This document shows positions 1-64,000 of a DNA stretch of 64,000 bases, one piece after another. This stretch comes from Gammaproteobacteria bacterium (lineage in GTDB: Bacteria > Pseudomonadota > Gammaproteobacteria > HK1), in the NCBI GenBank assembly GCA_021773635.1, contig JAJFJV010000017.1, positions 1 to 64,000 on the forward strand. The letters run 5' to 3'. The notes under the pieces were generated by a model, which had not been told where the DNA came from, ran no database searches, and saw only the letters and a list, made by a program, of their open reading frames with translations. The translations under genes and the position numbers were made by a program. How positions within the stretch are numbered: the stretch's first letter is position 1; each line of letters opens with the position of its first letter.

Positions 1-2325
1 GTCGGTATCGGCAGTGGTCGCGGTGCCGTCGGCGGTATTAACCGTGACGTCCTGGCTGGCGTCGGTATTGCCGGTGCGGGTGACGGTGAACAGCAGGCCA
101 CCGCCCTCTGCCGCGGAGACGTCGGCAATGGAGAAGACGGAATCATTGTTGGTGATGGTACCGGTGGCGGTGCCGGTACCGATCACTGCCCCGGCGGTAG
201 CCCCCGACAGATTGACGCTAAAGGTCTCGTCGGCCTCCAGCACATTATCGGCGCTGGTCTGTACGGTGAAGGTCTTACTCGTGCCACTGGCGTCTGCCGA
301 AGTGAAGGTAAAGCTGTTGCTGGTAGTGGTAAAGTCATCTCCTGCTGTCGCGCTTCCGGACACAGTGCCATAACTCACCGTCTGATCCGCCTGGGCAACC
401 CCGGTACGAGTAACGGTGAAAGTGACTACACCACCCTCCGCGATACTACCGCCGGTGATGGAAAAACTCGGGGCGGCATCGTCATTCAGGATGGTAGCGG
501 TGGATGTGGGCGTACCGATCTGTGCTCCACCGGTAGCATTACTGAGATTGAGCAGGAAAGTCTCGTCCGCCTCAAAAATAGCATCCGCGTTGGTCGCCAC
601 GGTAATCGTCTGTGACAACACCCCGGGGTTAAAGGTCAGGGTTCCGGTGACTCCACCGAAAGCTGCGTCGGCTACATCGGCCGTTCCCGCACTGAAGCTG
701 AAATCCACCGTTTGCACACCGGCCGCATCAAGGGTGCGGGAGACGGTGAAGACGATATTGCCGCCCTCGCTAGTGCTGACCGCGGGCGCCACAAAACTGG
801 CGATATCGTCATCGATAATGGTGCCGGTACCAACGGCTGTCCCGAGGATCGCGCCGCCAGTGGGGTTACTCAGTGTTGCCGTGAGAGTCTCGTTGCCCTC
901 GGCCAGCATGTCCTGCGTCGTAGAGACAGTGAAGCTCTTGCTGCCTTCCCCCTGGGCAAAACTCAGGGTGCCGGCGGCCGCCGTGAAATCGGCGGCTATC
1001 GCACTTCCCGGGGCAGTAGCAAAATCGACTGTCTGTGTTCCCGCTGAATCACCGGTACGGGTAACGGTAAACAGCATGGCGCTGCCTTCCACCGCAGAAC
1101 CCGAGGAAATAGCAAAGCTGGGTACCGGATCATCGTCCAGAATGTTGCTGCTCGCCGAAGCAGTATTAATTACACCGCCAAAATCGACACCGGCAATGGT
1201 AAGACTGACCGATTCCGTCGGCTCGAAGAGAGCATCCTGGGAGCTGGTAACGGTAACGTTCTTGGAGGTCTCACCGGTGGCAAAGGTAACGCTCGTGGGT
1301 GGCAGGATGAAATCCGTGCCCGCGGTGGCGCTGCCGCCCACCCCCAGACTCACCGTTTGGGTCGGTTCAACGGTGCCGATAACCCGGGTAATGGTGAAAA
1401 CCAGCGCACCACCCTCCGTAGCGTTGGCCCCCGCACTAATGTTAAAAACCGGCGGTGCCTCATCCTCAATAATGGTGCCAAGAGATGCACCGGGAGCACC
1501 AATGACACCATCGTCCGTAGGATTACTCAGGGTAACGTTAAAGGATTCGTTGGCCTCGTAAATCGTATCCGGCAAGGTGGTGACTGTGAAAGTCTGGCTG
1601 GTTTCCCCGACAGCAAAATCCAGGGTGCCCATAATGGCGGTAAAATCGCTACCAGCGGTAGCCGAACCGGAGGTCACGGCGAAATCTACCGAGCCGGGGT
1701 CCTTGGTCTGGCCGCCACGGGTGACGGTAAAAGTGATATTCCCGGCCTCTACCGCCGAGGCACTGGAAACAGTAAAGGTCGGGGGAGCAAGCAGTCCGGC
1801 GAAAATCTCAATGTCCGCGGCATCATCGCCTTCAGGCGCTGACTCGGGAGGGGTGGCCCCGTCAGTTGATCCCACACCGCCGGGCGGCAGGAAGAAAGCA
1901 GAAAGCACCGGAGCTTCTCCGGGCGCCCCGGAAATCAGCAGCGCATCTTCCGGAAACAAACCATCCTCGGGCAGGGGTGGCAGGCCCTCGGTAGTAGGTA
2001 CCCGATAAATCCCGCCGGCCTCTTCCTCACTATCACCGGTAAATACATGAATGCCGCCTGTATCCTCAAATACGAAGGCAGGAACGGTCGCACCGGGCTC
2101 AGGTTCAGCATAGAAATGGGTCAGCCGCAGCTCGCCATCTGTGGTACGAATGACCAGCACATCGCCATCACGGACGATCTCGACATCCCGGGCGAGATCG
2201 GGGTTTACCAGGGACCAGGTTTCGCCGGGCTCTACCCGGATTCGCTCACCAGGAACGACATCGACTATGCGTTCCTCTCCCGCCGCGTTGACCACCCTCA
2301 ACTGCAATGCCATACCCTGCTCCAT
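1..2325 (-). CDS. Giant Calx-beta repeat adhesin, type I secreted (3' end outside window)
   Basis: The frame is open from an ATG at 2325 (preceded by a GGGGG run) to the window edge: 775 codons without a stop, so the C-terminus, where a type I secretion signal would lie, is missing. There is no N-terminal signal peptide. Residues 1-110 (starting MEQGMALQLR) form a distinct head; 111-180 is a Pro/Gly/Glu-rich linker. From about residue 181 there are five complete and one partial repeats of roughly 110-120 residues. Each opens with a pattern like PTFTVSSASAVEAG or PSFSITGGSIAEGG, continues with FTVTRTG, and ends in TI-(I/L/T)-(D/N)-(D/N)-(D/E). This is the Calx-beta, calcium-binding beta-sandwich pattern of large adhesins. 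It lies directly downstream of a TolC-ABC-HlyD set on the same strand, so it is very probably the cargo: a cell-surface adhesin for attachment or biofilm. Fold assignment is confident; the ligand is unknown. Confidence 0.88.
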   Translation of the reverse strand, partial: MEQGMALQLRVVNAAGEERIVDVVPGERIRVEPGETWSLVNPDLARDVEIVRDGDVLVIRTTDGELRLTHFYAEPEPGATVPAFVFEDTGGIHVFTGDSEEEAGGIYRVPTTEGLPPLPEDGLFPEDALLISGAPGEAPVLSAFFLPPGGVGSTDGATPPESAPEGDDAADIEIFAGLLAPPTFTVSSASAVEAGNITFTVTRGGQTKDPGSVDFAVTSGSATAGSDFTAIMGTLDFAVGETSQTFTVTTLPDTIYEANESFNVTLSNPTDDGVIGAPGASLGTIIEDEAPPVFNISAGANATEGGALVFTITRVIGTVEPTQTVSLGVGGSATAGTDFILPPTSVTFATGETSKNVTVTSSQDALFEPTESVSLTIAGVDFGGVINTASASSNILDDDPVPSFAISSGSAVEGSAMLFTVTRTGDSAGTQTVDFATAPGSAIAADFTAAAGTLSFAQGEGSKSFTVSTTQDMLAEGNETLTATLSNPTGGAILGTAVGTGTIIDDDIASFVAPAVSTSEGGNIVFTVSRTLDAAGVQTVDFSFSAGTADVADAAFGGVTGTLTFNPGVLSQTITVATNADAIFEADETFLLNLSNATGGAQIGTPTSTATILNDDAAPSFSITGGSIAEGGVVTFTVTRTGVAQADQTVSYGTVSGSATAGDDFTTTSNSFTFTSADASGTSKTFTVQTSADNVLEADETFSVNLSGATAGAVIGTGTATGTITNNDSVFSIADVSAAEGGGLLFTVTRTGNTDASQDVTVNTADGTATTADTD

Positions 2326-2364
2326 GCCCCCTTTTCGGGGAGCGTAAATCCGATGACCCTATAT

Positions 2365-2401
2365 AGACCTTTAACGGTCTCCGGGGCAAGCAAATCCCCG
2401 G
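2365..2401 (-). other. Paired hairpins between hlyD-like gene and adhesin
   Basis: The 211-bp gap between the HlyD-like gene and the adhesin holds two small inverted repeats side by side: CCGGGG/CCCCGG (9-nt loop) and AGACC/GGTCT (6-nt loop). Neither is followed by a T-tract in the adhesin direction, so they are not a classical terminator. They may shape or process the mRNA leader of the very long adhesin transcript. This is inference from sequence only. Confidence 0.3.
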
Positions 2402-2536
2402 TCAGGGTTCACAAAATCATTCGACCAAAAGGCCTGCCATCGTTGCCATTACCGTTCATCACCGCTGCCCTACCATTCGTCACTTCGACGCCCATCTTCC
2501 GTTCGCTTGATGGCTCCCGACCGAAATGAGGCATTG

Positions 2537-3766
2537 CTACCGCTCCCGCAGCGCATTGTGCTTCACCTTGAGCACCGGCTTCAGCAGATAATCCAGCACC
2601 GTCTTGTGCCCTGTCAGAATCTCCACACTCGCCACCATCCCGGGAATAATGGGCAGCGGTCCATCCTTGCCTTTGAGGTGCGAGCGCGCGGTGCGCACCC
2701 GAATACGATAAAAACGCTCCCGGGCCCGGCCTTCATCGGCAATGGTGTCCGCACTGATGTGTTCCAGCACCCCCTCAAGACCACCGTAAATTGAATAGTC
2801 ATAGGCGGTGATCTTGACCGTCGCCGATAAGCCCGGACGGAGAAAGGCAATATCTACCGGTCGAATCCTGGCCTCAATGAGCAACTGGTCCTCCAGCGGC
2901 ACGATCTCCATGATGTCCATTCCGGGCTGGATCACCCCGCCTACGGTGGTGAGGCGGGTATTTTTTACGGTGCCGCGCATGGGTGCGCGAATCACTGTAC
3001 GCCCGACCTGATCGGCGCGAGCAGTGTTGATCTCGGCCAAGGCCGCCAACTCACCTTCCTTCTTCGACAGCTCGCCACGCGCGTCCGCACGAAAGCTGTT
3101 ACGGCGTTCCTGAATCCGGCCACGCAGCTCGTTGACCTCACGCCGCAGGCGCAGTACTTCCACCTCGGAAACCACGCCTTTGGCGACCAACGGCGCGGTC
3201 ATGTGCAATTCATCCTCGGCAAGCCCCAGACCCCGTTCCAGGGCCGCCGTGCCCTGCTCCAATGTACGTTGCCGGGAAAGATACAGGGCCTTTTCCGCCG
3301 CCGCCGACTCGGATCCGATATCGTCCGGAAAACGTAACTTCTCCCCGCTCGCTTCAGCCCGCAGGCGGGCGATAGCAGCGCGCAAGGTCTGGTGGCGGGA
3401 CTGCCCTTCCCGATAGGCGGCACCAAAGCGGGTATCATCGATGCGCAGCAGCACCTCGCCCTTCTCAACCACATCCCCTTCCTGCACCAGCAATTGTGCG
3501 AGGATGCCTCCTTCGAGGCTCTGGATGACCTGTTCACGACTGGAGGGAATAACTTCGCCCATGCCTACAGTCACCTCGTCCAGCAATGCGCGGGATGCCC
3601 AGATATAACTGGCCACGAGAAAAGCGAGCATGAGGAATAGCGCCAGCCCGGCGAGCGGATTGGCATCGAGCATGGTCGCGGCACGGATATCGGACATATA
3701 GGCGGCATCACCGCGTGCCCGGATGCGATCGCGACGGCTAAACCCCTCGGGATTGGCCATAGCCAT
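2537..3766 (-). CDS. HlyD-family membrane fusion protein of type I secretion system
   Basis: Periplasmic adaptor linking the inner-membrane ABC exporter to the outer-membrane TolC-like channel. With the chosen start it is 409 residues, normal for HlyD/LapC proteins. A single membrane helix lies near residues 36-57 (LAGLALFLMLAFLVASYIW). A biotinyl-lipoyl half-motif follows (GGILAQLLVQEGDVVEKGEVLL), then a long coiled-coil hairpin rich in Arg/Glu/Leu (about 115-260), the second lipoyl half (RTVIRAPMRGTVKN) and a beta-barrel C-terminus. I chose the ATG at 3766 rather than the in-frame codon at 3796 because GGAGGGG lies just before it and the exporter gene stops 2 nt upstream (TAGC-ATG). The tight junction shows translational coupling with the ABC gene. 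Downstream is the adhesin. Confidence 0.93.
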   Translation of the reverse strand: MAMANPEGFSRRDRIRARGDAAYMSDIRAATMLDANPLAGLALFLMLAFLVASYIWASRALLDEVTVGMGEVIPSSREQVIQSLEGGILAQLLVQEGDVVEKGEVLLRIDDTRFGAAYREGQSRHQTLRAAIARLRAEASGEKLRFPDDIGSESAAAEKALYLSRQRTLEQGTAALERGLGLAEDELHMTAPLVAKGVVSEVEVLRLRREVNELRGRIQERRNSFRADARGELSKKEGELAALAEINTARADQVGRTVIRAPMRGTVKNTRLTTVGGVIQPGMDIMEIVPLEDQLLIEARIRPVDIAFLRPGLSATVKITAYDYSIYGGLEGVLEHISADTIADEGRARERFYRIRVRTARSHLKGKDGPLPIIPGMVASVEILTGHKTVLDYLLKPVLKVKHNALRER

Positions 3767-3767
3767 G

Positions 3768-5963
3768 CTAGGACCCCTCCCCTTGCGCCGGAACACTGGA
3801 CACCGGGCGAGTCAGGGCCTTCAGCACCTCATCCCGTGGACCATTGGCCACCACCTGCCCCTGGTCGAACACAATCACCCGCTGGGCCAGATTCACCATG
3901 GAGGGTTTGTGGGTCACCACCACGACCGTACATCCCTCAATAAACTCCTTAAAACTACGTATAAAGGCCTGTTCTGTGGTGTGATCCATGGCGCCCGTGG
4001 GTTCATCCAGCAGCAAAATGCGGGGATGCGGAAGCAGCGCGCGCGCAATTGCCACTGCCTTTGTTTGCCCCCCGGACAGACCACTACCGCCCTCGGAAAT
4101 TGGCAAATCGAGGCCCAGGGGGTGACGCCCCACAAATTCTCCCAATCCGGCCATGTTCAGCGCCTCGAGGATCGCCTTGTCATCGGCCCAAGGCATTCCC
4201 AGGGCCACGTTTTCTCGCAAGGTACCGGAAAACAACCTCGTGTCCTGTGAGACGTAGCCGATCGAACGACGCAAATCCACGGGATCGATCTGCTTAAGTT
4301 CAGTGCCATCCAGCAGTATTGACCCCTCAGCAGGCTGGTAGAGCCCCATCAGCAGCTTCAGCAGGGTACTTTTGCCAGAACCGATGCGCCCGAGTATCGC
4401 CACCCGCTCCCCGGGTGCAATCGTCAGAGAGACCTGCCGCAGGGCTACGCCTTCCTGCCCCGGATACGCAAAATCAATCCCGGCAAGTTCCAGACCGCCG
4501 GAAATTTTGGGCTGATGGAGAAAACCATGGCCGGCGGGTCGTTCCACCGGCTGGGCCATCAGGTTCTGGAGCATGAAGTAGGCCGCGCGGGCGTGCTGAT
4601 AACGGGCCAACAAACCGGCCACCTGTCCCAGTGGGGCCAGAGCGCGGCCGCTGAGGATTACGCAGGCAATTAACCCGCCCACACTGAGCTCACCGGTACT
4701 GATAATGTGTACCCCCCAGACCACCACCAGTATGGTGACGCACTGTTGGGCGAAAACCGAAAAATTTACCACTAGGGATGAGATGGACCGAGCCCGCGCC
4801 GCAGTGCGACCGGTACGGGCCGCGCAGTATTCCCAGCGCTCCTGCATCGCCCCCTCGGCGCACAGGGTCTTCAGACTCTCCAGTCCATCGACGGCCTCCA
4901 CCAGCACACCGTGTTTCTGCGCCCCTTCCTGGAGATGGCGACGCATTAACCAGGCCAGCGGAATCTGCGCCAGCAAGCCCACCAGCATTACCAGCGGCAC
5001 TGCCAGCAAGGGCACCAGATGAAGGGGGGCGGCAATGAGCGAGATCACCCAGATAAAAAAGAAGGCAAAGGGCAGGTCGGCAAGCGCGGTGAGGGTTGCC
5101 GAGGTCATAAAATCCCGCAGGCTCTCAAACTCCCGCAACTGGGCCGAGAAGGCGCCTGCCGAGGCGGGGCGGGCCTCCAGTCGTAATCCCAGGGCTTGGC
5201 GAAACAGGATTCCGCCCATGAGGAGATCCGCCTTGTTGCCGGCGATATCCAGAAAATAGCCCCGCAGGTTACGGGCGATAAATTCAAAACCGATGGCAAT
5301 GGCCGTACCCGTGGCTAGTACCACCAGGGTCTCCAGGGCATTATTTGGAACCACCCGATCGTAGACATTCATGATGAACAGCGCGGTGGCAAGCGCCAGC
5401 ACGTTGACCAGGAAGGTGGCCACCATGGCCTCAAAGTAATAGCGCTTGAAGCGCCACAGGGTGCCCCAGAACCACGAGCGCAAATTCCATGGCCCCTCAT
5501 CATCCCGGACGCCACCCGCCTCGGCTCGCGGGTGGGCAAAGATACAAAAACCGGTGTAGCGCTTCTTCAGTTCGGGCAGCGTGGTCTGCACAGAGCCGCC
5601 ACCACTTTCGGGAAAACAGGCCTCAACCCGACCTTTTTTGCCTATAGCGGTCAGGACACAGGCCTGCCCATCCTTCAACAACAGGATGGCGGGCAATACC
5701 AATGGAGAAATACGATTGAGGGATCGCTTGAGCAGACGAGAGGCATAGCCTTGCTGTTCCGCGGCGACCAACAGGAGTTCCGGTGAAAGTGCTTCCGCGC
5801 CCGCGCTGGGCAGGCCGGCACGCAATGCATTGAGAGAAATCTGCTGGCCGTTCAGTCTGGCCAGAATGCCCAGACATTCGAGCAAGGGATCATCGGGAAG
5901 CCCGGGCTTTTCCAGCCCGGAGTCTGACAGTGGCGAGGCTGTTTCGCTGGAAGTGCTCACCAT
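3768..5963 (-). CDS. Type I secretion ABC transporter, LapB/LssB-like (degenerate C39 domain)
   Basis: Inner-membrane ATP-driven exporter, 731 residues, the usual length for LapB/LssB-type permease-ATPases. Domains in order: an N-terminal C39-peptidase-like domain (about 25-150, DPLLECLGILARLNG ... PAILLLKDG), six membrane helices (about 165-440), and a nucleotide-binding domain with Walker A GRIGSGKST (525-533), signature LSGGQ (629-633) and Walker B ILLLDEPT (from 649). The N-terminal domain lacks the usual DCG catalytic context of a true C39 protease, so it probably binds the substrate without cutting it, as known for adhesin and RTX exporters. It sits between the TolC-like and HlyD-like genes on one strand. 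The substrate is inferred to be the Calx-beta protein downstream. Confidence 0.95.
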   Translation of the reverse strand: MVSTSSETASPLSDSGLEKPGLPDDPLLECLGILARLNGQQISLNALRAGLPSAGAEALSPELLLVAAEQQGYASRLLKRSLNRISPLVLPAILLLKDGQACVLTAIGKKGRVEACFPESGGGSVQTTLPELKKRYTGFCIFAHPRAEAGGVRDDEGPWNLRSWFWGTLWRFKRYYFEAMVATFLVNVLALATALFIMNVYDRVVPNNALETLVVLATGTAIAIGFEFIARNLRGYFLDIAGNKADLLMGGILFRQALGLRLEARPASAGAFSAQLREFESLRDFMTSATLTALADLPFAFFFIWVISLIAAPLHLVPLLAVPLVMLVGLLAQIPLAWLMRRHLQEGAQKHGVLVEAVDGLESLKTLCAEGAMQERWEYCAARTGRTAARARSISSLVVNFSVFAQQCVTILVVVWGVHIISTGELSVGGLIACVILSGRALAPLGQVAGLLARYQHARAAYFMLQNLMAQPVERPAGHGFLHQPKISGGLELAGIDFAYPGQEGVALRQVSLTIAPGERVAILGRIGSGKSTLLKLLMGLYQPAEGSILLDGTELKQIDPVDLRRSIGYVSQDTRLFSGTLRENVALGMPWADDKAILEALNMAGLGEFVGRHPLGLDLPISEGGSGLSGGQTKAVAIARALLPHPRILLLDEPTGAMDHTTEQAFIRSFKEFIEGCTVVVVTHKPSMVNLAQRVIVFDQGQVVANGPRDEVLKALTRPVSSVPAQGEGS

Positions 5964-6019
5964 AGCCTAGGCCTGCAGGAATCCAGAACAGCCACACGGC
6001 TGGCGGCGGCCGTTCGGAT

Positions 6020-7399
6020 TTATCTGGACGGACCCTCTATGCCGAGGGTAGAGACCAGACGGCCCTGGCTTGCGGCGACAAAATAGTGGTTGAAAAGGTC
6101 GTCAAAACGACCACTCGCCAGATTGGAGCGCGCCGCAAACAGCTCATTCTCCGCATCAAGCAAGTCCAGCAGGCTGCGCCGCCCCAGCTCATGCTGGGAA
6201 CGATAGGCCTTCAGGGTCTGAGCGCTCGCCTCAACATAAGCCGCAAGGTGAATCAGGCGCTCCTCACTGGTGGCCTTGGCGTGTAGTGATACCGTCACAT
6301 CCTCTTCCACCGCACGACGGGTATCGGCGACCCGATCCACGGCGGCAAAATGTCGATGTACCTGAGCCTGCTCACGCGCCTTGTCCGAACCACCGCGAAA
6401 CAGATTCCAGCGCCCCACCAACATCACCGAATTGGTGTTACGCACGCCTTCTACACCGGCAAGATCAGAGTCCCGGTTGGCACCCACTTCCAGGTCCAGA
6501 CGCGGCCTGAAGGCCGCCTTGGTAGCGCGCACCGCCGCCTCGGCAGCATCCTTTTCCGCTACTGCGGCTTTCAATGAAGGATTTTCCTCCAACGCGCGTG
6601 CAATGCCTTCTGCGATGGCGCTGTCCAGGGCCGCATTATCAAGCTGTCCGTCACTAATGAAATTTGGTGCCTGAAAGCCCGGGGTCAACAAGCCGCTGGG
6701 CGCCTCCCCCACAATACGCTGGTAGTTGCTCGTCACCTCACGCAAACGACCGCGCCGCGCCACCAATACACTGCGTGCCAATGCCAGCCGGCTCGATGCC
6801 TGCTGCAGATCGGCACGACGGCGGACCCCACGATCCACCCCAAGTTTTACCTTGTCCCAATTCTTTTTATGCGCGCCAAGGTTGGATTCCGCCAGCTTTA
6901 CCAGCTGCTCGCCCTTGAGCACTTCCAGATAGCTGCTGACCGCGCCCAGTGCCACCTGCTCCCAGGTTCCGCCCACGCGACCATGGGAGGCATCCAGCAA
7001 GGCTTCACGGCGTTCCACTTCGCTTTTGGTTGCGAAACCGTCATACACCATCTGACTTAAACTCAAGCCGGCCTTGCGTGCCGTCAGCGCACGATTATCC
7101 TTTCCTGCCGCGTGCAACTGTTTGATATTGCTGTATTCACGCCCAACACTGCCCGTGAGATTTACACTGGGCAGATAGCCCCCCCGAGCCTGACGAATAT
7201 CCTGACGCGCTGCACGCCGCGAGGCCTCCGCCCCCAGCACTTGCGGGTTGGTCGCCAGCGCAGTTTGTACCGCTTCTTCCAGGGTTTTGGCATAGCTGAC
7301 GGGAACAGACATCAGGCTAGCGATAGCAACACCGACCATCACCCGACTTCGCCGAGAGAAAATACGGGTGTCTACAGGGGTTTTTGGCTTCTGTTTCAT
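6020..7399 (-). CDS. TolC/LapE-family outer membrane channel
   Basis: Outer-membrane channel of the type I secretion system; first gene of the four-gene operon. 459 residues from the ATG at 7399; an upstream in-frame TTG at 7423 would add eight residues (MPLGLDVD). The chosen start gives a basic N-terminus and a clean signal peptide ending in VPVSYA before KTLEEAVQTAL, the typical first helix of outer-membrane efflux proteins. Two repeated outer-membrane-efflux modules follow, with long amphipathic helices and the family pattern YLEVLKGEQLVKLAESNL in the first half and LDLLDAENELFAARSNL in the second. The pattern matches the TolC subfamily paired with LapB/LssB exporters. The next gene starts 56 bp downstream. 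Confidence 0.93.
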   Translation of the reverse strand: MKQKPKTPVDTRIFSRRSRVMVGVAIASLMSVPVSYAKTLEEAVQTALATNPQVLGAEASRRAARQDIRQARGGYLPSVNLTGSVGREYSNIKQLHAAGKDNRALTARKAGLSLSQMVYDGFATKSEVERREALLDASHGRVGGTWEQVALGAVSSYLEVLKGEQLVKLAESNLGAHKKNWDKVKLGVDRGVRRRADLQQASSRLALARSVLVARRGRLREVTSNYQRIVGEAPSGLLTPGFQAPNFISDGQLDNAALDSAIAEGIARALEENPSLKAAVAEKDAAEAAVRATKAAFRPRLDLEVGANRDSDLAGVEGVRNTNSVMLVGRWNLFRGGSDKAREQAQVHRHFAAVDRVADTRRAVEEDVTVSLHAKATSEERLIHLAAYVEASAQTLKAYRSQHELGRRSLLDLLDAENELFAARSNLASGRFDDLFNHYFVAASQGRLVSTLGIEGPSR

Positions 7400-7837
7400 A
7401 TCCACATCCAGGCCCAACGGCAAGAGAACCCTATATTAGGGAGCCCAACGACTTGCGCCAATCCTAAGTCGCAACATCATATAAGTAAAGTATTCTCATG
7501 ATTTAACAAATAAAAGTCATAGATGGGGGATGACTTATTCATGCCGGTTACTGCACGCGACTATGGTAGCCCCCAACGGGCAAGACCGAAAGTCTTTGAT
7601 TTGTAAACTTCCGCACACCTTGGCCACATTTATTTCCGCGCTCACAAAGCATGGCCCCTCTACCTGCGCGTACCAAAACATCATTTGTTGAACACCCTGC
7701 CCTGCTCGCTGAAGGTATCAGGCGAGATAAGAGCAATGCGAGTGCAACAACCGCGGAGAACCCCTAACTCAGTGTAATTTATGAATATTGTTCGTTACCA
7801 CCGACCAGAATAGCGGCTCCCGGTTGGAAAAATCAGC
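7400..7837. other. Divergent intergenic region between secretion operon and ncg operon
   Basis: About 500 bp separate the divergent tolC-like and ncgA genes. The part near tolC is AT-rich (7480-7530) and likely holds the secretion-operon promoter, but no convincing -35/-10 pair stands out. At 7581-7598 there is a hairpin, CAAGAC/GTCTTTG with a CGAAA loop. No ORF here has coding character. The ncg promoter at the right end is listed separately. Confidence 0.4.
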
Positions 7838-7866
7838 TTGCAAAGGCCTATTTTATAAGATATAAA
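7838..7866 (+). promoter_or_regulatory. Sigma-70-type promoter of ncgABC-nirK
   Basis: TTGCAA at 7838-7843 and TATAAA at 7861-7866 are 17 bp apart, close to the sigma-70 consensus in sequence and spacing. They lie 56 bp before the ncgA start codon, which has GAGGG as ribosome binding site. The -10 element falls inside an NsrR-like palindrome, as expected of a repressed promoter. Confidence 0.5.
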
Positions 7867-7879
7867 CTGCGCCCATCTT
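7857..7879. promoter_or_regulatory. Candidate NsrR operator overlapping the ncg promoter
   Basis: Left half AAGATATAAAC and right half GCGCCCATCTT form an 11-1-11 imperfect palindrome with AAGAT/ATCTT ends. This is the length and end pattern known for the nitric-oxide-sensing repressor NsrR (AAGATGYATTT half-sites). NsrR is known to control the same operon in Nitrosomonas europaea. Only the outer bases match well, so binding is a prediction. Confidence 0.38.
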
Positions 7880-7921
7880 CAAATCTGCAGGCCACCACAA
7901 ATAAGCGAGGGAATAAAAATC

Positions 7922-9001
7922 ATGCCATCAGCCCACCCAGTGAAAAGCCTCAGCCTGGCAGTTGTTGCCGCGCTCGTGATGATTTTTGGCAATCCCTCAC
8001 ACAGCATGGCCGCCAAGCATGTCTTCGAGCTCAGCATCGATGAAATGGAGATCGAGGTTGCGCCGGGCTTTAAATACCAGGTCTTTGCCTTCAATCGCCA
8101 AGTACCTGGCCCCCTGATGCATGTGGGGGAAGGCGATGACGTGACCGTCCATGTCACCAACAACACCTCATTGCCGCACACCATTCACTGGCACGGCATC
8201 CACCAAAAAGATAACTGGCGCAATGATGGCGTCCCCGGCATTACCCAGGGCAACATCGAAGCGGGTGATACCTACACCTATAAGTGGAAAGCCGATAAAA
8301 CCGGCAGCATGTGGTACCACTGCCATGTCAACGTCAACGAGCACGTGGGCATCCGCGGTATGTGGGGACCCATCGTTGTAGATCCCAAAGAGCCCATTGC
8401 TATCGAGAAAGAGGTCACCAAGGATGTGATCATGATGCTCAGCGGTTGGCAATCAAAGTACGCCAGCAAGCTGGGTGATGGCATGGGTCCCCATGACGTC
8501 ACCGATTACTTCTCCCTGAATGGCCGCTCCTTTCCGCTAACCCAACCGTTGCGGGTCAAAAAGGGTGATGTGGTGCGCATACGCTTCTACGGGGCTGGTG
8601 GCGAATTTCACACCATGCATAGCCATGGCCACGACATGCTCATTACCCACAAGGACGGCCTGCCCATCCCCGCACCTTATCTGGTGGATACCGTGTTGTT
8701 TGGCCCGGGCGAGCGCTATGACGTCATCGTCCGCATGGATAATCCCGGATATTTCATCTTTCACGACCATGTAGACAAACACGTCACCAATAATGGCAAG
8801 TTCCCGGGCGGACCGATCACCGTGATCGAATACGACGGCGTAGAACAACTCGGCGACTATGCCTGGAAGGGCGTGAACTACGACCCCAATTTTTTCTACA
8901 GCGAATCCCTCGCCAAACCCCACGGCCTGCACAACCATGATCGCTTTATGGGTACGCCGATCGAAAAGAAAGGCCGTAAGCGCAGAAGGACCCACAAGTG
9001 A
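7922..9001 (+). CDS. ncgA: Two-domain multicopper oxidase NcgA (blue copper oxidase)
   Basis: Periplasmic copper oxidase, 359 residues, with a signal peptide ending near HSMAA. Two cupredoxin domains. The first carries HTIHWHG (His86, 89, 91) and WYHCHVNVNEH (His133, Cys134, His135, His141), that is, a type 1 site plus part of the trinuclear site. The second carries HTMHSHGHD (230-238) and FHDHVDKH (281-287) without a cysteine. One type 1 copper in domain 1 only is the type C two-domain layout. The C-terminus is basic (KKGRKRRRTHK). It is the first gene of a four-gene operon with two cytochromes c and nirK, the order known as ncgABC-nirK in Nitrosomonas, where it supports nitrite and NO handling. 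Its stop overlaps the next start (GTGA). Reaction specificity is not visible from sequence. Confidence 0.88.
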   Translation: MPSAHPVKSLSLAVVAALVMIFGNPSHSMAAKHVFELSIDEMEIEVAPGFKYQVFAFNRQVPGPLMHVGEGDDVTVHVTNNTSLPHTIHWHGIHQKDNWRNDGVPGITQGNIEAGDTYTYKWKADKTGSMWYHCHVNVNEHVGIRGMWGPIVVDPKEPIAIEKEVTKDVIMMLSGWQSKYASKLGDGMGPHDVTDYFSLNGRSFPLTQPLRVKKGDVVRIRFYGAGGEFHTMHSHGHDMLITHKDGLPIPAPYLVDTVLFGPGERYDVIVRMDNPGYFIFHDHVDKHVTNNGKFPGGPITVIEYDGVEQLGDYAWKGVNYDPNFFYSESLAKPHGLHNHDRFMGTPIEKKGRKRRRTHK

Positions 9002-9684
9002 AGCTTGCTCTTACAGCCTTCACTCCCTTGATACTGTTGGTGGCCCCCGTGGCCACTATGGCTGGAAGCTCGCTGCTGGAACAGCAGTGTGCCGAATGCC
9101 ACAGCCTCAACGGCCCGGCGCCCACCACGGCAACGGCCTATCGGGAACGTAAGGGACCGGATCTCGGCTACGCGGGCATCAAGTACCGTGCCGAGTGGCT
9201 GGAGCAATGGTTACAGAAGCCCACACGCAACCGGCCGGCCGGGATGTTCTACGGCAAGCACATCAAGACGGGACCCAAGGGTGATGTGGTTGATGAAGCC
9301 AGCCTGAAGCCACACCCCAAACTGGATGCCGCTGCTGCAAAGGCTGCAACCACGGCCCTGATGGCCCTTAAGGAAGGCGCCGAGCGTATCAAAACCGGCG
9401 ACTACAAAACCGGCAAGATCTCGCTCAGCATGGGGGAAATGCTATTCGACAAGTTTCGTGGCTGCCTCGCCTGCCATCAGGTCGAACCCGGCTACGGCGG
9501 TGTCTCTGGCCCCGAGGTCTACACCATTGGAAAGCGCCTGCAAGCCGACTACCTCGTCAGCTTCATGCGTAACCCCAAGCTGTGGGAACCCAGGACCATC
9601 ATGCCCGCACGCAAACTGAAGGACCGCGATTTACAAAAATTCGTACATTATTTTAATGCCCTTTCAGCGGAGGACTTCCAGTGA
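8998..9684 (+). CDS. ncgB: Diheme cytochrome c NcgB
   Basis: Periplasmic electron carrier of 228 residues. It starts at a GTG that overlaps the ncgA stop. The signal peptide ends near VATMA. Two CXXCH heme sites are visible: CAECH (31-35) and CLACH (156-160). The long middle segment (about 36-150) has the KGPDLGY and RAEWLEQWLQ patterns of cytochrome c class I domains, and a likely Met ligand lies in TIMPARKL near the end. The length and two-heme layout match the ncgB product of the Nitrosomonas nirK operon. The stop overlaps the start of the next cytochrome, indicating translational coupling. Confidence 0.85.
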   Translation: MKLALTAFTPLILLVAPVATMAGSSLLEQQCAECHSLNGPAPTTATAYRERKGPDLGYAGIKYRAEWLEQWLQKPTRNRPAGMFYGKHIKTGPKGDVVDEASLKPHPKLDAAAAKAATTALMALKEGAERIKTGDYKTGKISLSMGEMLFDKFRGCLACHQVEPGYGGVSGPEVYTIGKRLQADYLVSFMRNPKLWEPRTIMPARKLKDRDLQKFVHYFNALSAEDFQ

Positions 9685-10049
9685 AGCCGGGAATCGCAAG
9701 CGGGTTTCTCACCGCACTGCTCCTCACACCACTGGCCAGCGTCAGTGCCGGGGACAACGCTAAAGACAATTACGACACCTACTGCGTTCAATGTCACGGC
9801 CTCACCGGTGATGGCCTTGGCGTCAACGTACCGGATATGTCGGTACAACCGCGGGATCATACCGATGCGCAGGATATGTCCTCACGCTCTGAACAGGATC
9901 TGTTCGATGCCATCAAGGGGGGTGGTGTGGCTATCGGAAAATCAACACTGATGCCACCGTGGGGCGACAACCTCAGCGATGGGGAAATCCACGATCTGGT
10001 GGCCTACCTGCGCGAACTCTGCCAGTGCCAGCACGGCAAGGCCAAGTAA
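9681..10049 (+). CDS. ncgC: Monoheme cytochrome c NcgC
   Basis: Small periplasmic cytochrome of 122 residues, GTG start overlapping the previous stop (GTGA). The signal peptide ends near ASVSA. One heme site, CVQCH (35-39); the probable axial Met is in TLMPPWGDNLSD, and the C-terminal helix IHDLVAYLREL is typical of class I cytochrome c. The tail ELCQCQHGKAK has two extra cysteines and a histidine but not a CXXCH site. It fits the third position of ncgABC-nirK and is a plausible electron donor to, or relay for, the copper enzymes on either side. Confidence 0.84.
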   Translation: MKPGIASGFLTALLLTPLASVSAGDNAKDNYDTYCVQCHGLTGDGLGVNVPDMSVQPRDHTDAQDMSSRSEQDLFDAIKGGGVAIGKSTLMPPWGDNLSDGEIHDLVAYLRELCQCQHGKAK

Positions 10050-10115
10050 GCAAAGAATTTGCCGCATTGGCGGTAAACACCGTGCCCATAAGGCACTTCA
10101 TCAGGGAGTAAAAAA

Positions 10116-11069
10116 ATGAGCTTCAGTAAATCTACCTTGAAGATGGCCGCTCTGGGCACCGCCCTTGGCCTCGTCTTCAGCACCCAGATCGCGGCGGCCA
10201 AAACCGTCGAGATCACCATGCATGCCATGGAAAACACCGTCGAGATCGATAACAAGGGCACAAAATACGCCGGCTGGACCTTTGACGGGAAAATCCCGGG
10301 GCCGCTGGTGCGGGTCAAAGTTGGCGATATCGTTGATTTCAAACTGATTAACGACAAAGACAACAAGGAAAGTCACTCCATGGACTTTCATGCCGCCCAA
10401 GTGGATGTACTGGACGAATTCTCACCGGTGAAACCTGGTGAGACCAAACACTTCAAGTTCAAGGTCAAGCTACCCGGCGCCTTCCTGTATCACTGTGGTG
10501 CCATGCCCATGCAGCAGCACATTGCCCGCGGCATGTACGGCATGATCATCGTCGACCCGAAAAAATACACCAAGAAATTCCCCAAGCCTGACCGCGAATA
10601 CGTGATCATTCAGGGGCAGCTCTTCCCTAACGCCGACGATGACAAGGCCATGCTGGAAGACAAGGGCTGGACCAACTCGCTGATTAACGGCAAGGTCTTC
10701 CACTACGATCCGGTGCATGATCCCGACGCCAGCATCGTGCTGATGTCCAAGCCCGGTGAGCGCGTACGTATCTTCTACGGCAACGCCAACATCAACCAGC
10801 CTATCGCCGCCCATCCCATTGCCGGCATCTGGGACCGGGTCTATCCCGATGGCAGCCCGAACAACGTGCTTTATGGCATGCAGACCTATGGTATTCCCAC
10901 CTTCGGTTCCGCGGCCATGGATATCGTCTCTCCGGCTGACAAACCCACCAACAACGCCATCGTCGATCACGCCATGCGTGCCGCCATGCGCGGTGCCATC
11001 ACGGTGCTGATGAATCGTCCGGATGCCGACCCGACCCTCGGCAAGGGTGACAAGATTCAGCTTCAATAA
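10116..11069 (+). CDS. nirK: Copper-containing nitrite reductase NirK
   Basis: Periplasmic enzyme reducing nitrite to nitric oxide. 317 residues, with a signal peptide ending in IAAA and ribosome site AGGGAG before the ATG. All ligands of the NirK family can be placed: type 1 copper His87, Cys127, His135, Met140 (YHCGAMPMQQH, RGM); type 2 copper His92, His126, His285 (VDHAMRA); and the catalytic Asp90 and His233 (SMDFHAA; AAHPIAGIWDR). Spacing follows the classical enzyme except for one residue fewer between Cys127 and His135. It is last in the ncgABC-nirK operon and is followed by a strong terminator. Use in respiration versus nitrite/NO detoxification cannot be decided here. Confidence 0.93.
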   Translation: MSFSKSTLKMAALGTALGLVFSTQIAAAKTVEITMHAMENTVEIDNKGTKYAGWTFDGKIPGPLVRVKVGDIVDFKLINDKDNKESHSMDFHAAQVDVLDEFSPVKPGETKHFKFKVKLPGAFLYHCGAMPMQQHIARGMYGMIIVDPKKYTKKFPKPDREYVIIQGQLFPNADDDKAMLEDKGWTNSLINGKVFHYDPVHDPDASIVLMSKPGERVRIFYGNANINQPIAAHPIAGIWDRVYPDGSPNNVLYGMQTYGIPTFGSAAMDIVSPADKPTNNAIVDHAMRAAMRGAITVLMNRPDADPTLGKGDKIQLQ

Positions 11070-11088
11070 TTGTAGGGAGCCCTTAACA

Positions 11089-11122
11089 ACCTCCCCCCCT
11101 CACGGGGTGGGAGGTTTTTTTT
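11089..11122 (+). terminator. Rho-independent terminator after nirK
   Basis: AACCTCCC pairs with GGGAGGTT around a C-rich loop and runs into eight T residues. It lies 20 bp after the nirK stop and closes the ncgABC-nirK operon. Confidence 0.9.
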
Positions 11123-11288
11123 GTACAAGGATGTACTTATGCCGTGAAGCACATGGATGTGCGAGAGCGGCGCTTGGCCAAGGATGGATTTATGTTGCAA
11201 AGGGCGGGACGCCCGGGAGCAGCTATCCTGCGGGGTGTGCTCCGTACCCTGATACGGGGGCATGAATGCCCGAGAGAGCGGCGCTTAT
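11122..11288 (+). repeat. Hairpin repeat array, copy 1 (AWGGAT-loop family)
   Basis: A chain of short palindromes with a conserved loop and changing stems: GTAC-AAGGAT-GTAC, GCAC-ATGGAT-GTGC, TGGCC-AAGGAT-GG, GGGC-ATGAAT-GCCC. They are separated by spacers such as TTATGCCGTGAA and GCGAGAGCGGCGCTT. The same family occurs at 25050-25199 and 51771-51879. It fills the space between the nirK terminator and the end of cpxA. No coding function is apparent. Confidence 0.75.
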
Positions 11289-11290
11289 CC

Positions 11291-12697
11291 TCAGGAACCA
11301 GACACAGGCAGCCGAATTTCAATACACAAACCACCCTCTGCCCGGTTAGTTGCCCTGATCTGCCCACCGTGAAACACCACCGCACGGTGGGCAATAGCGA
11401 GCCCCAGACCAAATCCGCCACTGTCCCGATCCCGCGCCTCGGCCGCCCGTACAAAGGGCTCAAACAGGCGCTCCAGCATTTCATCTGAAACACCCGGCCC
11501 CGCGTCACTGACCCGGATAGTGGCCTGCTGTTGTGATTGGGAGCAAAGCCCTTCAACCACCACCTCTGTTCCCTCGCGGGTGTATTTCAGCGCGTTACGC
11601 ACGACATTTTCCAGGGCCCGGAAAAGCAGTTCTGCATTCCCGTTAATTGTGCAAGGCGGCATATCACACAGCCGTACCCGGCGCTTATGTGATCGGGCCT
11701 CAAAGTCTGCGTCTCGCGCCACCTCCTTGAGTAGTGCCGACAGATCCACTTCCTCTTTATCAAGTGTTGCGGCACCCGCCTCCAGGCGGGAAAGGCTCAG
11801 CATCTGCCCCACCAGTTCATTCAGGCGTTCCCCTTCTCGCTCGATGCGCGCCAGTTCTGGCAGCAGGCTGCCATCACCGCGCTGGCGCGCAATGCCGGTT
11901 GCCACCTGCAGGCGCGCCAGGGGTGAACGGAGTTCGTGTGAGAGATCGTTGAGCAACTGTTTTTGCCCGTTGATGAGGGACTGCAACTTACCCGCCATGT
12001 AGTCGAAGCTGCGCCCGAGATCACTGATCTCATCCCGCCGCCGCCCCATCGCCGAACCCACCCGGGTATCCAGCTCTCCATCGGCAAAGCGCTGGCTGGC
12101 AGTGCGCAAATGTCTGAGCGGCCGAGTCAGGTACCAGGCTAGCCAGGCACACACCAGACCACTGACCAGTAGGGCGATAACAAAACGCATCCAGTAAAGT
12201 TCTGGCCGGCGCACCCACCCCCGGGCGCCTGAAAGCAGGGTGGAGAATTCGGCGCGCCTAAGAGGTGGCGGACTCGCCAGCGAAGGTGCTTGCAGGACCG
12301 TCACCAAGCCACGGTGCGGGTAAACGCGTACTGCCATGACGGTGTAATCTCCGCCGTCCCCGGTACGTATCCCACGCGAGAGAATCCGTCGCTCGAGATT
12401 TTCAGGAAGGGGACGACCGAGCAATTCCCGCCCCCCGGCGTCCACTACCAGCACTTCCGTCCGCGTATATTGCCGCTGCAGGCTCCGGAGCACCTGCCTG
12501 GCCGCCGTTTCACCACTGTGCTCAAGTGCCGCCGTCACCGCCTCTACCTGCACCGTGGCATAGCGGGATCGGCGATCTATGAGGCGCGCAGGATCCTCAT
12601 CCTGCAAAAGCTGGCTCATGATCCAGGTAACGCCAAATCCCATAAGCAACATCACGGTCCAGAACCAGAAAAAAATCTTCCAAAACAGTCTGCCCAT
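11291..12697 (-). CDS. cpxA: Sensor histidine kinase CpxA
   Basis: Inner-membrane envelope-stress sensor of 468 residues. Two membrane helices (about 6-28 and 171-190) flank a periplasmic domain of about 140 residues. A HAMP domain follows (TRPLRHLRTASQRFADGEL), then the phosphoacceptor helix with LSHELRSPLARL, and the ATPase domain with N box ENVVRNALKYT, G1 DAGPGVSDEML and G2 GFGLGLAI. It autophosphorylates at the His of LSHELRSP and passes phosphate to the response regulator encoded 6 bp upstream on the same strand. CpxA rather than another OmpR-class kinase is indicated by the CpxP-like gene and CpxR box just beyond the regulator. Confidence 0.88.
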   Translation of the reverse strand: MGRLFWKIFFWFWTVMLLMGFGVTWIMSQLLQDEDPARLIDRRSRYATVQVEAVTAALEHSGETAARQVLRSLQRQYTRTEVLVVDAGGRELLGRPLPENLERRILSRGIRTGDGGDYTVMAVRVYPHRGLVTVLQAPSLASPPPLRRAEFSTLLSGARGWVRRPELYWMRFVIALLVSGLVCAWLAWYLTRPLRHLRTASQRFADGELDTRVGSAMGRRRDEISDLGRSFDYMAGKLQSLINGQKQLLNDLSHELRSPLARLQVATGIARQRGDGSLLPELARIEREGERLNELVGQMLSLSRLEAGAATLDKEEVDLSALLKEVARDADFEARSHKRRVRLCDMPPCTINGNAELLFRALENVVRNALKYTREGTEVVVEGLCSQSQQQATIRVSDAGPGVSDEMLERLFEPFVRAAEARDRDSGGFGLGLAIAHRAVVFHGGQIRATNRAEGGLCIEIRLPVSGS

Positions 12698-12703
12698 GGC
12701 GCT

Positions 12704-13402
12704 CTAGTCCGTCGTCAACTGGTAGCCCACGCCACGTACAGTCTGAATGAGCGGCATTTCGCCCGTCTCGGGGCCCAGCTTGCGACGCAGATTACTCACG
12801 TGTACATCAATGCTGCGATCGTAACGCACCAGATCGCGCCCCAGTGCCTGCTCCGAAAGCTGTTCCTTGCTCACCACCTTTCCCGCCTGGCGCACCAGCA
12901 CCTCCAGCAGGCTGTACTCGGTACTCGTTAGCTCCAGGGTCTGATTTCCAAGCATGGCCAGACGGGCTCCCGGTCGTAATTCGAGCCGACCACTGCGCAG
13001 CACCTCGCTATCGGGTGCCGAAAATTTGGGGGTCACAGTCGACTGGGTGCGACGCAGAACCGCGCGCAGTCGTGCCACCAGCTCCCGCGGGTTACAGGGT
13101 TTAGGCAGGTAATCATCCGCCCCCATTTCCAGCCCGACGATACGATCCAGGTCATCACCGCGGGCGGTGAGCATCAGCACCGGCACCTGCGAGCTGCTGC
13201 GAATCCGGTTCAGGGCATCAAAGCCATTGAGCCGGGGCAACATGACATCCAGCACCACCACGTCAAATCCTCCTTCGACGGCCCGCTGCGCACCACTTTT
13301 ACCGTCATGAGCGGACTCCACCTCGAAACCCTCCGGCGCAAGGTATTCAGCGAGCATTTCACAAAGCTCCACATCGTCATCAACCAACAGCACCTTGCCC
13401 AT
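12704..13402 (-). CDS. cpxR: Response regulator CpxR
   Basis: OmpR/PhoB-family transcription factor of 232 residues. I take the ATG at 13402 (MGKVLLVDDDVEL); an in-frame extension to 13441 would add 13 residues unlike the family. The receiver domain has the acidic pair DDD, the phosphorylated Asp in VVLDVMLP, Thr in LTARG and Lys in YLPKPCNP. The C-terminal winged helix ends in RSIDVHVSNLRRKLG and QTVRGVGYQL, typical of CpxR. It lies upstream of cpxA in one operon and diverges from two envelope-protein genes. A three-half-site CpxR box lies 70-95 bp before its start, suggesting autoregulation. Confidence 0.92.
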   Translation of the reverse strand: MGKVLLVDDDVELCEMLAEYLAPEGFEVESAHDGKSGAQRAVEGGFDVVVLDVMLPRLNGFDALNRIRSSSQVPVLMLTARGDDLDRIVGLEMGADDYLPKPCNPRELVARLRAVLRRTQSTVTPKFSAPDSEVLRSGRLELRPGARLAMLGNQTLELTSTEYSLLEVLVRQAGKVVSKEQLSEQALGRDLVRYDRSIDVHVSNLRRKLGPETGEMPLIQTVRGVGYQLTTD

Positions 13403-13472
13403 AATGAATTTCCGCTTCTGGACCTCTCCCGTGCCATGCATTTTGCCACAGCACCCTGGTGGCGCGCGGCGC

Positions 13473-13497
13473 TTTACCCAACTTTACAAAGTCTTAC
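13473..13497 (-). promoter_or_regulatory. CpxR box with three GTAAA-type half-sites
   Basis: Read on the minus strand the region is GTAAG-N5-GTAAA-N5-GTAAA. The known CpxR site is GTAAA-N5-GTAAA, so two half-sites match perfectly and a third at the same 10-bp period differs by one base. It lies between cpxR and the divergent gene at 13581 and can serve both directions. Confidence 0.8.
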
Positions 13498-13580
13498 GCC
13501 ATCCACACCCAAGCTTGCACGACCCGCCACTATAGTTTTCCCCAACACCGACATTCACCCACAACACCGGGAGACGGATC

Positions 13581-14294
13581 ATGAACCGAACGCACAAGCT
13601 GCTGCCCTACACGCTGTCCCTTAGCCTGGCTTTCATCGGCTTGAGCACCCTGCCCACGGATAGTCAGGCCAGCCGGGCTTATACCGATCACCATCGTGCG
13701 GAGCGTACCGATAAAGGACACCGGGCAAATAAATCGGCACGGCACGTGCGCGATGATCGCCAGGAGGCCAGGAAGCACAAATACAGGAACCACCGTGCTG
13801 CCCCGCCAACGCGAAGCATGAGGGGTGCCCGTTACGCCAAACGACATGCACCTGTTTATACCCGACGCCATGCCCGTGTCCATCACCGGGTAGTCGTGCC
13901 ACGCCGGCATCGCCACTATCACGGCACGCGTGTGATCCGTCGCTATGGCCCGGTGTACCGCGGATACGGCTTTCATTTCAGTGACAGCAATGCCTTCAAA
14001 TGGCTCGCCTTTACCGCCATCACGGTAAAGCTGCTGGATAACCTCAATGAGCAACAACAACGCCAGCATGAGGCGGCTCAGGTGGAGGCCACCAGTGCCA
14101 AGGTCAATGAAACTATCCACTGGGAGGATGGCAATGCCTCCGGTGCCGTCACCACCACACGCATCGGCACCAGCACCTCTGGTCGCCAGTGCCGTGAATT
14201 CCAGCAGATCATCACCGTGGGGGGGCGCAGTGAACAGGCCTACGGTACTGCCTGTCTGCAACCTGACGGCGCATGGGAAATCGTGCGTTCCTAA
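13581..14294 (+). CDS. Secreted His/Arg-rich protein with RT0821-type surface-antigen C-terminus
   Basis: 237 residues with a signal peptide ending near DSQAS. Residues about 32-135 are extremely rich in His, Arg and Tyr (HHRAERTDKGHRANKSARH; RRHRHYHGTRVIRRYGPVYRG), a composition seen in metal-binding or polyanion-binding periplasmic proteins. A short hydrophobic stretch (AFKWLAFTAITVKLLDNL) follows. The C-terminal 70 residues (GRQCREFQQIITVGGRSEQAYGTACLQPDG in outline) resemble the RT0821/17-kDa surface-antigen domain, with two cysteines that may form a disulfide. It is the first gene after the CpxR box, 36 bp before a cpxP-like gene, so it is probably a Cpx-controlled envelope protein. Its exact role is unknown. 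Confidence 0.72.
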   Translation: MNRTHKLLPYTLSLSLAFIGLSTLPTDSQASRAYTDHHRAERTDKGHRANKSARHVRDDRQEARKHKYRNHRAAPPTRSMRGARYAKRHAPVYTRRHARVHHRVVVPRRHRHYHGTRVIRRYGPVYRGYGFHFSDSNAFKWLAFTAITVKLLDNLNEQQQRQHEAAQVEATSAKVNETIHWEDGNASGAVTTTRIGTSTSGRQCREFQQIITVGGRSEQAYGTACLQPDGAWEIVRS

Positions 14295-14330
14295 ACCCCA
14301 AAAACCTTTAATCGCAAGGAGTACAACGCC

Positions 14331-14813
14331 ATGAAAAAATCTATCGCTATTTCAGCCCTGACCGGCGTGCTCGCCGGGGGTTTGCTGCTGGCAGGGGCCG
14401 CTAATGCCTCCAACCCCGGTGATTGCGGCAAGCGCGGCGGACACCACGGTCATCACCACATGGGAAAACGGCCCCACGACACGCAAGTCAGTGACCGGCT
14501 AGCTCGCATAGCAAAACGGCTCGAACTCAGCCAGGAACAACGTGAAAGTGTCGGGAAAATCCTCAAGGAAATAGACCCGCGGATGCGTACCCAAATAAAC
14601 CAGGTACACCGGGGACACAAAGCCCTGAGCGACCTGGTAGACGCGCCCAACTATGACCGTGCCAGGGTGCGTCAGGTGGCGGAAGCCCAGGCCGAGGCCA
14701 AAGCTGAACTGATCGTGCTTCGTATGGATATGAAAAATCGCATCAAGGCGGAGCTCACGCCGGAGCAGCAGGCCCGCTGGACGGAAATGCACGGGCGGTC
14801 ATTTCGCTACTAG
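14331..14813 (+). CDS. CpxP/Spy-family periplasmic chaperone
   Basis: 160 residues with a signal peptide ending near GAANAS and a His/Gly-rich linker (RGGHHGHHHMGK) after it. The helical body carries the two LTxxQ-type motifs that define the Spy/CpxP family, LELSQEQRESV and ELTPEQQARW. Family members bind unfolded periplasmic proteins, and CpxP also damps CpxA. The position divergent to cpxRA, behind a CpxR box, matches the classical cpxP arrangement with one extra gene in between. The His-rich linker could bind metal, which would fit Cpx sensing of copper near a copper-enzyme operon (inference). Confidence 0.85.
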   Translation: MKKSIAISALTGVLAGGLLLAGAANASNPGDCGKRGGHHGHHHMGKRPHDTQVSDRLARIAKRLELSQEQRESVGKILKEIDPRMRTQINQVHRGHKALSDLVDAPNYDRARVRQVAEAQAEAKAELIVLRMDMKNRIKAELTPEQQARWTEMHGRSFRY

Positions 14814-14832
14814 GAGTCTGTATAACCACAGG

Positions 14833-14870
14833 CCCCGGGAGACAGGACGCTCCCGGGGTTTCTGTTATTT
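14833..14870 (+). terminator. Terminator between cpxP-like gene and oxyR
   Basis: CCCCGGGAG and CTCCCGGGG form a 9-bp GC stem with an 8-nt loop, followed by TTTCTGTTATTTCTGTT. It ends the cpxP-side transcript and lies between convergent genes. Confidence 0.85.
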
Positions 14871-14876
14871 CTGTTG

Positions 14877-15794
14877 CTAAACAGCAGCACCCGTCGACCC
14901 CGCCAATATCTCCCCAATCGTTTGCGCCAGCAGTTGCATATCGGCCTGACGAAAGCTGGTCTCCCGCCACACCAGACCAATCTCGCGGTGGGGTCCCGGT
15001 TCCGCCAGTGGTACCAGCCCCACCTCACCACTACCCAGCCACTCACTGGACACAGCCATCTCGGGAATCAGTGTAATCCCCTGCCCGCCCGCCACCATTT
15101 GCAGCAGGGTATACAGGCTGGTGCCCTGAAACACCTCACTGGTCTTCATGTCCTTGAATTTACAGGCCGCCAGGGCATGGTCAGTCAGGCAGTGCCCATC
15201 CGCCAATAGCAGCAATTCACGGCGCGGCAACATCTTCGATGTAATGCTTTTGTGGTTAGCCAGGGGATGTCCCTTGGGCAGGGCAACGAGAAAATCTTCC
15301 CGCCAGAAAATCTCATGCACCCGGTTTCCCACCGCATGGGGGAAAGCGAGGATAGCGGTGTCCAGTGTGCCCGCCTCCAGCTGGGCTAACAGGCGCTCCG
15401 TGGGCTCCTCGATCAGGGAGAGCTCCAGCCGGGGAAAGCTGCGGCGAATCTCCGGCAGTACGCGTGGCAGCAAAAACGGCCCGATGGTCGGAATCACCCC
15501 GAGCCGCAAGGGTCCGCACAAAGGGGCATCTTCGTGGCGAGCCATCTCCACCAGTTCACCCGCCATGCCCACGATCCGTTGTGCCCGGCGGGCCATCTCC
15601 TCCCCCAATGGCGTCGGCAAAACCTTGCGCTTGCTGCGCTCCAGCAGGCGGGTGCCTAACAGGTTTTCCAGTTCATGGATGCCGGCACTCAAGGTGGACT
15701 GGGTTACGAAACAACGCCCGGCCGCCCGACCGAAATGCCGTTCCTCGACCACCGCGATGAGGTATTGCAACTGACGCAGGGTGGGCAGATTCAT
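14877..15794 (-). CDS. oxyR: Hydrogen-peroxide-responsive regulator OxyR
   Basis: LysR-type activator of about 305 residues from the ATG at 15794 (MNLPTLRQLQYL); an in-frame GTG at 15809 is less likely. The N-terminal helix-turn-helix includes HFGRAAGRCFVTQSTLSAGI. The redox site of OxyR is present: Cys in GHCLTDHALAAC, two cysteines nine residues apart near positions 201 and 210, which form a disulfide on peroxide exposure. It is divergent from rubrerythrin, rubredoxin and catalase genes, the expected targets. An 18-bp palindrome lies in the 123-bp shared promoter region. Confidence 0.93.
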   Translation of the reverse strand: MNLPTLRQLQYLIAVVEERHFGRAAGRCFVTQSTLSAGIHELENLLGTRLLERSKRKVLPTPLGEEMARRAQRIVGMAGELVEMARHEDAPLCGPLRLGVIPTIGPFLLPRVLPEIRRSFPRLELSLIEEPTERLLAQLEAGTLDTAILAFPHAVGNRVHEIFWREDFLVALPKGHPLANHKSITSKMLPRRELLLLADGHCLTDHALAACKFKDMKTSEVFQGTSLYTLLQMVAGGQGITLIPEMAVSSEWLGSGEVGLVPLAEPGPHREIGLVWRETSFRQADMQLLAQTIGEILAGSTGAAV

Positions 15795-15825
15795 AATCGT
15801 TTTTATCACTTAATTTGTTAGGAAT

Positions 15826-15843
15826 AATTCGTTGGAACGAATT
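15826..15843. promoter_or_regulatory. Palindrome in the oxyR-rubrerythrin promoter region
   Basis: AATTCGTT-GG-AACGAATT is a perfect inverted repeat with 8-bp arms in the middle of the divergent oxyR/rubrerythrin gap. It does not match the ATAG-N7-CTAT OxyR consensus closely, so the protein that binds is unsure; OxyR is the best guess from position. Confidence 0.45.
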
Positions 15844-15917
15844 TAACACCATTGCTAACCTGCTTCCACGTTTTGCAAGAACACAGACATTTTCAAACCA
15901 CAAGCAGGAGACACACC

Positions 15918-16394
15918 ATGTCCGATAACAAAGCGAACCAAACCGTCAAGAACCTGGAATCTGCCTTTGCCGGTGAATCCATGGCCAATCGCAGATACCT
16001 CTATTTCGCCCGCCAGTGCCGTGCCCTTGGTGCCGACGATGTGGCGGCAGTGTTCGAAGACACCGCCAACCAGGAAACCGCCCACGCCTTCGGCCATCTG
16101 GAATTGCTCTATCCACCGGAAGACCTCAGCGTGGAGAAAATGCTGTCCCTGGCGATTGAGGGCGAAACCCACGAATACACCACCATGTATCCGGAATTCC
16201 GCCATACCGCTTTGGAGGAAAAAGAACATGCCGCGGCGGCGGAAATGGACGAACAGATAGCTGAATCCCGCGAGCACGCCGAGCGTTTCTCGTCGCTGCT
16301 GGACACCGCGGCCAGGCGCTTCGCTGCACTGACCACGGTGGAAAAGCGCCACGCAAACCGCTACCAGCAGGCCTTGGACGGATTTTCCGAATAG
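15918..16394 (+). CDS. Rubrerythrin (ferritin-like, without rubredoxin domain)
   Basis: Cytoplasmic non-heme di-iron peroxidase of 158 residues. The ATG at 15918 is preceded by AGGAG; an upstream in-frame start at 15852 would add 22 unlikely residues. The four-helix bundle shows the di-iron ligands in ESMANRRYLYFA, NQETAHAFGH, EGETHEYTTMY and EKEHAAAAEM. Classical rubrerythrin ends in a rubredoxin-like CXXC pair, which is absent here; a separate rubredoxin gene follows 31 bp downstream and probably supplies electrons. Divergent from oxyR and upstream of catalase, so likely a peroxide-induced detoxification enzyme. Confidence 0.9.
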   Translation: MSDNKANQTVKNLESAFAGESMANRRYLYFARQCRALGADDVAAVFEDTANQETAHAFGHLELLYPPEDLSVEKMLSLAIEGETHEYTTMYPEFRHTALEEKEHAAAAEMDEQIAESREHAERFSSLLDTAARRFAALTTVEKRHANRYQQALDGFSE

Positions 16395-16425
16395 CACGTC
16401 ACCCGATTGAAACGAGAGGAGAAAT

Positions 16426-16593
16426 ATGATGAGAAAGTGGAAATGTATCGTTTGTGGTTTCATCTATGAAGAGGCGGCCGGACTACCGGAGGACGGTATC
16501 GCCCCGGGCACTTCCTGGGATGATATTCCCGAGAGCTGGAACTGCCCCACCTGCGGCGTCGCCAAATCCGATTTCGAAATGGTGGAGCTTTAG
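16426..16593 (+). CDS. Rubredoxin
   Basis: A 55-residue protein with the two rubredoxin iron-binding pairs [10 protein letters not shown] and [11 protein letters not shown], plus the conserved [18 protein letters not shown] core. Start ATG at 16426 with GAGAGGAG in front; a second in-frame ATG follows at once. It binds one Fe(Cys)4 centre and carries single electrons. It is translated right after a rubrerythrin that lacks its own rubredoxin domain, so it is its probable redox partner. Confidence 0.93.
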
Positions 16594-16599
16594 ATCAAT

Positions 16600-16633
16600 T
16601 GCATTAGCCCATCCCCCCGATGGGCTAATGCCT
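16600..16633 (+). terminator. Hairpin after rubredoxin
   Basis: GCATTAGCCCATC pairs perfectly with GATGGGCTAATGC (13 bp, CCCC loop). It is followed by CTAAAAGC rather than T residues, so it may be a processing or attenuating hairpin rather than a full terminator before catalase. Confidence 0.55.
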
Positions 16634-16682
16634 AAAAGCAGAATGATAGTCACCTGCTGATTCCCTAACCGAGGAAACGATC

Positions 16683-18155
16683 ATGAACGAGAGCCGCAAA
16701 TGTCCTCTAACCAGCGCCAATGGCGCGCCGATAGCAGAAGATCAGAACAGTATTACCGCGGGTGAGCGAGGCCCACTGACCTTTGATAACTGGCGAGTGT
16801 TCGAAAAACTCGCCCATTTTAATCGTGAGCGCATCCCCGAACGGGTGGTGCATGCACGGGGTACGGGCGCCTATGGCACCTTCACATTAAGCAGGGACAT
16901 GGCGGATTACACCCTTGCCAGCTTCCTCCAGGGAAAGGGCAAACAGACCGAGGTCTTTGTACGTTTTTCCACCGTGGGCGGCGGACAGGACTCCAGTGAC
17001 TATGCTCGGGATCCCAGAGGCTTCGCCATCAAGTTCTACACCGGAGAAGGCAACTTCGACGTGGTCGGTAACAATACGCCCGTGTTCTTCCTGCGAGATC
17101 CCGTCAAATTCCCGGATTTTGTGCATTCACAAAAGAAAAACCCGGCTACGAACCTCCCCAATCCAGCGGCAATGTATGAATTCTGGGCCCACAGCCCGCA
17201 ATCGCTGCACCAGATGACCATCCTGATGTCTGACCGCGGAATTCCAGCCTCTTACCGGCATATGCATGGCTTTAGCTCACACACCTTGAGCTTCTGGAAC
17301 GCGCAGGGTGAGCGCTACTGGGTGAAGTGGCACTTCAAGACAAACCAGGGGATCAGAAATCTCACCGATGAAGAGGCCGCCAAAATGCCCTCATTTGGCG
17401 CCCAGCAGGATCTCGTCGAGGCCATAAACCAGAAGGATTATCCGGGCTGGACGGTGAAGGTGCAGATCATGACCGAAGAGCAGGCCAGGAGTTGCGAGAT
17501 CAATCCCTTTGACCTGACCAAGGTATGGCCTCACGCAGACTTCCCCCTGATCGAGATCGGTCAGCTGGAACTCAACCGGAATGTGCGGAATTATTTTGCC
17601 GAGACAGAGCAGGCCACCTTCAGCCCGGGCAATTTTGTTCCTGGCATCAGTGCCTCTCCAGACAAAATGTTGCAGGCACGAATACTGGCCTATCCCGATG
17701 CCCACCGCTACCGGGTAGGCGCCAACGCAAGCCAGTTGCCGGTCAACTCACCGCGCTGTCCCTTCCACCATTACCAGCGCGACGGCGCCATGGCCGGAAT
17801 GCCACCAGCCTTTGGTACCGATAACAATCAGGGTGACGGAGTCAATTTCTATCCCAACGACCGCATTGGTGATGGTGCGCCCGCGCCAGTACCGGAAGTT
17901 ACGGAATCCCCCATGCCCATCCTCGGCGAGGCCTGGATAAAAGCCTATGATACCCAGCACGAGGACAACTTCACCCAGGCTGGTGCCCTGTATCAATTGA
18001 TGTCCGAGGACCAGAAAAACCAGCTGGCACAGAATATCGCCGGTGGGCTGATACACGCGTCCGCAAGTGTGCAGCAACGACTCCTGGCTCAGTTTGGCGA
18101 GGCCGATCCGGATTACGCGGCACGGGTGCAACAGGCCATGGCCGCAATGGCCTGA
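16683..18155 (+). CDS. Monofunctional heme catalase
   Basis: 490 residues, a small-subunit (clade 3-like) catalase that disproportionates hydrogen peroxide. Active-site His is in RVVHARG (about 55), Asn in VVGNNTPVFF (about 128) and the heme-ligand Tyr in RILAYPDAHRYRVG (about 337). The N-terminal PLTSANGAPIAEDQNS and the NADPH-binding region are conserved. It lies downstream of rubrerythrin and rubredoxin, behind oxyR, and is followed by two strong hairpins. Start ATG with GAGGAAACGATC before it. Confidence 0.96.
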   Translation: MNESRKCPLTSANGAPIAEDQNSITAGERGPLTFDNWRVFEKLAHFNRERIPERVVHARGTGAYGTFTLSRDMADYTLASFLQGKGKQTEVFVRFSTVGGGQDSSDYARDPRGFAIKFYTGEGNFDVVGNNTPVFFLRDPVKFPDFVHSQKKNPATNLPNPAAMYEFWAHSPQSLHQMTILMSDRGIPASYRHMHGFSSHTLSFWNAQGERYWVKWHFKTNQGIRNLTDEEAAKMPSFGAQQDLVEAINQKDYPGWTVKVQIMTEEQARSCEINPFDLTKVWPHADFPLIEIGQLELNRNVRNYFAETEQATFSPGNFVPGISASPDKMLQARILAYPDAHRYRVGANASQLPVNSPRCPFHHYQRDGAMAGMPPAFGTDNNQGDGVNFYPNDRIGDGAPAPVPEVTESPMPILGEAWIKAYDTQHEDNFTQAGALYQLMSEDQKNQLAQNIAGGLIHASASVQQRLLAQFGEADPDYAARVQQAMAAMA

Positions 18156-18170
18156 CATGGGAGCAATGGA

Positions 18171-18244
18171 GCCAATAAGGGCGCCGCACTAACAACGCCC
18201 TTATTGGCGCTTCCTTCACCCGTGCCACCCGCACGGGTGAAGGA
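18171..18244 (+). terminator. Double hairpin between catalase and xseA
   Basis: Two stable inverted repeats in tandem: GCCAATAAGGGCG/CGCCCTTATTGGC and TCCTTCACCCGTGC/GCACGGGTGAAGGA. They separate the peroxide block from xseA. T-tracts are short. Confidence 0.65.
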
Positions 18245-18313
18245 TATGGAACCCCGGTCCGTTATACTGCCCGCCTGAATTCCCTCGCAGGCAATCCTGC
18301 CAAACCCGGATCC

Positions 18314-19669
18314 GTGAACGAGCCCAACCAGTCCCAGCGCGATATCTACACCGTCTCCCGCCTCAATCAGGCGGTACGCGGGCTGCTGGAGAGCCACTTC
18401 CCGCTGCTCTGGGTTGGCGGAGAAATCTCCAATCTTGCCCGCCCCCGTTCCGGTCATATTTATTTCACCCTGAAGGACGAGTCTGCTCAGGTGCGCTGTG
18501 CCATGTTTCGCGGTTTCAACCGCCATCTGGCTTTTCAACCCACCGAGGGTATGGAAGTACTGGTGCGCGGCCGGGTCGGCCTCTACCCGGAGCGGGGTGA
18601 TTACCAGCTCATCGTCGAATATATGGAGGAAGCCGGGGAAGGGGCACTCCGCCGCGCCTTCGAGGCACTGAAGCGACGCCTCTCCATTGAAGGCCTGTTT
18701 GATACAGAGCACAAGCAGCCGCTGCCCGCGATCCCACACCGCATTGGCCTGATCACCTCCCCCACCGGGGCCGCGCTACGCGACCTGCTGAGCGTGCTTG
18801 GACGGCGCTTTCCCGCCACCAAAATCATCATCTACCCGGTCCCGGTGCAGGGCGCGGGAGCGGCGGAAGCGATCACCCGCATGCTGGAGCTGGCCAATGC
18901 ACGGCAGGAATGCGATGTACTGGTGTTGGCCCGCGGTGGCGGCTCACTGGAGGATCTCTGGGCCTTTAACGATGAGGGCCTGGCCCGGGCAATTCACGCC
19001 GGGAAAATTCCACTGGTTACCGGCATCGGTCACGAAGTGGATTTCAGCATTGCCGACTTCGTTGCCGATCAACGCGCCGCCACACCCTCTGCGGCGGCTG
19101 AGCTCATCGTTCCGGATGGCGGGGAATTTAGCCAGCATATAGTGCAGCTGGAAACCCGCCTGACACACCGATTCCGTGAACGTATTCAAACTCACCGGGA
19201 AAACCTGCAATGGCTCACACGCAGCCTGCGCCATCCACGCTTGCATTTACAGGATCTCACCCAGCGCTGTGACCAGCTGGGGCTGCGTCTGCAACAGGCA
19301 ATCCAGGCGGTACTACCGCGACAGCAAAACCGCCTGCTTACCCTGAATGGCCGTTTGGATCAGCGGGCCCCGGGCGAAGGCATCCGTAACCACCGGTTGG
19401 TTGTAGAGCGGTTGACCCATCGCCTCACCGAACTGACCGGCGGCCATATGGCCAACCGGCTGAATAACCTGGGTCGACTTAACCACACCCTGCAGGCCCT
19501 CAATCCCCTTAAAACCCTGGAACGTGGTTATGCCATCGTGACCCACGGCCCGAACCAGCAGATTCTGCGCGACAGTCGGAAGGTCAAAGCCGGTGGGCAC
19601 ATTCATGCTCGCCTGGCCCATGGCCAGTTGCACGGTACCGTGGATGAGGTGGAAACCGATGAAGGCTAG
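18314..19669 (+). CDS. xseA: Exodeoxyribonuclease VII large subunit
   Basis: 451 residues, GTG start. Catalytic subunit of ExoVII, which degrades single-stranded DNA to oligonucleotides. The N-terminal OB fold (YTVSRLNQAVRGLLESHFPLLWVGGEISN; FTLKDESAQVRCAMFRG in outline) binds DNA. The catalytic core contains ITSPTGAALRDLL, VLARGGGSLEDLWAFNDE and TGIGHEVDFSIADFVADQRA with conserved Asp/His residues. A long coiled-coil region follows, and the end ERGYAIVTHG ... GTVDEV is typical of XseA. The stop overlaps the start of the LytM-type gene. The small subunit xseB is not in the window. Confidence 0.95.
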   Translation: MNEPNQSQRDIYTVSRLNQAVRGLLESHFPLLWVGGEISNLARPRSGHIYFTLKDESAQVRCAMFRGFNRHLAFQPTEGMEVLVRGRVGLYPERGDYQLIVEYMEEAGEGALRRAFEALKRRLSIEGLFDTEHKQPLPAIPHRIGLITSPTGAALRDLLSVLGRRFPATKIIIYPVPVQGAGAAEAITRMLELANARQECDVLVLARGGGSLEDLWAFNDEGLARAIHAGKIPLVTGIGHEVDFSIADFVADQRAATPSAAAELIVPDGGEFSQHIVQLETRLTHRFRERIQTHRENLQWLTRSLRHPRLHLQDLTQRCDQLGLRLQQAIQAVLPRQQNRLLTLNGRLDQRAPGEGIRNHRLVVERLTHRLTELTGGHMANRLNNLGRLNHTLQALNPLKTLERGYAIVTHGPNQQILRDSRKVKAGGHIHARLAHGQLHGTVDEVETDEG

Positions 19670-20492
19670 CGCGCTCGCTCCACTCCTCGGCTCACTCCTG
19701 TTCAGCAGTATTGCCATCGCCAACCCGCTGCCCCGGACTGCGGCAGTGCCGGGCGGCGTAATCTCCATCAAACTGGAAACAAATACTGAAATAGCCCCGA
19801 AGGCCTACTACAAAGGGCAACGCCTGATGGTGGTACGAGCGGGCCAGCACTGGCACGCCCTGGCGGGAATAGCGCTCTCCACCACACCGGGCAAGCAGGC
19901 GGTTCGGATTCGTGAGGGCAAAAAAGAACGTCGCATTGCCTTCACGGTTCAGCCCAAGACCTATCCCAGCCAGCACATCACCCTGAAGGACAAGAACAAG
20001 GTCACACCGGACAAACAGACCCTCAACCGTATCTTCGGGGAAAAAAAGGAGATTAATGCGGCCCTGGATAGCTGGCGCAATCAGGCGCCCGCCGCGCTGG
20101 ATTTGATGCTGCCGATTAAGGGCCGGGTCAGTGGACCTTATGGACGCCGTCGCTATTTCAACGGCAAGCCCCGCAAGCCCCACAGCGGACTCGACATTGC
20201 CGCACCGCTCGGCACCCCGGTACAGGCCGCTCAAACGGGCACCGTGATCAACACCGGGGATTATTTTTTCAACGGCAAGGCAATCTTTCTCGATCACGGA
20301 CAGGGTTGGCTAACGGTCTACTTCCACCTCAATCGCATCGACGTAAAACCGGGCCAGCAAGTAGCGCAGGGGGAAATCATCGGCGCTGTAGGCATGACGG
20401 GCCGAGCCACCGGCCCCCATTTGCACTGGGGCGTCGGCCTCAATCGGGCCATGGTAGACCCAGGCCTGTTTCTAGCTACACCCCTTGAGTAG
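19659..20492 (+). CDS. M23 (LytM-type) peptidoglycan endopeptidase
   Basis: 277 residues from the ATG at 19659, which overlaps the last codons of xseA and has GAGGTGG before it. The signal peptide ends near AIANP. The N-terminal half is a beta-rich domain with a lysine-rich stretch; the C-terminal half is the peptidase with the zinc motifs HSGLDIAAPLGTPV (H-x3-D) and HLHWG. All metal ligands are present, so it is predicted active against peptide cross-links in the periplasm. The layout is that of secreted M23 proteins encoded with xseA in several gammaproteobacteria. Confidence 0.9.
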   Translation: MKASALAPLLGSLLFSSIAIANPLPRTAAVPGGVISIKLETNTEIAPKAYYKGQRLMVVRAGQHWHALAGIALSTTPGKQAVRIREGKKERRIAFTVQPKTYPSQHITLKDKNKVTPDKQTLNRIFGEKKEINAALDSWRNQAPAALDLMLPIKGRVSGPYGRRRYFNGKPRKPHSGLDIAAPLGTPVQAAQTGTVINTGDYFFNGKAIFLDHGQGWLTVYFHLNRIDVKPGQQVAQGEIIGAVGMTGRATGPHLHWGVGLNRAMVDPGLFLATPLE

Positions 20493-20512
20493 GCGGACCA
20501 TGTCCGCCCTAC
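20490..20512. repeat. Small palindromic unit GGCGGAC-N3-GTCCGCC
   Basis: Begins in the stop codon of the M23 gene and lies between convergent genes; a related GGCGGACATGGTCC piece is found after msrP near 44560. Probably a short dispersed palindrome, possibly serving as a transcript end. Confidence 0.5.
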
Positions 20513-20522
20513 AACCGATCCT

Positions 20523-22016
20523 CTATGCGGAGGCACTCCTGATCTCCGGGTAGGGATATAGCTCTTCCAGCCCCACGCTCTTTCCCACCCGCTGCACGAT
20601 GCGCGCATGCTCACGTCGAAATTGCCGTGCGTGCGCCAGCCCGCAGGAGTGCGCAATCACATTGACCTCGTGGTCCACCCAGTGGGCATAGGTTGCCACC
20701 CGCTTGGCCTTTTCCTCCACGTCCAGCCCCTTTTGCAGGCGGGGATTCTGGGTGGTAATGCCCGTCGGACAAGTGTCCAGATGGCACTGCAACGATTGTA
20801 TACAACCCAGGGAAAACAGGAATCCACGGGCCGAAACGGCTACGTCGGCACCCAGGCATAATGCCCAGGCCACGTTCGCCGAGGTCAGCAACTTGCCCGA
20901 GGCCACCACACGGATACGCTCACGTAAGCCGTACTCCACCAATATATCTACCACCGCCGGCAGCGCCTCGCGTAGCGGTAATCCCATGTGATCTGCAAGC
21001 ACCTGAGGCGCTGCACCCGTCCCACCCTCAGAGCCGTCCACAGTAACAAAATCAGGTGCCGAGGCCGTACCCCGCCGCACAATGGCATCGCACAAGGCAC
21101 GGAATTGCCGGCCACTACCTAGCGCAAACTTGATACCTACCGGCCGCCCGCTGACCTCACGTACCCGCTGAATCATGTCCAGCAGATCGTCATTATTGGC
21201 AATTTCCTTATGCCGATTTGGGCTACTCGACGGCTTGCCCTCGGGAATCCCCCGGATGGCTGCAATCTCCGCCGTCACCTTATGACCGGGTAATACCCCA
21301 CCCTTGCCCGGTTTAGCGCCTTGAGAAAGCTTGATTTCAAAGGCCCGCACCCGCTCCGGCACATTACGGATGCGCTCGTCGCTCAAATTGCCATGCTCGT
21401 CACGCAGACCGTATTTGGCGGTACCGATCTGGTGGATAAGATCACAATTTCCCTCCAGATGATAAGGGGAAAGCCCGCCTTCCCCGGTGTTCATCCAGAT
21501 TCCGGCCTGCGCAGCCCCCTGGGACAAAGCCCCCACGGCCCGGCCCGACAGGGCACCAAAGCTCATACCCGATATATTCAGAATGCCCCGACTCTCGAAG
21601 GGACGGGGACAGTCAGGGCCGATAATCAATGGCGGCATGTTTTCCGCATCTTCTTCGAGGACCGGAAAGGCGTCGTTAACGAACAGCACCGAGCCCGATT
21701 GGCGCAAGTCATTGGAAGAGCCAAAGCCGATGAGCGGACTGATGTCCTTGGCAGTACGGTAGACCCAGTTGCGCGTAGCGCGGTTGAAGGGCATTTCCTC
21801 GCGGTCGTGGGCGAAAAAATACTGGCGGAAATAGTCCCCCTGACGCTCGAGAAAATAGCGCATACGCCCGATGACGGGAAAGTTCCGCCGTACCGCATGT
21901 TTGCTCTGCACCACATCCTGCACAAACATGAACAGCACAAACAGCATGACAATGCCGGAAGCCCATCCCATGACCACAAAGATGTCTGTCGCGGTTACGG
22001 TGAAACTTGTATCCAT
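20523..22016 (-). CDS. FMN-binding GltB-like protein (glutamate synthase family)
   Basis: 497 residues. An N-terminal membrane helix (about 11-33, IFVVMGWASGIVMLFVLFMF) anchors a cytoplasmic FMN barrel related to the central domain of glutamate synthase large subunit. Family features are NISGMSFGALSGRAVGALS, the Lys in FEIKLSQGAKPGKGG, VTVDGSEGGTGAAP, and the cysteine cluster CIQSLQCHLDTCPTG (C-x5-C-x4-C), which holds a 3Fe-4S centre in GltB. There is no glutaminase domain, so it cannot be a complete glutamate synthase by itself; the physiological substrate of this stand-alone family is not established. It is followed by a palindrome and preceded by the amtB terminator, so it is probably its own transcription unit. 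Confidence 0.85.
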   Translation of the reverse strand: MDTSFTVTATDIFVVMGWASGIVMLFVLFMFVQDVVQSKHAVRRNFPVIGRMRYFLERQGDYFRQYFFAHDREEMPFNRATRNWVYRTAKDISPLIGFGSSNDLRQSGSVLFVNDAFPVLEEDAENMPPLIIGPDCPRPFESRGILNISGMSFGALSGRAVGALSQGAAQAGIWMNTGEGGLSPYHLEGNCDLIHQIGTAKYGLRDEHGNLSDERIRNVPERVRAFEIKLSQGAKPGKGGVLPGHKVTAEIAAIRGIPEGKPSSSPNRHKEIANNDDLLDMIQRVREVSGRPVGIKFALGSGRQFRALCDAIVRRGTASAPDFVTVDGSEGGTGAAPQVLADHMGLPLREALPAVVDILVEYGLRERIRVVASGKLLTSANVAWALCLGADVAVSARGFLFSLGCIQSLQCHLDTCPTGITTQNPRLQKGLDVEEKAKRVATYAHWVDHEVNVIAHSCGLAHARQFRREHARIVQRVGKSVGLEELYPYPEIRSASA

Positions 22017-22143
22017 AACTCTCCCCTCGTAATTCCCAAACTACTCCGGATTTCTAGCGGCCAGAGCTCGGAGAAACTTAAGGACACGGATACAAACTAA
22101 TCAGCCACTCCCATTATCTTCAGGAACGCCATGGAACCACCCG

Positions 22144-22178
22144 AAATAAAAAAAGGCCCCACCAGTGGCGGGGCCTTT
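22144..22178 (-). terminator. Terminator after amtB
   Basis: On the minus strand AAAGGCCCC/GGGGCCTTT forms a 9-bp stem with an 8-nt loop and runs into TTTTTTTATTTC. It lies 28 bp beyond the amtB stop codon. Confidence 0.92.
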
Positions 22179-22206
22179 GTACAGCACTTTAGTTTGAGTT
22201 AGTAAT

Positions 22207-23466
22207 CTAGGAAGAGGCGCCCCGACTACCTACAAATTCCGGGTAGGCCTCCAGCCCGCACTCGCCCACATCGACGCCTTCATACTCTTCTGCTTCACTG
22301 ACGCGGATGCCCATCACTTTCTTGATAAGAAACCACACCCCAAATGCAGTAACGAAGACCCACGACAGAATACTGGCGATACCGATAAGCTGCGCCAGCA
22401 GCGTAGCGTCCGGATTAGAAAGGATGACGGCGAGTATTCCCCAAATGCCAACCACGCCGTGTACCGAAATCGCGCCGACCGGGTCATCGATCTTGAACTT
22501 GTCCAGCGACAGTATGGAAAACACCACCAGCATTCCGCCCACCGCACCGATGACGGTGGCAAGTAACGGAGTAGGCGTGAGAGGTTCCGCGGTAATCGCC
22601 ACCAGCCCAGCCAGAGCCCCATTGAGTGCCATGGTCAAATCTGCCTTGCCAAATAACAACCGACTGGTAATCAATGCTGCCACCACCCCGCCGGCTGCCG
22701 CCATATTGGTATTGACGAAGACCATCGCCACGGAGTTGGCTTCGGCGATGTTGGAAAGCTTGAGTTCCGACCCGCCATTAAAACCGAACCATCCCATCCA
22801 GAGGATAAAGGTACCCAGGGTTGCCAGGGGCAGGTTGGCCCCGGGAATCGCCTTGATCTCGCCCTTGGAGCTGTACTTCCCTTTACGCGCACCCAGTAAC
22901 AACACACCAGCCAGAGCCGCTGCACCACCAGTCATGTGCACCACACCGGAGCCCGCAAAATCGAGAAAACCCAGCTGGTCAAGAAATCCACCGCCCCACT
23001 TCCAGTAACCCTGAACCGGATAGATGAAACCTGTCATCACCACCGCGAACAGCAGAAATGCCCACAATTTCATACGCTCGGCAACAGCACCGGAAACAAT
23101 CGACATCGCGGTAGCGACGAACACCACCTGAAAAAAGAAATCCGACAGCTTGGAGTAATAAGGTGCGCCGTCGCCACCGGCCAATACTGTTTTGGCCGTG
23201 TTCTCATCACCGATAAGAGCGCCAATTCCGGGAATCACCGCGTTCAAGCCATCGCCATACATGATCTGGTAACCCACCAGTAAATACATAATGCAGGAGA
23301 TGGCATACAGGGCGATATTCTTGGTCAGGATCTCGGCAGTATTCTTCGCCCGCACCAGACCCGCTTCGAGCATGGCAAAACCTGCCGCCATCCACATTAC
23401 CAACGCCCCGGATACCAGAAAGTAAAAGGTATCCAGTGCGTAGCTTAACTCCGTAATCGCTTCCAT
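22207..23466 (-). CDS. amtB: Ammonium transporter AmtB
   Basis: Inner-membrane ammonium channel, 419 residues from the ATG at 23466 with GAGG before it (an upstream in-frame start at 23502 is unlikely). Eleven membrane helices can be traced. The family signatures are present: DTFYFLVSGALVMWMAAGFAMLEAGLVR in outline at the start, the pore histidines in GSGVVHMTGG and ISVHGVVGIWG, and FGFNGGSEL. It follows glnK by 42 bp, the standard pairing in which the PII protein plugs AmtB when nitrogen is plentiful. A TorF-like porin precedes glnK. The acidic tail EAEEYEGVDVGECGLEAYPEF is typical of this subfamily. Confidence 0.96.
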   Translation of the reverse strand: MEAITELSYALDTFYFLVSGALVMWMAAGFAMLEAGLVRAKNTAEILTKNIALYAISCIMYLLVGYQIMYGDGLNAVIPGIGALIGDENTAKTVLAGGDGAPYYSKLSDFFFQVVFVATAMSIVSGAVAERMKLWAFLLFAVVMTGFIYPVQGYWKWGGGFLDQLGFLDFAGSGVVHMTGGAAALAGVLLLGARKGKYSSKGEIKAIPGANLPLATLGTFILWMGWFGFNGGSELKLSNIAEANSVAMVFVNTNMAAAGGVVAALITSRLLFGKADLTMALNGALAGLVAITAEPLTPTPLLATVIGAVGGMLVVFSILSLDKFKIDDPVGAISVHGVVGIWGILAVILSNPDATLLAQLIGIASILSWVFVTAFGVWFLIKKVMGIRVSEAEEYEGVDVGECGLEAYPEFVGSRGASS

Positions 23467-23508
23467 AATCTTTACCTCAATTAGTGTAAGACCGGGATTC
23501 ACTGCAAC

Positions 23509-23895
<387 letters not shown>

Positions 23896-23918
23896 TTAAC
23901 CACACCTCATACCCGCTC

Positions 23919-24599
23919 TCAGAAACTCTTGCTCCAGGAAACAAAAAACAGCGGGTCATCACCATTGGGATTACCGGCCTGCTTATCCGCCTTGGAGGCA
24001 CTGAGGCTAAAGTCGCCAAATTCCCCAGCACTCTTGCTCACATCGACCTGAAAATGCGTATAGTCGACTTCGCCAACGCCGGCCTTGCCGTCATCGTCAA
24101 ACCGGTACTGTCCCGCGGTCAGTGCAACGCCAAAATCCTGGGGAAGGTCGAAACTGAGGGCGCCGTAGTAGTAGAGATCGCCACCGCTAAACTGGGCTGG
24201 CGTGCTTGCATCACCATCCACGGTGTAATTGGCGCCCACCTTCAGCCACTTCCAGGAAGCGCTCGCCGCCAATTCCAGGAAATCGGCATTGGCAGAATCG
24301 GTATAGCCGTAGTAGATGGCACCAAGGTCATAGCCAACATCTCCCGCGTTACCGGCAAAGCCACCGTAGAGATCCAGTTCATAGCCGCCGGTGACATTGG
24401 AAACCCAGGTTCCCAGATAAAATCCGCTTTCATGCCCCCAGTCGATACCACCCGAAACTGCCGCGGAATTTCCGGTCTGACTAACCCCGCGCCAGATGTA
24501 ATCACTGGTAAAGCCGATATTTGCGGTGACCTCTGCGTTTACGAATGGCGAACCCGCCAGCAAACAGCTGACGGCCAGTAATCGTGTTGCCCTTTTCAT
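23919..24599 (-). CDS. TorF-family putative outer-membrane porin
   Basis: 226 residues with a signal peptide ending in FVNA. The mature protein alternates aromatic and polar residues in beta-strand pattern (ANIGFTSDYIWRGVSQTGN; FYLGTWVSNV; YELDLYGGF) and ends with ...FVSWSKSF, the terminal Phe used for outer-membrane barrel assembly. This matches the Gcw_chp/TorF putative porin family, whose opening FTSDYIWRGVSQT is diagnostic. Members are often placed next to glnK-amtB, suggesting a role in uptake of ammonium or small nitrogen compounds. The transport substrate is inferred from context only. Confidence 0.85.
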   Translation of the reverse strand: MKRATRLLAVSCLLAGSPFVNAEVTANIGFTSDYIWRGVSQTGNSAAVSGGIDWGHESGFYLGTWVSNVTGGYELDLYGGFAGNAGDVGYDLGAIYYGYTDSANADFLELAASASWKWLKVGANYTVDGDASTPAQFSGGDLYYYGALSFDLPQDFGVALTAGQYRFDDDGKAGVGEVDYTHFQVDVSKSAGEFGDFSLSASKADKQAGNPNGDDPLFFVSWSKSF

Positions 24600-24670
24600 G
24601 ACTTTTCCTCTGAATGGAGCGTTTTATGTAACCCGGGACCATCCCGGGAGCATCGCTCACAATCTTCTTT

Positions 24671-24687
24671 ATGCATTTGGCATGCCA
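24671..24687 (-). promoter_or_regulatory. Candidate sigma-54 promoter of the porin-glnK-amtB cluster
   Basis: Minus-strand TGGCATGCCAAATGCA has GG-N10-GC spacing and close match to TGGCACG-N4-TTGCA, about 75 bp before the porin start. Nitrogen-controlled glnK-amtB operons are known to use sigma-54 with NtrC. No clear NtrC site is visible. An inverted repeat CCCGGG-ACCAT-CCCGGG lies at 24632-24648 in the leader. Confidence 0.5.
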
Positions 24688-24950
24688 ACACAAATACACA
24701 TTAACTATCAATTAGTTATACCATTATAAGATCATTCTCCAAACGGCTAACGGGATAGTTTAAGGGCGTGCTGAAAGATACCTGCACCGAATTGGGGCGG
24801 ATGTGGCGGAAACAGAAATTCCTGCTAAGCGGGATACTCAGGAGGATGGGGAAACCCGTTTTGGCGGGATTTTCGGATCGGTAGCACCCTGGTTCAGGTC
24901 ATACCCATCCACCGCTATAGCCTCACGATGTTAGTCCGTCTTATCCGGCG
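24688..24950. other. Gene-free stretch between porin promoter and endonuclease gene
   Basis: Together with the promoter region this is a 351-bp gap. The left part is AT-rich (24690-24740). The rest has no frame longer than about 40 codons, no clear hairpin and no recognisable RNA gene. I see nothing more in it. Confidence 0.4.
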
Positions 24951-25790
24951 TCAAGGGACCCGATTGGGCTGGACGTCAGGCTGGAAGAAAAGCTCGCTGG
25001 GGCATCCATCACTCAGCGCACAGTGACTGCACCGGGGGTGGCGGCGCTTATCGCTCCCGCACTTCCTCGGCAATTGCTCCTGCATTGCCCTACTACCGTA
25101 CCTCCCTGTACGTATGTGCTCCGCGATATAAGGCCGTCCCTGGCCAAAACCGCTCCCGCACGTCCTGTGCTCCGCGATATAAGGCCGTCCCTGGCCAAAA
25201 CAGAGCTCTTTGGAATGGCGGACGATGAGTGCGTGGTATTCACCGTATAGCACCGGATCGGGCGGGAGCCTGGATTCAAAGTGTGCACGTAATATTTCGT
25301 AACCTTCATCACCCTGAATCAGACCAAGACGGGAAAATAGCCGGCGGGTATAAGCATCTATAACAAATACTGGCCGTTCATAGGCATAGAGAAGGATGTC
25401 GTCAGCGGTCTCCGGACCCACGCCGTTAATGGAGAGGAGTTGTGAACGCAACTCACCGGTTTCCATGCTGCGCTGGACCTCGAAACCACCAGAGGAGAGA
25501 TACCAGGCACAGAAATTTTGCAGACGGCGGGCTTTGAGATTGAAGTAACCCACGGGACGGAGTACTTCCGCAAGCCTGGCTCCCGCCATGACGGAGATGG
25601 TGTTGGCACTAAGGCCACCCATGGCCCGAAGCCTGGCGATGGCCTTTTCTACGTTGCCCCAACTGGTGTTCTGGGTGAGCACGGCACCCACCATGACTTC
25701 GAATGGCGTTTCCGCGGGCCACCAGTGTTGAGGCCCCCAAGTATGATAAAGGGCGTCGTAGACGGTCTGCAGCTTTTGCTTTTCAGTCAC
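24951..25790 (-). CDS. Endonuclease III-like DNA glycosylase with in-frame repeat insertion
   Basis: 279 residues; relatives in this HhH-GPD subfamily are near 220-230. The helix-hairpin-helix is SINGVGPETADDILLYAY and the catalytic Asp is in VFVIDAYTRR (Asp145). The Lys of bifunctional EndoIII is replaced (GVGPETA), as in monofunctional MagIII-like glycosylases. The C-terminal iron-sulfur loop has Cys197 and then, 57 residues later, Cys254, Cys257 and Cys263. Residues 198-247 are encoded by the dispersed hairpin repeat; removing them restores C-x6-C-x2-C-x5-C. The gene starts 2 bp after rluB and is the last of the yciO-to-rluB operon. Activity of the enlarged protein is unknown. Confidence 0.85.
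   Translation of the reverse strand: MTEKQKLQTVYDALYHTWGPQHWWPAETPFEVMVGAVLTQNTSWGNVEKAIARLRAMGGLSANTISVMAGARLAEVLRPVGYFNLKARRLQNFCAWYLSSGGFEVQRSMETGELRSQLLSINGVGPETADDILLYAYERPVFVIDAYTRRLFSRLGLIQGDEGYEILRAHFESRLPPDPVLYGEYHALIVRHSKELCFGQGRPYIAEHRTCGSGFGQGRPYIAEHIRTGRYGSRAMQEQLPRKCGSDKRRHPRCSHCALSDGCPSELFFQPDVQPNRVP
25050..25199 (-). repeat. Hairpin repeat array, copy 2, inside the glycosylase gene
   Basis: On the minus strand the unit GGCC-AGGGAC-GGCC, TTATATCGCGGA, GCAC-...-GTGC appears twice, then GTAC-AGGGAG-GTAC. It is the family seen at 11122 and 51771. The 150 bp are exactly 50 codons, without a stop, and each repeat encodes FGQGRPYIAEH. The target frame is therefore kept. Confidence 0.88.
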
Positions 25791-25792
25791 CG

Positions 25793-26701
25793 CTAGCCGC
25801 GGGATTTGGACTTCCAGTGGCTTTTGGGAGCGCCGCTCGGGCGCGGCCCGGAACTCCGTCCTCGGGTAGCTTTGGCACGGCGCGGGGCCGGGCTTTGACG
25901 TGTATCTACCGTCATGTCCACGGCTTCCATCAAGGCCTTTAGCTCATGGGGCTCCAGATCCCGGCAGCGACCCCGGCCCAGATTACGCGGCAATTTCATC
26001 GGTCCGTAACGCACCCGGATAAGACGGCTGACCCGCACCCCCTGGGTCTCCCACATGCGGTGGATCTCGCGGTTACGCCCCTCACGCAGCATCACCTGAT
26101 ACCAGTGATTGGCACCCTCACCACCGAGATCGCGCAGACCGTCAAAACGCGCCGGGCCATCCTCCAGTTCCACTCCCTTGCGGAGTTGACCCAAAATCTC
26201 CTGGGTGACCTCGCCCAGCACCCGCACGGAATATTCGCGCTGCAGCTCGCTGGAGGGGTGCATGAGGCGGTGAGCCAGCTCACCATTATTGGTAAACAGC
26301 AACAGGCCGGAGGTGTTGATGTCGAGACGCCCGACGATGATCCAGCGCCCATTATCAATCTTCGGCAGATGCTCAAATACCGTGGAGCGGCCCTCAGGGT
26401 CGGTACGGGTACAGACCTCTCCCGCGGGCTTGTGATAGGCCAGCACCCGCGTTTCGGTGCGAGCGGTACCCGCCGCCCTGGCCAGCGGCTTGCCGTCCAG
26501 ATGAATGCGGTCGTCAGGCCCGACCCGGATCCCCAGGGTCGCCAGCTGGCCGTTGACCATCAGTCGCCCCTCGTTAATCCAGGATTCGATCTCACGGCGG
26601 GAACCCAGGCCCGCCCGGGCGAGCACCTTTTGCAAACGTTCAGCGGCATGCTGTGCCGGCGCAGAACGCCGACTATTCGGCTTCTTTCTGCGCGTTGGCA
26701 A
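25793..26701 (-). CDS. rluB: 23S rRNA pseudouridine synthase RluB
   Basis: About 302 residues. I take the TTG at 26701 (LPTRRKKPNSRRS): it has GGAG nine bases upstream and overlaps the scpB end, while the longer in-frame extension runs through scpB. An S4 RNA-binding domain (ERLQKVLARAGLGSRREIESWI) is followed by the synthase domain with catalytic Asp in GRLDINTSGLLLFTNNGEL, and REGRNREIHRMWETQG. It modifies helix 80-89 region uridines of 23S rRNA (known for RluB). The C-terminal tail is Arg/Ser/Pro-rich (RRAKATRGRSSGPRPSG), common in proteobacterial RluB. Follows scpB in the usual scpA-scpB-rluB order. Confidence 0.93.
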   Translation of the reverse strand: MPTRRKKPNSRRSAPAQHAAERLQKVLARAGLGSRREIESWINEGRLMVNGQLATLGIRVGPDDRIHLDGKPLARAAGTARTETRVLAYHKPAGEVCTRTDPEGRSTVFEHLPKIDNGRWIIVGRLDINTSGLLLFTNNGELAHRLMHPSSELQREYSVRVLGEVTQEILGQLRKGVELEDGPARFDGLRDLGGEGANHWYQVMLREGRNREIHRMWETQGVRVSRLIRVRYGPMKLPRNLGRGRCRDLEPHELKALMEAVDMTVDTRQSPAPRRAKATRGRSSGPRPSGAPKSHWKSKSRG

Positions 26702-27272
26702 GTGCCCGCTCCTGTTCGGAAAACAAATCGGCGTGCAACGCGTCCAGATCGCGTACATCAGCAAGTGCAGGTAACTGCTCCAAGCGTTGCAGGCCGAAAT
26801 CATCGAGGAATTTTCGGGTCGTGCCATACAGCGCCGGCCGGCCCGGAACCTCCTTGTGACCCAGCACCCGAATCCACTCCCGCTCCATGAGCGTGCGGAC
26901 GATGGAGCTGCTCACGCTGACCCCGCGAATATCCTCTATCTCCCCCCGGGTAACCGGTTGCCGGTAGGCAATAAGCGATAAAGTCTCGAGCAGGGCCTGG
27001 GAATAACGCGCCGGACGTTCCGCCCAGAGGCGACCTACCCACGGGGCATATTCAGCCCGCACCTGATAACGAAACCCGCTCGCCACCTCCACCAGCTCCA
27101 CGCCACGCTCTGCACTTGCCTCCTGCAGGGCGGCAAGGGCAGCACGGATGGCCTGGGTATCCGGCTTCAAATCGCCCTTGGCAAACAGCGTCTGCAGGCG
27201 CTCGACATTCAACGGAGCTTCGGCGGCCAGCAGGGCCACCTCGATGATGTTACGGATCTCGTTCTGGCTCAC
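26673..27272 (-). CDS. scpB: Segregation and condensation protein B
   Basis: 199 residues, two winged-helix domains (NIIEVALLAAEAPLNVERLQTLF; SQALLETLSLIAYRQPVTRGEIEDIRG in outline) with the conserved GRPALYGTTRKFLDDFGL. It forms the kleisin-associated dimer of the SMC-ScpAB condensin. The start overlaps the scpA stop by 4 bp (ATGA), and its end overlaps rluB by 29 bp. Confidence 0.95.
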   Translation of the reverse strand: MSQNEIRNIIEVALLAAEAPLNVERLQTLFAKGDLKPDTQAIRAALAALQEASAERGVELVEVASGFRYQVRAEYAPWVGRLWAERPARYSQALLETLSLIAYRQPVTRGEIEDIRGVSVSSSIVRTLMEREWIRVLGHKEVPGRPALYGTTRKFLDDFGLQRLEQLPALADVRDLDALHADLFSEQERALANAQKEAE

Positions 27273-28147
27273 GTTTTCGGCACCTTGATGTGAATGGGAC
27301 CAAAGGGTTGGGCCTGCACCAGTTCCACCAGCGACTCCTTCAGCAGCTCAAGCAACGCAAGGAAGCTCACCACCACTCCACGACGCCCTTCATCGGGACT
27401 AAAGAGGGAGGAAAATTCCAGGAAGTGGTCTTGGCGCAATGCCTCCAGCACCCGTGCCATGCGCTCGCGCACCGAGAGTGGTTCCAGCTGCACATGGTGA
27501 TGGGCAAGCTGTTCCGCCCGCGCCAGCGCCCGGGAAAAGGCCAGGCTGAGATCTTCCAGGCTGACCTCCGGATGGCGCTTCAGGGGCCGCGCATCGGGGG
27601 CATCTACATGCACCGCATAGCGGTCCCGCCCCATGCGCGGCAGCGAATCCAGATCCTGGGCCGCCTGCTTGTAACGTTCGTATTCCTGCAATCGCCGCAC
27701 CAGTTCCGCTCGCGGGTCCTCGTCCGCCTCGTCCGTGGCTGCAACCCGCGGCAACAGCATGCGTGACTTAATCTCCGCCAGCATCGCCGCCATCACCAGA
27801 TATTCCGCGGCCAGCTCGAAGCGGTGCGCGTGTACCACCGGGCTGAGCCCCTCAACCGCCTCTCCCCTTTGCTCCAGCAGGGAGGTCATCATATCCACAT
27901 AGCCCATGTACTGGCGGGTGATCTCGACGATGGGAATATCGAGGATATCGAGATTCTGGCGGCGGATGAGGTAGAGCAACAGGTCCAGCGGGCCCTCGAA
28001 GGCCTCGAGAAAAATCTCCAGCGCTTCGGGCGGGATATAAAGGTCACGCGGCAATTCAGTCAGCGGGGCGCCCTGAACGATGGCAAAGGGCATCTCCGCC
28101 TGTTCCGGCTGCGAGTTGCTGCCCTCGTTTTTCCCGCCATTGCTCAT
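27269..28147 (-). CDS. scpA: Segregation and condensation protein A (kleisin)
   Basis: 292 residues. The kleisin subunit bridges the SMC heads. Conserved FEGPLDLLLYLIRRQNLDILDIPIVEITRQY lies at residues about 50-80 (in outline), followed by the acidic middle and the C-terminal winged helix (VVSFLALLELLKESLVELVQAQPFGPI). An N-terminal extension of about 40 residues (NEGSNSQPEQAEMPFAIVQG) is typical of gammaproteobacterial ScpA. Overlaps trpS and scpB by 4 bp on either side. Confidence 0.95.
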   Translation of the reverse strand: MSNGGKNEGSNSQPEQAEMPFAIVQGAPLTELPRDLYIPPEALEIFLEAFEGPLDLLLYLIRRQNLDILDIPIVEITRQYMGYVDMMTSLLEQRGEAVEGLSPVVHAHRFELAAEYLVMAAMLAEIKSRMLLPRVAATDEADEDPRAELVRRLQEYERYKQAAQDLDSLPRMGRDRYAVHVDAPDARPLKRHPEVSLEDLSLAFSRALARAEQLAHHHVQLEPLSVRERMARVLEALRQDHFLEFSSLFSPDEGRRGVVVSFLALLELLKESLVELVQAQPFGPIHIKVPKT

Positions 28148-29367
28148 GAATAATCGAGCCCCATGACCTCACGCACCTCTTCCAGGGTTTCCCGAGCCAG
28201 ATCCCGCGCCTTCTCACCCCCGTCGGCGATGATCCCGCGTACCGCCTCCGGACGGGCCTGGTATTCCTCGGCACGTTCGCGAATCGGTCCCTGTTCCGCC
28301 AGCACCGCATCGATCACCGGTTGCTTGCAATCGAGGCAACCGATGGAGGCACTCTGGCACCCTTCCTGTACCCATTTTTGGGCATCCTGATCACTATAGA
28401 CCTGATGCAGCTGCCACACCGGGCACTTGGCCGGGGTTCCGGGATCAGTGCGCCGCACGCGCGCCGGGTCGGTGGGCATGGTGCGTAACTTTTTTTCTAC
28501 CGAGGCCGGCTCTTCCCGCAGGCTGATGGTATTGCCATAGGACTTGGACATCTTCTGGCCATCCAGCCCCGGCATCTTCGAGGCGTGGCTCAACAGTGGT
28601 TGCGGCTCGGGCAAAATCACTCGCCCCGCCCCCTCCAGAAAGCCGAACAGACGCTCCTGATCGCCCAGACTCAGATTCTGCTGGGCCTCCAGCAGCGCCC
28701 GCCCCTTCTCCCGGGCCTCGGGCTCACCCTGCTCCTGATAGCGCCGGCGAAATTCACGGTACAGCTTGCCGTTTTTTTTGCCCATCTTGCGCACCGCTGC
28801 CTCGGCCTTTTCCTCGAAACCGGGCTCACGTCCGTATAGATGGTTGAAACGCCGTGCCACCTCGCGAGTCAGTTCCACATGGGCCACCTGATCCTCCCCC
28901 ACCGGCACCAAGCCTGCCTTGTAGGTGAGAATATCGGCACTCTGGAGTAGCGGATAACCCAAAAACCCGTAGGTGGCCAGATCCCGCTCGCGCAACTTTT
29001 CCTGCTGATCCTTGTAGCTTGGTACCCGCTCCAGCCAGCCCAGCGGGGTCATCATCGAGAGTAGCAGGTGTAGCTCGGCGTGCTCGGGAACTTGCGACTG
29101 GATGAACAGGGTGGCGTCGCCGGGATCGACACCCGCAGCCAGCCAGTCGATGACCATCTCCCAGATGCTGTCGGCGATGATCCCCGTCTCCTCATAGTGA
29201 GTGGTCAGCGCGTGCCAGTCGGCAACGAAGAAGAGGCATTCATATTTATGTTGTAGCTCAACCCAGTTCTTCAGCACACCGTGATAATGCCCAAGATGCA
29301 AAAGCCCCGTGGGACGCATCCCGGAAAGTACACGCTGATGCTGTGTAGCTACCAATACCTCGTTCAC
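28144..29367 (-). CDS. trpS: Tryptophanyl-tRNA synthetase
   Basis: 407 residues, class I synthetase. HIGH-type motif GLLHLGHYHG near the N-terminus and KMSKS in GQKMSKSYGNTI. It is longer than the 330-residue form because of a charged helical insertion between VGEDQVAHVELTREVARRFN and MPGLDGQKMSKS (about 65 residues: EKAEAAVRKMGKKNGKLY and onward), a feature of one proteobacterial TrpS subgroup. Encoded between an M50 protease gene and scpA in a tight operon. Confidence 0.95.
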   Translation of the reverse strand: MNEVLVATQHQRVLSGMRPTGLLHLGHYHGVLKNWVELQHKYECLFFVADWHALTTHYEETGIIADSIWEMVIDWLAAGVDPGDATLFIQSQVPEHAELHLLLSMMTPLGWLERVPSYKDQQEKLRERDLATYGFLGYPLLQSADILTYKAGLVPVGEDQVAHVELTREVARRFNHLYGREPGFEEKAEAAVRKMGKKNGKLYREFRRRYQEQGEPEAREKGRALLEAQQNLSLGDQERLFGFLEGAGRVILPEPQPLLSHASKMPGLDGQKMSKSYGNTISLREEPASVEKKLRTMPTDPARVRRTDPGTPAKCPVWQLHQVYSDQDAQKWVQEGCQSASIGCLDCKQPVIDAVLAEQGPIRERAEEYQARPEAVRGIIADGGEKARDLARETLEEVREVMGLDYS

Positions 29368-29386
29368 TGCCGCTCCTCATTCATAT

Positions 29387-30118
29387 TCAACTCCCAAAAA
29401 GCCCGCGCAATATGGCCTGAAACCATTCCGGCGGCAGACCCGCCGCCAGCGAAAGCAGGATCTGCACCCCATAGACAAAGGGCCAGAGGATCTTCCCCAG
29501 CAGACCGCTCACAAGCAGGGCCAGCACAATGAGCATACCGTAGGGCTCAATCCGCGCCACCCGCCAGGCCCAGGGCCCGGGCAGCAGGCCGGTGAGCACG
29601 CGGCCACCATCCAATGGGGGTATGGGTAATAAATTAAGCATCATCAGGATGCTGTTAATAAAGATCCCCGCCACCCCCATGTAGAGCAGCGGTTCCGCCA
29701 GCATGCGCAGCGCGGGCGGGGCCACAATGGCAAACTTGATCACCAGCACCCAGAATATCCCCATGACCAGATTGGCCGCAGGGCCAGCCACCGCCACCAG
29801 GGCCATATCCCGTTTGGGCCGGCGCAGGTTCTGCCAGGTCACCGGTACCGGCCTGGCCCAGCCAAAAATGACTCCGCCGGCCCAGAGCAGTAATCCGGGG
29901 ATCAGGATAGTGCCGATGGGGTCGATGTGCTTAATCGGATTGAGGCTGAGGCGCCCCAGCATCATCGCGGTGGGATCACCCAATTTGCGGGCCATCCAGC
30001 CATGAGCCACCTCATGCAGGGTGATGGCAAACAGGACCGGCAACAGCCAGATGGCGATGCGTTGAATGAGGCTGAGCGTCTCGATCGGATCAACCCTCCA
30101 GTGGTCCGGTATCGCCAC
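29387..30118 (-). CDS. Site-2 protease-like M50 family metallopeptidase
   Basis: 243 residues, six predicted membrane helices. The zinc motif HEVAHG lies in TLHEVAHGWMARKLGD and the second ligand in LNLLPIPPLDGGRVLTG, both inside membrane segments. No PDZ domain. This is the compact YwhC/Rip-like site-2 protease family, usually encoded next to trpS and scpA. Substrate unknown. The start overlaps the yciO end by 29 bp; a slightly later start is possible because GGAGGG lies inside the overlap. Confidence 0.9.
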   Translation of the reverse strand: MAIPDHWRVDPIETLSLIQRIAIWLLPVLFAITLHEVAHGWMARKLGDPTAMMLGRLSLNPIKHIDPIGTILIPGLLLWAGGVIFGWARPVPVTWQNLRRPKRDMALVAVAGPAANLVMGIFWVLVIKFAIVAPPALRMLAEPLLYMGVAGIFINSILMMLNLLPIPPLDGGRVLTGLLPGPWAWRVARIEPYGMLIVLALLVSGLLGKILWPFVYGVQILLSLAAGLPPEWFQAILRGLFGS

Positions 30119-30713
30119 GCCCGTAACGCGCTATTTTCGTGCCACCGCCACTGAGATCCACCACCGTGGTAGGTTCATTTCCACAGTGTCCACCATCGAT
30201 AACCAGATCCACCTGTTTCCCGAGTCGCTCGACAATCTCCTCGGCGTCGGTCATGGGCAATTCATCTCCCGGTAGCGACAGGGTGACGCTCATCAATGGC
30301 TCGCCCAATTGCTCCAGCAAACCCAGTGCAACGGTATGTTCCGGCACCCGCAGACCGATGGTACGACGACGCGGGTGCATCAAGCGCCGCGGCACTTCAT
30401 GGGTGGCGCGCAGGATAAAGGTGTAAGACCCGGGGGTCAGCGCCCGTAACAAGCGGTAGGCCGAATTATCCACCTTGGCATAGGTGGCGATCTCGCCGAG
30501 ATCGCGACAGACCAGGGTGAAGTTGTGGTGCTTATCCACCTGACGGATACGACGAATTCGCGCCATCGCCTCCTTGTCTCCAAGATGACAGCCGATGGCA
30601 TAACAGGAGTCGGTGGGATACACGATCACGCCGCCGCCATGCACGATCTCCACAGCCTGTTTCAGCAGGCGCTGTTGCGGATTATCGGGATGGATGCGAA
30701 AGAACTGGCTCAT
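30090..30713 (-). CDS. yciO: YciO/Sua5-family (threonylcarbamoyl-AMP synthase-like) protein
   Basis: About 207 residues from the ATG near 30713 (MSQFFRIHPDNPQQRL); the longer frame to 30851 adds an N-terminus unlike the family. Conserved features are GGVIVYPTDSCYAIGCHLGDKEA, RIRQVDKHHNFTLVC and the SVTLSLPGD segment. YciO resembles TsaC/Sua5, which makes threonylcarbamoyl-AMP for the t6A modification of tRNA, but the YciO branch is known to be weak in that reaction. First gene of the yciO-M50-trpS-scpA-scpB-rluB-glycosylase operon; divergent from yciB. Confidence 0.9.
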   Translation of the reverse strand: MSQFFRIHPDNPQQRLLKQAVEIVHGGGVIVYPTDSCYAIGCHLGDKEAMARIRRIRQVDKHHNFTLVCRDLGEIATYAKVDNSAYRLLRALTPGSYTFILRATHEVPRRLMHPRRRTIGLRVPEHTVALGLLEQLGEPLMSVTLSLPGDELPMTDAEEIVERLGKQVDLVIDGGHCGNEPTTVVDLSGGGTKIARYGRGDTGPLEG

Positions 30714-30821
30714 TGGCTGGGCGTCATGGAAGCAACGCGCGAGTTTACCCCATTGACAGGACATTTTGGCGACCCTGGCACGTGCAAACACCACCAAAAG
30801 CGCCTGCGCCCCCCGTTCCGC

Positions 30822-30827
30822 TATAAT
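30822..30827 (+). promoter_or_regulatory. Probable -10 element of the yciB operon
   Basis: A perfect TATAAT lies 31 bp before the yciB ATG in the 144-bp gap divergent from yciO. The -35 region is poor, so activator help or an upstream element may matter. Confidence 0.55.
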
Positions 30828-30857
30828 GGCTACTTTTGCTGACACGACCACGTATTC

Positions 30858-31418
30858 ATGAAACTGTTATTCGACTTCTTTCCCATCCTGCTTTTTTTCA
30901 TCACCTACCAGCTTTACGAGGATCAGCACGAAGGCATCCTTGCGGCCACGGCGGTGATCATTGTCGCCACCCTGATTCAGGTCGCCTGGACCTGGTTCCG
31001 AAACCGGCGCCTGGAAACGGTGCATCTCGTTACCCTGGGACTGGTGATCATCTTTGGCAGCGCCACCTTGTTGCTAAAGGACGAGATGTTCATCAAGTGG
31101 AAACCGACGGTGGTCAACTGGTTGTTTGCCGCCGCCTTCCTGATTTCCGGCGTATTGATGGATAAGCCCCTGATCCGGCGCATGATGCAGGGCAATCTGG
31201 AGCTGCCGGATGAGATCTGGAAGCGGCTCAATCTGGCCTGGGGAAGCTTCTTCATCCTCATGGGTGGACTCAATCTCTACGTGGTCTACCACTTTGACAC
31301 CGATACCTGGGTCAACTTCAAGCTCTTTGGCCTGTTGGGACTGACCATCGCCTTCGTGGTGGGCCAATCTTTTTATCTCATGCGTCATATGAAAGACGAC
31401 GAACTCTCCGAGGAATAG
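30858..31418 (+). CDS. yciB: Inner-membrane intracellular septation protein YciB (IspZ)
   Basis: 186 residues, five to six hydrophobic helices. The start [16 protein letters not shown] and the segment [16 protein letters not shown] are diagnostic of the septation protein A family, which links cell elongation and division proteins in the inner membrane. First gene of the run yciB-yciI-bolA-dapE. Confidence 0.95.
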
Positions 31419-31422
31419 CCGC

Positions 31423-31722
31423 ATGTATTACGCAATTCTTTCCGATGACGTGGCCGACAGCCTGCCGCTGCGCAAAAGCGCGCGTCCGGCACATCTGGCA
31501 CGGCTGGAGCAATTACGCGACGAAGGGCGCCTGCTGGTGGCCGGCCCCCATCCCGCCATCGATAGCGAGGACCCGGGTCCCAACGGTTTTTCGGGCAGCC
31601 TGGTAATTGCAGAATTTGACTCCCTGGAAACCGCCCGGACCTGGGCCGATGCCGATCCTTTTATGGCTGCCGGCGTCTATGAACGGGTCCGGGTCAAGCC
31701 CTTCAAGAAGGTACTGCCCTGA
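31423..31722 (+). CDS. yciI: YciI-like protein
   Basis: 99 residues, a dimeric ferredoxin-like fold. The start [17 protein letters not shown], the [21 protein letters not shown] segment with conserved His and the Asp of [13 protein letters not shown] form the putative active site of the YCII family. The precise reaction is not known in bacteria. Begins 4 bp after yciB and its stop overlaps the bolA start (TGATG). Confidence 0.93.
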
Positions 31723-31991
31723 TGGGCGATCCGCGGATGGCGCAAATCCATGAGCGCCTGCACACCCGTTTCAACCCGTCAAAGCTGGAAATTACCGACC
31801 AGAGCGCCGATCACGCCGGCCACGCCAGCGCCAACGGCGGTGGTCATTACACCGTCCATATCGTTGCCGAGGCCTTTACTGATTGCAGCGCATTGGCGCG
31901 CCATCGCATGGTTTACAAGGCGCTGAATGATGTCATGGGTTCCGAGGTCCATGCCCTGAGCATTCAGGCACGGAGCCCGGCAGAGGCATGA
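31722..31991 (+). CDS. BolA-family protein
   Basis: 89 residues. The BolA fold is marked by IHERLHTRFNPSKLEITDQSADHAGH, GGHYTVHIVAEAF and the conserved C-terminal RHRMVYKALNDVMGSEVHALSIQA. Family members pair with monothiol glutaredoxin in iron-sulfur handling. Note the His-rich loop DHAGHASANGGGHY. Stop overlaps the dapE start (ATGA). Confidence 0.92.
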   Translation: MGDPRMAQIHERLHTRFNPSKLEITDQSADHAGHASANGGGHYTVHIVAEAFTDCSALARHRMVYKALNDVMGSEVHALSIQARSPAEA

Positions 31992-33148
31992 GCCAACGTG
32001 CAGATCACGGGGAAGAGCACTCCCCGACCCTGGCGCTGGCCATGGAGCTCATTGCCCGCGATTCGGTCACCCCGGAGGATCGTGGCTGTCAGACGCTCAT
32101 CGGAGATCGGCTCGCGACACTGGGCTTCGAGCTCTCCCACCTGCCGCGGGGCGGGGTCAGTAATCTGTGGGCACGCCATGGCAGCGCAGCGCCAATCCTG
32201 GTCTTTGCCGGACACACCGACGTGGTGCCGCCCGGCCCGCTGGATGAGTGGCATTCACCTCCCTTCGAACCCAGCCTGCGAAACGGCATGCTCTATGGTC
32301 GCGGCGCCGCCGATATGAAGGGCGGGCTGGCCGCTATGGTGACCGCCACCGAGCGCTTTCTTGCCCGCCATCCGAAGCACCACGGCTCCCTCGCCTTTCT
32401 CCTCACCAGTGATGAGGAAGGTCCGGCGACGGACGGCACCGTCTGTGTGCTGGACCACCTGAAGGAACAGGATGTGCCCATCGACTGGTGCGTGCTGGGC
32501 GAACCCACCAGTGAAAAGCGGGTTGGGGACACTCTGAAACCCGGCCGCCGCGGCTCCCTCAACGGACACCTGAAGATCCATGGCGTGCAAGGACACGTTG
32601 CCTATCCCCAGCTCGCGCAGAACCCCGTCTTTCTTGCCCTGCCTGCACTGGCGGAACTGCAGCACGAAGTATGGGATCGGGGCAATGATCACTTCCCCCC
32701 CACCAGCTTCCAGATCTCCAACCTGCACGCCGGTACCGGCGCGGTAAATGTCATTCCCGGCGCCTTGGAACTGCATTTTAATTTCCGCTATTCCACTGAA
32801 CTGACCGAGCAGGTATTACAACAGCGAGTAATGGAGATCCTCGACCGCCACAAACTTTCCTGTGAGCTGGAGTGGCAGCATTCCGGTGCGCCCTTTCTGA
32901 CGGAGGGCGGCGAACTGCTGGAGGCTACCCGGGCAGCGGTCACTGAAGTCAGCGGCATTGCACCCCACCTCTCCACCAGTGGCGGCACCTCGGACGGTCG
33001 CTTCATTCGCCCTGCCGGTGCGGAGGTAGTGGAGTTGGGGCCGGTCAACAGCAGTATCCACAAACTTAATGAATGCGTGGGCATTGCCGAACTGGATACC
33101 CTGAGCCAGATCTACGAAAACATTCTGGAAAGGCTACTGACCCAATAA
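31988..33148 (+). CDS. dapE: Succinyl-diaminopimelate desuccinylase
   Basis: 386 residues, an M20 zinc hydrolase of lysine and peptidoglycan (diaminopimelate) synthesis. Metal ligands are in VFAGHTDVVPPG, YGRGAADMKGG, SDEEGPATDGT and the C-terminal His in NSSIHKLNECV. The dimer-domain segment HFPPTSFQISNLHAGTGAVNVIPG and the GGTSDGRFI loop are DapE-specific. Start overlaps bolA by 4 bp. Confidence 0.95.
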   Translation: MSQRADHGEEHSPTLALAMELIARDSVTPEDRGCQTLIGDRLATLGFELSHLPRGGVSNLWARHGSAAPILVFAGHTDVVPPGPLDEWHSPPFEPSLRNGMLYGRGAADMKGGLAAMVTATERFLARHPKHHGSLAFLLTSDEEGPATDGTVCVLDHLKEQDVPIDWCVLGEPTSEKRVGDTLKPGRRGSLNGHLKIHGVQGHVAYPQLAQNPVFLALPALAELQHEVWDRGNDHFPPTSFQISNLHAGTGAVNVIPGALELHFNFRYSTELTEQVLQQRVMEILDRHKLSCELEWQHSGAPFLTEGGELLEATRAAVTEVSGIAPHLSTSGGTSDGRFIRPAGAEVVELGPVNSSIHKLNECVGIAELDTLSQIYENILERLLTQ

Positions 33149-33159
33149 GCCTCCCGGCC

Positions 33160-35169
33160 ATGACCCAGACCGTTCAAGTACTGCGCGAAGAGGCCAGGTC
33201 ATGCTACCAGCGGGGCGATCTCACGGCGGCGGTGACAAAACAGGAAGCGGTCATTGAGAAAACCCGCGACCAGCCCGCCAGAAAAGACTATCTGACGCAG
33301 GTTCTCTATCTCTCCACCCTTGGAGATTTCACCCGCGTCACCCGACTGCTGGAACAGGGTCTGAAGATCTGGCCGAATGACCGGCATCTGCAGGAGAGCC
33401 TTGCGGCAAGCCTGGTGCGCAACGGGCTTTTTGCCGAGGCCGTTCCGGCACTGGAACAGGCCCTGGCTAGAGAACCGGATAACCCCAATCTTCACGATGG
33501 CCTGGCCCATGCCTGGGGTGAGCTTGGAGATATGAAAAAGGCGCGCCGCCACGGCGAGCGCTCGCTGCTACTGAAGGACGCGGCCCATGCCCCACCCGAA
33601 GGGGTGAAACTCACTGCCCGGGCGGTGCCTTCCTTTCAGCCAGATGCCCCCGGGCGCAACGTCATCGCCTTCTCGCTCTGGGGTGGCAATTTTCGCTATC
33701 TGGACACCGCTGTGCGTAATGCGGAGCTTGCCAGCACGCTTTATCCGGAATGGCGCTGCCGTTTCTACGTAGACGACACAGTGCCCGACTTCATCCGCGG
33801 CCAGTTGCTCGCCAACGGCGCAGATGTGGTCATGATGGAGCGTTCAATCCTGTACTCCGGACTGTTCTGGCGTTTTCTGGCGGCCAACGATACCGGGATA
33901 GACCGTTTTCTGTGCCGTGATGCCGACAGTCTGATCAGTCTGCGGGAACGTGCGGCGGTCATGGAGTGGGTGCAAAGCGACCGGGCTTTCCACGTGATGC
34001 GAGACGATCACGCCCATACTGACCCAATCCTGGCCGGCATGTGGGGCGGGGTCGCCAACATTTTGCCGGCACTCGACACGCTCTGGTGCCCCTATCTGGA
34101 CAGCGCGCACCGGGGCACCAACTGTGACCAGAAATTTCTGCGCGAAATTGTCTGGCCACTGATTCGTGAACAGGTATTTGTCCACGACCGGGTGTTTCGG
34201 GCCTTCAATGCAAAGCCATTCCCAGCGGGAACGGATCGGGCTGGCGGCGGGCACGTGGGTGAAAACCACGTTATGGGCGCGGAGCTGCCTGTTGGTCATG
34301 TGCACACAGGCAGCGGCACGGAAGCGGCACGTCGCAAGCGCTTCGTCTTCACCATCACCACCGGACGCAGCGGCACCACCTTCCTGACCGAATATTTACG
34401 GCTCAACCTGAATGATGCCGAGGTACATCACGAACGGGGTGAGGCCTTTCACTCCCACGGCTGGCATACCCCCGATGCCTCTCATTTCATGCGTTTCAAC
34501 AGTATCGGCAACCTGCCGGACATCCGTGATTTCTGGAGACGGAAACTCGCCTGCACACTCTACGGCCCCGCCGAAAATTATGTGGAGACCTCCCATTTCC
34601 TCGCCAAGGGTGGTTTAGTCGAAAACCTCGACCTGCTGGGATCAGATGTGGAGATCCACCTCATCCACCTCACCCGGAATATCTTCGATACCGCCTGGAG
34701 CCTCGCCAACCGTTTCGATTTCTATAACCTTGGATTCACCTGGCTATTCTATCTGGACCCGCGTTACCCAAAGAATCTGGTGCCCTCGGAAGACTTCGGG
34801 AAATACGGCATGCTGGGCTATGCCCTGTGGTATGTGCATGAAATGCGGGCACGCGCACAGTACTACCGCCGCTGCCTGGCCGATCAGTCCAATATTCATT
34901 TTCACGAAGTGGATTTGGCGGAGCTGACACAAGATGAGGGCGGCAAGGCCCTGCTGGCGGCGATCGACCCGCGCAAGCAGTCCGACCGGCTGCACTGTCC
35001 CGAACGGGCCAACGCGAGTCCCCAATGGCATCTGGGAGACAAGGAGCGCCAGACACTGAGGCAATTGGTGCAGGGCGCCCAAGTGGATTACGAGAATATC
35101 GTCGAATTCGCGCTTCGTGAGCGGCAACTGGATGGCTTTTGGTGGCGACCCGATAGAAAACGCCTATAA
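33160..35169 (+). CDS. TPR / glycosyltransferase-like / sulfotransferase three-domain protein
   Basis: 669 residues from the ATG at 33160; the in-frame extension back to 33073 lies inside dapE. Residues 1-150 are TPR-like helices (CYQRGDLTAAVTKQEAVIEK; NLHDGLAHAWGELGDMKKA). Residues about 165-385 start NVIAFSLWGGNFRYLDTAVR and include RCRFYVDDTVPDF, FLCRDADSLIS and MRDDHAHTDPI, resembling glycosyltransferase-like sugar-binding folds with an acidic motif. Residues about 395-669 are a sulfotransferase-like domain with the 5'-phosphosulfate loop FTITTGRSGTTFLTEYL. It probably modifies a glycan or surface molecule. The fusion and its place behind dapE are unusual. Cytoplasmic; no signal peptide. 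Confidence 0.75.
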   Translation: MTQTVQVLREEARSCYQRGDLTAAVTKQEAVIEKTRDQPARKDYLTQVLYLSTLGDFTRVTRLLEQGLKIWPNDRHLQESLAASLVRNGLFAEAVPALEQALAREPDNPNLHDGLAHAWGELGDMKKARRHGERSLLLKDAAHAPPEGVKLTARAVPSFQPDAPGRNVIAFSLWGGNFRYLDTAVRNAELASTLYPEWRCRFYVDDTVPDFIRGQLLANGADVVMMERSILYSGLFWRFLAANDTGIDRFLCRDADSLISLRERAAVMEWVQSDRAFHVMRDDHAHTDPILAGMWGGVANILPALDTLWCPYLDSAHRGTNCDQKFLREIVWPLIREQVFVHDRVFRAFNAKPFPAGTDRAGGGHVGENHVMGAELPVGHVHTGSGTEAARRKRFVFTITTGRSGTTFLTEYLRLNLNDAEVHHERGEAFHSHGWHTPDASHFMRFNSIGNLPDIRDFWRRKLACTLYGPAENYVETSHFLAKGGLVENLDLLGSDVEIHLIHLTRNIFDTAWSLANRFDFYNLGFTWLFYLDPRYPKNLVPSEDFGKYGMLGYALWYVHEMRARAQYYRRCLADQSNIHFHEVDLAELTQDEGGKALLAAIDPRKQSDRLHCPERANASPQWHLGDKERQTLRQLVQGAQVDYENIVEFALRERQLDGFWWRPDRKRL

Positions 35170-35236
35170 ACGCTCAGGCCCCGTAGAGTTTGTGGGTGCG
35201 ACAAACACCGGATAAATCAAGAAGCTGAAAAGAAAA

Positions 35237-36094
35237 TTACCGCCCCCATGATGGTGAAGCCGGAGGGTACCCCGAAGATGGCCATGTGCCGTTTTCCCAC
35301 GGCGTCCCCGGCACGGGCACGGGCGGGTACGCCCCGTAGCCCTGAGGCACCGGCATGACTTGTGGAGGAGAAAACCCGCCCATTCCCAGCGAGGTGCCGG
35401 GCGGCGGTGGCATACGATTAGCCTGTAGCCCCTCAGTCCCCCACGCCGGTGACGGTGCCGCCCAGTAATCGGCACCTGGCGGCATCGCACCCCAGGGTGC
35501 TGGCGCCGGGCTATAGGCGGGTGGATATAACGGGCCCGGTGATGTTTGTTCAAGCGGACGGGGCTGGGGTTTTCTGTCAACAAGCTGAGGCGTGTCCGGG
35601 GACCAGTACCGGGCGCCGGGTAGCCCGACATCGGCGGGCTGTTGGTTTGGTCTGGTCGAGGTCGACACCCCGGGCGGTGCTGGAAACTGGCCTATGGTGC
35701 CTGTCGGTGCCCCGGGATAACGACTGGTGGCGGTACTGTCTGAGTCCTTTTTCAACTCCGGCGTGGAATCCTCACCAACCACCAGAAAAACGAAAAAACC
35801 GATGATAAGCAATGGTCCCCAGACCGCCAGCCCCGCACGTAATTCAGCACCGCCCTCATTTTTGGGTGCCTCCGATCCTGGCCCTGCGCGGAGCAGCTCA
35901 TGTTCCTTCAAACGAGAGATCTGTTCGTCGGGAGATTCGGCTACCGCCTCGGCCTCCGCAGCCGACGTGGCGGCCTTTTTGGCGGACCGTTTTTTTGTAG
36001 CATCCACCTTTTTCCTGGCCGTGCGTCGGGCGGTGCGTTTTTTCCGCACCTTTGCCCCGGTTTCGGTTGCCGCCCCGGAGTCTTCGTCCGCCAT
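35237..36094 (-). CDS. Single-span membrane protein with basic N-terminus and Pro-rich tail
   Basis: 285 residues from the ATG at 36094, which has GGGAGGGG before it (an upstream in-frame start at 36160 is unlikely). Residues 15-45 are dense in Lys/Arg/Ala (KVRKKRTARRTARKKVDATK), similar to nucleic-acid-binding tails. One membrane helix follows near 85-107 (VWGPLLIIGFFVFLVVGE). The remaining about 175 residues are Pro/Gly/Tyr/Trp-rich and low in complexity (YPPAYSPAPAPWGAMPPG; PPVPVPGTPWENGTWPSSGY). No known domain is recognised. The topology suggests a cytoplasmic DNA- or acid-binding head and a periplasmic flexible tail. Convergent with the sulfotransferase fusion gene. Confidence 0.6.
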   Translation of the reverse strand: MADEDSGAATETGAKVRKKRTARRTARKKVDATKKRSAKKAATSAAEAEAVAESPDEQISRLKEHELLRAGPGSEAPKNEGGAELRAGLAVWGPLLIIGFFVFLVVGEDSTPELKKDSDSTATSRYPGAPTGTIGQFPAPPGVSTSTRPNQQPADVGLPGARYWSPDTPQLVDRKPQPRPLEQTSPGPLYPPAYSPAPAPWGAMPPGADYWAAPSPAWGTEGLQANRMPPPPGTSLGMGGFSPPQVMPVPQGYGAYPPVPVPGTPWENGTWPSSGYPPASPSWGR

Positions 36095-36159
36095 GAAATC
36101 CCCTCCCAAAAGAACTGTTTTCGAGATGTTAGCACGGCCGGGACAGGGACTCTCACCCA

Positions 36160-36192
36160 TAAAAAAAGGGCTGAACCTGGCAGGTTCAGCCC
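36160..36192 (-). terminator. Terminator after PEP-CTERM gene 1
   Basis: On the minus strand GGGCTGAACCTG pairs with CAGGTTCAGCCC and is followed by TTTTTTTAT. It lies 27 bp after the stop of the gene at 36219. Confidence 0.93.
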
Positions 36193-36218
36193 CTCTCGAA
36201 GTGGTGGTTAGCGGTGAA

Positions 36219-36959
36219 TTAGCTTTTTAAGCCACGCCGGCGCCGCCAAGCTGCCAGCCCGAGCAGACTGCTTCCAAAGAGCAAAAAGGTCGCCGGTTCA
36301 GGCGCCGTCGCCAGGGGCGATCCCGGTAGCCCGGCACCAGGAAAGGCCGGGTCGCCGGACTGGACGGGCGAAAAGGCCCACGAGGCCTGATAGGGCGCGG
36401 CAACAGGTCCAAAGTCCGCGGTAAAGCCGAAACCGGCCAGTGAGGAAAAGGGAAATATTCCGCCGCCTATTTGAGAATTATCTGCGGCCCAGGCAACGTT
36501 ATACCAATGCAGCACCTGGGTGGCCGTGGTGAAAGGGCTGTTCGCACCAGCATAAAATGGATCTGATGGATCCTGCCAGGATGCCACCCCCCCCCAACCT
36601 GTTGCTGAATTAGCTGTGCCGATGGTCTCAATCGCATGACTCCAGCCTGCCGGTGAAAGGATACTGCCCAGATCGATACCGGCATCACCAAACCAGGGCA
36701 GTTCCCAGTCAACGATAATCGGATCTCCGACCACTTCCAATGCATCGCTAGCAAAGCTACCGTCAAAGAAGCTGTCGTTAAATACCGTAAACGCGTAGCC
36801 GAAGGTGCCGTCTCCATTATCGGTTACAACGTCTGTCACATGGGACGCCGGAGAAAGTGGCCCGCCAATTCCGGCATGGGCTACGTTACCCGCCAAAAAG
36901 AGGCCGGCAGCCAGAACGAGAGAGAGGCATTTGCCAAGCTTCAATCGTGAATTATTCAT
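36219..36959 (-). CDS. PEP-CTERM sorting domain protein 1
   Basis: 246 residues with a signal peptide ending in VAHA and an AGGAG ribosome site. The C-terminus has the complete PEP-CTERM signal: APEPATFLLFGSSLLGLA followed by WRRRRG. Exosortase is known to recognise the PEP motif and cut there, after which the protein is released or anchored in the envelope or extracellular matrix. The body (GYAFTVFNDSFFDGSFASDALEV) is beta-rich and Ser/Gly/Phe-rich, without a catalytic motif. It is expressed from a sigma-54 promoter with two upstream 17-bp motifs. No exosortase gene is in the window. Confidence 0.93.
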   Translation of the reverse strand: MNNSRLKLGKCLSLVLAAGLFLAGNVAHAGIGGPLSPASHVTDVVTDNGDGTFGYAFTVFNDSFFDGSFASDALEVVGDPIIVDWELPWFGDAGIDLGSILSPAGWSHAIETIGTANSATGWGGVASWQDPSDPFYAGANSPFTTATQVLHWYNVAWAADNSQIGGGIFPFSSLAGFGFTADFGPVAAPYQASWAFSPVQSGDPAFPGAGLPGSPLATAPEPATFLLFGSSLLGLAAWRRRRGLKS

Positions 36960-37028
36960 GCGGGGTTCTCCTGATCATCCGTGTAGTGGCCATCCGCCAC
37001 TGAATATTTGCCCAACTTGCAGAAAAAT

Positions 37029-37044
37029 AGCAAGAACCATGCCG
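37029..37044 (-). promoter_or_regulatory. Sigma-54 promoter of PEP-CTERM gene 1
   Basis: Minus-strand CGGCATGGTTCTTGCT has GG-N10-GC spacing and the TTGC -12 box, 70 bp before the start codon. It occupies the 392-bp gene-free stretch 36960-37351, which otherwise holds only the two motifs listed next. Confidence 0.75.
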
Positions 37045-37132
37045 AGGCACTCACGAACTGAAGATAACTCCTTTATATTCAAACTCTTATAACTTCACCT
37101 TCAAGAACTTCAGGGGTGTCGATATTCGGGGG

Positions 37133-37149
37133 AGTAAAGAATTCAGACA
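37133..37149 (-). promoter_or_regulatory. PEP-CTERM regulon motif, proximal site for gene 1
   Basis: Minus-strand TGTCTGAATTCTTTACT matches the consensus TGTCAGNWTTNTTTACA at all but two positions. Its centre is about 98 bp upstream of the -24 element. Probably an enhancer-binding-protein site. Confidence 0.65.
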
Positions 37150-37277
37150 CTCTGGATCATCTTCATCTATTGAAAAAACTCATGTTGGGAAGCAGACAAT
37201 CCCAGTAAAACCAAGCACATAGAGCTCAGGCCTCTCCGGAGAGACACGAAAAAATGAAGTCCCCCGCAAAAAAAACC

Positions 37278-37294
37278 TGTAAATAATTCTGACA
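37278..37294 (-). promoter_or_regulatory. PEP-CTERM regulon motif, distal site for gene 1
   Basis: Minus-strand TGTCAGAATTATTTACA is a perfect match to the consensus. It lies 145 bp upstream of the proximal site. Fifteen of these bases recur at 57828. Confidence 0.7.
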
Positions 37295-37351
37295 AGCAGC
37301 TGCTTTCAGCGGAGCGGAAGCTCCTCTGGCAGGGCGATAAGCCCGATTTTC

Positions 37352-39022
37352 TTACAAATCCCGCCGCTTGAGCAGCCCGGCGATGTGTTCCGCGCTACGG
37401 ATGGCCAGCGCCTCAATGGTCAACGAGGGCGACTCACCGCCGCCGGAGCTGGGAAACATGCTGGCATCCACCACGAACAGGTTCTGCCAGCGATGGCTCC
37501 CGCCGTAGCGATCCACCACTGAATCTGAAGCCTCGTTGCCCATGCGACAGGTGCCAAACACGTGGGTGGCACTGAAACTGTCATACGATCCGTACTCCTC
37601 AACCAGTTCATCCACCCCGGCGGCCTTCAGGATGCGGCGGGTGGTTTTTGCCATGAAGGCAAGGCGCGCCAGCTCACCATCACCCAAGTGGCTGTGGATA
37701 CGAGCCTTGGGCAATCCCAGTTCATCTTTGGCGTGTGAATCAAGATCAACATAAGAGCCCGGATTGGGCAGTGACTCCCCGATCGCGCCGACCCCGATCA
37801 CCCGCCCGAAGGTATCGCGCATGGCCGCCTTGTGTTTAGGTCCCCAGCCCCCGACCACGCGCTGGGCATAGTGGATGGGACCGAGCAGATCGGCATCGGC
37901 AGTAGCGTGGGAAAATCGGCAGCCCCCCACTATCCCTGGAATGGCATCGGGCGCATTGAAATCCCAGCTGATCCCGTCCGCCGGCAAGCCGCGATAACTG
38001 GCCAGTGCTTCCGGATGCAGTCCGCTGCTGGTCCAGAACAGGGTTTCCATAAAATTCCGTCCCACCTGACCGGATTCATTAGCCAGGCCCTCCGGGGCAT
38101 GGGAGCTCTCCGAGCGTAGCAAGAGGCGCGGGGTCTCGACTGCTCCACAGGCAACGATAATCATCGGTGCGGTTTCAAAAGACTCGCTGCCATCGGCCTC
38201 CCGACAGCGCACACCCCGCACCCGGTCATCGGCCCCCGCCTCCAGCGCAATTACCCGACAACCGGTACGTATCGTGCAGTTGCCGGTACGTAGTGCCTGA
38301 GCGATAAAGGTGACATCCACGCTGCCCTTGTCGCGGCGCGGACAACCCCGGCTGCAGTTACTGCAATAGTTGCAGGCCGGACGGTCGTCATAGGGCGCCG
38401 ACAGGATGGCCAGAGAATTGGATTGCCAATGAAGGCCGAGCTTTTTACATCCCGCCTGCAGTTTCTGGCTGGCATAGCCCAGCCCGTGGGCGGGCAAGGG
38501 AAAGTTCTCGCTGCGCCAGCGTGCGCCCTGCTTGAGCGGCCCCGCGACTCCCACCACACGCTCTGCCTGCTGGTAGTAGGGCTCCAGTTCGGCATAGTCC
38601 AGCGGCCAGTCGGCAGCGACACCAAAGCGGCTCTTCATGCGCATGGATTCCGGATGCAAACGGTGGGCCTCACCACTGAAATGCAGGGTGCTACCGCCCA
38701 CACCCTGGACGTGATGATAGCCCCAGGGCTGACGACGGTTGGTGGTATTCATGGGCCCGTTAACCCGGTTCCAGGAACGCAACTCGCGCCACTTTTCTTC
38801 AAGCTTTTGCAATGGGGCATAACTCTGCCGCCCCCACGGATTAATTTTGTGGGGAAAACCCGACTGCTCCCACTGGTAACTGCTCAGTCGATAGTCCCGC
38901 TTTGGCTTGTAAGCCGGTCCCGCTTCCAGCAACAAGACCCGCACGCCCTGCTTTGCCAGCGCCCAGGCACTGGCCCCGCCACCGGCACCCGAGCCAATAA
39001 TGATGACGTCGACAGCGGCCAT
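37352..39022 (-). CDS. GMC-family FAD oxidoreductase (dehydrogenase large subunit)
   Basis: 556 residues. The FAD-binding fold begins VDVIIIGSGAGGGASAWALA and continues with VLLLEAGP. The GMC signatures are GVGGSTLHFSGEAHR and, near the end, FGTCRMGNEASDSVVD plus NLFVVDASMFPSSGGGESPSLT. A cysteine cluster CNYCSNCSRGC (C-x2-C-x2-C-x3-C) suggests an iron-sulfur or structural site as in gluconate/alcohol dehydrogenase relatives. The small-subunit gene precedes it with start and stop overlapping (TAATG). The substrate (an alcohol or sugar acid) cannot be told. The cytochrome c subunit normal for such complexes is not adjacent. Confidence 0.88.
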   Translation of the reverse strand: MAAVDVIIIGSGAGGGASAWALAKQGVRVLLLEAGPAYKPKRDYRLSSYQWEQSGFPHKINPWGRQSYAPLQKLEEKWRELRSWNRVNGPMNTTNRRQPWGYHHVQGVGGSTLHFSGEAHRLHPESMRMKSRFGVAADWPLDYAELEPYYQQAERVVGVAGPLKQGARWRSENFPLPAHGLGYASQKLQAGCKKLGLHWQSNSLAILSAPYDDRPACNYCSNCSRGCPRRDKGSVDVTFIAQALRTGNCTIRTGCRVIALEAGADDRVRGVRCREADGSESFETAPMIIVACGAVETPRLLLRSESSHAPEGLANESGQVGRNFMETLFWTSSGLHPEALASYRGLPADGISWDFNAPDAIPGIVGGCRFSHATADADLLGPIHYAQRVVGGWGPKHKAAMRDTFGRVIGVGAIGESLPNPGSYVDLDSHAKDELGLPKARIHSHLGDGELARLAFMAKTTRRILKAAGVDELVEEYGSYDSFSATHVFGTCRMGNEASDSVVDRYGGSHRWQNLFVVDASMFPSSGGGESPSLTIEALAIRSAEHIAGLLKRRDL

Positions 39023-39546
39023 TATCGGGAGCGCTTCAGAGTAGGCGGCTGGGTATAATCGGTGAAGCCAAGGGGCTGTGGCGGCCCCCGATAATTGAGG
39101 GAAATCCAGCTCTCAGGGTTGGCGTAGTAGATGCGAACGGCCTGGTCCCGGGTATATCGGAAGAATTCGTGAAGTGGCGTTCCCGGCGCCGCCTCCGCCG
39201 CCTTTCCGACCACTGCCTCGCGTCCATCAGGGCCAAGGGCAGTAAAGTCTGTGGCGCCCCGCTTGCGCGCCGCCTCATCGAGCCAGCGACAACCCTGCTG
39301 GATAATTCCCTTTCGATAATCGCTGTTGCGAATGCGGCTGAGGATTTCCTGATCCACGCCAAGGTCCGTGGCACCCGGGCTCTCGTCGCGCGGGATGAGG
39401 GTATCCATATACGGGGCAAAGGCTCGAAAAGGATCGACTGCGGATACCTGTGGCATACCAATCACCGCCGCGTACAGCTCCCGAACCCGGGTACCCAGGG
39501 CAAGCAGCAGTGACCCAGCAAGAAAATTTCGACGACCCGGCACCAT
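39022..39546 (-). CDS. Gluconate 2-dehydrogenase subunit 3-family protein (Tat-exported)
   Basis: 174 residues from the ATG at 39546; the longer frame to 39621 adds residues without Tat character. The N-terminus VPGRRNFLAGSLLLALG is a twin-arginine signal. The body contains FAPYMDTLIPRDESPGATDLGVD and FFRYTRDQAVRIYYANPESWISLNYRGPPQPLGFTDY in outline, the pattern of the gluconate dehydrogenase small-subunit family. It exports the folded large subunit by hitch-hiking, since the GMC protein has no signal of its own. Divergent from purL. Confidence 0.87.
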   Translation of the reverse strand: MVPGRRNFLAGSLLLALGTRVRELYAAVIGMPQVSAVDPFRAFAPYMDTLIPRDESPGATDLGVDQEILSRIRNSDYRKGIIQQGCRWLDEAARKRGATDFTALGPDGREAVVGKAAEAAPGTPLHEFFRYTRDQAVRIYYANPESWISLNYRGPPQPLGFTDYTQPPTLKRSR

Positions 39547-39665
39547 GGAAAAAATACTATCATGCCTGCCTGCCCATTCCCGCCTTCCAGACCTGAATCC
39601 GGCGCCAGAACCCGGTATCATTCTGCCCCTTTCCCAAACCCGAAAAATCTCCCGGAATCTCGCCC

Positions 39666-42600
39666 ATGCATCTCCGTGGTAATGCCGCCCTCACACCCTT
39701 TCGTCTCGCCAGGAAATTGCAGGAACTGCGGCAGGACAATCCCGAAATTACCGGCCTGGAGGCCGAGTTCGTTTACTTCGTGGATAGCGAGTCAGTACTC
39801 AACGACATAGAAAAGGCGCAGCTCGCCGACATCCTGCTGGACGGCCCGGTTTCCGCCACCGCCACTGGAGCACCCACCCTGCTGGTCACGCCCCGGCCTG
39901 GCACCATCTCGCCCTGGTCCACCAAGGCGACGGATATCCTCCACAACTGCGGCCTGGGAAAAATTCTGCGCGTGGAGCGCGGTATTGCCTGGTATCTGGA
40001 ACTCGCCGATGGCCAGCCCCCGGGAGAGAAAATCCGCTCCCGTGTGGCACCGCTGCTGCACGATCGCATGGTGGAGGCGGTACTGGAAAACCTGGCAGCC
40101 GGAGATTCGCTCTTCATTCACGCCTCACCCACGCCGCTAACCACCGTCGATGTCCTGGAAGAAGGGGACGAAGCCTTGTGGCAGGCTAACCAGAACCTTG
40201 GCCTGGCACTGAGCGCGGACGAGATCGCCTATCTCACGGAGAGTTTTACGCGCCTTCGCCGCAACCCCAACGATATCGAGCTGATGATGTTCGCCCAGGC
40301 CAACTCGGAGCACTGCCGCCACAAGGTCTTCAACTCCAGCTGGGTGATCGATGGCGTGGCTCAGGAAAGCTCGCTGTTCGATATGATTCGCAACACCCAC
40401 CGCCTTCATCCGGGACGGGTACTATCGGCCTACAAGGACAATTCGGCGGTCATCTCGGGCTGGCAGAGCCCCCAGTTTCACCGCGATCTCGACACCCGGA
40501 AATACAGTTATAAGGATGGCGAGGCGGCCATCCTCATGAAGGTGGAGACCCACAACCATCCCACCGCCATCTCTCCCTATCCCGGCGCCGCCACCGGCTC
40601 TGGTGGTGAGATCCGCGACGAGGCGGCCACCGGCCGTGGCTCGCGCACCAAGGCGGGACTCACCGGCTTCTCGGTCTCTAATCTGCGTATCCCGGCCTTT
40701 ACCCAGCCTTGGGAGCAGGACAACGGCAAGCCCGGACGCCAGTCCTCGGCACTGGACATCATGCTGGAGGGGCCAATCGGTGGTGCCGCCTTCAATAATG
40801 AATTTGGCCGTCCGGCGTTGTGCGGTTATTTCCGCACCTACGAGGAAACCATCAAGACCCGGACGGGCACCGAAATCCGCGGCTACCACAAACCCATCAT
40901 GGCCGCCGGCGGTATCGGCACCATGGACCCCGGGCAGGTGGAAAAACTCTCCATTCCGCCGGCTTCCCATATCGTGGTCCTCGGTGGCCCCGCGATGCTC
41001 ATCGGTCTCGGCGGTGGTGCCGCCTCGTCGGTGAGTTCTGGCGAGGGTGCCGAACAGCTGGATTTCGCCTCGGTACAGCGCGCCAATCCGGAAATGGAAC
41101 GCCGCTGTCAGGAGGTCATCGACGCCTGCTGGCAACTGGGCGAGGGCAATCCCATCCTTTCCATTCACGACATTGGTGCCGGTGGCCTCTCCAATGGCGT
41201 ACCGGAACTGGTGTACGACGACGGCAAGGGTGCCAGGCTGGATCTGCGCAAGATCCACAATGACGACCCCGGCATGGCCCCGCTGGAAATCTGGTGCAAC
41301 GAGGCCCAGGAGCGCTACACCCTGGCGGTGGCACCGGATGGGATGGAGCTGTTCGCCAGTATCTGTGAACGTGAACGCTGTCCCTACGCCGAGATCGGCA
41401 CCGCCACCGAAGAGCCGCAACTCATTATGGAAGACCCGGTTTTCGATAACCGACCCATCGATCTGCCGCTCGATCTTATGCTCTCCCACCCCCCTGCCAT
41501 GCGCCGGGTGACCTCACGCCGGGCGCCGCTGGGCCAGGCATTTTCTGCCCACAACACTGCTGAACTGGAAACCGCTGCATCACGGCTGCTTGCCCTGCCT
41601 GCGGTGGCGGACAAAACCTTCCTGATCACCATTGGCGATCGCACCATCACCGGGCTGGTAGCGCGCGACCAGATGGTCGGCCCGTGGCAAACCCCGGTGG
41701 CCGACTGCGCGGTGACCGCCAGTGGCTTCCAAAGCTTTCAAGGCGACGCCATGGCCATGGGGGAGCGCGCTCCCGTTGCCCTGCTGGATGCCCCTGCCTC
41801 GGCACGCATGGCCGTGGGGGAGGCACTCACCAATCTGGCTGCCGCACGGGTACCAGAGCTGGGTCAGGTGGTGCTTTCGGCCAACTGGATGGCAGCCTGC
41901 AATCATCCGGGGGAAGATGCCGCGCTGTTCGATGCGGTGCGTGCCGTCGGCATGGAGCTATGCCCGGCACTCGGCATCGCCATTCCCGTAGGCAAGGATT
42001 CATTGTTCATGAAAACCGTCTGGGGTGAGGCGGATACGCCCCGCGAGGTCATCTCGCCCCTCTCCCTGCTGGTCAGCGCCTTTGCCCCGGTGGACGATAT
42101 CCGAGGCACCCTGACACCGAACCTGCGCCGGGATGCTGGCGAGACCGTACTCATACTGGTGGATCTGGGGCACGGAAAAAATCGCCTCGGCGGCTCCGCC
42201 CTTGGGCAGGTCTATAACCAACTGGGGGACATCCCGCCGGATCTTGATGAACCCCGGATACTGGTGGACTTCTTTCACGCCATCCAGACGCTCAATGCCG
42301 AAGGCCAGCTACTCGCCTACCACGACCGCTCGGACGGTGGGCTCTTTGTCACCTTGTGTGAGATGGCCTTCGCCGGGCATACCGGCATCAGTGTCTCGCT
42401 GGACGGGCTCGGCAAGGAGCCATGGGGCACCCTCTACGCCGAGGAACTGGGTGCGGTACTACAGGTGAAAGCCGGGCACAGTGCAGCGGTACTTGCCAGC
42501 CTTAACGACTATGCGGGGCTGGCTGGCAACGTCCACGTAATTGGCGCACCAAACGACGACGATCGTATTGAGTTTTACTTGCAGAACAAGCTTCTGCTCG

Positions 42601-43562
42601 CCGAAGAGCGCATTACCTGGCAGCGGCGATGGTCCGAAACCACCTTTCATATGCAGGCCCTGCGCGACCAGAGCGACTGCGCCCGCGAGGAATACGACCG
42701 CATCCTTGACCACACCGACCCGGGTCTGTCAGCTGGACTCAGCTTTGACCCGTCGGAAGACGTCACCGCTCCCTTCGTCAACAAGACGCGCCCACGCATT
42801 GCCGTGCTCCGCGAACAGGGCGTCAACGGCCACGTGGAAATGGCCGCGGCCTTCGATCGTGCCGGTTTCGATGCCATCGACGTGCACATGAGCGACATCC
42901 TCGAAGCCCGCACGACACTGGGTGAATTCCAGGGGCTGGTGGCCTGTGGTGGCTTCTCCTACGGGGACGTTCTCGGCGCTGGCCGCGGCTGGGCCAATTC
43001 CATTCTGCACAACCCGCGGGCGCGGGAACAGTTTGAGGGTTTTTTCCGGCAATCCGACACCTTCAGTCTCGGCGTCTGCAATGGCTGCCAGATGCTGGCC
43101 CGTCTCGGCTCACTCATTCCCGGTGCCGGGGACTGGCCACGTTTTGTGCGCAACCGCTCGGAACAATTCGAGGCCCGGCTGAGCCTGGTGGAGATTCTTC
43201 CCAGCCCATCGGTATTGCTCTCGGATATGGCGGGTTCACGACTGCCGGTGGCGGTGGCCCATGCCGAGGGACAAGCCGACTTTGCATCGACGGATGGCCC
43301 GGGAAATGCCCTTGCAGATCAGCTAGCCTGCCTGCGCTACGTGGACAACCACGGGGCAACGGCAACCCAATATCCTGCCAATCCCAACGGCTCGCCGCTG
43401 GGTATTACCGGCATGACCAGCAGCGATGGACGGGCTACCATCATGATGCCCCACCCGGAGCGCCTGTTCCGCACCGTGCAGCATTCCTGGCATCCGGATG
43501 AGTGGGGCGAAGACGGCCCGTGGCTGCGCATGTTCCGTAACGCCCGTCACTGGCTGGGCTAG
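39666..43562 (+). CDS. purL: Phosphoribosylformylglycinamidine synthase
   Basis: 1298 residues, the large single-chain form of gamma- and betaproteobacteria; fourth step of purine synthesis. Order: N-terminal PurS-like domain, linker, two AIR-synthetase-like halves ([53 protein letters not shown]) and the C-terminal glutaminase with Cys in GVCNGCQML (about 1137) and His in MMPHPERLF (about 1261). It is monocistronic here, divergent from the GMC dehydrogenase genes. Confidence 0.97.
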
Positions 43563-43639
43563 CCCGACGTTTCACCCGCCTGCCGGGACTGAAACTTCGG
43601 CTGGCCTTACACTGTCCCAACCAGACAGAGGGGCTGCCC

Positions 43640-44551
43640 GTGCTAATAAAGAAAAACGTATCCATTAAATCCTCGGAGATCACCCCCGAGTCCATCTACC
43701 TTGACCGCCGGCGTTTCATCCAGGGCGGTGTGGGAGCCGCGCTGGCCGCTACCCTGCCCGGTAGCCTGGCAACCGCGGCAAGCCGTTACAGCACAACGGA
43801 AGAACAGACCTCCCTCAAGGACATTACGCGCTACAACAACTTCTACGAATTGGGTACCGGCAAGGGCGACCCGGCCCTCAATGCCGGCCGCTTGCACACC
43901 AGTCCGTGGAGTATTGCGGTCTCCGGGGCCTGCGAGCATCCGGGCAACTACGATCTGGACGAGTTGATCAAGCCGGAAGCCATAGAGGACCGGGTCTATC
44001 GCCTGCGCTGTGTCGAAGCCTGGTCCATGGTGATTCCGTGGCAGGGAGTGCCGCTGGGAAAAATCCTCAAGCGCTTTGCTCCTACATCAAAGGCTCGCTA
44101 CGTCGCCTTCCGCACCCTGCTCCGCCCCGCCGAGATGCCCGGACAACGGCGCGACATCCTGCCCTGGCCCTATCGTGAGGGTCTGCGCATGGATGAAGCC
44201 ATGCATCCGCTCACCCTGCTCGCTACCGGCCTCTATGGCAAAGAGCTGCCCAATCAGAACGGCGCTCCCATCCGCCTGGTGGTGCCATGGAAATATGGCT
44301 TCAAAAGCATCAAATCCATCGTTTCCATCGAGTTCACCGAAACTGAACCAGCCACTACATGGAACCTGAAGGGCCCCGATGAATACGGCTTCTACGCCAA
44401 CGTCAATCCGGCCGTGGACCACCCGCGCTGGAGCCAGAAAAAGGAACGGCGTATCGGCGATATCTTCAAACGCCCCACCTTGCCCTTCAACGGCTACGCC
44501 GAAGAAGTGGCCTCACTGTATGCCGGCATGGACCTGCAGAAATATTATTGA
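43640..44551 (+). CDS. msrP: Periplasmic methionine-sulfoxide reductase catalytic subunit MsrP
   Basis: 303 residues, GTG start. A Tat signal, [20 protein letters not shown], carries the folded molybdoenzyme to the periplasm. The molybdopterin-ligand Cys is in [11 protein letters not shown] (about 124), and the SUOX-fold segments [25 protein letters not shown] and [20 protein letters not shown] are typical of MsrP (YedY). It repairs oxidised periplasmic proteins with electrons from MsrQ, encoded 57 bp downstream. The space between holds a GGCGGACATGGTCC palindrome-like piece. Confidence 0.96.
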
Positions 44552-44608
44552 GATCACCGATGGCGGACATGGTCCACCTTGCTGTAGTGGCCAAATAAAG
44601 CGCCCATA

Positions 44609-45199
44609 ATGTACACGCGACTCAAATCCGTGGTTTTCCTCGCTGCCCTCATCCCGCTTGCCCTGGGAATATGGGACGGATTCCACGATGCCCTCGGCGC
44701 CAATCCGGTGGAGGAAATCACCTTCCGCAGCGGGCGCTGGACGCTGCGCTTTTTGCTGATCACCCTCGCGATCACCCCGCTCAGGAAATGCACCGGCTGG
44801 AATGGCATTATCCGTCTGCGCCGCATGCTGGGGCTTTATGCCTTCTTTTATGCCTGCCTGCATCTCACTACTTACCTCTGGCTGGACCAGTATTTTTCCC
44901 TCACCGACATCCTCGAGGACATTAGCAAGCGCCGCTATATCTTTGCCGGCTTCGGTACCTTCCTGCTACTCCTTCCCCTGGCCTTGACCTCCACCCACGG
45001 CATGCAAAAGCGCCTGGGTGGGCGGCGCTGGAAGCAACTCCACCAACTGATCTATATCGCCGCCGGCACCGCCCTATTGCATTTCTTGTGGCTGACCAAG
45101 GCCGATTACCGCGACCCGCTCATTTACCTATGCATCCTCACCGCTCTCTACATACTGCGCCTGCCGGCACTGGAGCCCCTGATCACGCGGCGTAGGTAA
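44609..45199 (+). CDS. msrQ: Heme-binding membrane subunit MsrQ
   Basis: 196 residues, six membrane helices of the ferric-reductase-like fold. Histidines in YACLHLTTYLWLD and WKQLHQLIYIAAGTALLHFLW are the probable b-heme ligands; ITPLRKCTGWNGIIRLRRMLGLYAF is typical of YedZ/MsrQ. It passes quinol or flavin electrons to MsrP. Confidence 0.95.
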   Translation: MYTRLKSVVFLAALIPLALGIWDGFHDALGANPVEEITFRSGRWTLRFLLITLAITPLRKCTGWNGIIRLRRMLGLYAFFYACLHLTTYLWLDQYFSLTDILEDISKRRYIFAGFGTFLLLLPLALTSTHGMQKRLGGRRWKQLHQLIYIAAGTALLHFLWLTKADYRDPLIYLCILTALYILRLPALEPLITRRR

Positions 45200-45287
45200 A
45201 TCGGAAGTCTGCGCAGAACTGGGGCGCCATACTGAATTGTGCCCGTCCCAACCTTTTTTGGTCCGTAAACCCCGTACCTGTATATTT

Positions 45288-45304
45288 CGTCAAGATTCTT
45301 TACA
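45288..45304 (+). promoter_or_regulatory. PEP-CTERM regulon motif, distal site for gene 2
   Basis: CGTCAAGATTCTTTACA matches the TGTCAGNWTTNTTTACA consensus at all but two positions, 110 bp upstream of the proximal site. The surrounding gene-free stretch 45200-45614 also has the perfect palindrome CTGATA-AC-TATCAG at 45327-45340. Confidence 0.55.
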
Positions 45305-45397
45305 AACATCGATTCACGCTAACTCGCTGATAACTATCAGAATAGTGTGAAACAGTTCACGGTTTTGGTGTTTTAGAGTCTAAATAGGGCTTTATTG

Positions 45398-45414
45398 TGT
45401 CAGGTATTTTTACA
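45398..45414 (+). promoter_or_regulatory. PEP-CTERM regulon motif, proximal site for gene 2
   Basis: TGTCAGGTATTTTTACA, one mismatch to the consensus, centred about 95 bp before the -24 element. Confidence 0.7.
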
Positions 45415-45499
45415 CCATCCTGCTAATGAGCCGTCACCCCTTCCTGAAATCTCAGCCGATCAGCTATACGCCATTGATAATGACTATCATTTATATAGC

Positions 45500-45515
45500 T
45501 GGCACAGCGATTGCT
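45500..45515 (+). promoter_or_regulatory. Sigma-54 promoter of PEP-CTERM gene 2
   Basis: TGGCACAGCGATTGCT is a near-perfect -24/-12 element (TGGCACR-N4-TTGCW) 100 bp before the start codon. Confidence 0.9.
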
Positions 45516-45614
45516 TGTGCATATCGTTGTAACGCCTACAACTTAAGGTCGAGATGGCTGGTTAAAGTGCTTTTCACCGCTCTCATCTTCCATCAATAAT
45601 AAAAAGGCTTGATA

Positions 45615-46298
45615 ATGTCCATCACTCTAATTTCCCGTCTCTTCTGCGCCGCAAGCTCCCGTGGCCGGTGTGCTTTATTTTCAGTGCCATTGCTTCTCTG
45701 CCTCTCCTTCCCGACACTTGCTGCACCCGTTGTCGTGGACGGAAAAGAGTGGCGCCAGGTAACGGATACAGCTGGCTTTAGCCGCCTCCAATTCGATACC
45801 ATCTTCGACCGCTCCACTGGTCTCTGCGATGTCGCTGGCTGTCTCTTGGGAGGCACTCTCGATCTTACCGGTTATCACTGGGCGTCCAATCTCGAGGTCC
45901 AATCGCTCCTCACCACATTCGGTTTCTCACCTCATCCCACCCCGTTTTCACAGACGGGTTCGGTGACACTTCAAACCCAGGCCAATATTGATAGTTTTTT
46001 ATCTGTTTTCTCAACTACGCGCACCGGCTTTGTTAGCCAATCCGTCAATGGGTGGACGCGTGACCAAAATAGTCTGACGCCTGTCCGAAGCGACCAGATG
46101 AGTGTTCGTAAGGCGTTAGAGTCCTTTGTATCTAATGCGACCATCCACGATGCGTTCCTCGTCGAGACGACCCAGTCCAGTGGAATAGGGGGGTGGCTCT
46201 ACCGCTCCGCCCCGGCCGCCGCACCCGAACCCGCTACCCTCGCTCTATTGGGCCTCGGTTTAGCAGGTATTGGTTTCAGTAGGCGAAAGACAAAGTAA
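45615..46298 (+). CDS. PEP-CTERM sorting domain protein 2
   Basis: 227 residues from the ATG at 45615, with AAGG before it; the TTG two codons earlier is less likely. The signal peptide ends near PTLAAP. The body begins VVVDGKEWRQVTDTAGFSRLQF and has a Cys pair (LCDVAGCLLGG). The C-terminus is a full sorting signal: APEPATLALLGLGLAGIGF then SRRKTK. An exosortase substrate by family rules; function of the body unknown. Transcribed from a textbook sigma-54 promoter with two upstream regulon motifs. Confidence 0.93.
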   Translation: MSITLISRLFCAASSRGRCALFSVPLLLCLSFPTLAAPVVVDGKEWRQVTDTAGFSRLQFDTIFDRSTGLCDVAGCLLGGTLDLTGYHWASNLEVQSLLTTFGFSPHPTPFSQTGSVTLQTQANIDSFLSVFSTTRTGFVSQSVNGWTRDQNSLTPVRSDQMSVRKALESFVSNATIHDAFLVETTQSSGIGGWLYRSAPAAAPEPATLALLGLGLAGIGFSRRKTK

Positions 46299-46326
46299 AC
46301 GGTCCAAACATCCTAGCCTGTAGCAT

Positions 46327-46353
46327 CCCCCGCCCAAGGCGGGGGGGGTGTTT
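46327..46353 (+). terminator. Hairpin after PEP-CTERM gene 2
   Basis: CCCCCGCC and GGCGGGGG with a 3-nt loop, then extra G residues and TGTTT. A moderate terminator 28 bp after the stop. Confidence 0.6.
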
Positions 46354-46356
46354 CAC

Positions 46357-46545
46357 CCAAACCGCCCCCTCCCAACGCCACACATCCCTCCCAAACAACG
46401 GTATCCTGTTAGATCCATGCTGCTCTTGCTCATAAAGCCGGGTTGCACCCTCGACGAATCTTTCTACTGTCTTTATTACAATGGATAATCCTGCCCGACT
46501 GAAATGATAGTCAAGGAATTCAAAGCCCTTCTCGATACGTCCTCT
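46357..46545 (-). pseudogene. Reverse-transcriptase C-terminal relic
   Basis: On the minus strand the translation contains RGRIEKGFEFLDYHFSRAGL, SIVIKTVERFVEGATRLYEQ and then EQHGSNRIPLFGRDVWRWEG. This is the thumb/C-terminal signature of retron- or group II-type RNA-directed DNA polymerases (usual form IGRIEKGFDFLGYHFSP-GLS-A-KTV-F-ERA-RLYEQE). The catalytic YADD palm and everything before it are absent, although fainter similarity (SNRVLAAA) may reach about 46700. It is a decayed fragment of a retroelement lying in the 435-bp gap between PEP-CTERM gene 2 and the Smr gene. Confidence 0.7.
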
Positions 46546-46733
46546 AATGGACAACCACGTGAAATTCCCCGCTTGTATTCCCGAAATAGCCCGCCCCAGG
46601 TGATCCTGCGGCGCATGTGACTGATCACAAGGGAATAGCGATAACTCCAGAACGACTGCAAACCCGTTAGGGCCGGTTGTAGCCGCCGCCAACACGCGGT
46701 TAGACTGCCCCGCAGATTCTCCGGAGACTGTCC

Positions 46734-47273
46734 TTGGCCAAGCCCCCCTCCTCATCCAGCGATGACCGCGAGCTATTTCGGAAAAGCGTGGGATCGGTGC
46801 GTCGACTGCATGATGACCGGATAAAACCTGAATCCAGGCGTCCGGGCCCGCACCCTCTACGACATCCGGCGGATACCACCCTGAACGATGGGGAACTCCA
46901 GGATCAGGAACCGGAATGGAGTGACATTGAGGGGGGCGACACCCTGTTCTTCGCCCGGCCGGGGCTACAACAGCGCATGATCCGCAAGCTGCGCCGGGGT
47001 CAGTTCAATGTCGGCGCGGAACTCGATATGCACGGAATGATCGTGCGTGAAGCGAGAAACGCACTCACCCCCTTCCTCACTGACAGCCGTGCCCGTGGCA
47101 TCCGCTGCGTGCGCATTATCCATGGCAAGGGCCTCAGCTCTGCCAGCGGCAAACCGGTACTGAAGGTGCAGATCGACCACTGGCTGCGCCAGCGTCCGGA
47201 GGTAGTCGCCTTTTGCTCCGCCCGCCGCAATGATGGCGGCACTGGTGCGGTCTATGTATTGCTAAAACGATAG
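46734..47273 (+). CDS. Smr-domain protein
   Basis: 179 residues, TTG start with CCGGAG upstream. A disordered, charged N-terminus (SSSSDDRELFRKSVGSVRRL) precedes the segment SDIEGGDTLFFARPGLQQRMIRKLRRGQF, typical of SmrA/YdaL-type proteins. The C-terminal Smr domain has the ELDMHGMIVREAR and IRCVRIIHGKGLSS motifs. Family members are known as nucleases or RNA-associated factors acting on stalled ribosomes or DNA. Cytoplasmic. Confidence 0.92.
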   Translation: MAKPPSSSSDDRELFRKSVGSVRRLHDDRIKPESRRPGPHPLRHPADTTLNDGELQDQEPEWSDIEGGDTLFFARPGLQQRMIRKLRRGQFNVGAELDMHGMIVREARNALTPFLTDSRARGIRCVRIIHGKGLSSASGKPVLKVQIDHWLRQRPEVVAFCSARRNDGGTGAVYVLLKR

Positions 47274-47367
47274 CTGGCCCAAAATTCCGGTAGTCCCTCC
47301 AGCTTGACCTATACTCAGGAAATCGCAGCCCCCGGGACGCGCCCGCACCACGGACAGGAGACGCCGC

Positions 47368-48813
47368 ATGGCCAATAAAAAATATACCCATGAGCTCAAT
47401 AGCTGGATCGAGGGAGAGCAACTCGCGGCACGTGCCATCAACATCATCCACCGGCTCTGGACTGAGTATTCGGTGGAGCTGGTGCTGTTTCGCCGTATCC
47501 TGGTGGATGAAGGGATCGTGGAAATTCTCGCCCATCACAACTACGCCAGCCAGATATCCCAAACCGAGCTGAGCATCCAGGATACCCTGCCGATTATCGA
47601 GGGCGTGGCCGCCCTGCCCCTGTGTCCCTCCACCATCGATGTGGGGCGCCTGGCACTAGAATGGCGGGCACAGCAGCAGGAAAGTTCCAAAACGGAACTT
47701 GATGCTTTCCTCAAAAGCCGGCTGAGCGGACACCTCAAGCCAGGCACCACCTGCAGTACCGAATCTCGCGATGTCGTGCTCTATGGCTTTGGGCGCATCG
47801 GCCGCCTGCTGGCCCGTATCCTGCTGGCTCGTGGCGGCGCCGGTGATGCCCTGCGTCTGCGCGCGGTGGTTTGTAGAGGCAAGCTGGACATGTACAAGCG
47901 CGCCAACCTGTTAAAGCGGGATTCCGTACACGGCCTCATCCACGGGCATGTCGAGATCCGGGAACAGGAGGAAGCCATCGTAGTCAACGGCCATTACATC
48001 CAGTTCATCTCCGCCGGCTCACCGGAGAGTGTCGACTACGAGCAATACGACATCCACAACGCCCTGGTTATCGATAACACCGGTATCTGGCGCACCCGGG
48101 AAGCTCTCGGCAAACACCTTGAGGCCCACGGGGTGGAGCGGGTATTGCTGACGGCGCCGGGCAAGGAAGATATCCCCAACATCGTTTACGGGGTCAATAC
48201 CGAAGGCTGGGACAAGGGTGAAAAAATCTTCTCCGCCGCCTCCTGTACCACCAACGCCATCGCACCGCCCCTGAAAGTGCTTAACGATAATTTCGGTATT
48301 GTTTCCGGTCATATCGAAACCGTACACGCCTACACCAACGACCAGAATCTGCTCGACAATTACCACAAGAAGCAGCGACGCGGGCGTTCGGCGCCACTCA
48401 ACATGGTGCTCACGGAAACGGGAGCCGCCACCGCCGCTGCCAAGGCCATGCCGGAACTGGCAGGGAAAATGACCAGCAACGCCGTGCGCGTGCCCACACC
48501 CAACGTCTCGCTGGCCATCCTCAGCATGGAACTGGAACGGGAGGTTCCCCGCGAGGAGATTAACGACGTGTTACGCCAGGCCTCCCTGAGCGGCCCCCTG
48601 GCCTCGCAAATCGACTATACCCGTGATGAAGACGTGGTCAGCAGCGACATGATTGGCAACCATCATCCCGCCATCGTCGATTCCCTCGCCACCAAAGTGC
48701 ATGGCCAGCACGTGGTGGTCTATGTCTGGTACGACAATGAATACGGCTATTCCACCCAGGCCACACGTGTGGCACGGGTCATCTCCGGGGTAGAGCGGCC
48801 CCGTTATTATTGA
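47368..48813 (+). CDS. Long-form glyceraldehyde-3-phosphate dehydrogenase
   Basis: 481 residues, compared with about 335 for the usual enzyme. The C-terminal 355 residues are GAPDH: NAD-binding VVLYGFGRIGRLLARILL, catalytic Cys in SAASCTTNAIAP (about 292), the His/Asn region, and VYVWYDNEYGYSTQ. The first about 125 residues (HELNSWIEGEQLAARAINII to RLALEWRAQQQ) are a helical extension found in the GapB-like branch of Pseudomonas and Vibrio relatives. That branch is linked to gluconeogenesis in known cases; here the direction is not visible. It stands alone, after an Smr gene. Confidence 0.93.
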   Translation: MANKKYTHELNSWIEGEQLAARAINIIHRLWTEYSVELVLFRRILVDEGIVEILAHHNYASQISQTELSIQDTLPIIEGVAALPLCPSTIDVGRLALEWRAQQQESSKTELDAFLKSRLSGHLKPGTTCSTESRDVVLYGFGRIGRLLARILLARGGAGDALRLRAVVCRGKLDMYKRANLLKRDSVHGLIHGHVEIREQEEAIVVNGHYIQFISAGSPESVDYEQYDIHNALVIDNTGIWRTREALGKHLEAHGVERVLLTAPGKEDIPNIVYGVNTEGWDKGEKIFSAASCTTNAIAPPLKVLNDNFGIVSGHIETVHAYTNDQNLLDNYHKKQRRGRSAPLNMVLTETGAATAAAKAMPELAGKMTSNAVRVPTPNVSLAILSMELEREVPREEINDVLRQASLSGPLASQIDYTRDEDVVSSDMIGNHHPAIVDSLATKVHGQHVVVYVWYDNEYGYSTQATRVARVISGVERPRYY

Positions 48814-48874
48814 AGCAGACGGCCAGAATGCAGGGATTTCTATCGGAAGAACCTAAAGTTTAGAACCGACAAGC

Positions 48875-48914
48875 CGCTCGCTGAGGTAACATCCCCAATC
48901 TTCCTCAGCGAGCG
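48875..48914 (+). promoter_or_regulatory. Perfect 12-bp hairpin directly before the first TPR gene
   Basis: CGCTCGCTGAGG and CCTCAGCGAGCG pair without mismatch around a 16-nt loop, ending 6 nt before the ATG at 48921. It covers the place where a ribosome binding site should be, and no other good one is visible. Either a translational control element or a terminator of the GAPDH gene without T-tract. Confidence 0.6.
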
Positions 48915-48920
48915 CAATGC

Positions 48921-51728
48921 ATGAAATTCTACACTCGGAAACAGCCCCTATGGATTTCAGGGCTCCTGATTCTGCTCATGAGCCTGTCGGTGTCTGCCGC
49001 ACCGAGCACCCCCTCGGAATTCTACGAAGACGCCCTGCGCCGTTACACGGATGGCGAACATAATGCTGCCATTATCCAGCTGAAAAACGCGCTCAAGCTG
49101 GATTCCGATCACCTGTCGGCGCGCCTGCTGCTCGGCCAGGTCTATCTCAGCAAGGGTGATGGCGCCAACGCGGAAAAAGAATTGCGCATCGCACGCACCT
49201 CCGGTGCGGATGAAAACCTGGTGCTGGTGCCTCTGGCCCAGGCTTATCTGCTCCAGGGAAAGCACAAGAAGATTTTTGACAAATTCGCCGCGGGCCGACG
49301 CCACCCGGTGACTGAATCAGCGCTAGCCATCATTCGTGGCGAAACCCACATACGTCTGCGCCAGCTTGATGAGGCTGAAACCGATTTTTCTCTCGCCGCA
49401 AGTCTGAACCCCGAGAGTGCGGATCCGGTTATTGGCCGCGCCACGGTACTGCTCCATCGGGGAGACCATGAAGGCGCCGAAGATCTGGCTGACGAGGCTA
49501 CATCCATTGCTCCCGAAAGCGCCGGCGCCTGGTATGTTAAGGCCGAAATCCGCCGTATCCGCCAGGATTTGGAAGGTGCCATTGGGTACTACGATAAGGC
49601 TCTTGCACTCTACGATGGACACTTTCGCGCGCGTATTGGTAAAACCGCGGCGTTGCTCGATCTCGGCCGCAAAGGGGAAGCTGTCGTAGAATTGGAACGG
49701 GTCCGCGGGCGACGTCCCCATGACCCGCAGGCCAGCTACCTCCACGCCATGGTGCTCGCCCAGGCCGATCAGTTGAGCGAAGCCCAGGCCGTGCTTCGTA
49801 CCGCGGGCATCACCCTGCTCAGCAGAGGACGCGATTTTCTCTACAGTCATCCGCCGAGTCTGCTGCTCTCCGCGGTTATCCACCACGCCGATCAAAAATA
49901 CGATTCCGCCTACGAAGAGATCCAGCGTTTTCTGAAACTGGTGCCCCACCATGTGGGTGGACGCATACTGCTGGGAGGCCTGTTAATACGCCGGGGCAAC
50001 CATAAACAAGCCATTGATGTCCTTGAAAGGGCGCTTCGCTTTGCGCCCAAGAATGCCCAGCTCCATGGACTCCTCGGCAATGCCTATATGGGGATACGAG
50101 ATTTTTCCAAAGCCACCCGCTACTTCGAGAAGGCAGCAAAACTTGCACCGGATCTCGCCACCCTGCACACCCAATTGGCCTTGAGCCGGCTCGCCACCGG
50201 TCAAGGCGATACCGCACTAGCTGACTTGGAGACGGCCTTCAGCCTTGATTCAGGCGGACGGGCGGGAATACTCCTCGGCACCATCTTGCTCAAACAAGGC
50301 AAACAGGCCGAGGCCCTGAAAAGTATCCGCAGGACGCTCAAGCATCAGGCCACAAACCCCACGGCCCACAACCTGTTGGCAACAATTTACCTGACCGCCC
50401 GGAAAACTCAGGCTGCACGCCAGGCCTTTAACCAGGCAATCGCTGTAGATACCGGCTATCTGCCAGCGCGTTACAACTTGGCCAAAATGGACATTGCCAT
50501 CGGCCGGCTGGAAGAGGCACGGGCGCGCTACCTGGAAATTCTTAAACTCGCCCCAACAGAAACCCGGGCCATGAAGGAACTGGCGGCCATGGCCAAAACT
50601 GCCGGGCAGCTTTCCCAAGCCATCCGCTGGCTGGAAAAATTGCAGGCCGTGGATGCTAATCAGCTATCCGCCCAGCTGGATTTGGGTGAATTCTATCTGC
50701 AGGCAGGCAAACCAAAGAAAGCCCTCATCCTCTCCCAACAGCTGGAGCAAAAACATCCGCAGAGTCTGCCCGTACTCATTTCCCTGGGGCGTGCAGAATT
50801 GGCCTCTGGAACACGGGACAAGGCCATCGTCACTTTTCGGCGGATGAGCAAATTTGCCGGCTTCGCGGAGAATCAACTGCTGCGTATCAGCCGTTATCAG
50901 ACAGGCTCGGGTGATTTGGAAGGAGCCCACTGGTCATTAACAAAGGCGCTGGAGGGAAAACCCGGCTATCTTCCGGTGGAAATTGAAATGATCGGTGTGG
51001 AATTGCGCCTCGGAAAATATGAACAGGCGCTCAAACGTGCACGAGGAATGCAGCACGCTCACCCACAAGAACCCCGCGGTGCACTCCTCGCCGGCGATGT
51101 GCTGATGGCAATGAAACGCTACGGCGAGGCGTTGAAAGCCTACCAGACCGCAGAAACCAAACAGAGCGGCCCAGCGCTTACAGTACGCCTGTACCGGGCC
51201 CACAAGGCCGACGGAAAATTGAAACGGGGCCTTAAACTGCTGGAGCGATGGCTAACGGCACATCCTCAGGATCACGAAGTCCGCCGTGCCCTCGCCTCCG
51301 GCTACGCGGAAAGCAAACGGGTACAGGACTCCATACGCGAGCATGAACGGCTGGCAAAAGTGATGCCGGACGATGGCGCTATCCTCAACAATCTGGCCAA
51401 TCTCTACCTGCAAACGGGTGACGCCCGCGCCCTCTACTATGCGGAACGAGCCTATCAGCGTGCCCCGAAACAGGCGGCCTCGCTAGATACTTATGGATGG
51501 GTCCTGGTAAAAATGGGCGAGCCCGGCAAGGCGCTGCGCTACCTGCGCGAAGCCCAGTCACGGGCATCACGTAACCCGGGAGTGCGCTACCACCTGGCCA
51601 TTGCCCTTAGTCACCTTGGTCGAAACAAAGAGGCCCGACGGGAACTGAAAGCGCTGCTGAAACTGAAGGAACCCTTTACGGAGCGCGCCAAGGCCGAGGC
51701 CCTGGCGCGGGAGCTCGAGGGGAAATAG
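48921..51728 (+). CDS. PEP-CTERM system TPR-repeat protein (PrsT-like), copy 1
   Basis: 935 residues with a signal peptide ending near LSVSAAP. The mature N-terminus SEFYEDALRRYTDGEHNAAI, then IQLKNALKLDSDHLSARLLL, is the hallmark of the PEP-CTERM/XrtA TPR protein family. About twenty TPR-like helical pairs cover the whole length, for example GNHKQAIDVLERALRFAPKN and GRLEEARARYLEILKLAP, and the protein ends without a membrane anchor. No lipobox Cys is seen at the signal cleavage point, unlike lipoprotein members. Family members occur with exosortase loci and are thought to help export or assembly of polysaccharide or sorted proteins. It lies between PEP-CTERM genes 2 and 3 and has the same length as copy 2. 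Confidence 0.88.
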   Translation: MKFYTRKQPLWISGLLILLMSLSVSAAPSTPSEFYEDALRRYTDGEHNAAIIQLKNALKLDSDHLSARLLLGQVYLSKGDGANAEKELRIARTSGADENLVLVPLAQAYLLQGKHKKIFDKFAAGRRHPVTESALAIIRGETHIRLRQLDEAETDFSLAASLNPESADPVIGRATVLLHRGDHEGAEDLADEATSIAPESAGAWYVKAEIRRIRQDLEGAIGYYDKALALYDGHFRARIGKTAALLDLGRKGEAVVELERVRGRRPHDPQASYLHAMVLAQADQLSEAQAVLRTAGITLLSRGRDFLYSHPPSLLLSAVIHHADQKYDSAYEEIQRFLKLVPHHVGGRILLGGLLIRRGNHKQAIDVLERALRFAPKNAQLHGLLGNAYMGIRDFSKATRYFEKAAKLAPDLATLHTQLALSRLATGQGDTALADLETAFSLDSGGRAGILLGTILLKQGKQAEALKSIRRTLKHQATNPTAHNLLATIYLTARKTQAARQAFNQAIAVDTGYLPARYNLAKMDIAIGRLEEARARYLEILKLAPTETRAMKELAAMAKTAGQLSQAIRWLEKLQAVDANQLSAQLDLGEFYLQAGKPKKALILSQQLEQKHPQSLPVLISLGRAELASGTRDKAIVTFRRMSKFAGFAENQLLRISRYQTGSGDLEGAHWSLTKALEGKPGYLPVEIEMIGVELRLGKYEQALKRARGMQHAHPQEPRGALLAGDVLMAMKRYGEALKAYQTAETKQSGPALTVRLYRAHKADGKLKRGLKLLERWLTAHPQDHEVRRALASGYAESKRVQDSIREHERLAKVMPDDGAILNNLANLYLQTGDARALYYAERAYQRAPKQAASLDTYGWVLVKMGEPGKALRYLREAQSRASRNPGVRYHLAIALSHLGRNKEARRELKALLKLKEPFTERAKAEALARELEGK

Positions 51729-51770
51729 CAACCCCAGTAAACCATGTAGGGCGCACCGCTCTCCGGCATC

Positions 51771-51879
51771 TTTGGCCATGGATGGCCTTATGTCGCGGAG
51801 CACAGGATGTGCGGGAGCGGCCATGCCCCCGTATCTGGGTACGGGGCAGGCGTCGCGGCATAACTACATCCCTGTACAA
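51771..51879 (+). repeat. Hairpin repeat array, copy 3
   Basis: Contains TTGGCC-ATGGAT-GGCC, TTATGTCGCGGA, GCAC-AGGAT-GTGC, GGGAGCGGC, CCCCGTATC/GGTACGGGG and, inverted at the end, GTAC-AGGGAT-GTAG. Clearly the family at 11122 and 25050. It is the left part of the 507-bp gene-free stretch 51729-52235. Confidence 0.78.
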
Positions 51880-51964
51880 AACCATGTGCGCCGTCCAATA
51901 GAGAGCACCGGGGACAAATTCGGGCCACCTATTCGGTGGCCAATGACCACCCTACATTCCCACT

Positions 51965-52115
51965 CGTCATTCCCGTTAAAACGGGAATCCAGGGCGCGGC
52001 AGTAGTACAAACAGATGTTTGCCAGCCAACGGTAGTCGCTACTCTAACAAGCTGGCGAATGGCCCCTTTACCATGCCTTCGTCCCCTGGATACCGGGTCT
52101 CCGCCCGGCATGACG
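51965..52115. repeat. MITE-like element with CGTCATTCCCG ends
   Basis: The left end is CGTCATTCCCG-TTAAAA-CGGGAATCCAGG and the right end is CCTGGATACCGGG ... CCCGGCATGACG, so the 151-bp segment has terminal inverted repeats that are each also palindromic. This resembles widespread non-autonomous palindromic elements with the CGTCATTCCCGC motif. No ORF inside. Confidence 0.6.
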
Positions 52116-52164
52116 AAAGGATAGAGAGGCCGGCGAGGAACGTGAACAAGATGGCCTTTCCCAG

Positions 52165-52200
52165 ACAAAAAAAGCCCCGCGTTGCGGGGCTTCTTCTTTC
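52165..52200 (-). terminator. Terminator after PEP-CTERM gene 3
   Basis: On the minus strand AAGCCCCGC pairs with GCGGGGCTT around a 3-nt loop and runs into TTTTTTTGTC. It can act in both directions, since TTCTTCTTTC follows on the plus strand. Confidence 0.92.
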
Positions 52201-52235
52201 AACTCTGTTGGCAATTCAGCTCGGAGAATATATCT

Positions 52236-53222
52236 CTAGGCCTCCAGTTGCCGGCGCCGGCGGGTCCAGCCCACTCCCATGAGACCGGAAGCGAGGAGCA
52301 CCAGCGTTGTGGGCTCCGGCACAACTCCGGGACACTCGGGTTCCGGGCCGAGGATGCAATCACCTACCGTACTGCCACCAAAGGGCACCTTGGAAGGTGA
52401 CACGTGAGACTCACCGAGGGAGACAAAACTAAGCGCCTCGGTTGCGCTGGTCCAACCGTCTCCAAAGGTACCCGCCTCAAACTGAACCTCATAGCCAACC
52501 TCAAAAATCCAGTCGGCAAAGGAGGCATCCGCCACGATGTAATTGCCATCACCATCGATACTGGCAACCTCGGGAGAGTCCTTAAGCAGGCCCGCCGCAG
52601 GATTCTTGGTATCGCCGGCCGTGTCGTCAATCATCTGCTGGGTGATGTCGTTCGTGCCGTTTGGTCCAAAGTGAGCGATGTTGTATTCGTAGGAAGTAGC
52701 GACCTCCGTGATAACGCTGGCATCCCCCGACAGCACTTCGCCATCGTTCTTGGTGTAGCCCAGTTCTCCCGCGCCACCCGATTCAAAAACAGTCGGAGTA
52801 GACTGGCTCACCGCGAGATAATCGAGGACGACGTCGAGAGCACCGCCCGTCGTACTGAAGCTCAACGCGGCATTCGTACCATCATTACCGAGGGAGTCAC
52901 TGTTCAGCAGGTCCTTGAATTTATGCCCCTTGCTCCCCCAACCCACTGCGTTGACGCCGGTGGTGTTGTCCACAAAGTCCTTGGGCATGGCGAAATACAA
53001 GAAGTGGTCGCCGGAAACGGCATCGGTGCCGAAATAAAGGCGCCCGCCGTCAACGGTCGCACCACCGCCGCCCTCCACCAGGAAGCTGACTTCAAAACCA
53101 AGCGAATAGCCTTCCGAAGCATCAAACTTGCCATCGGCAACAAAGGCCGAGGCCTGCATGGAGAAACCGGAAATAACGAACCCAATAGCCAACAAGCTTT
53201 TGTTTAATTTGGTTTTTTTCAT
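52236..53222 (-). CDS. PEP-CTERM sorting domain protein 3
   Basis: 328 residues with a signal peptide ending in QASA. The body has beta-strand, Gly/Asp/Ser-rich sequence: KFDASEGYSLGFEVSFLVEG, DGGRLYFGTDAVSGDHFLYF and FADWIFEVGYEVQF, resembling domains that bind carbohydrate or surfaces but with no assigned family. The C-terminus is a full sorting signal, VPEPTTLVLLASGLMGVGW then TRRRRQLEA. Just before it lie two Cys (DCILGPEPECPG). Expressed from a sigma-54 promoter with two regulon motifs. Divergent from the second TPR gene. Confidence 0.93.
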   Translation of the reverse strand: MKKTKLNKSLLAIGFVISGFSMQASAFVADGKFDASEGYSLGFEVSFLVEGGGGATVDGGRLYFGTDAVSGDHFLYFAMPKDFVDNTTGVNAVGWGSKGHKFKDLLNSDSLGNDGTNAALSFSTTGGALDVVLDYLAVSQSTPTVFESGGAGELGYTKNDGEVLSGDASVITEVATSYEYNIAHFGPNGTNDITQQMIDDTAGDTKNPAAGLLKDSPEVASIDGDGNYIVADASFADWIFEVGYEVQFEAGTFGDGWTSATEALSFVSLGESHVSPSKVPFGGSTVGDCILGPEPECPGVVPEPTTLVLLASGLMGVGWTRRRRQLEA

Positions 53223-53327
53223 AAGAATCCTGATCCAGTCTTTATTGAGGGCCTAGTAGAAGCATCACCCTTCTTGCCCCCGAGCCGGCCAATATCATCG
53301 ACTAATGGCAATGTATGCCACTAGGAA

Positions 53328-53343
53328 TGCAAATCCCGTACCA
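53328..53343 (-). promoter_or_regulatory. Sigma-54 promoter of PEP-CTERM gene 3
   Basis: Minus-strand TGGTACGGGATTTGCA has GG-N10-GC spacing and a TTGCA -12 box, 106 bp before the start codon. It lies in the 463-bp gene-free stretch 53223-53685. Confidence 0.82.
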
Positions 53344-53416
53344 GACTTATAAATAACCGTATTTTCAATCAGTTACCCGAAGACCCACGGGTCCGTGGCA
53401 AGACACAGGAAGAAAG

Positions 53417-53433
53417 TGTAAAAAAATCTGACG
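53417..53433 (-). promoter_or_regulatory. PEP-CTERM regulon motif, proximal site for gene 3
   Basis: Minus-strand CGTCAGATTTTTTTACA, one mismatch to the consensus, centred about 83 bp before the -24 element. Confidence 0.72.
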
Positions 53434-53547
53434 GTCCAGTAGCAATATTTGGGGTATACGCCACGAATTTTTCACGGCGAGCAAGCCTTCCACCTCTTTT
53501 ATCTCTATATATCAGATTGTTATGGTCTTTCTGCTGATCCATTGAGG

Positions 53548-53564
53548 TGTAATATTTCCTGACA
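53548..53564 (-). promoter_or_regulatory. PEP-CTERM regulon motif, distal site for gene 3
   Basis: Minus-strand TGTCAGGAAATATTACA keeps both half-sites of the motif with changes in the centre, 131 bp upstream of the proximal site. It is also 122 bp before the divergent TPR gene and could act on it. Confidence 0.5.
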
Positions 53565-53685
53565 ATATTGCCTGTTGGGGATCCTGAATCATGTTCACCC
53601 TGGAGAGCTCCATACGATTCTGACATAAACTTTCTCTTCCAATTGCCGCTGATCAGAGACGGAATCCACGAGGAGTATCGCAATC

Positions 53686-56493
53686 TTGAATGTCAGTAAT
53701 TTTTTCCACGGTGGCGTACTCGGCTTGCTGATCACGCTATCGGCATCCGGCCCGGCTCAGGCAGGTCCGGCAGATGCACCCAAATTTTTTGAGGACGCGC
53801 AGGCGCGCTACAGCGCGGGTGATTACAAGGCGGCAATCATTCAGCTGAAAAATGCCCTGCAGAACGACCCCAAACACCTTTCTTCCCATATCCTCATAGG
53901 AGTCATCCGGGTCGAAAAGGGGGATGGTGCCGGGGCCGAAAACGCCTTGCGTATGGCCCAGCGTCTCGGGGCCGACCGCAAGCTCACAACCGTGCCCATG
54001 GCACGCGCCCTGCTGTTACAGGGGCAGTACAAGAAACTGCTCAAGGAACTGGAAGCCGAGGGCTTTCCACCAAAGATCCAGGCCGCACTGCTGGTGGAAC
54101 GCGGGCAGGCCCACCTGGAGCTGCTGAATATCGACGCGGCCTACAGGGCTTTTAGCCGGGCAGCCGAAAATGATGCCGGCTCGGCCCGGGCCGTCGCGGG
54201 CAAGGCCACGGTACTGATACGCAAGGGCAAGCTGAGCGATGCCGGACGACTGGCCGATCACGCTGTGGCGCTGGCTCCGGATGATGCCGTGGCGTGGAAC
54301 GTCAAGGCCTCTATTCCACATTTGCAGGGGAACCTGCAGGACGCAGTCCGCCTGTACAGCAAGGCCATCGAATTGAACGAATTACAGCTCGATGCCCGGC
54401 TAGCACGTATCGGCCTGCACCTGGACCTGAAGCAATTCGAGGCAGCATCCGGGGACCTGGATTTTCTGCAACAGGAATTTCCGCTGGAACCCCGAGCCGC
54501 CTATTTGCGCTCGGTGCTGCTCAATCGCACCGGGGATACCGATGGCGCCCACAAGGCCTTGTCAGAGGCCATCGCCATCGTGGAAAGTCTGCTCCCACAG
54601 TATGTATTCAGCCGGGCACCCATCCTGCTGGTGGCGGGACTGGCAAACTATGGTGGCGGCCATTTTGAAAAATCCCGCGTTTATCTGACGCGCTATATCG
54701 AGAAATTTCCCGGGCAACCAGGACCGCGGAAATTGCTGGGCGCCATCCTGATGAAGGACGGCGCTTATCGGCAGGCTATTTCGGTGATGGAAGCGGCGCT
54801 CAAGTACGCGCCCAGAGATCATCGATTACTGACCCAGCTCGGTACCGCTCACATGCGTGCCGGACACCACGATGTCGCCAGCACGCTGCTGGAACGAGCG
54901 GTAAAATTGAGCGGCGGGGCCAGCGATGTGCGCGCACAACTTGCCTACAGCCGACTGGCAAGTGGTGATCATTCAAGTGCTGTCGAGGAGTTGAATGCGG
55001 TTCTGGCCCAGAATCCAGATGCACTTCAGGCCGGTATCACCCTCATCATCACCCATCTCAAACAACGGGATTACGCGCCGGCAGTGAAGATAGCCAGCGG
55101 ACTTTCCCGCCGCAATCCGAAAGACACCACCCTGTTAAACCTGCTGGCCACCGCGTATATCGGTGTCCGGGACTATGGCCAGGCCCGCCTGCATTTCGAG
55201 CGCGCCATCGCTCTCGATGAGAATTTTCTCACTGCCCAAATTAATCTGGGAAAGGTTGATCGTCTGGAGGGCAAACTGGACCAGGCGCTGGATCATTTCC
55301 AGCAATTGCTCAATGCGCACCCCGATAGCACCCAGCTGTTGATCGAACTGGCCCGGGTACAACAAGCCCGTGGCCAGCAGGGGCTGGCGATACTGGCACT
55401 GGAAAAGGCGCGCGCACACGATACCCGGGCCATCCCGCCCCGACTGGCGCTGGCCGAGATTTTTATCCGCGAAAAACGTAATAAGCGGGCTCTGCAGATG
55501 GCCCTCGAAGCGGAGGCCATCGACTCCCAAAACCTGAAAGTCCTGGGTACCGTCGGACGCGCCCACCTGGAAAACAAGCGCCCCGACCTTGCCCGGGTCA
55601 TGTATGGCCGGATGGCCAAGATCGCCCGGTTCGACGCGCCAGAACTCTACAAGATCGCCAATCTGCAACTTGATGCCGATGACACACCGGGTGCCATATG
55701 GTCGCTACGCAAAGCGATTCAAGGGGACCCGGTGCACGTTGCCGCCCGGGCGGGCCTGAGTGAATTGCTATTGGCAGATGGCAAAGATGTCGGCGCGGAA
55801 GAGCAGGCCCGGGCACTGCTGGAGCGTTTTCCCAGACGGGCCATTGGCGAGATCTTGCTGGGAGATGTCTTGCGCTACCGGAAGGCGTACCCGGCAGCGC
55901 TAGGACATTATCAAAATGCCCTGCAACGGGAACCCGCCTCCAAAGTCGCCATTCGTGTTTTCCAGACCTGGCAGCTGCAGGGTGATCTGCCCGGAGCAAT
56001 GAGCTTCCTGGCTGACTGGGTCGGGAAACATCCCAATGATCGGCTGTCGCGCCAGGCCCTGGCGGAGGCGTACCTGCGTCAGGGCGATCTGCCTAAGGCC
56101 CGCAGCCACTATGAAAACATCCTGCGCCAGCATCCGGCCTCACCCGCGGTACTGAACAACCTCGCAAATATTCACATCAGGACCGGCGACCCGAAAGCGC
56201 TGACCGTGGCGACACAAGCCTATAATCTGGCGCCCGAGAGTCCGACGGCCAGCGATACCCTCGGCTGGGTACTGGTCAGGCAAGGCCAACCAGAAGAGGG
56301 ACTAAAGTATCTGCGCGATGCCCATTCGCGCTTGTCAGACAGCCCCGAGATTGCCTACCACATCGCCGTTTCCCTGAATCAGCTTGGGCGCAAGGCCGAG
56401 GCCATCAAGCTGCTTGACGAGGCACTTGCATCGGGACGAACCTTTGAGGGCGCCAGGGAAGCCCGCGCCCTGAGACAGCGTCTGGCCCGCTGA
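53686..56493 (+). CDS. PEP-CTERM system TPR-repeat protein (PrsT-like), copy 2
   Basis: 935 residues, TTG start with AGGAG upstream. The signal peptide ends near GPAQAGP. The mature start PKFFEDAQARYSAGDYKAAI and IQLKNALQNDPKHLSSHILI follow the PEP-CTERM TPR family closely. The rest is tandem TPR pairs (GAYRQAISVMEAALKYAPRD; GKLDQALDHFQQLLNAHPDS; GDLPKARSHYENILRQHPAS). It is a paralogue of the gene at 48921 with identical length, both near PEP-CTERM genes. It shares an intergenic region with PEP-CTERM gene 3 and is followed by gene 4. Presumed periplasmic scaffold for export or assembly; no enzymatic motif. Confidence 0.9.
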   Translation: MNVSNFFHGGVLGLLITLSASGPAQAGPADAPKFFEDAQARYSAGDYKAAIIQLKNALQNDPKHLSSHILIGVIRVEKGDGAGAENALRMAQRLGADRKLTTVPMARALLLQGQYKKLLKELEAEGFPPKIQAALLVERGQAHLELLNIDAAYRAFSRAAENDAGSARAVAGKATVLIRKGKLSDAGRLADHAVALAPDDAVAWNVKASIPHLQGNLQDAVRLYSKAIELNELQLDARLARIGLHLDLKQFEAASGDLDFLQQEFPLEPRAAYLRSVLLNRTGDTDGAHKALSEAIAIVESLLPQYVFSRAPILLVAGLANYGGGHFEKSRVYLTRYIEKFPGQPGPRKLLGAILMKDGAYRQAISVMEAALKYAPRDHRLLTQLGTAHMRAGHHDVASTLLERAVKLSGGASDVRAQLAYSRLASGDHSSAVEELNAVLAQNPDALQAGITLIITHLKQRDYAPAVKIASGLSRRNPKDTTLLNLLATAYIGVRDYGQARLHFERAIALDENFLTAQINLGKVDRLEGKLDQALDHFQQLLNAHPDSTQLLIELARVQQARGQQGLAILALEKARAHDTRAIPPRLALAEIFIREKRNKRALQMALEAEAIDSQNLKVLGTVGRAHLENKRPDLARVMYGRMAKIARFDAPELYKIANLQLDADDTPGAIWSLRKAIQGDPVHVAARAGLSELLLADGKDVGAEEQARALLERFPRRAIGEILLGDVLRYRKAYPAALGHYQNALQREPASKVAIRVFQTWQLQGDLPGAMSFLADWVGKHPNDRLSRQALAEAYLRQGDLPKARSHYENILRQHPASPAVLNNLANIHIRTGDPKALTVATQAYNLAPESPTASDTLGWVLVRQGQPEEGLKYLRDAHSRLSDSPEIAYHIAVSLNQLGRKAEAIKLLDEALASGRTFEGAREARALRQRLAR

Positions 56494-56523
56494 TGTCTGG
56501 AAGCACGCGTGCCAGCTAATACC

Positions 56524-56540
56524 TGTCAGCTTTATTTACA
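56524..56540 (+). promoter_or_regulatory. PEP-CTERM regulon motif for gene 4
   Basis: TGTCAGCTTTATTTACA, a perfect match to the consensus, centred about 83 bp before the -24 element. The place where a distal copy would lie is inside the TPR coding region and shows none. Confidence 0.72.
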
Positions 56541-56613
56541 CTTCAGCTGGAAATGCTTCCCCACCATTTCACGCTCACCCCTATCAGGCTGAACCATAAG
56601 ACTATTTACATAT

Positions 56614-56629
56614 TGGCACGGGGATTGCT
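56614..56629 (+). promoter_or_regulatory. Sigma-54 promoter of PEP-CTERM gene 4
   Basis: TGGCACGGGGATTGCT is a near-perfect -24/-12 element, 48 bp before the ATG at 56677. Confidence 0.9.
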
Positions 56630-56676
56630 TTACCCTAACCGAGAAGCAACAGTCATCGACAAAAGGCAATGAGCAC

Positions 56677-57513
56677 ATGAAGCAGCCCAACAAGAAGAAC
56701 ATCAGGAGCTACGGCCTCGCACTTTCGCTGGGTATAGGCGCGATGCTTGCGAGTTCGGGCGCCAACGCAGCCATCGAGTGGAATTTTTCCTCGGGAGCCA
56801 ATGCCGGCCTTTCATCGGGTAGCACAGTCTCCAGTTCCTACGACTTTATTGGTAACGCCACCGGCTCAGATCCCAGCGGCGTGACCGCCAACGTGACCGG
56901 CTGGGCGGATGACGGCAGTGCCGGAGATGTCGGCAACCGATTAATACAGCACACCGTGAAGACCTGGTCAGGGCTTGGGGTGGACCGCCCGGGCGAGAGC
57001 AGCCCGCAGCACGGGGTAGACAATAGCGGGCCCGATGAATTCATCCTCTTCAACTTCAGTCAGGCCATTACCCTGGATCAGGTATCCCTCGGCTGGTGGT
57101 ACAGTGATTCGGATATCACGGTACTCTCTTATGGTGGTGCGGGAGCCCCTGACCTTACGCAAAACACCTATTCAGACAATGACTTGGCTGGTGGTAGCAC
57201 TACGGGTGTCACCAACGACGGCTGGGATTTTGTGGGTCATTATTCCAACCTGAACATGAGTGCAACAGTCAACACGGGTAGCCAGAGTGGCGGCGAAATC
57301 TTCACCTCCAGCTACTGGCTCGTGGGTGCCTACAATTCCAAGATCTCCGATAACGGCTGGTCTGATACCAACGACTTCATCAAGCTCAAAAAGCTGGTCG
57401 GACATACCCCCGATGATCCACCTCCCCCCGGCGTACCCGAGCCTGGGGTGCTGTTGCTGTTCGGAACGGGCCTTATAGGCATGCGTCTTCGCCGCCGTCG
57501 TCAGGCTGCCTGA
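56677..57513 (+). CDS. PEP-CTERM sorting domain protein 4
   Basis: 278 residues with a signal peptide ending in ANAA. The body is Gly/Ser/Asn-rich and beta-rich (SSGANAGLSSGSTVSSSYDF; FNFSQAITLDQVSLGWWYSDSD in outline), similar to PEP-CTERM proteins with a lectin-like appearance but no defined family. The C-terminus is VPEPGVLLLFGTGLIGM then RLRRRRQAA. It is the only one of the four with Gly-Val directly after PEP in place of Ala/Thr-Thr. A near-perfect sigma-54 promoter and one regulon motif lie upstream. Confidence 0.92.
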   Translation: MKQPNKKNIRSYGLALSLGIGAMLASSGANAAIEWNFSSGANAGLSSGSTVSSSYDFIGNATGSDPSGVTANVTGWADDGSAGDVGNRLIQHTVKTWSGLGVDRPGESSPQHGVDNSGPDEFILFNFSQAITLDQVSLGWWYSDSDITVLSYGGAGAPDLTQNTYSDNDLAGGSTTGVTNDGWDFVGHYSNLNMSATVNTGSQSGGEIFTSSYWLVGAYNSKISDNGWSDTNDFIKLKKLVGHTPDDPPPPGVPEPGVLLLFGTGLIGMRLRRRRQAA

Positions 57514-57533
57514 CGACAGACGACAATCCTCTG

Positions 57534-57576
57534 GCAGAACCGGTTTCTCGCTACTCGTGACGATGACCGGTTCTGC
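57534..57576 (+). terminator. Hairpin after PEP-CTERM gene 4
   Basis: GCAGAACCGGT and ACCGGTTCTGC pair perfectly (11 bp, 21-nt loop), 20 bp after the stop; TGTTT follows. A weak terminator. Confidence 0.55.
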
Positions 57577-57694
57577 TGTTTAGCGCCAGGCGAAACCTCC
57601 CGCCCGACAACCCCGCGTCACCACTGTTTCCCGTTACAACGCTCCATCCCTGCCTGCCCTCTAAGCGATACCCTGATTCATCGCACGGGGATAT

Positions 57695-57711
57695 TGTAAG
57701 AAAAACTGACG
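57695..57711 (-). promoter_or_regulatory. Unassigned PEP-CTERM regulon motif, inner copy
   Basis: Minus-strand CGTCAGTTTTTCTTACA matches the consensus at all but two positions. It lies in the 427-bp gene-free stretch 57514-57940 and points toward no minus-strand gene. Confidence 0.5.
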
Positions 57712-57827
57712 GTTTCCCGTCCTGTTCTTGTGACTCAGTTCTCGTTCTCTTGCCCAGAAAAAACCCGCCAGAATTACTTGTTCATACACTTCAAACAGTT
57801 ACCCCTTGAAACGCGCGCTTTCCAAAA

Positions 57828-57844
57828 CGTAAATAATTCTGACA
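57828..57844 (-). promoter_or_regulatory. Unassigned PEP-CTERM regulon motif, outer copy
   Basis: Minus-strand TGTCAGAATTATTTACG differs by one base from the perfect site at 37278. It is 133 bp from the inner copy, the same distance seen at PEP-CTERM promoters. No -24/-12 element with correct spacing is found nearby. Confidence 0.55.
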
Positions 57845-57940
57845 AAAGGCGTACTTCCCCATCATTTCCGGGAAATTGGCTCATCATCACTGGAAATAGA
57901 ATGTCGAGGGGCCCTGAATGCGCTAAATACCTGGTTCCCT

Positions 57941-59161
57941 TTATTCTGGAACCGCCACCTGCAAGCGATCACTGTAGCGCCCGTAGAACCATTTCATGAC
58001 AAAGGGTGGAAACAAGGTCGTGAGTGCGATGACAATTATCATCCCCGCGTAGATCTCATTATTGAATATGCCACCCACCCTTCCTAACTCGGCGAAAATG
58101 AGACCGACTTCGCCACGGGGTATCATGGCCATACCGATCACCCAGCGTGCCGGCCAGGATTCCTTGATAAAAAACGCCCCCATGAGCTTGCCGACGATAG
58201 CGGCTGCCAGCAGGATCAATGAAAATTCCCAGATGAAAGATGATCCCCAATCGATCTCGTGCAAGCTGAGGGAAAGTCCCACAAAGACGAAAAATATCGG
58301 CGTGAATAATTGGACGATGGGCTTCATCTGATCATCGATACGGTGCGCGAAATTCTCATCGGCGTGCAGTGCGATGCCCAAAGGCAGAAAGAAGCGTCTT
58401 GAGAGAGCCAGCCCCGCGGCAAAGCCACCAAGCAACTCTGGCGCCCCCAGGGCCTGGGCCAGCCAGGCGAAAAACAACACCAGCGATACGATGGTGGTTG
58501 GGAGCAAACCGGGGATCTCACTGACCTCATCGAAGTGCTTGATGATCAATGAAATCAACTTGGCGGCCACCGGAGCCAGGATGAAAAATGCACCCACGAA
58601 CACCAGCACTTTACCCGCATTGACCAAACTCACCCCGCCACCAATGGAGAACTCATAGAGCAGCGCTAACAGCACCACGCCCAGCACGTCGTCCAGCACG
58701 GCCGCCCCCAGCACTATCCCTCCCTCGGGCGATTGCTGACGCTTGAGGTCAACCAGTACGCGTACCGTAATGCCAATGCTGGTGGCCGTGAGCGTGCCAC
58801 CGATAAAAAGCGACACCAGCAGCGACAGGCCGAACACCCAGTAGCCCAGCGAGAAACCCAGCACCAGTGGCAGCACAAAGCCGGTTATGGCAACCACCAG
58901 GGACTTACCCCCGGTATGTACCAGGCGCTTGATATCAGTCCCCAAACCGACCTCAAACAACAGCAGGATAATGCCAATCTCCGCCATCAGCTTAATGGCC
59001 TCGACCGGTTCAATCCAGCCCAGCAGACTCGGCCCCAACACCACACCGGCGAACAGCTCGCCAATCACTGAAGGTGCCCGCAAGCGCGTCGCCAGCTCCG
59101 CGAATACCCGTGCTGTCAGGAGAATGAGCAGCAGATAAAGGAAGAAGTCATGCGTTTCCAT
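57941..59161 (-). CDS. CPA2-family cation:proton antiporter (KefB/GerN-like)
   Basis: 406 residues from the ATG at 59161 (the TTG one codon earlier is the only other choice). Twelve to thirteen membrane helices. Family features are APSVIGELFAGVVLGPSLLG, GIILLLFEVGLGTDIK, LGAAVLDDVLGVVLLALLYE with the ion-binding Asp pair, and MIPRGEVGLIFAELG. No C-terminal TrkA-N nucleotide-binding domain, so it is the short sodium or potassium/proton antiporter type. It lies beside the multisubunit antiporter operon, suggesting a shared role in pH or sodium balance. Confidence 0.92.
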   Translation of the reverse strand: METHDFFLYLLLILLTARVFAELATRLRAPSVIGELFAGVVLGPSLLGWIEPVEAIKLMAEIGIILLLFEVGLGTDIKRLVHTGGKSLVVAITGFVLPLVLGFSLGYWVFGLSLLVSLFIGGTLTATSIGITVRVLVDLKRQQSPEGGIVLGAAVLDDVLGVVLLALLYEFSIGGGVSLVNAGKVLVFVGAFFILAPVAAKLISLIIKHFDEVSEIPGLLPTTIVSLVLFFAWLAQALGAPELLGGFAAGLALSRRFFLPLGIALHADENFAHRIDDQMKPIVQLFTPIFFVFVGLSLSLHEIDWGSSFIWEFSLILLAAAIVGKLMGAFFIKESWPARWVIGMAMIPRGEVGLIFAELGRVGGIFNNEIYAGMIIVIALTTLFPPFVMKWFYGRYSDRLQVAVPE

Positions 59162-59383
59162 CAAATATTCACCCGGGTGTCATCCTTATGCAGGAGAAAG
59201 GCAAAGAGGAAAGATAATACCGTGCTTTACTTCGTTTCCCATTGCTAACAGGAGAAAACTGGCTCACGGTGGGTGCAGGCAAGCCGGTGCTTCAGCTTGT
59301 CCAGGCGCGGCACGACCGTCGAGGCGTTGGGGAAAGAAGCCCTGGCCGCTCTTTTGGCGTAAAGCGCAGGCCGGGTGAATCGA
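59162..59383. other. Gap between antiporter operon end and CPA2 gene
   Basis: 222 bp with two AGGAGAA purine stretches (on the plus strand) but no gene, terminator-quality hairpin or known motif. The CPA2 gene promoter is presumably here. Confidence 0.3.
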
Positions 59384-61075
59384 TTAGCGGGTACTGAAAT
59401 AGAAAACCAGTGTACCGGTCAGCAATAACAAAACGACGACCACCATGGAACCGGTCGCCCAGGCTCGGCCAGCGATTCCTTGCGGGCCACACCAGACGCG
59501 CAGGCCCTGGATCAGGCTCGACAGTCCCCCCACCACCCCACGTCGCAGCGCCGCATCGACAGGCATACCCACGCGATAACAGAACGTGGTCAGCGCGGGC
59601 GCCAGGCGGCGGTAGAACCAGTCGAGATCGAGGCTGATGGTGAGGGTACGTTTCATCAGGGGCAGCATCACGAAAAAGGCGAGACCCGAGAACAACAGCA
59701 ACTGCAACTGCGTCACCACGTGACTCCCGGTGTAGGGGACGTAGTCCACCGCATGGGGCAGAATGGCGTAGAGCGAAGCCGGATAAACCCCCAGAAAAAT
59801 ACACAGGGCAGCGAAGAGGCCCATGGCAAGACGCATGTTTACGGGTGCTTCCGGTGGCCGCAGGCCGGAGTCCTGCGGGACTCAGACCAACCCCGGGACG
59901 TTGGTGCCCGCGGGCAGGAACACGCCCGCCGAGGCCGCCTGCAGCGCCAGCCAGATAAGGAGCATATGCTCGTCCGCCGCCGCCTGGTTGATCATCGACT
60001 TGCTGGTAAAACCGGAGGTGAGCGGAAAGGCCGAGATCGCCAACGCGCCGACGATGCCGCATGCCGCGGTAAAGGGCATGGTCTGAAACAGTCCGCCCAG
60101 AGCATTACATTTACGTTCGCCGGTACGGTACAGCACCGCCCCCGCGGACATCAGCAACAGCGCCTTGTAGATGATGTGGGCGAAAGCATGGGCCGCGGTG
60201 CCGTTGAGAGCCAGTTCGGTACCGATGCCGATACCAGTCACCATGAAACCCACCTGGTTGATGATGCTGTAGGCAAGAATTCGCCGCATATCGTTCTCGA
60301 GCAGCGCATAGATGATGCCGTAGAAGATCATGAACAGCCCGATGAAGATCAGCACCTCGGTTCCGGGAAAACCGCGCATCAGTACGTAAACGGCCGTCTT
60401 GGTGGTAAAGGCCGAGAGGAACACCGTGCCGCTTGGCGAGGCCTCCGGGTAGGCGTCTCCCACCCAGGCCGAAAGCGGCGGCGCACCGGCGTTGAGCAGA
60501 AAGCCCGCCAGGATGAGCCAGGCGCCCGGGACCGAAGTATCGAAGGCAGCGAAAGTCACCGTTCCGGTAGCGCCCACGTAGGCAACGATACCCGCCATCA
60601 ACACCACTCCGCCGAAGAGGTGGATCAGCACGTAGCGCATGCTGGCACGATAGGCCGCGTCCCCACCCGCCGACCAGATCACCAGCGTGGAGCCCACCGC
60701 CATCAGCTCCCAGAAGGCGAACAGGGTGATGAGATCCCCGGCCATGGCGGCGCACACCGCCGAACCGGCATAGACATAGGCAGCGCACAGTTCCACCAGA
60801 CGCGCCTGGCGACAGGCGTAGAGCCCGCCCGCAAAACCCATGAGTGTAAAGATGGTGGCGAACAGGCGGCTCAGGCGGTCGGCGCGTAGTGGCTCCAGGG
60901 TGTAATCAAGAAACGGGACACTCAAGGCCACCCCATCCGGCACCTGCCAGACCAGATACAGGGCCACGAGGGGCAAGGCCAGTAGCAGCCCGGTACGGAC
61001 GACGCCGCGCACCCAGGGCAGCAGGAAGGCGCCCAGGATCATGACAAGGCCAGGTGGAAAGGCCTCAATCATCAT
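59384..61075 (-). pseudogene. MrpD-type antiporter subunit interrupted by in-frame TGA
   Basis: A single frame of 563 codons, the usual length of the long MrpD-like subunit, interrupted by one TGA at 59882-59884. Before the stop are 397 residues of proton-channel helices: FAFWELMAVGSTLVIWSAGG, NAGAPPLSAWVGDAYPEASP, LENDMRRILAYSIINQVGF, HAFAHIIYKALLLMSAGAV. After it, in the same frame, comes PQDSGLRPPEAPVNMRLAMG and the C-terminal membrane part to YFSTR. Relatives read roughly AGIKFPWFVFF-KDSGLRP at this point; here it is AGTNVPGLV-stop-VPQDSGLRP. Several neighbouring codons also differ, so this is either local decay or a sequence error. If real, only a truncated subunit, or two pieces from a restart at the ATG at 59836, could be made. 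Confidence 0.75.
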
Positions 61076-61307
61076 AATAGGTGTCCTTGCGCTTGATGAG
61101 GAAGCCCAGCAACTTGGCGAAGAGCACCATCAGGGCACAGGTTGTAAAGCCGTAAACCGCCGCGAAGCCGAACCAGTGCTCGAAGTCGTAATGCCCATGG
61201 ATATCGATCACCAGCTGAGCCAGCACAGTGAGCGCCAACACAGTACAGCCCCAGATCCACAACTTGGGATGGTTCTCCTCTCGATACAGCCAGTGTTTTT
61301 CAGACAT
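61065..61307 (-). CDS. Small two-helix membrane protein of the antiporter operon
   Basis: 80 residues from the ATG at 61307, with GGAGTCTGAAG before it; the longer frame to 61415 lies in the preceding gene. Two membrane helices: LWIWGCTVLALTVLAQLVI and FGFAAVYGFTTCALMVLFAKLLGFL. The loop IDIHGHYDFEHWFG has two His and several acids. It lies between two MrpD-like genes, overlapping both ends slightly. Such small subunits recur in these operons, but no function is known. Confidence 0.82.
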   Translation of the reverse strand: MSEKHWLYREENHPKLWIWGCTVLALTVLAQLVIDIHGHYDFEHWFGFAAVYGFTTCALMVLFAKLLGFLIKRKDTYYDD

Positions 61308-61309
61308 CT

Positions 61310-62773
61310 TCAGACTCCAACCAGACCTTTGGCGAGACCAAGCGGCAGAGCAGGCAGAAAAAACAGAACGATGGTGCCAGCAGCGGTCAGGGTGAGGGCC
61401 AGCACGACCGGCCACGGTGCCTCACCGTGCCCCGGATTGTCTTCACTCGCCCCCGGTTTGCGAAAGAAGGCCGCATAGACTACCGGCAGAAAATAGGCCG
61501 CGTTCAACAGGGTACTGGCGAAGATTACCGCCACCGCAAACATTTGCCCGGTACTAAAGGCTCCCTGCAGCATGTACCACTTGCTGACAAAGCCAACCGT
61601 CGGCGGCACCCCGATCATGGAGAGGCTGCCGATGGCGAAGGCACCCATGGTCCAGGGCATGCGCCAGCCGATACCGTTCAGCTCACTGACTTTCGTTTTA
61701 TGCGAAGCGGTGTAAATGGAACCAGCGGCAAAGAACAGGGTAATTTTGCCAAAGGCATGGGCAGCGATATGCAGCGCGGCCCCCACCACGGAGAGCGGCG
61801 CGAGGATTGCCGCCGCCATAGTGACGTAGGAAAGCTGGCTCACCGTCGAATAGGCCAGCCGGCGCTTCAGATTATCCTGGCGTAACGCCACCATCGAGGC
61901 GATCAGGATGGAAGCACCGGCTACGTAGAGCAACCAGTCGGTACTGGGCTCCGCTTTCATGAAGTCGATGCCAAAGATATAAACCACCACCTTGACCACG
62001 CTAAAGACCCCGGCCTTGACCACCGCGACCGCATGCAGCAGCGCACTCACCGGTGTGGGCGCAACCATCGCCGCCGGCAACCAGCGGTGAAATGGCAGCA
62101 GCGCCGCCTTGCCGATACCAAACATGTAAAGGGCCAGCAACACCCCCACCATGGGCCCGTGTACCGCACCAGCGAGAATTCCGCCGGCACGGAAATCAAG
62201 CGTCCCCGCTGCCCACCAGGTCCAGAGGACTGCAAGCAGCAAAAAGGCGATGGAGGTGGTGAGCAGAATTCCGAGATAGGTGCGTCCACCCGCCTTCGCG
62301 TCCTCGTTTCCCTTATGCACCACCAACGGATAGGTTGAGAGCGTCAGCGCTTCGTAGAACAAGAACAGGGTCAGCATATTGCCGGCAAAGGCAATTCCCA
62401 TGGTGCTCGCGAGGGCAATGGCAAAACAGATATAGAAGCGGGTTTGCTTCTGCTCCTGGTTACCGCGCATATAACCGATGGAGTAGATGGAGTTGATGAT
62501 CCACAGGAACGAGGCCACCAGCGCAAAGATCATGCCCAGCGGTTCCAGCAGGAAGGAGAGTTCCAGGCCCGGAAACAATTCGACGAGCAATTGCTCCGGC
62601 CGCTCCCCCGCCAGCACCCCCGGAGTCAGGGTGGCAACACAAAGAAACAGTAAAGCAGCGCCCGTCAGAGTCACAGCTTCGCGCACGTTGGGCCAGCGCC
62701 CTGTCAGGCTGATAAGCACTGCCGTCGCTGCAGGAATAGCCAGAGCCACAAGCATGGCAGTTGCCGCATTCAT
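61310..62773 (-). CDS. MrpD/NuoM-like proton-translocating antiporter subunit
   Basis: 487 residues, about 14 membrane helices. Typical sequence: INSIYSIGYMRGNQEQKQTR, FLFYEALTLSTYPLVVHKGN with the essential Glu, LPFHRWLPAAMVAPTPVSALLHAVAVVKAG with the essential Lys, and RRLAYSTVSQLSYVTMA. It resembles complex I NuoL/M and Mrp subunits A/D. With two similar subunits on either side it is part of a multisubunit cation/proton antiporter or a related energy-converting membrane module. Confidence 0.9.
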   Translation of the reverse strand: MNAATAMLVALAIPAATAVLISLTGRWPNVREAVTLTGAALLFLCVATLTPGVLAGERPEQLLVELFPGLELSFLLEPLGMIFALVASFLWIINSIYSIGYMRGNQEQKQTRFYICFAIALASTMGIAFAGNMLTLFLFYEALTLSTYPLVVHKGNEDAKAGGRTYLGILLTTSIAFLLLAVLWTWWAAGTLDFRAGGILAGAVHGPMVGVLLALYMFGIGKAALLPFHRWLPAAMVAPTPVSALLHAVAVVKAGVFSVVKVVVYIFGIDFMKAEPSTDWLLYVAGASILIASMVALRQDNLKRRLAYSTVSQLSYVTMAAAILAPLSVVGAALHIAAHAFGKITLFFAAGSIYTASHKTKVSELNGIGWRMPWTMGAFAIGSLSMIGVPPTVGFVSKWYMLQGAFSTGQMFAVAVIFASTLLNAAYFLPVVYAAFFRKPGASEDNPGHGEAPWPVVLALTLTAAGTIVLFFLPALPLGLAKGLVGV

Positions 62774-64000
62774 GGGCCCGCTCCCAGCAACGAGGCCGCC
62801 GCGCGGCTGGCAACGCCTACAGTCAGCGAGGTATCAAGGCCGAAATAGAAATTGGCGATGATCAATGACCAGGTGGGCAGCAAAATGGAAAGCGGTGCCT
62901 CCGAGCGACCTGTGCCGGCGGGAGCAGGGCGCAGATAGGCAGCCTCCACCACCCGCCACACGTACACCACGGCCAGCAGGGAGGTAAACAGGATGAACAC
63001 TGCCAACGGCCACCAGCCGCGCTCCAGCACCGCCAGCACCAGATACCATTTGCTGACGAAGCCGACGCTTGAAGGCACGCCGATAAGGCTGAGACCACCC
63101 GCCACGAAGGCCGCCATGGTCCAGGGCATGCGATGTCCCAGGCCCTCCATATCCTCAAGGCGCGTGGAACCGATGCGGTAGAACACGCAGGCCATGGCCA
63201 TGAACAGGCCTGTCTTGATGAGGGCGTGATTGAACAGATGCAGGATGCTGGCGGTCAGGCTGGTCAACGACGCTAGGCTAATCCCCAGCACCATGTAGCC
63301 GATCTGGGCGATACTCGACCAGGCCAGCAGGCGCTTCACGTCCAATTGGAAGATGGCCACTACGGACGCACTGAGAATGCCCAGCAATGCCAGTGGCATC
63401 AGCACGTATTCCAGCGCCTGAATGCCGAAGGCGTAACCCGCGCCGAAAATCGTGAAGACAAAACGCAGCAGCAGATAGACCGACACCTTGGTGGAAGTGC
63501 CCGCGAGGAAAGCAGTGACCGGGGACGGTGCGCTGGCATAGGCACTGGGTAACCACAGGTGCAGCGGAAAGAGCGCCATCTTCAGGCCAACGCCCACGGT
63601 AAGAAAGGCAAAGGCAGCGGCCACGGTACGACTCTCCCACACCGCCGGCAGACGTGCCCCCATATCCGCCATATTGAGCGTGCCGGTCACCATGTAGATG
63701 AGACCGATGGCGATGACAATGAAGGTGGCACCAATGGTCCCCATAACGAGGTAGCGGAAGGAGGCCACCAGCGCTCGCCGCTCACCGCTAAGGGCAATCA
63801 GTGCATAGCTGGAAATGGAAGAGATCTCGAGAAACACGAAGACGTTGAAAGCGTCTCCGGTAATTGCGATGCCCAACAAGCCGGCAAGACACAGCAGCCA
63901 GCAGGTATAGAGCAGATCGACGCGGTCCCCTTCCACCTCACGCTCAATACTGGCACGGGCACCCGGCAATACCACCGAACTGATGGCGGAAACGATGAGC
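62770..64000 (-). CDS. MrpD/NuoN-like antiporter subunit (5' end outside window)
   Basis: The frame is open to the window edge (LIVSAISSVVLPGARASIERE in the last codons), so the N-terminus, probably about 80-90 residues, is missing. Visible features are LLYTCWLLCLAGLLGIAITGDAFNVFVFLEISSISSYALI in outline with the essential Glu, LFPLHLWLPSAYASAPSPVTAFLAGTSTKVSVYLLLR in outline, and RLLAWSSIAQIGYMVLG. The GTG at 63975 is internal, not a start. The stop overlaps the next subunit by 4 bp. The remaining Mrp subunits should lie just outside the window. Confidence 0.88.
   Translation of the reverse strand, partial: LIVSAISSVVLPGARASIEREVEGDRVDLLYTCWLLCLAGLLGIAITGDAFNVFVFLEISSISSYALIALSGERRALVASFRYLVMGTIGATFIVIAIGLIYMVTGTLNMADMGARLPAVWESRTVAAAFAFLTVGVGLKMALFPLHLWLPSAYASAPSPVTAFLAGTSTKVSVYLLLRFVFTIFGAGYAFGIQALEYVLMPLALLGILSASVVAIFQLDVKRLLAWSSIAQIGYMVLGISLASLTSLTASILHLFNHALIKTGLFMAMACVFYRIGSTRLEDMEGLGHRMPWTMAAFVAGGLSLIGVPSSVGFVSKWYLVLAVLERGWWPLAVFILFTSLLAVVYVWRVVEAAYLRPAPAGTGRSEAPLSILLPTWSLIIANFYFGLDTSLTVGVASRAAASLLGAGP

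Follow-up and report, generated by a model that had tools for sequence, protein, structure and literature searches.

A complete ncgABC-nirK operon, probably repressed by NsrR, in an uncultured gammaproteobacterium

Background

The ncgABC-nirK cluster is best described in Nitrosomonas europaea, where nirK is repressed by NsrR and where NirK and ncgABC give the cell its tolerance to nitrite (PMC5080386, PMC2844404, PMC6967387). According to PMC5080386, which cites Beaumont 2004 and 2005, a need of the cluster for nitrite tolerance is known for N. europaea only. Even in this organism the role of NcgA, NcgB and NcgC is unsettled (PMC6967387). The same cluster has already been published outside the ammonia oxidisers, in Nitrobacter winogradskyi (PMC5080386) and in Zetaproteobacteria from Loihi (PMC3603346). 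These two differ from the locus described here in the reported influence of quorum sensing in the former and in the presence of two NcgA-like genes in the latter.

Our locus lies in a stretch of 64,000 nucleotides of chromosomal DNA, hereafter the window, to which all positions refer unless a contig is named. It resembles the N. europaea cluster in gene content, in domain types, in the clade of its NirK and in the candidate NsrR-type operator that precedes the first gene. It differs from that cluster in the lack of AMO in its host, the unlinked position of nsrR, the weakness of the operator and the marked divergence of NcgA and NirK. The operons of Candidatus Nitrotoga (L069-L071, L073, L079-L081, L091) have the same gene order, and most of them have a TTGACA-N17 promoter with an NsrR site that starts 19 bp after the -35, the same spacing as that of the candidate site in the window. 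However, they have a better -35, a better NsrR site and a nitrite-oxidising host, and their NcgA is about 61-63% identical to that of the window.

The operon and its products

The features of the locus are as follows.

7838..7866, + strand: candidate promoter TTGCAA-N17-TATAAA, whose -35 and spacing resemble those in the sister genomes; unlisted by a simple scan
7857..7879, unstranded: candidate NsrR operator AAGATATAAACTGCGCCCATCTT, a weak copy that overlaps the -10; better copies in both sister genomes
7922..9001, + strand: ncgA, two-domain multicopper oxidase (blue copper oxidase type) with a type-1 copper motif in domain 1
8998..9684, + strand: ncgB, di-haem c-type cytochrome; its GTG start overlaps the ncgA stop (GTGA)
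9681..10049, + strand: ncgC, mono-haem c-type cytochrome; its GTG start overlaps the ncgB stop (GTGA)
10116..11069, + strand: nirK, copper nitrite reductase with type-1 and type-2 copper motifs; catalytic Asp and His present by motif
11088..11122, + strand: terminator-like hairpin followed by a T run, 3' of nirK

The operon is thus complete: a two-domain multicopper oxidase, a di-haem cytochrome, a mono-haem cytochrome and nirK follow one another in that order and in one direction. The preliminary description had reported these four genes with GTGA overlaps at both the A/B and the B/C junction, and the gene order, the coordinates and the two overlaps are indeed as it gave them. Between ncgC and nirK there is a gap of 66 bp. 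Counted in the translations, NcgB has two CxxCH motifs and NcgC one; the copper ligands of NirK are putative, placed by what is common to enzymes of this type.

Among solved structures, the best relatives of NcgA are the two-domain laccase 2zwn (536 bits) and then 3g5w (410 bits), the N. europaea blue copper oxidase. The best relative of NirK is 4kns (365 bits), the N. europaea NirK. On the model for classical NirKs the window protein scores 170 bits, below the cut-off of 296, which fits its distance from those enzymes. Across 274 sampled genomes of the class, the NirK matches fall into two sets, one with at least 57% identity, nearly all of them ncg-linked, and one with at most 43%, none of them linked. 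Both NcgA and NirK are closer to other gammaproteobacterial forms than to those of N. europaea.

Directly upstream of ncgA, and divergent from it, a type I secretion-like set occupies 2537-7423 on the minus strand (an HlyD-type fusion protein, an ABC transporter with a degenerate C39 domain and a TolC-like outer membrane protein). The neighbours that had been named as cpx genes are a histidine kinase/response regulator pair and an LTXXQ/heavy-metal-resistance protein; they can be called cpx-like, but at the family level only. Elsewhere in the window, at 48921-51728 and 53686-56493, lie two ORFs whose length is in both cases exactly 935 aa; each consists almost wholly of TPR repeats, and an ORF in the reverse orientation separates the two.

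Host genome and sister species

The host genome is 2.55 Mb in size and 99.6% complete. Two MAGs of sister species, OFTM50 and OFTM67, both labelled Gammaproteobacteria, have ncgABC-nirK as well; their NcgA is 91% and their NirK 95-96% identical to the window proteins. A tolC-like gene adjoins the operon in the window genome and in both sisters, that is in three species of the genus.

The host had been taken to be something other than Nitrosomonas, with a genome search for amo proposed as a check, and this stands. A search for the amoA/pmoA family (PF02461, AMO/PMO) gave no match in the genus of the window, while eight genomes in the class sample of 274 did match in the same search. A MAG labelled Methylomonas, searched as a positive control, gave no match, and the positive control was therefore drawn from this class sample.

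Probable regulation by NsrR

Control of the operon by NsrR is plausible. The preliminary description had proposed NO-responsive repression by NsrR and had set the presence of nsrR in the genome beforehand as a check. The gene is present and this part of the proposal stays plausible; recent travel of the repression together with the operon is another matter, to which we return below. Host nsrR, at 35707-36156 of contig C13 of the host genome (G000), stands alone between thyA and folA, unlinked to the operon, and encodes an Rrf2 protein with a winged-HTH and three cluster-binding cysteines, as an NsrR repressor should have. Its best NCBIfam model is the NsrR equivalog (137 bits, under the cut-off of 182), its best PDB match is a solved NsrR, and the three cysteines are invariant across six aligned NsrRs. 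It is 64% identical to the NsrRs of genomes G038 and G052, with recognition helix and cysteines equal. In 14 named loci, and also in G018 and G038, an NsrR-like gene lies close to the operon.

As to the DNA site, the preliminary description had pointed to a 23-bp palindrome with AAGAT and ATCTT ends overlapping a promoter with 17-bp spacing. The palindrome is there, but pairing of its outer positions is limited to the 5 bp at either end. With at most one mismatch allowed, chance would produce AAGAT-N13-ATCTT about once in every 64 kb; the palindrome alone is therefore at chance level, and we rejected it as stand-alone evidence for an operator. As for the promoter, TTGCAA-N17-TATAAA gives 9 of 12 matches, but it fails the rule of the promoter scan, which found 0 against a mean of 2.6 per region in shuffles.

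The operator owes its credibility to what is seen in relatives and not to the palindrome as such. To build an operator matrix, we started from the published NsrR consensus (PMC1274295) and refined it on the regions before 70 ncgA genes from outside the genus; because of this seeding, a shuffled control was run. The result, AAGATGTATTTaAAATACATCTT, is a canonical NsrR motif of 19.5 bits with sites in 57 of the 70 regions, whereas ten shuffled sets put through the same procedure gave 17-29 sites and about 10 bits. NsrR-type sites before ncgA are thus the rule.

One may still argue that the 23-mer is palindromic by chance alone, and that the same operon is constitutive or under another regulator, with NsrR acting elsewhere in the genome. 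We consider this rather unlikely. The 23-mer scores only 3.4 bits on the matrix, agrees by eye with 13 of the 22 consensus positions of the 11-1-11 palindrome AAGATGYATTT-N-AAATRCATCTT while overlapping the promoter, and, when the region around it is shuffled, reaches p 0.06; moreover, the canonical NsrR motif, with up to 3 mismatches, is found nowhere in the three genomes of the genus. On the other hand, the 23-mer is the only exact AAGAT-N13-ATCTT match and sits before the one operon for which an NsrR site would be predicted, its score ranks second among 63,978 places in the window, and the same leader has sites of 8.8 bits in OFTM50 and 17.7 bits in OFTM67. Its geometry is common to Nitrotoga: the site starts 19 bp past the -35, with the -10 beginning at its fifth base, and the distance of 19 is exact in seven Nitrotoga/Nitrosomonadales operons. 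Both sisters have their better site 3' of the -10, and the window leader is about 20 bp shorter, so that the sites of the three species are only doubtfully homologous; the alignment of the three leaders is ambiguous around the site. When a genus-specific operator was sought, the regions upstream of nsrR and norS gave only weak candidates (AAGCTACTCCCAGTTTGCTTCTT for nsrR of the host genome, AAGGTTGACATGTTATATACGTT for norS), and that upstream of nnrS gave no candidate. On balance, the operon is probably repressed by NsrR, with the 23-mer as its candidate site.

Across the ncgA upstream regions compared, the distances from the -35 to the NsrR site fall into groups of 13, 19, 25-26 and 31-36 bp, in steps of roughly 6-7 bp. 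This grouping may be a lineage effect.

Probable function and possible capacity for NO reduction

By analogy with the N. europaea mutants reported in papers, the operon most likely serves protection against nitrite and NO. NirK would reduce nitrite to NO in the periplasm; the c-type cytochromes NcgB and NcgC would carry electrons and the two-domain multicopper oxidase NcgA would work with them, so that the cell would tolerate nitrite and the NO made from it. A single promoter before ncgA would drive transcription, and the stand-alone NsrR would repress it until NO, or nitrite via NO, damaged its iron-sulphur cluster and made it let go. The electron routes through NcgA-C and the binding of NsrR to the 23-bp site are what we infer. 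Taken as a whole, we think it quite likely that this is a chromosomal, NsrR-repressed ncgABC-nirK operon for nitrite and NO tolerance in an uncultured gammaproteobacterium.

Alternatively, the operon could serve respiratory denitrification of the nitrifier type, for energy rather than detoxification, which we find improbable. The genome search for norBC that had been proposed as a check found no NorB (cNOR): the host has just two PF00115 (COX1-family) members, one classical COX1 (541 bits) and one B-type. What could reduce NO is the B-type oxidase. On contig C13 of the host genome (G000), positions 11554-13242 and their flanks (L117, L122) hold a small ORF, a CuA-like subunit, the B-type heme-copper oxidase and SCO/SenC. 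Where ba3 has GHPIVY the B-type protein aligns with GHSSQQ, its active-site Tyr being replaced by Gln; a B-type subunit without the HPxVY tyrosine beside a CuA-like subunit and SCO/SenC is the make-up of norSY-senC. The gene order is that of norSY-senC in ammonia oxidisers, and the cluster, which lies outside the window, can be called norSY-senC-like. The missing tyrosine would suit an NO reductase of the sNOR type, the cluster is 97% identical in OFTM50 (L123), and nnrS is present in all three genomes of the genus. However, the function of sNOR-type proteins in nitrifiers is disputed (PMC6967387), the B-type oxidase is absent from OFTM67, although this sister keeps the operon, and control of the NsrR type suggests a stress response.

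Distribution and origin

When species genomes were scanned with an NcgA alignment, 340 NcgA relatives were confirmed. Among the best 80 of these loci, some of which end at contig edges, all four genes are found in 63 and ncgABC in 67. The named hosts include Nitrotoga, Gallionella, Chromatiales, Rhodospirillaceae, a Methylomonas MAG and a Leptospirillum MAG. The preliminary description regarded a host other than Nitrosomonas as unusual; given this range, and the Nitrobacter and Zetaproteobacteria papers (PMC5080386, PMC3603346), we cannot agree. Many bacteria that do not oxidise ammonia carry ncgABC-nirK, and the operon described here is a typical case of a known kind, in a type of host where it is common.

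Ten loci, mostly of Mariprofundus/Mariprofundaceae (L094, L104-L108, L111-L113, L115), have NcgA followed by a longer NcgB-like protein, with no NcgC or NirK within the stretch examined; possibly they represent a variant cluster.

For NirK we made a quick IQ-TREE search with 93 NirKs, one of them from Nitrosomonas. Grouping with ncg-linked forms had been set beforehand as a check, and the window NirK does fall, with SH-aLRT 100, in a clade of 76 rows together with N. europaea NirK and all 73 ncg-linked rows. The same clade takes in two rows in which nirK adjoins nsrR. In these two loci (L139 and L140, of genomes G276 and G164) the nsrR is divergent, and no ncgABC lies alongside in the stretch examined. 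Within the ncg-linked clade the genus of the window sits by itself on a long branch, with other gammaproteobacterial rows close by, and the N. europaea row lies outside these, so nothing points to a recent gift from Nitrosomonas.

It had also been suggested that the operon travelled, with its repression, into this host. A recent move finds no support in a GC3 of 66-75% for the operon, which is normal for the host (68 +/- 4%), nor in the tolC-like neighbour common to the two sisters, nor in the separate NirK branch. Recent acquisition of operon and operator from an ammonia-oxidising Nitrosomonas, which the gene content equal to that of the N. europaea cluster (PMC4940428) might bring to mind, is hardly credible and we rejected it on tree, composition and synteny: NirK and NcgA resemble other gammaproteobacterial forms more than those of N. 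europaea, the place is identical in three species of the genus, and the operon is present in very many lineages.

Implications

We lean somewhat towards the view that the pairing of NsrR with ncgABC-nirK is old and widespread in Gamma-, Beta- and Zetaproteobacteria, mostly in bacteria not known as ammonia oxidisers, and would therefore be a general module against nitrite and NO stress that nitrifiers share; in the genus of the window the operator would have weakened and drifted relative to the promoter, with nsrR elsewhere. Since most loci found belong to other lineages, ncgABC-nirK in a metagenome is a poor sign of ammonia oxidisers. The common NsrR motif, in turn, offers a simple and testable prediction of how the operon is switched on in the lineages that carry it.
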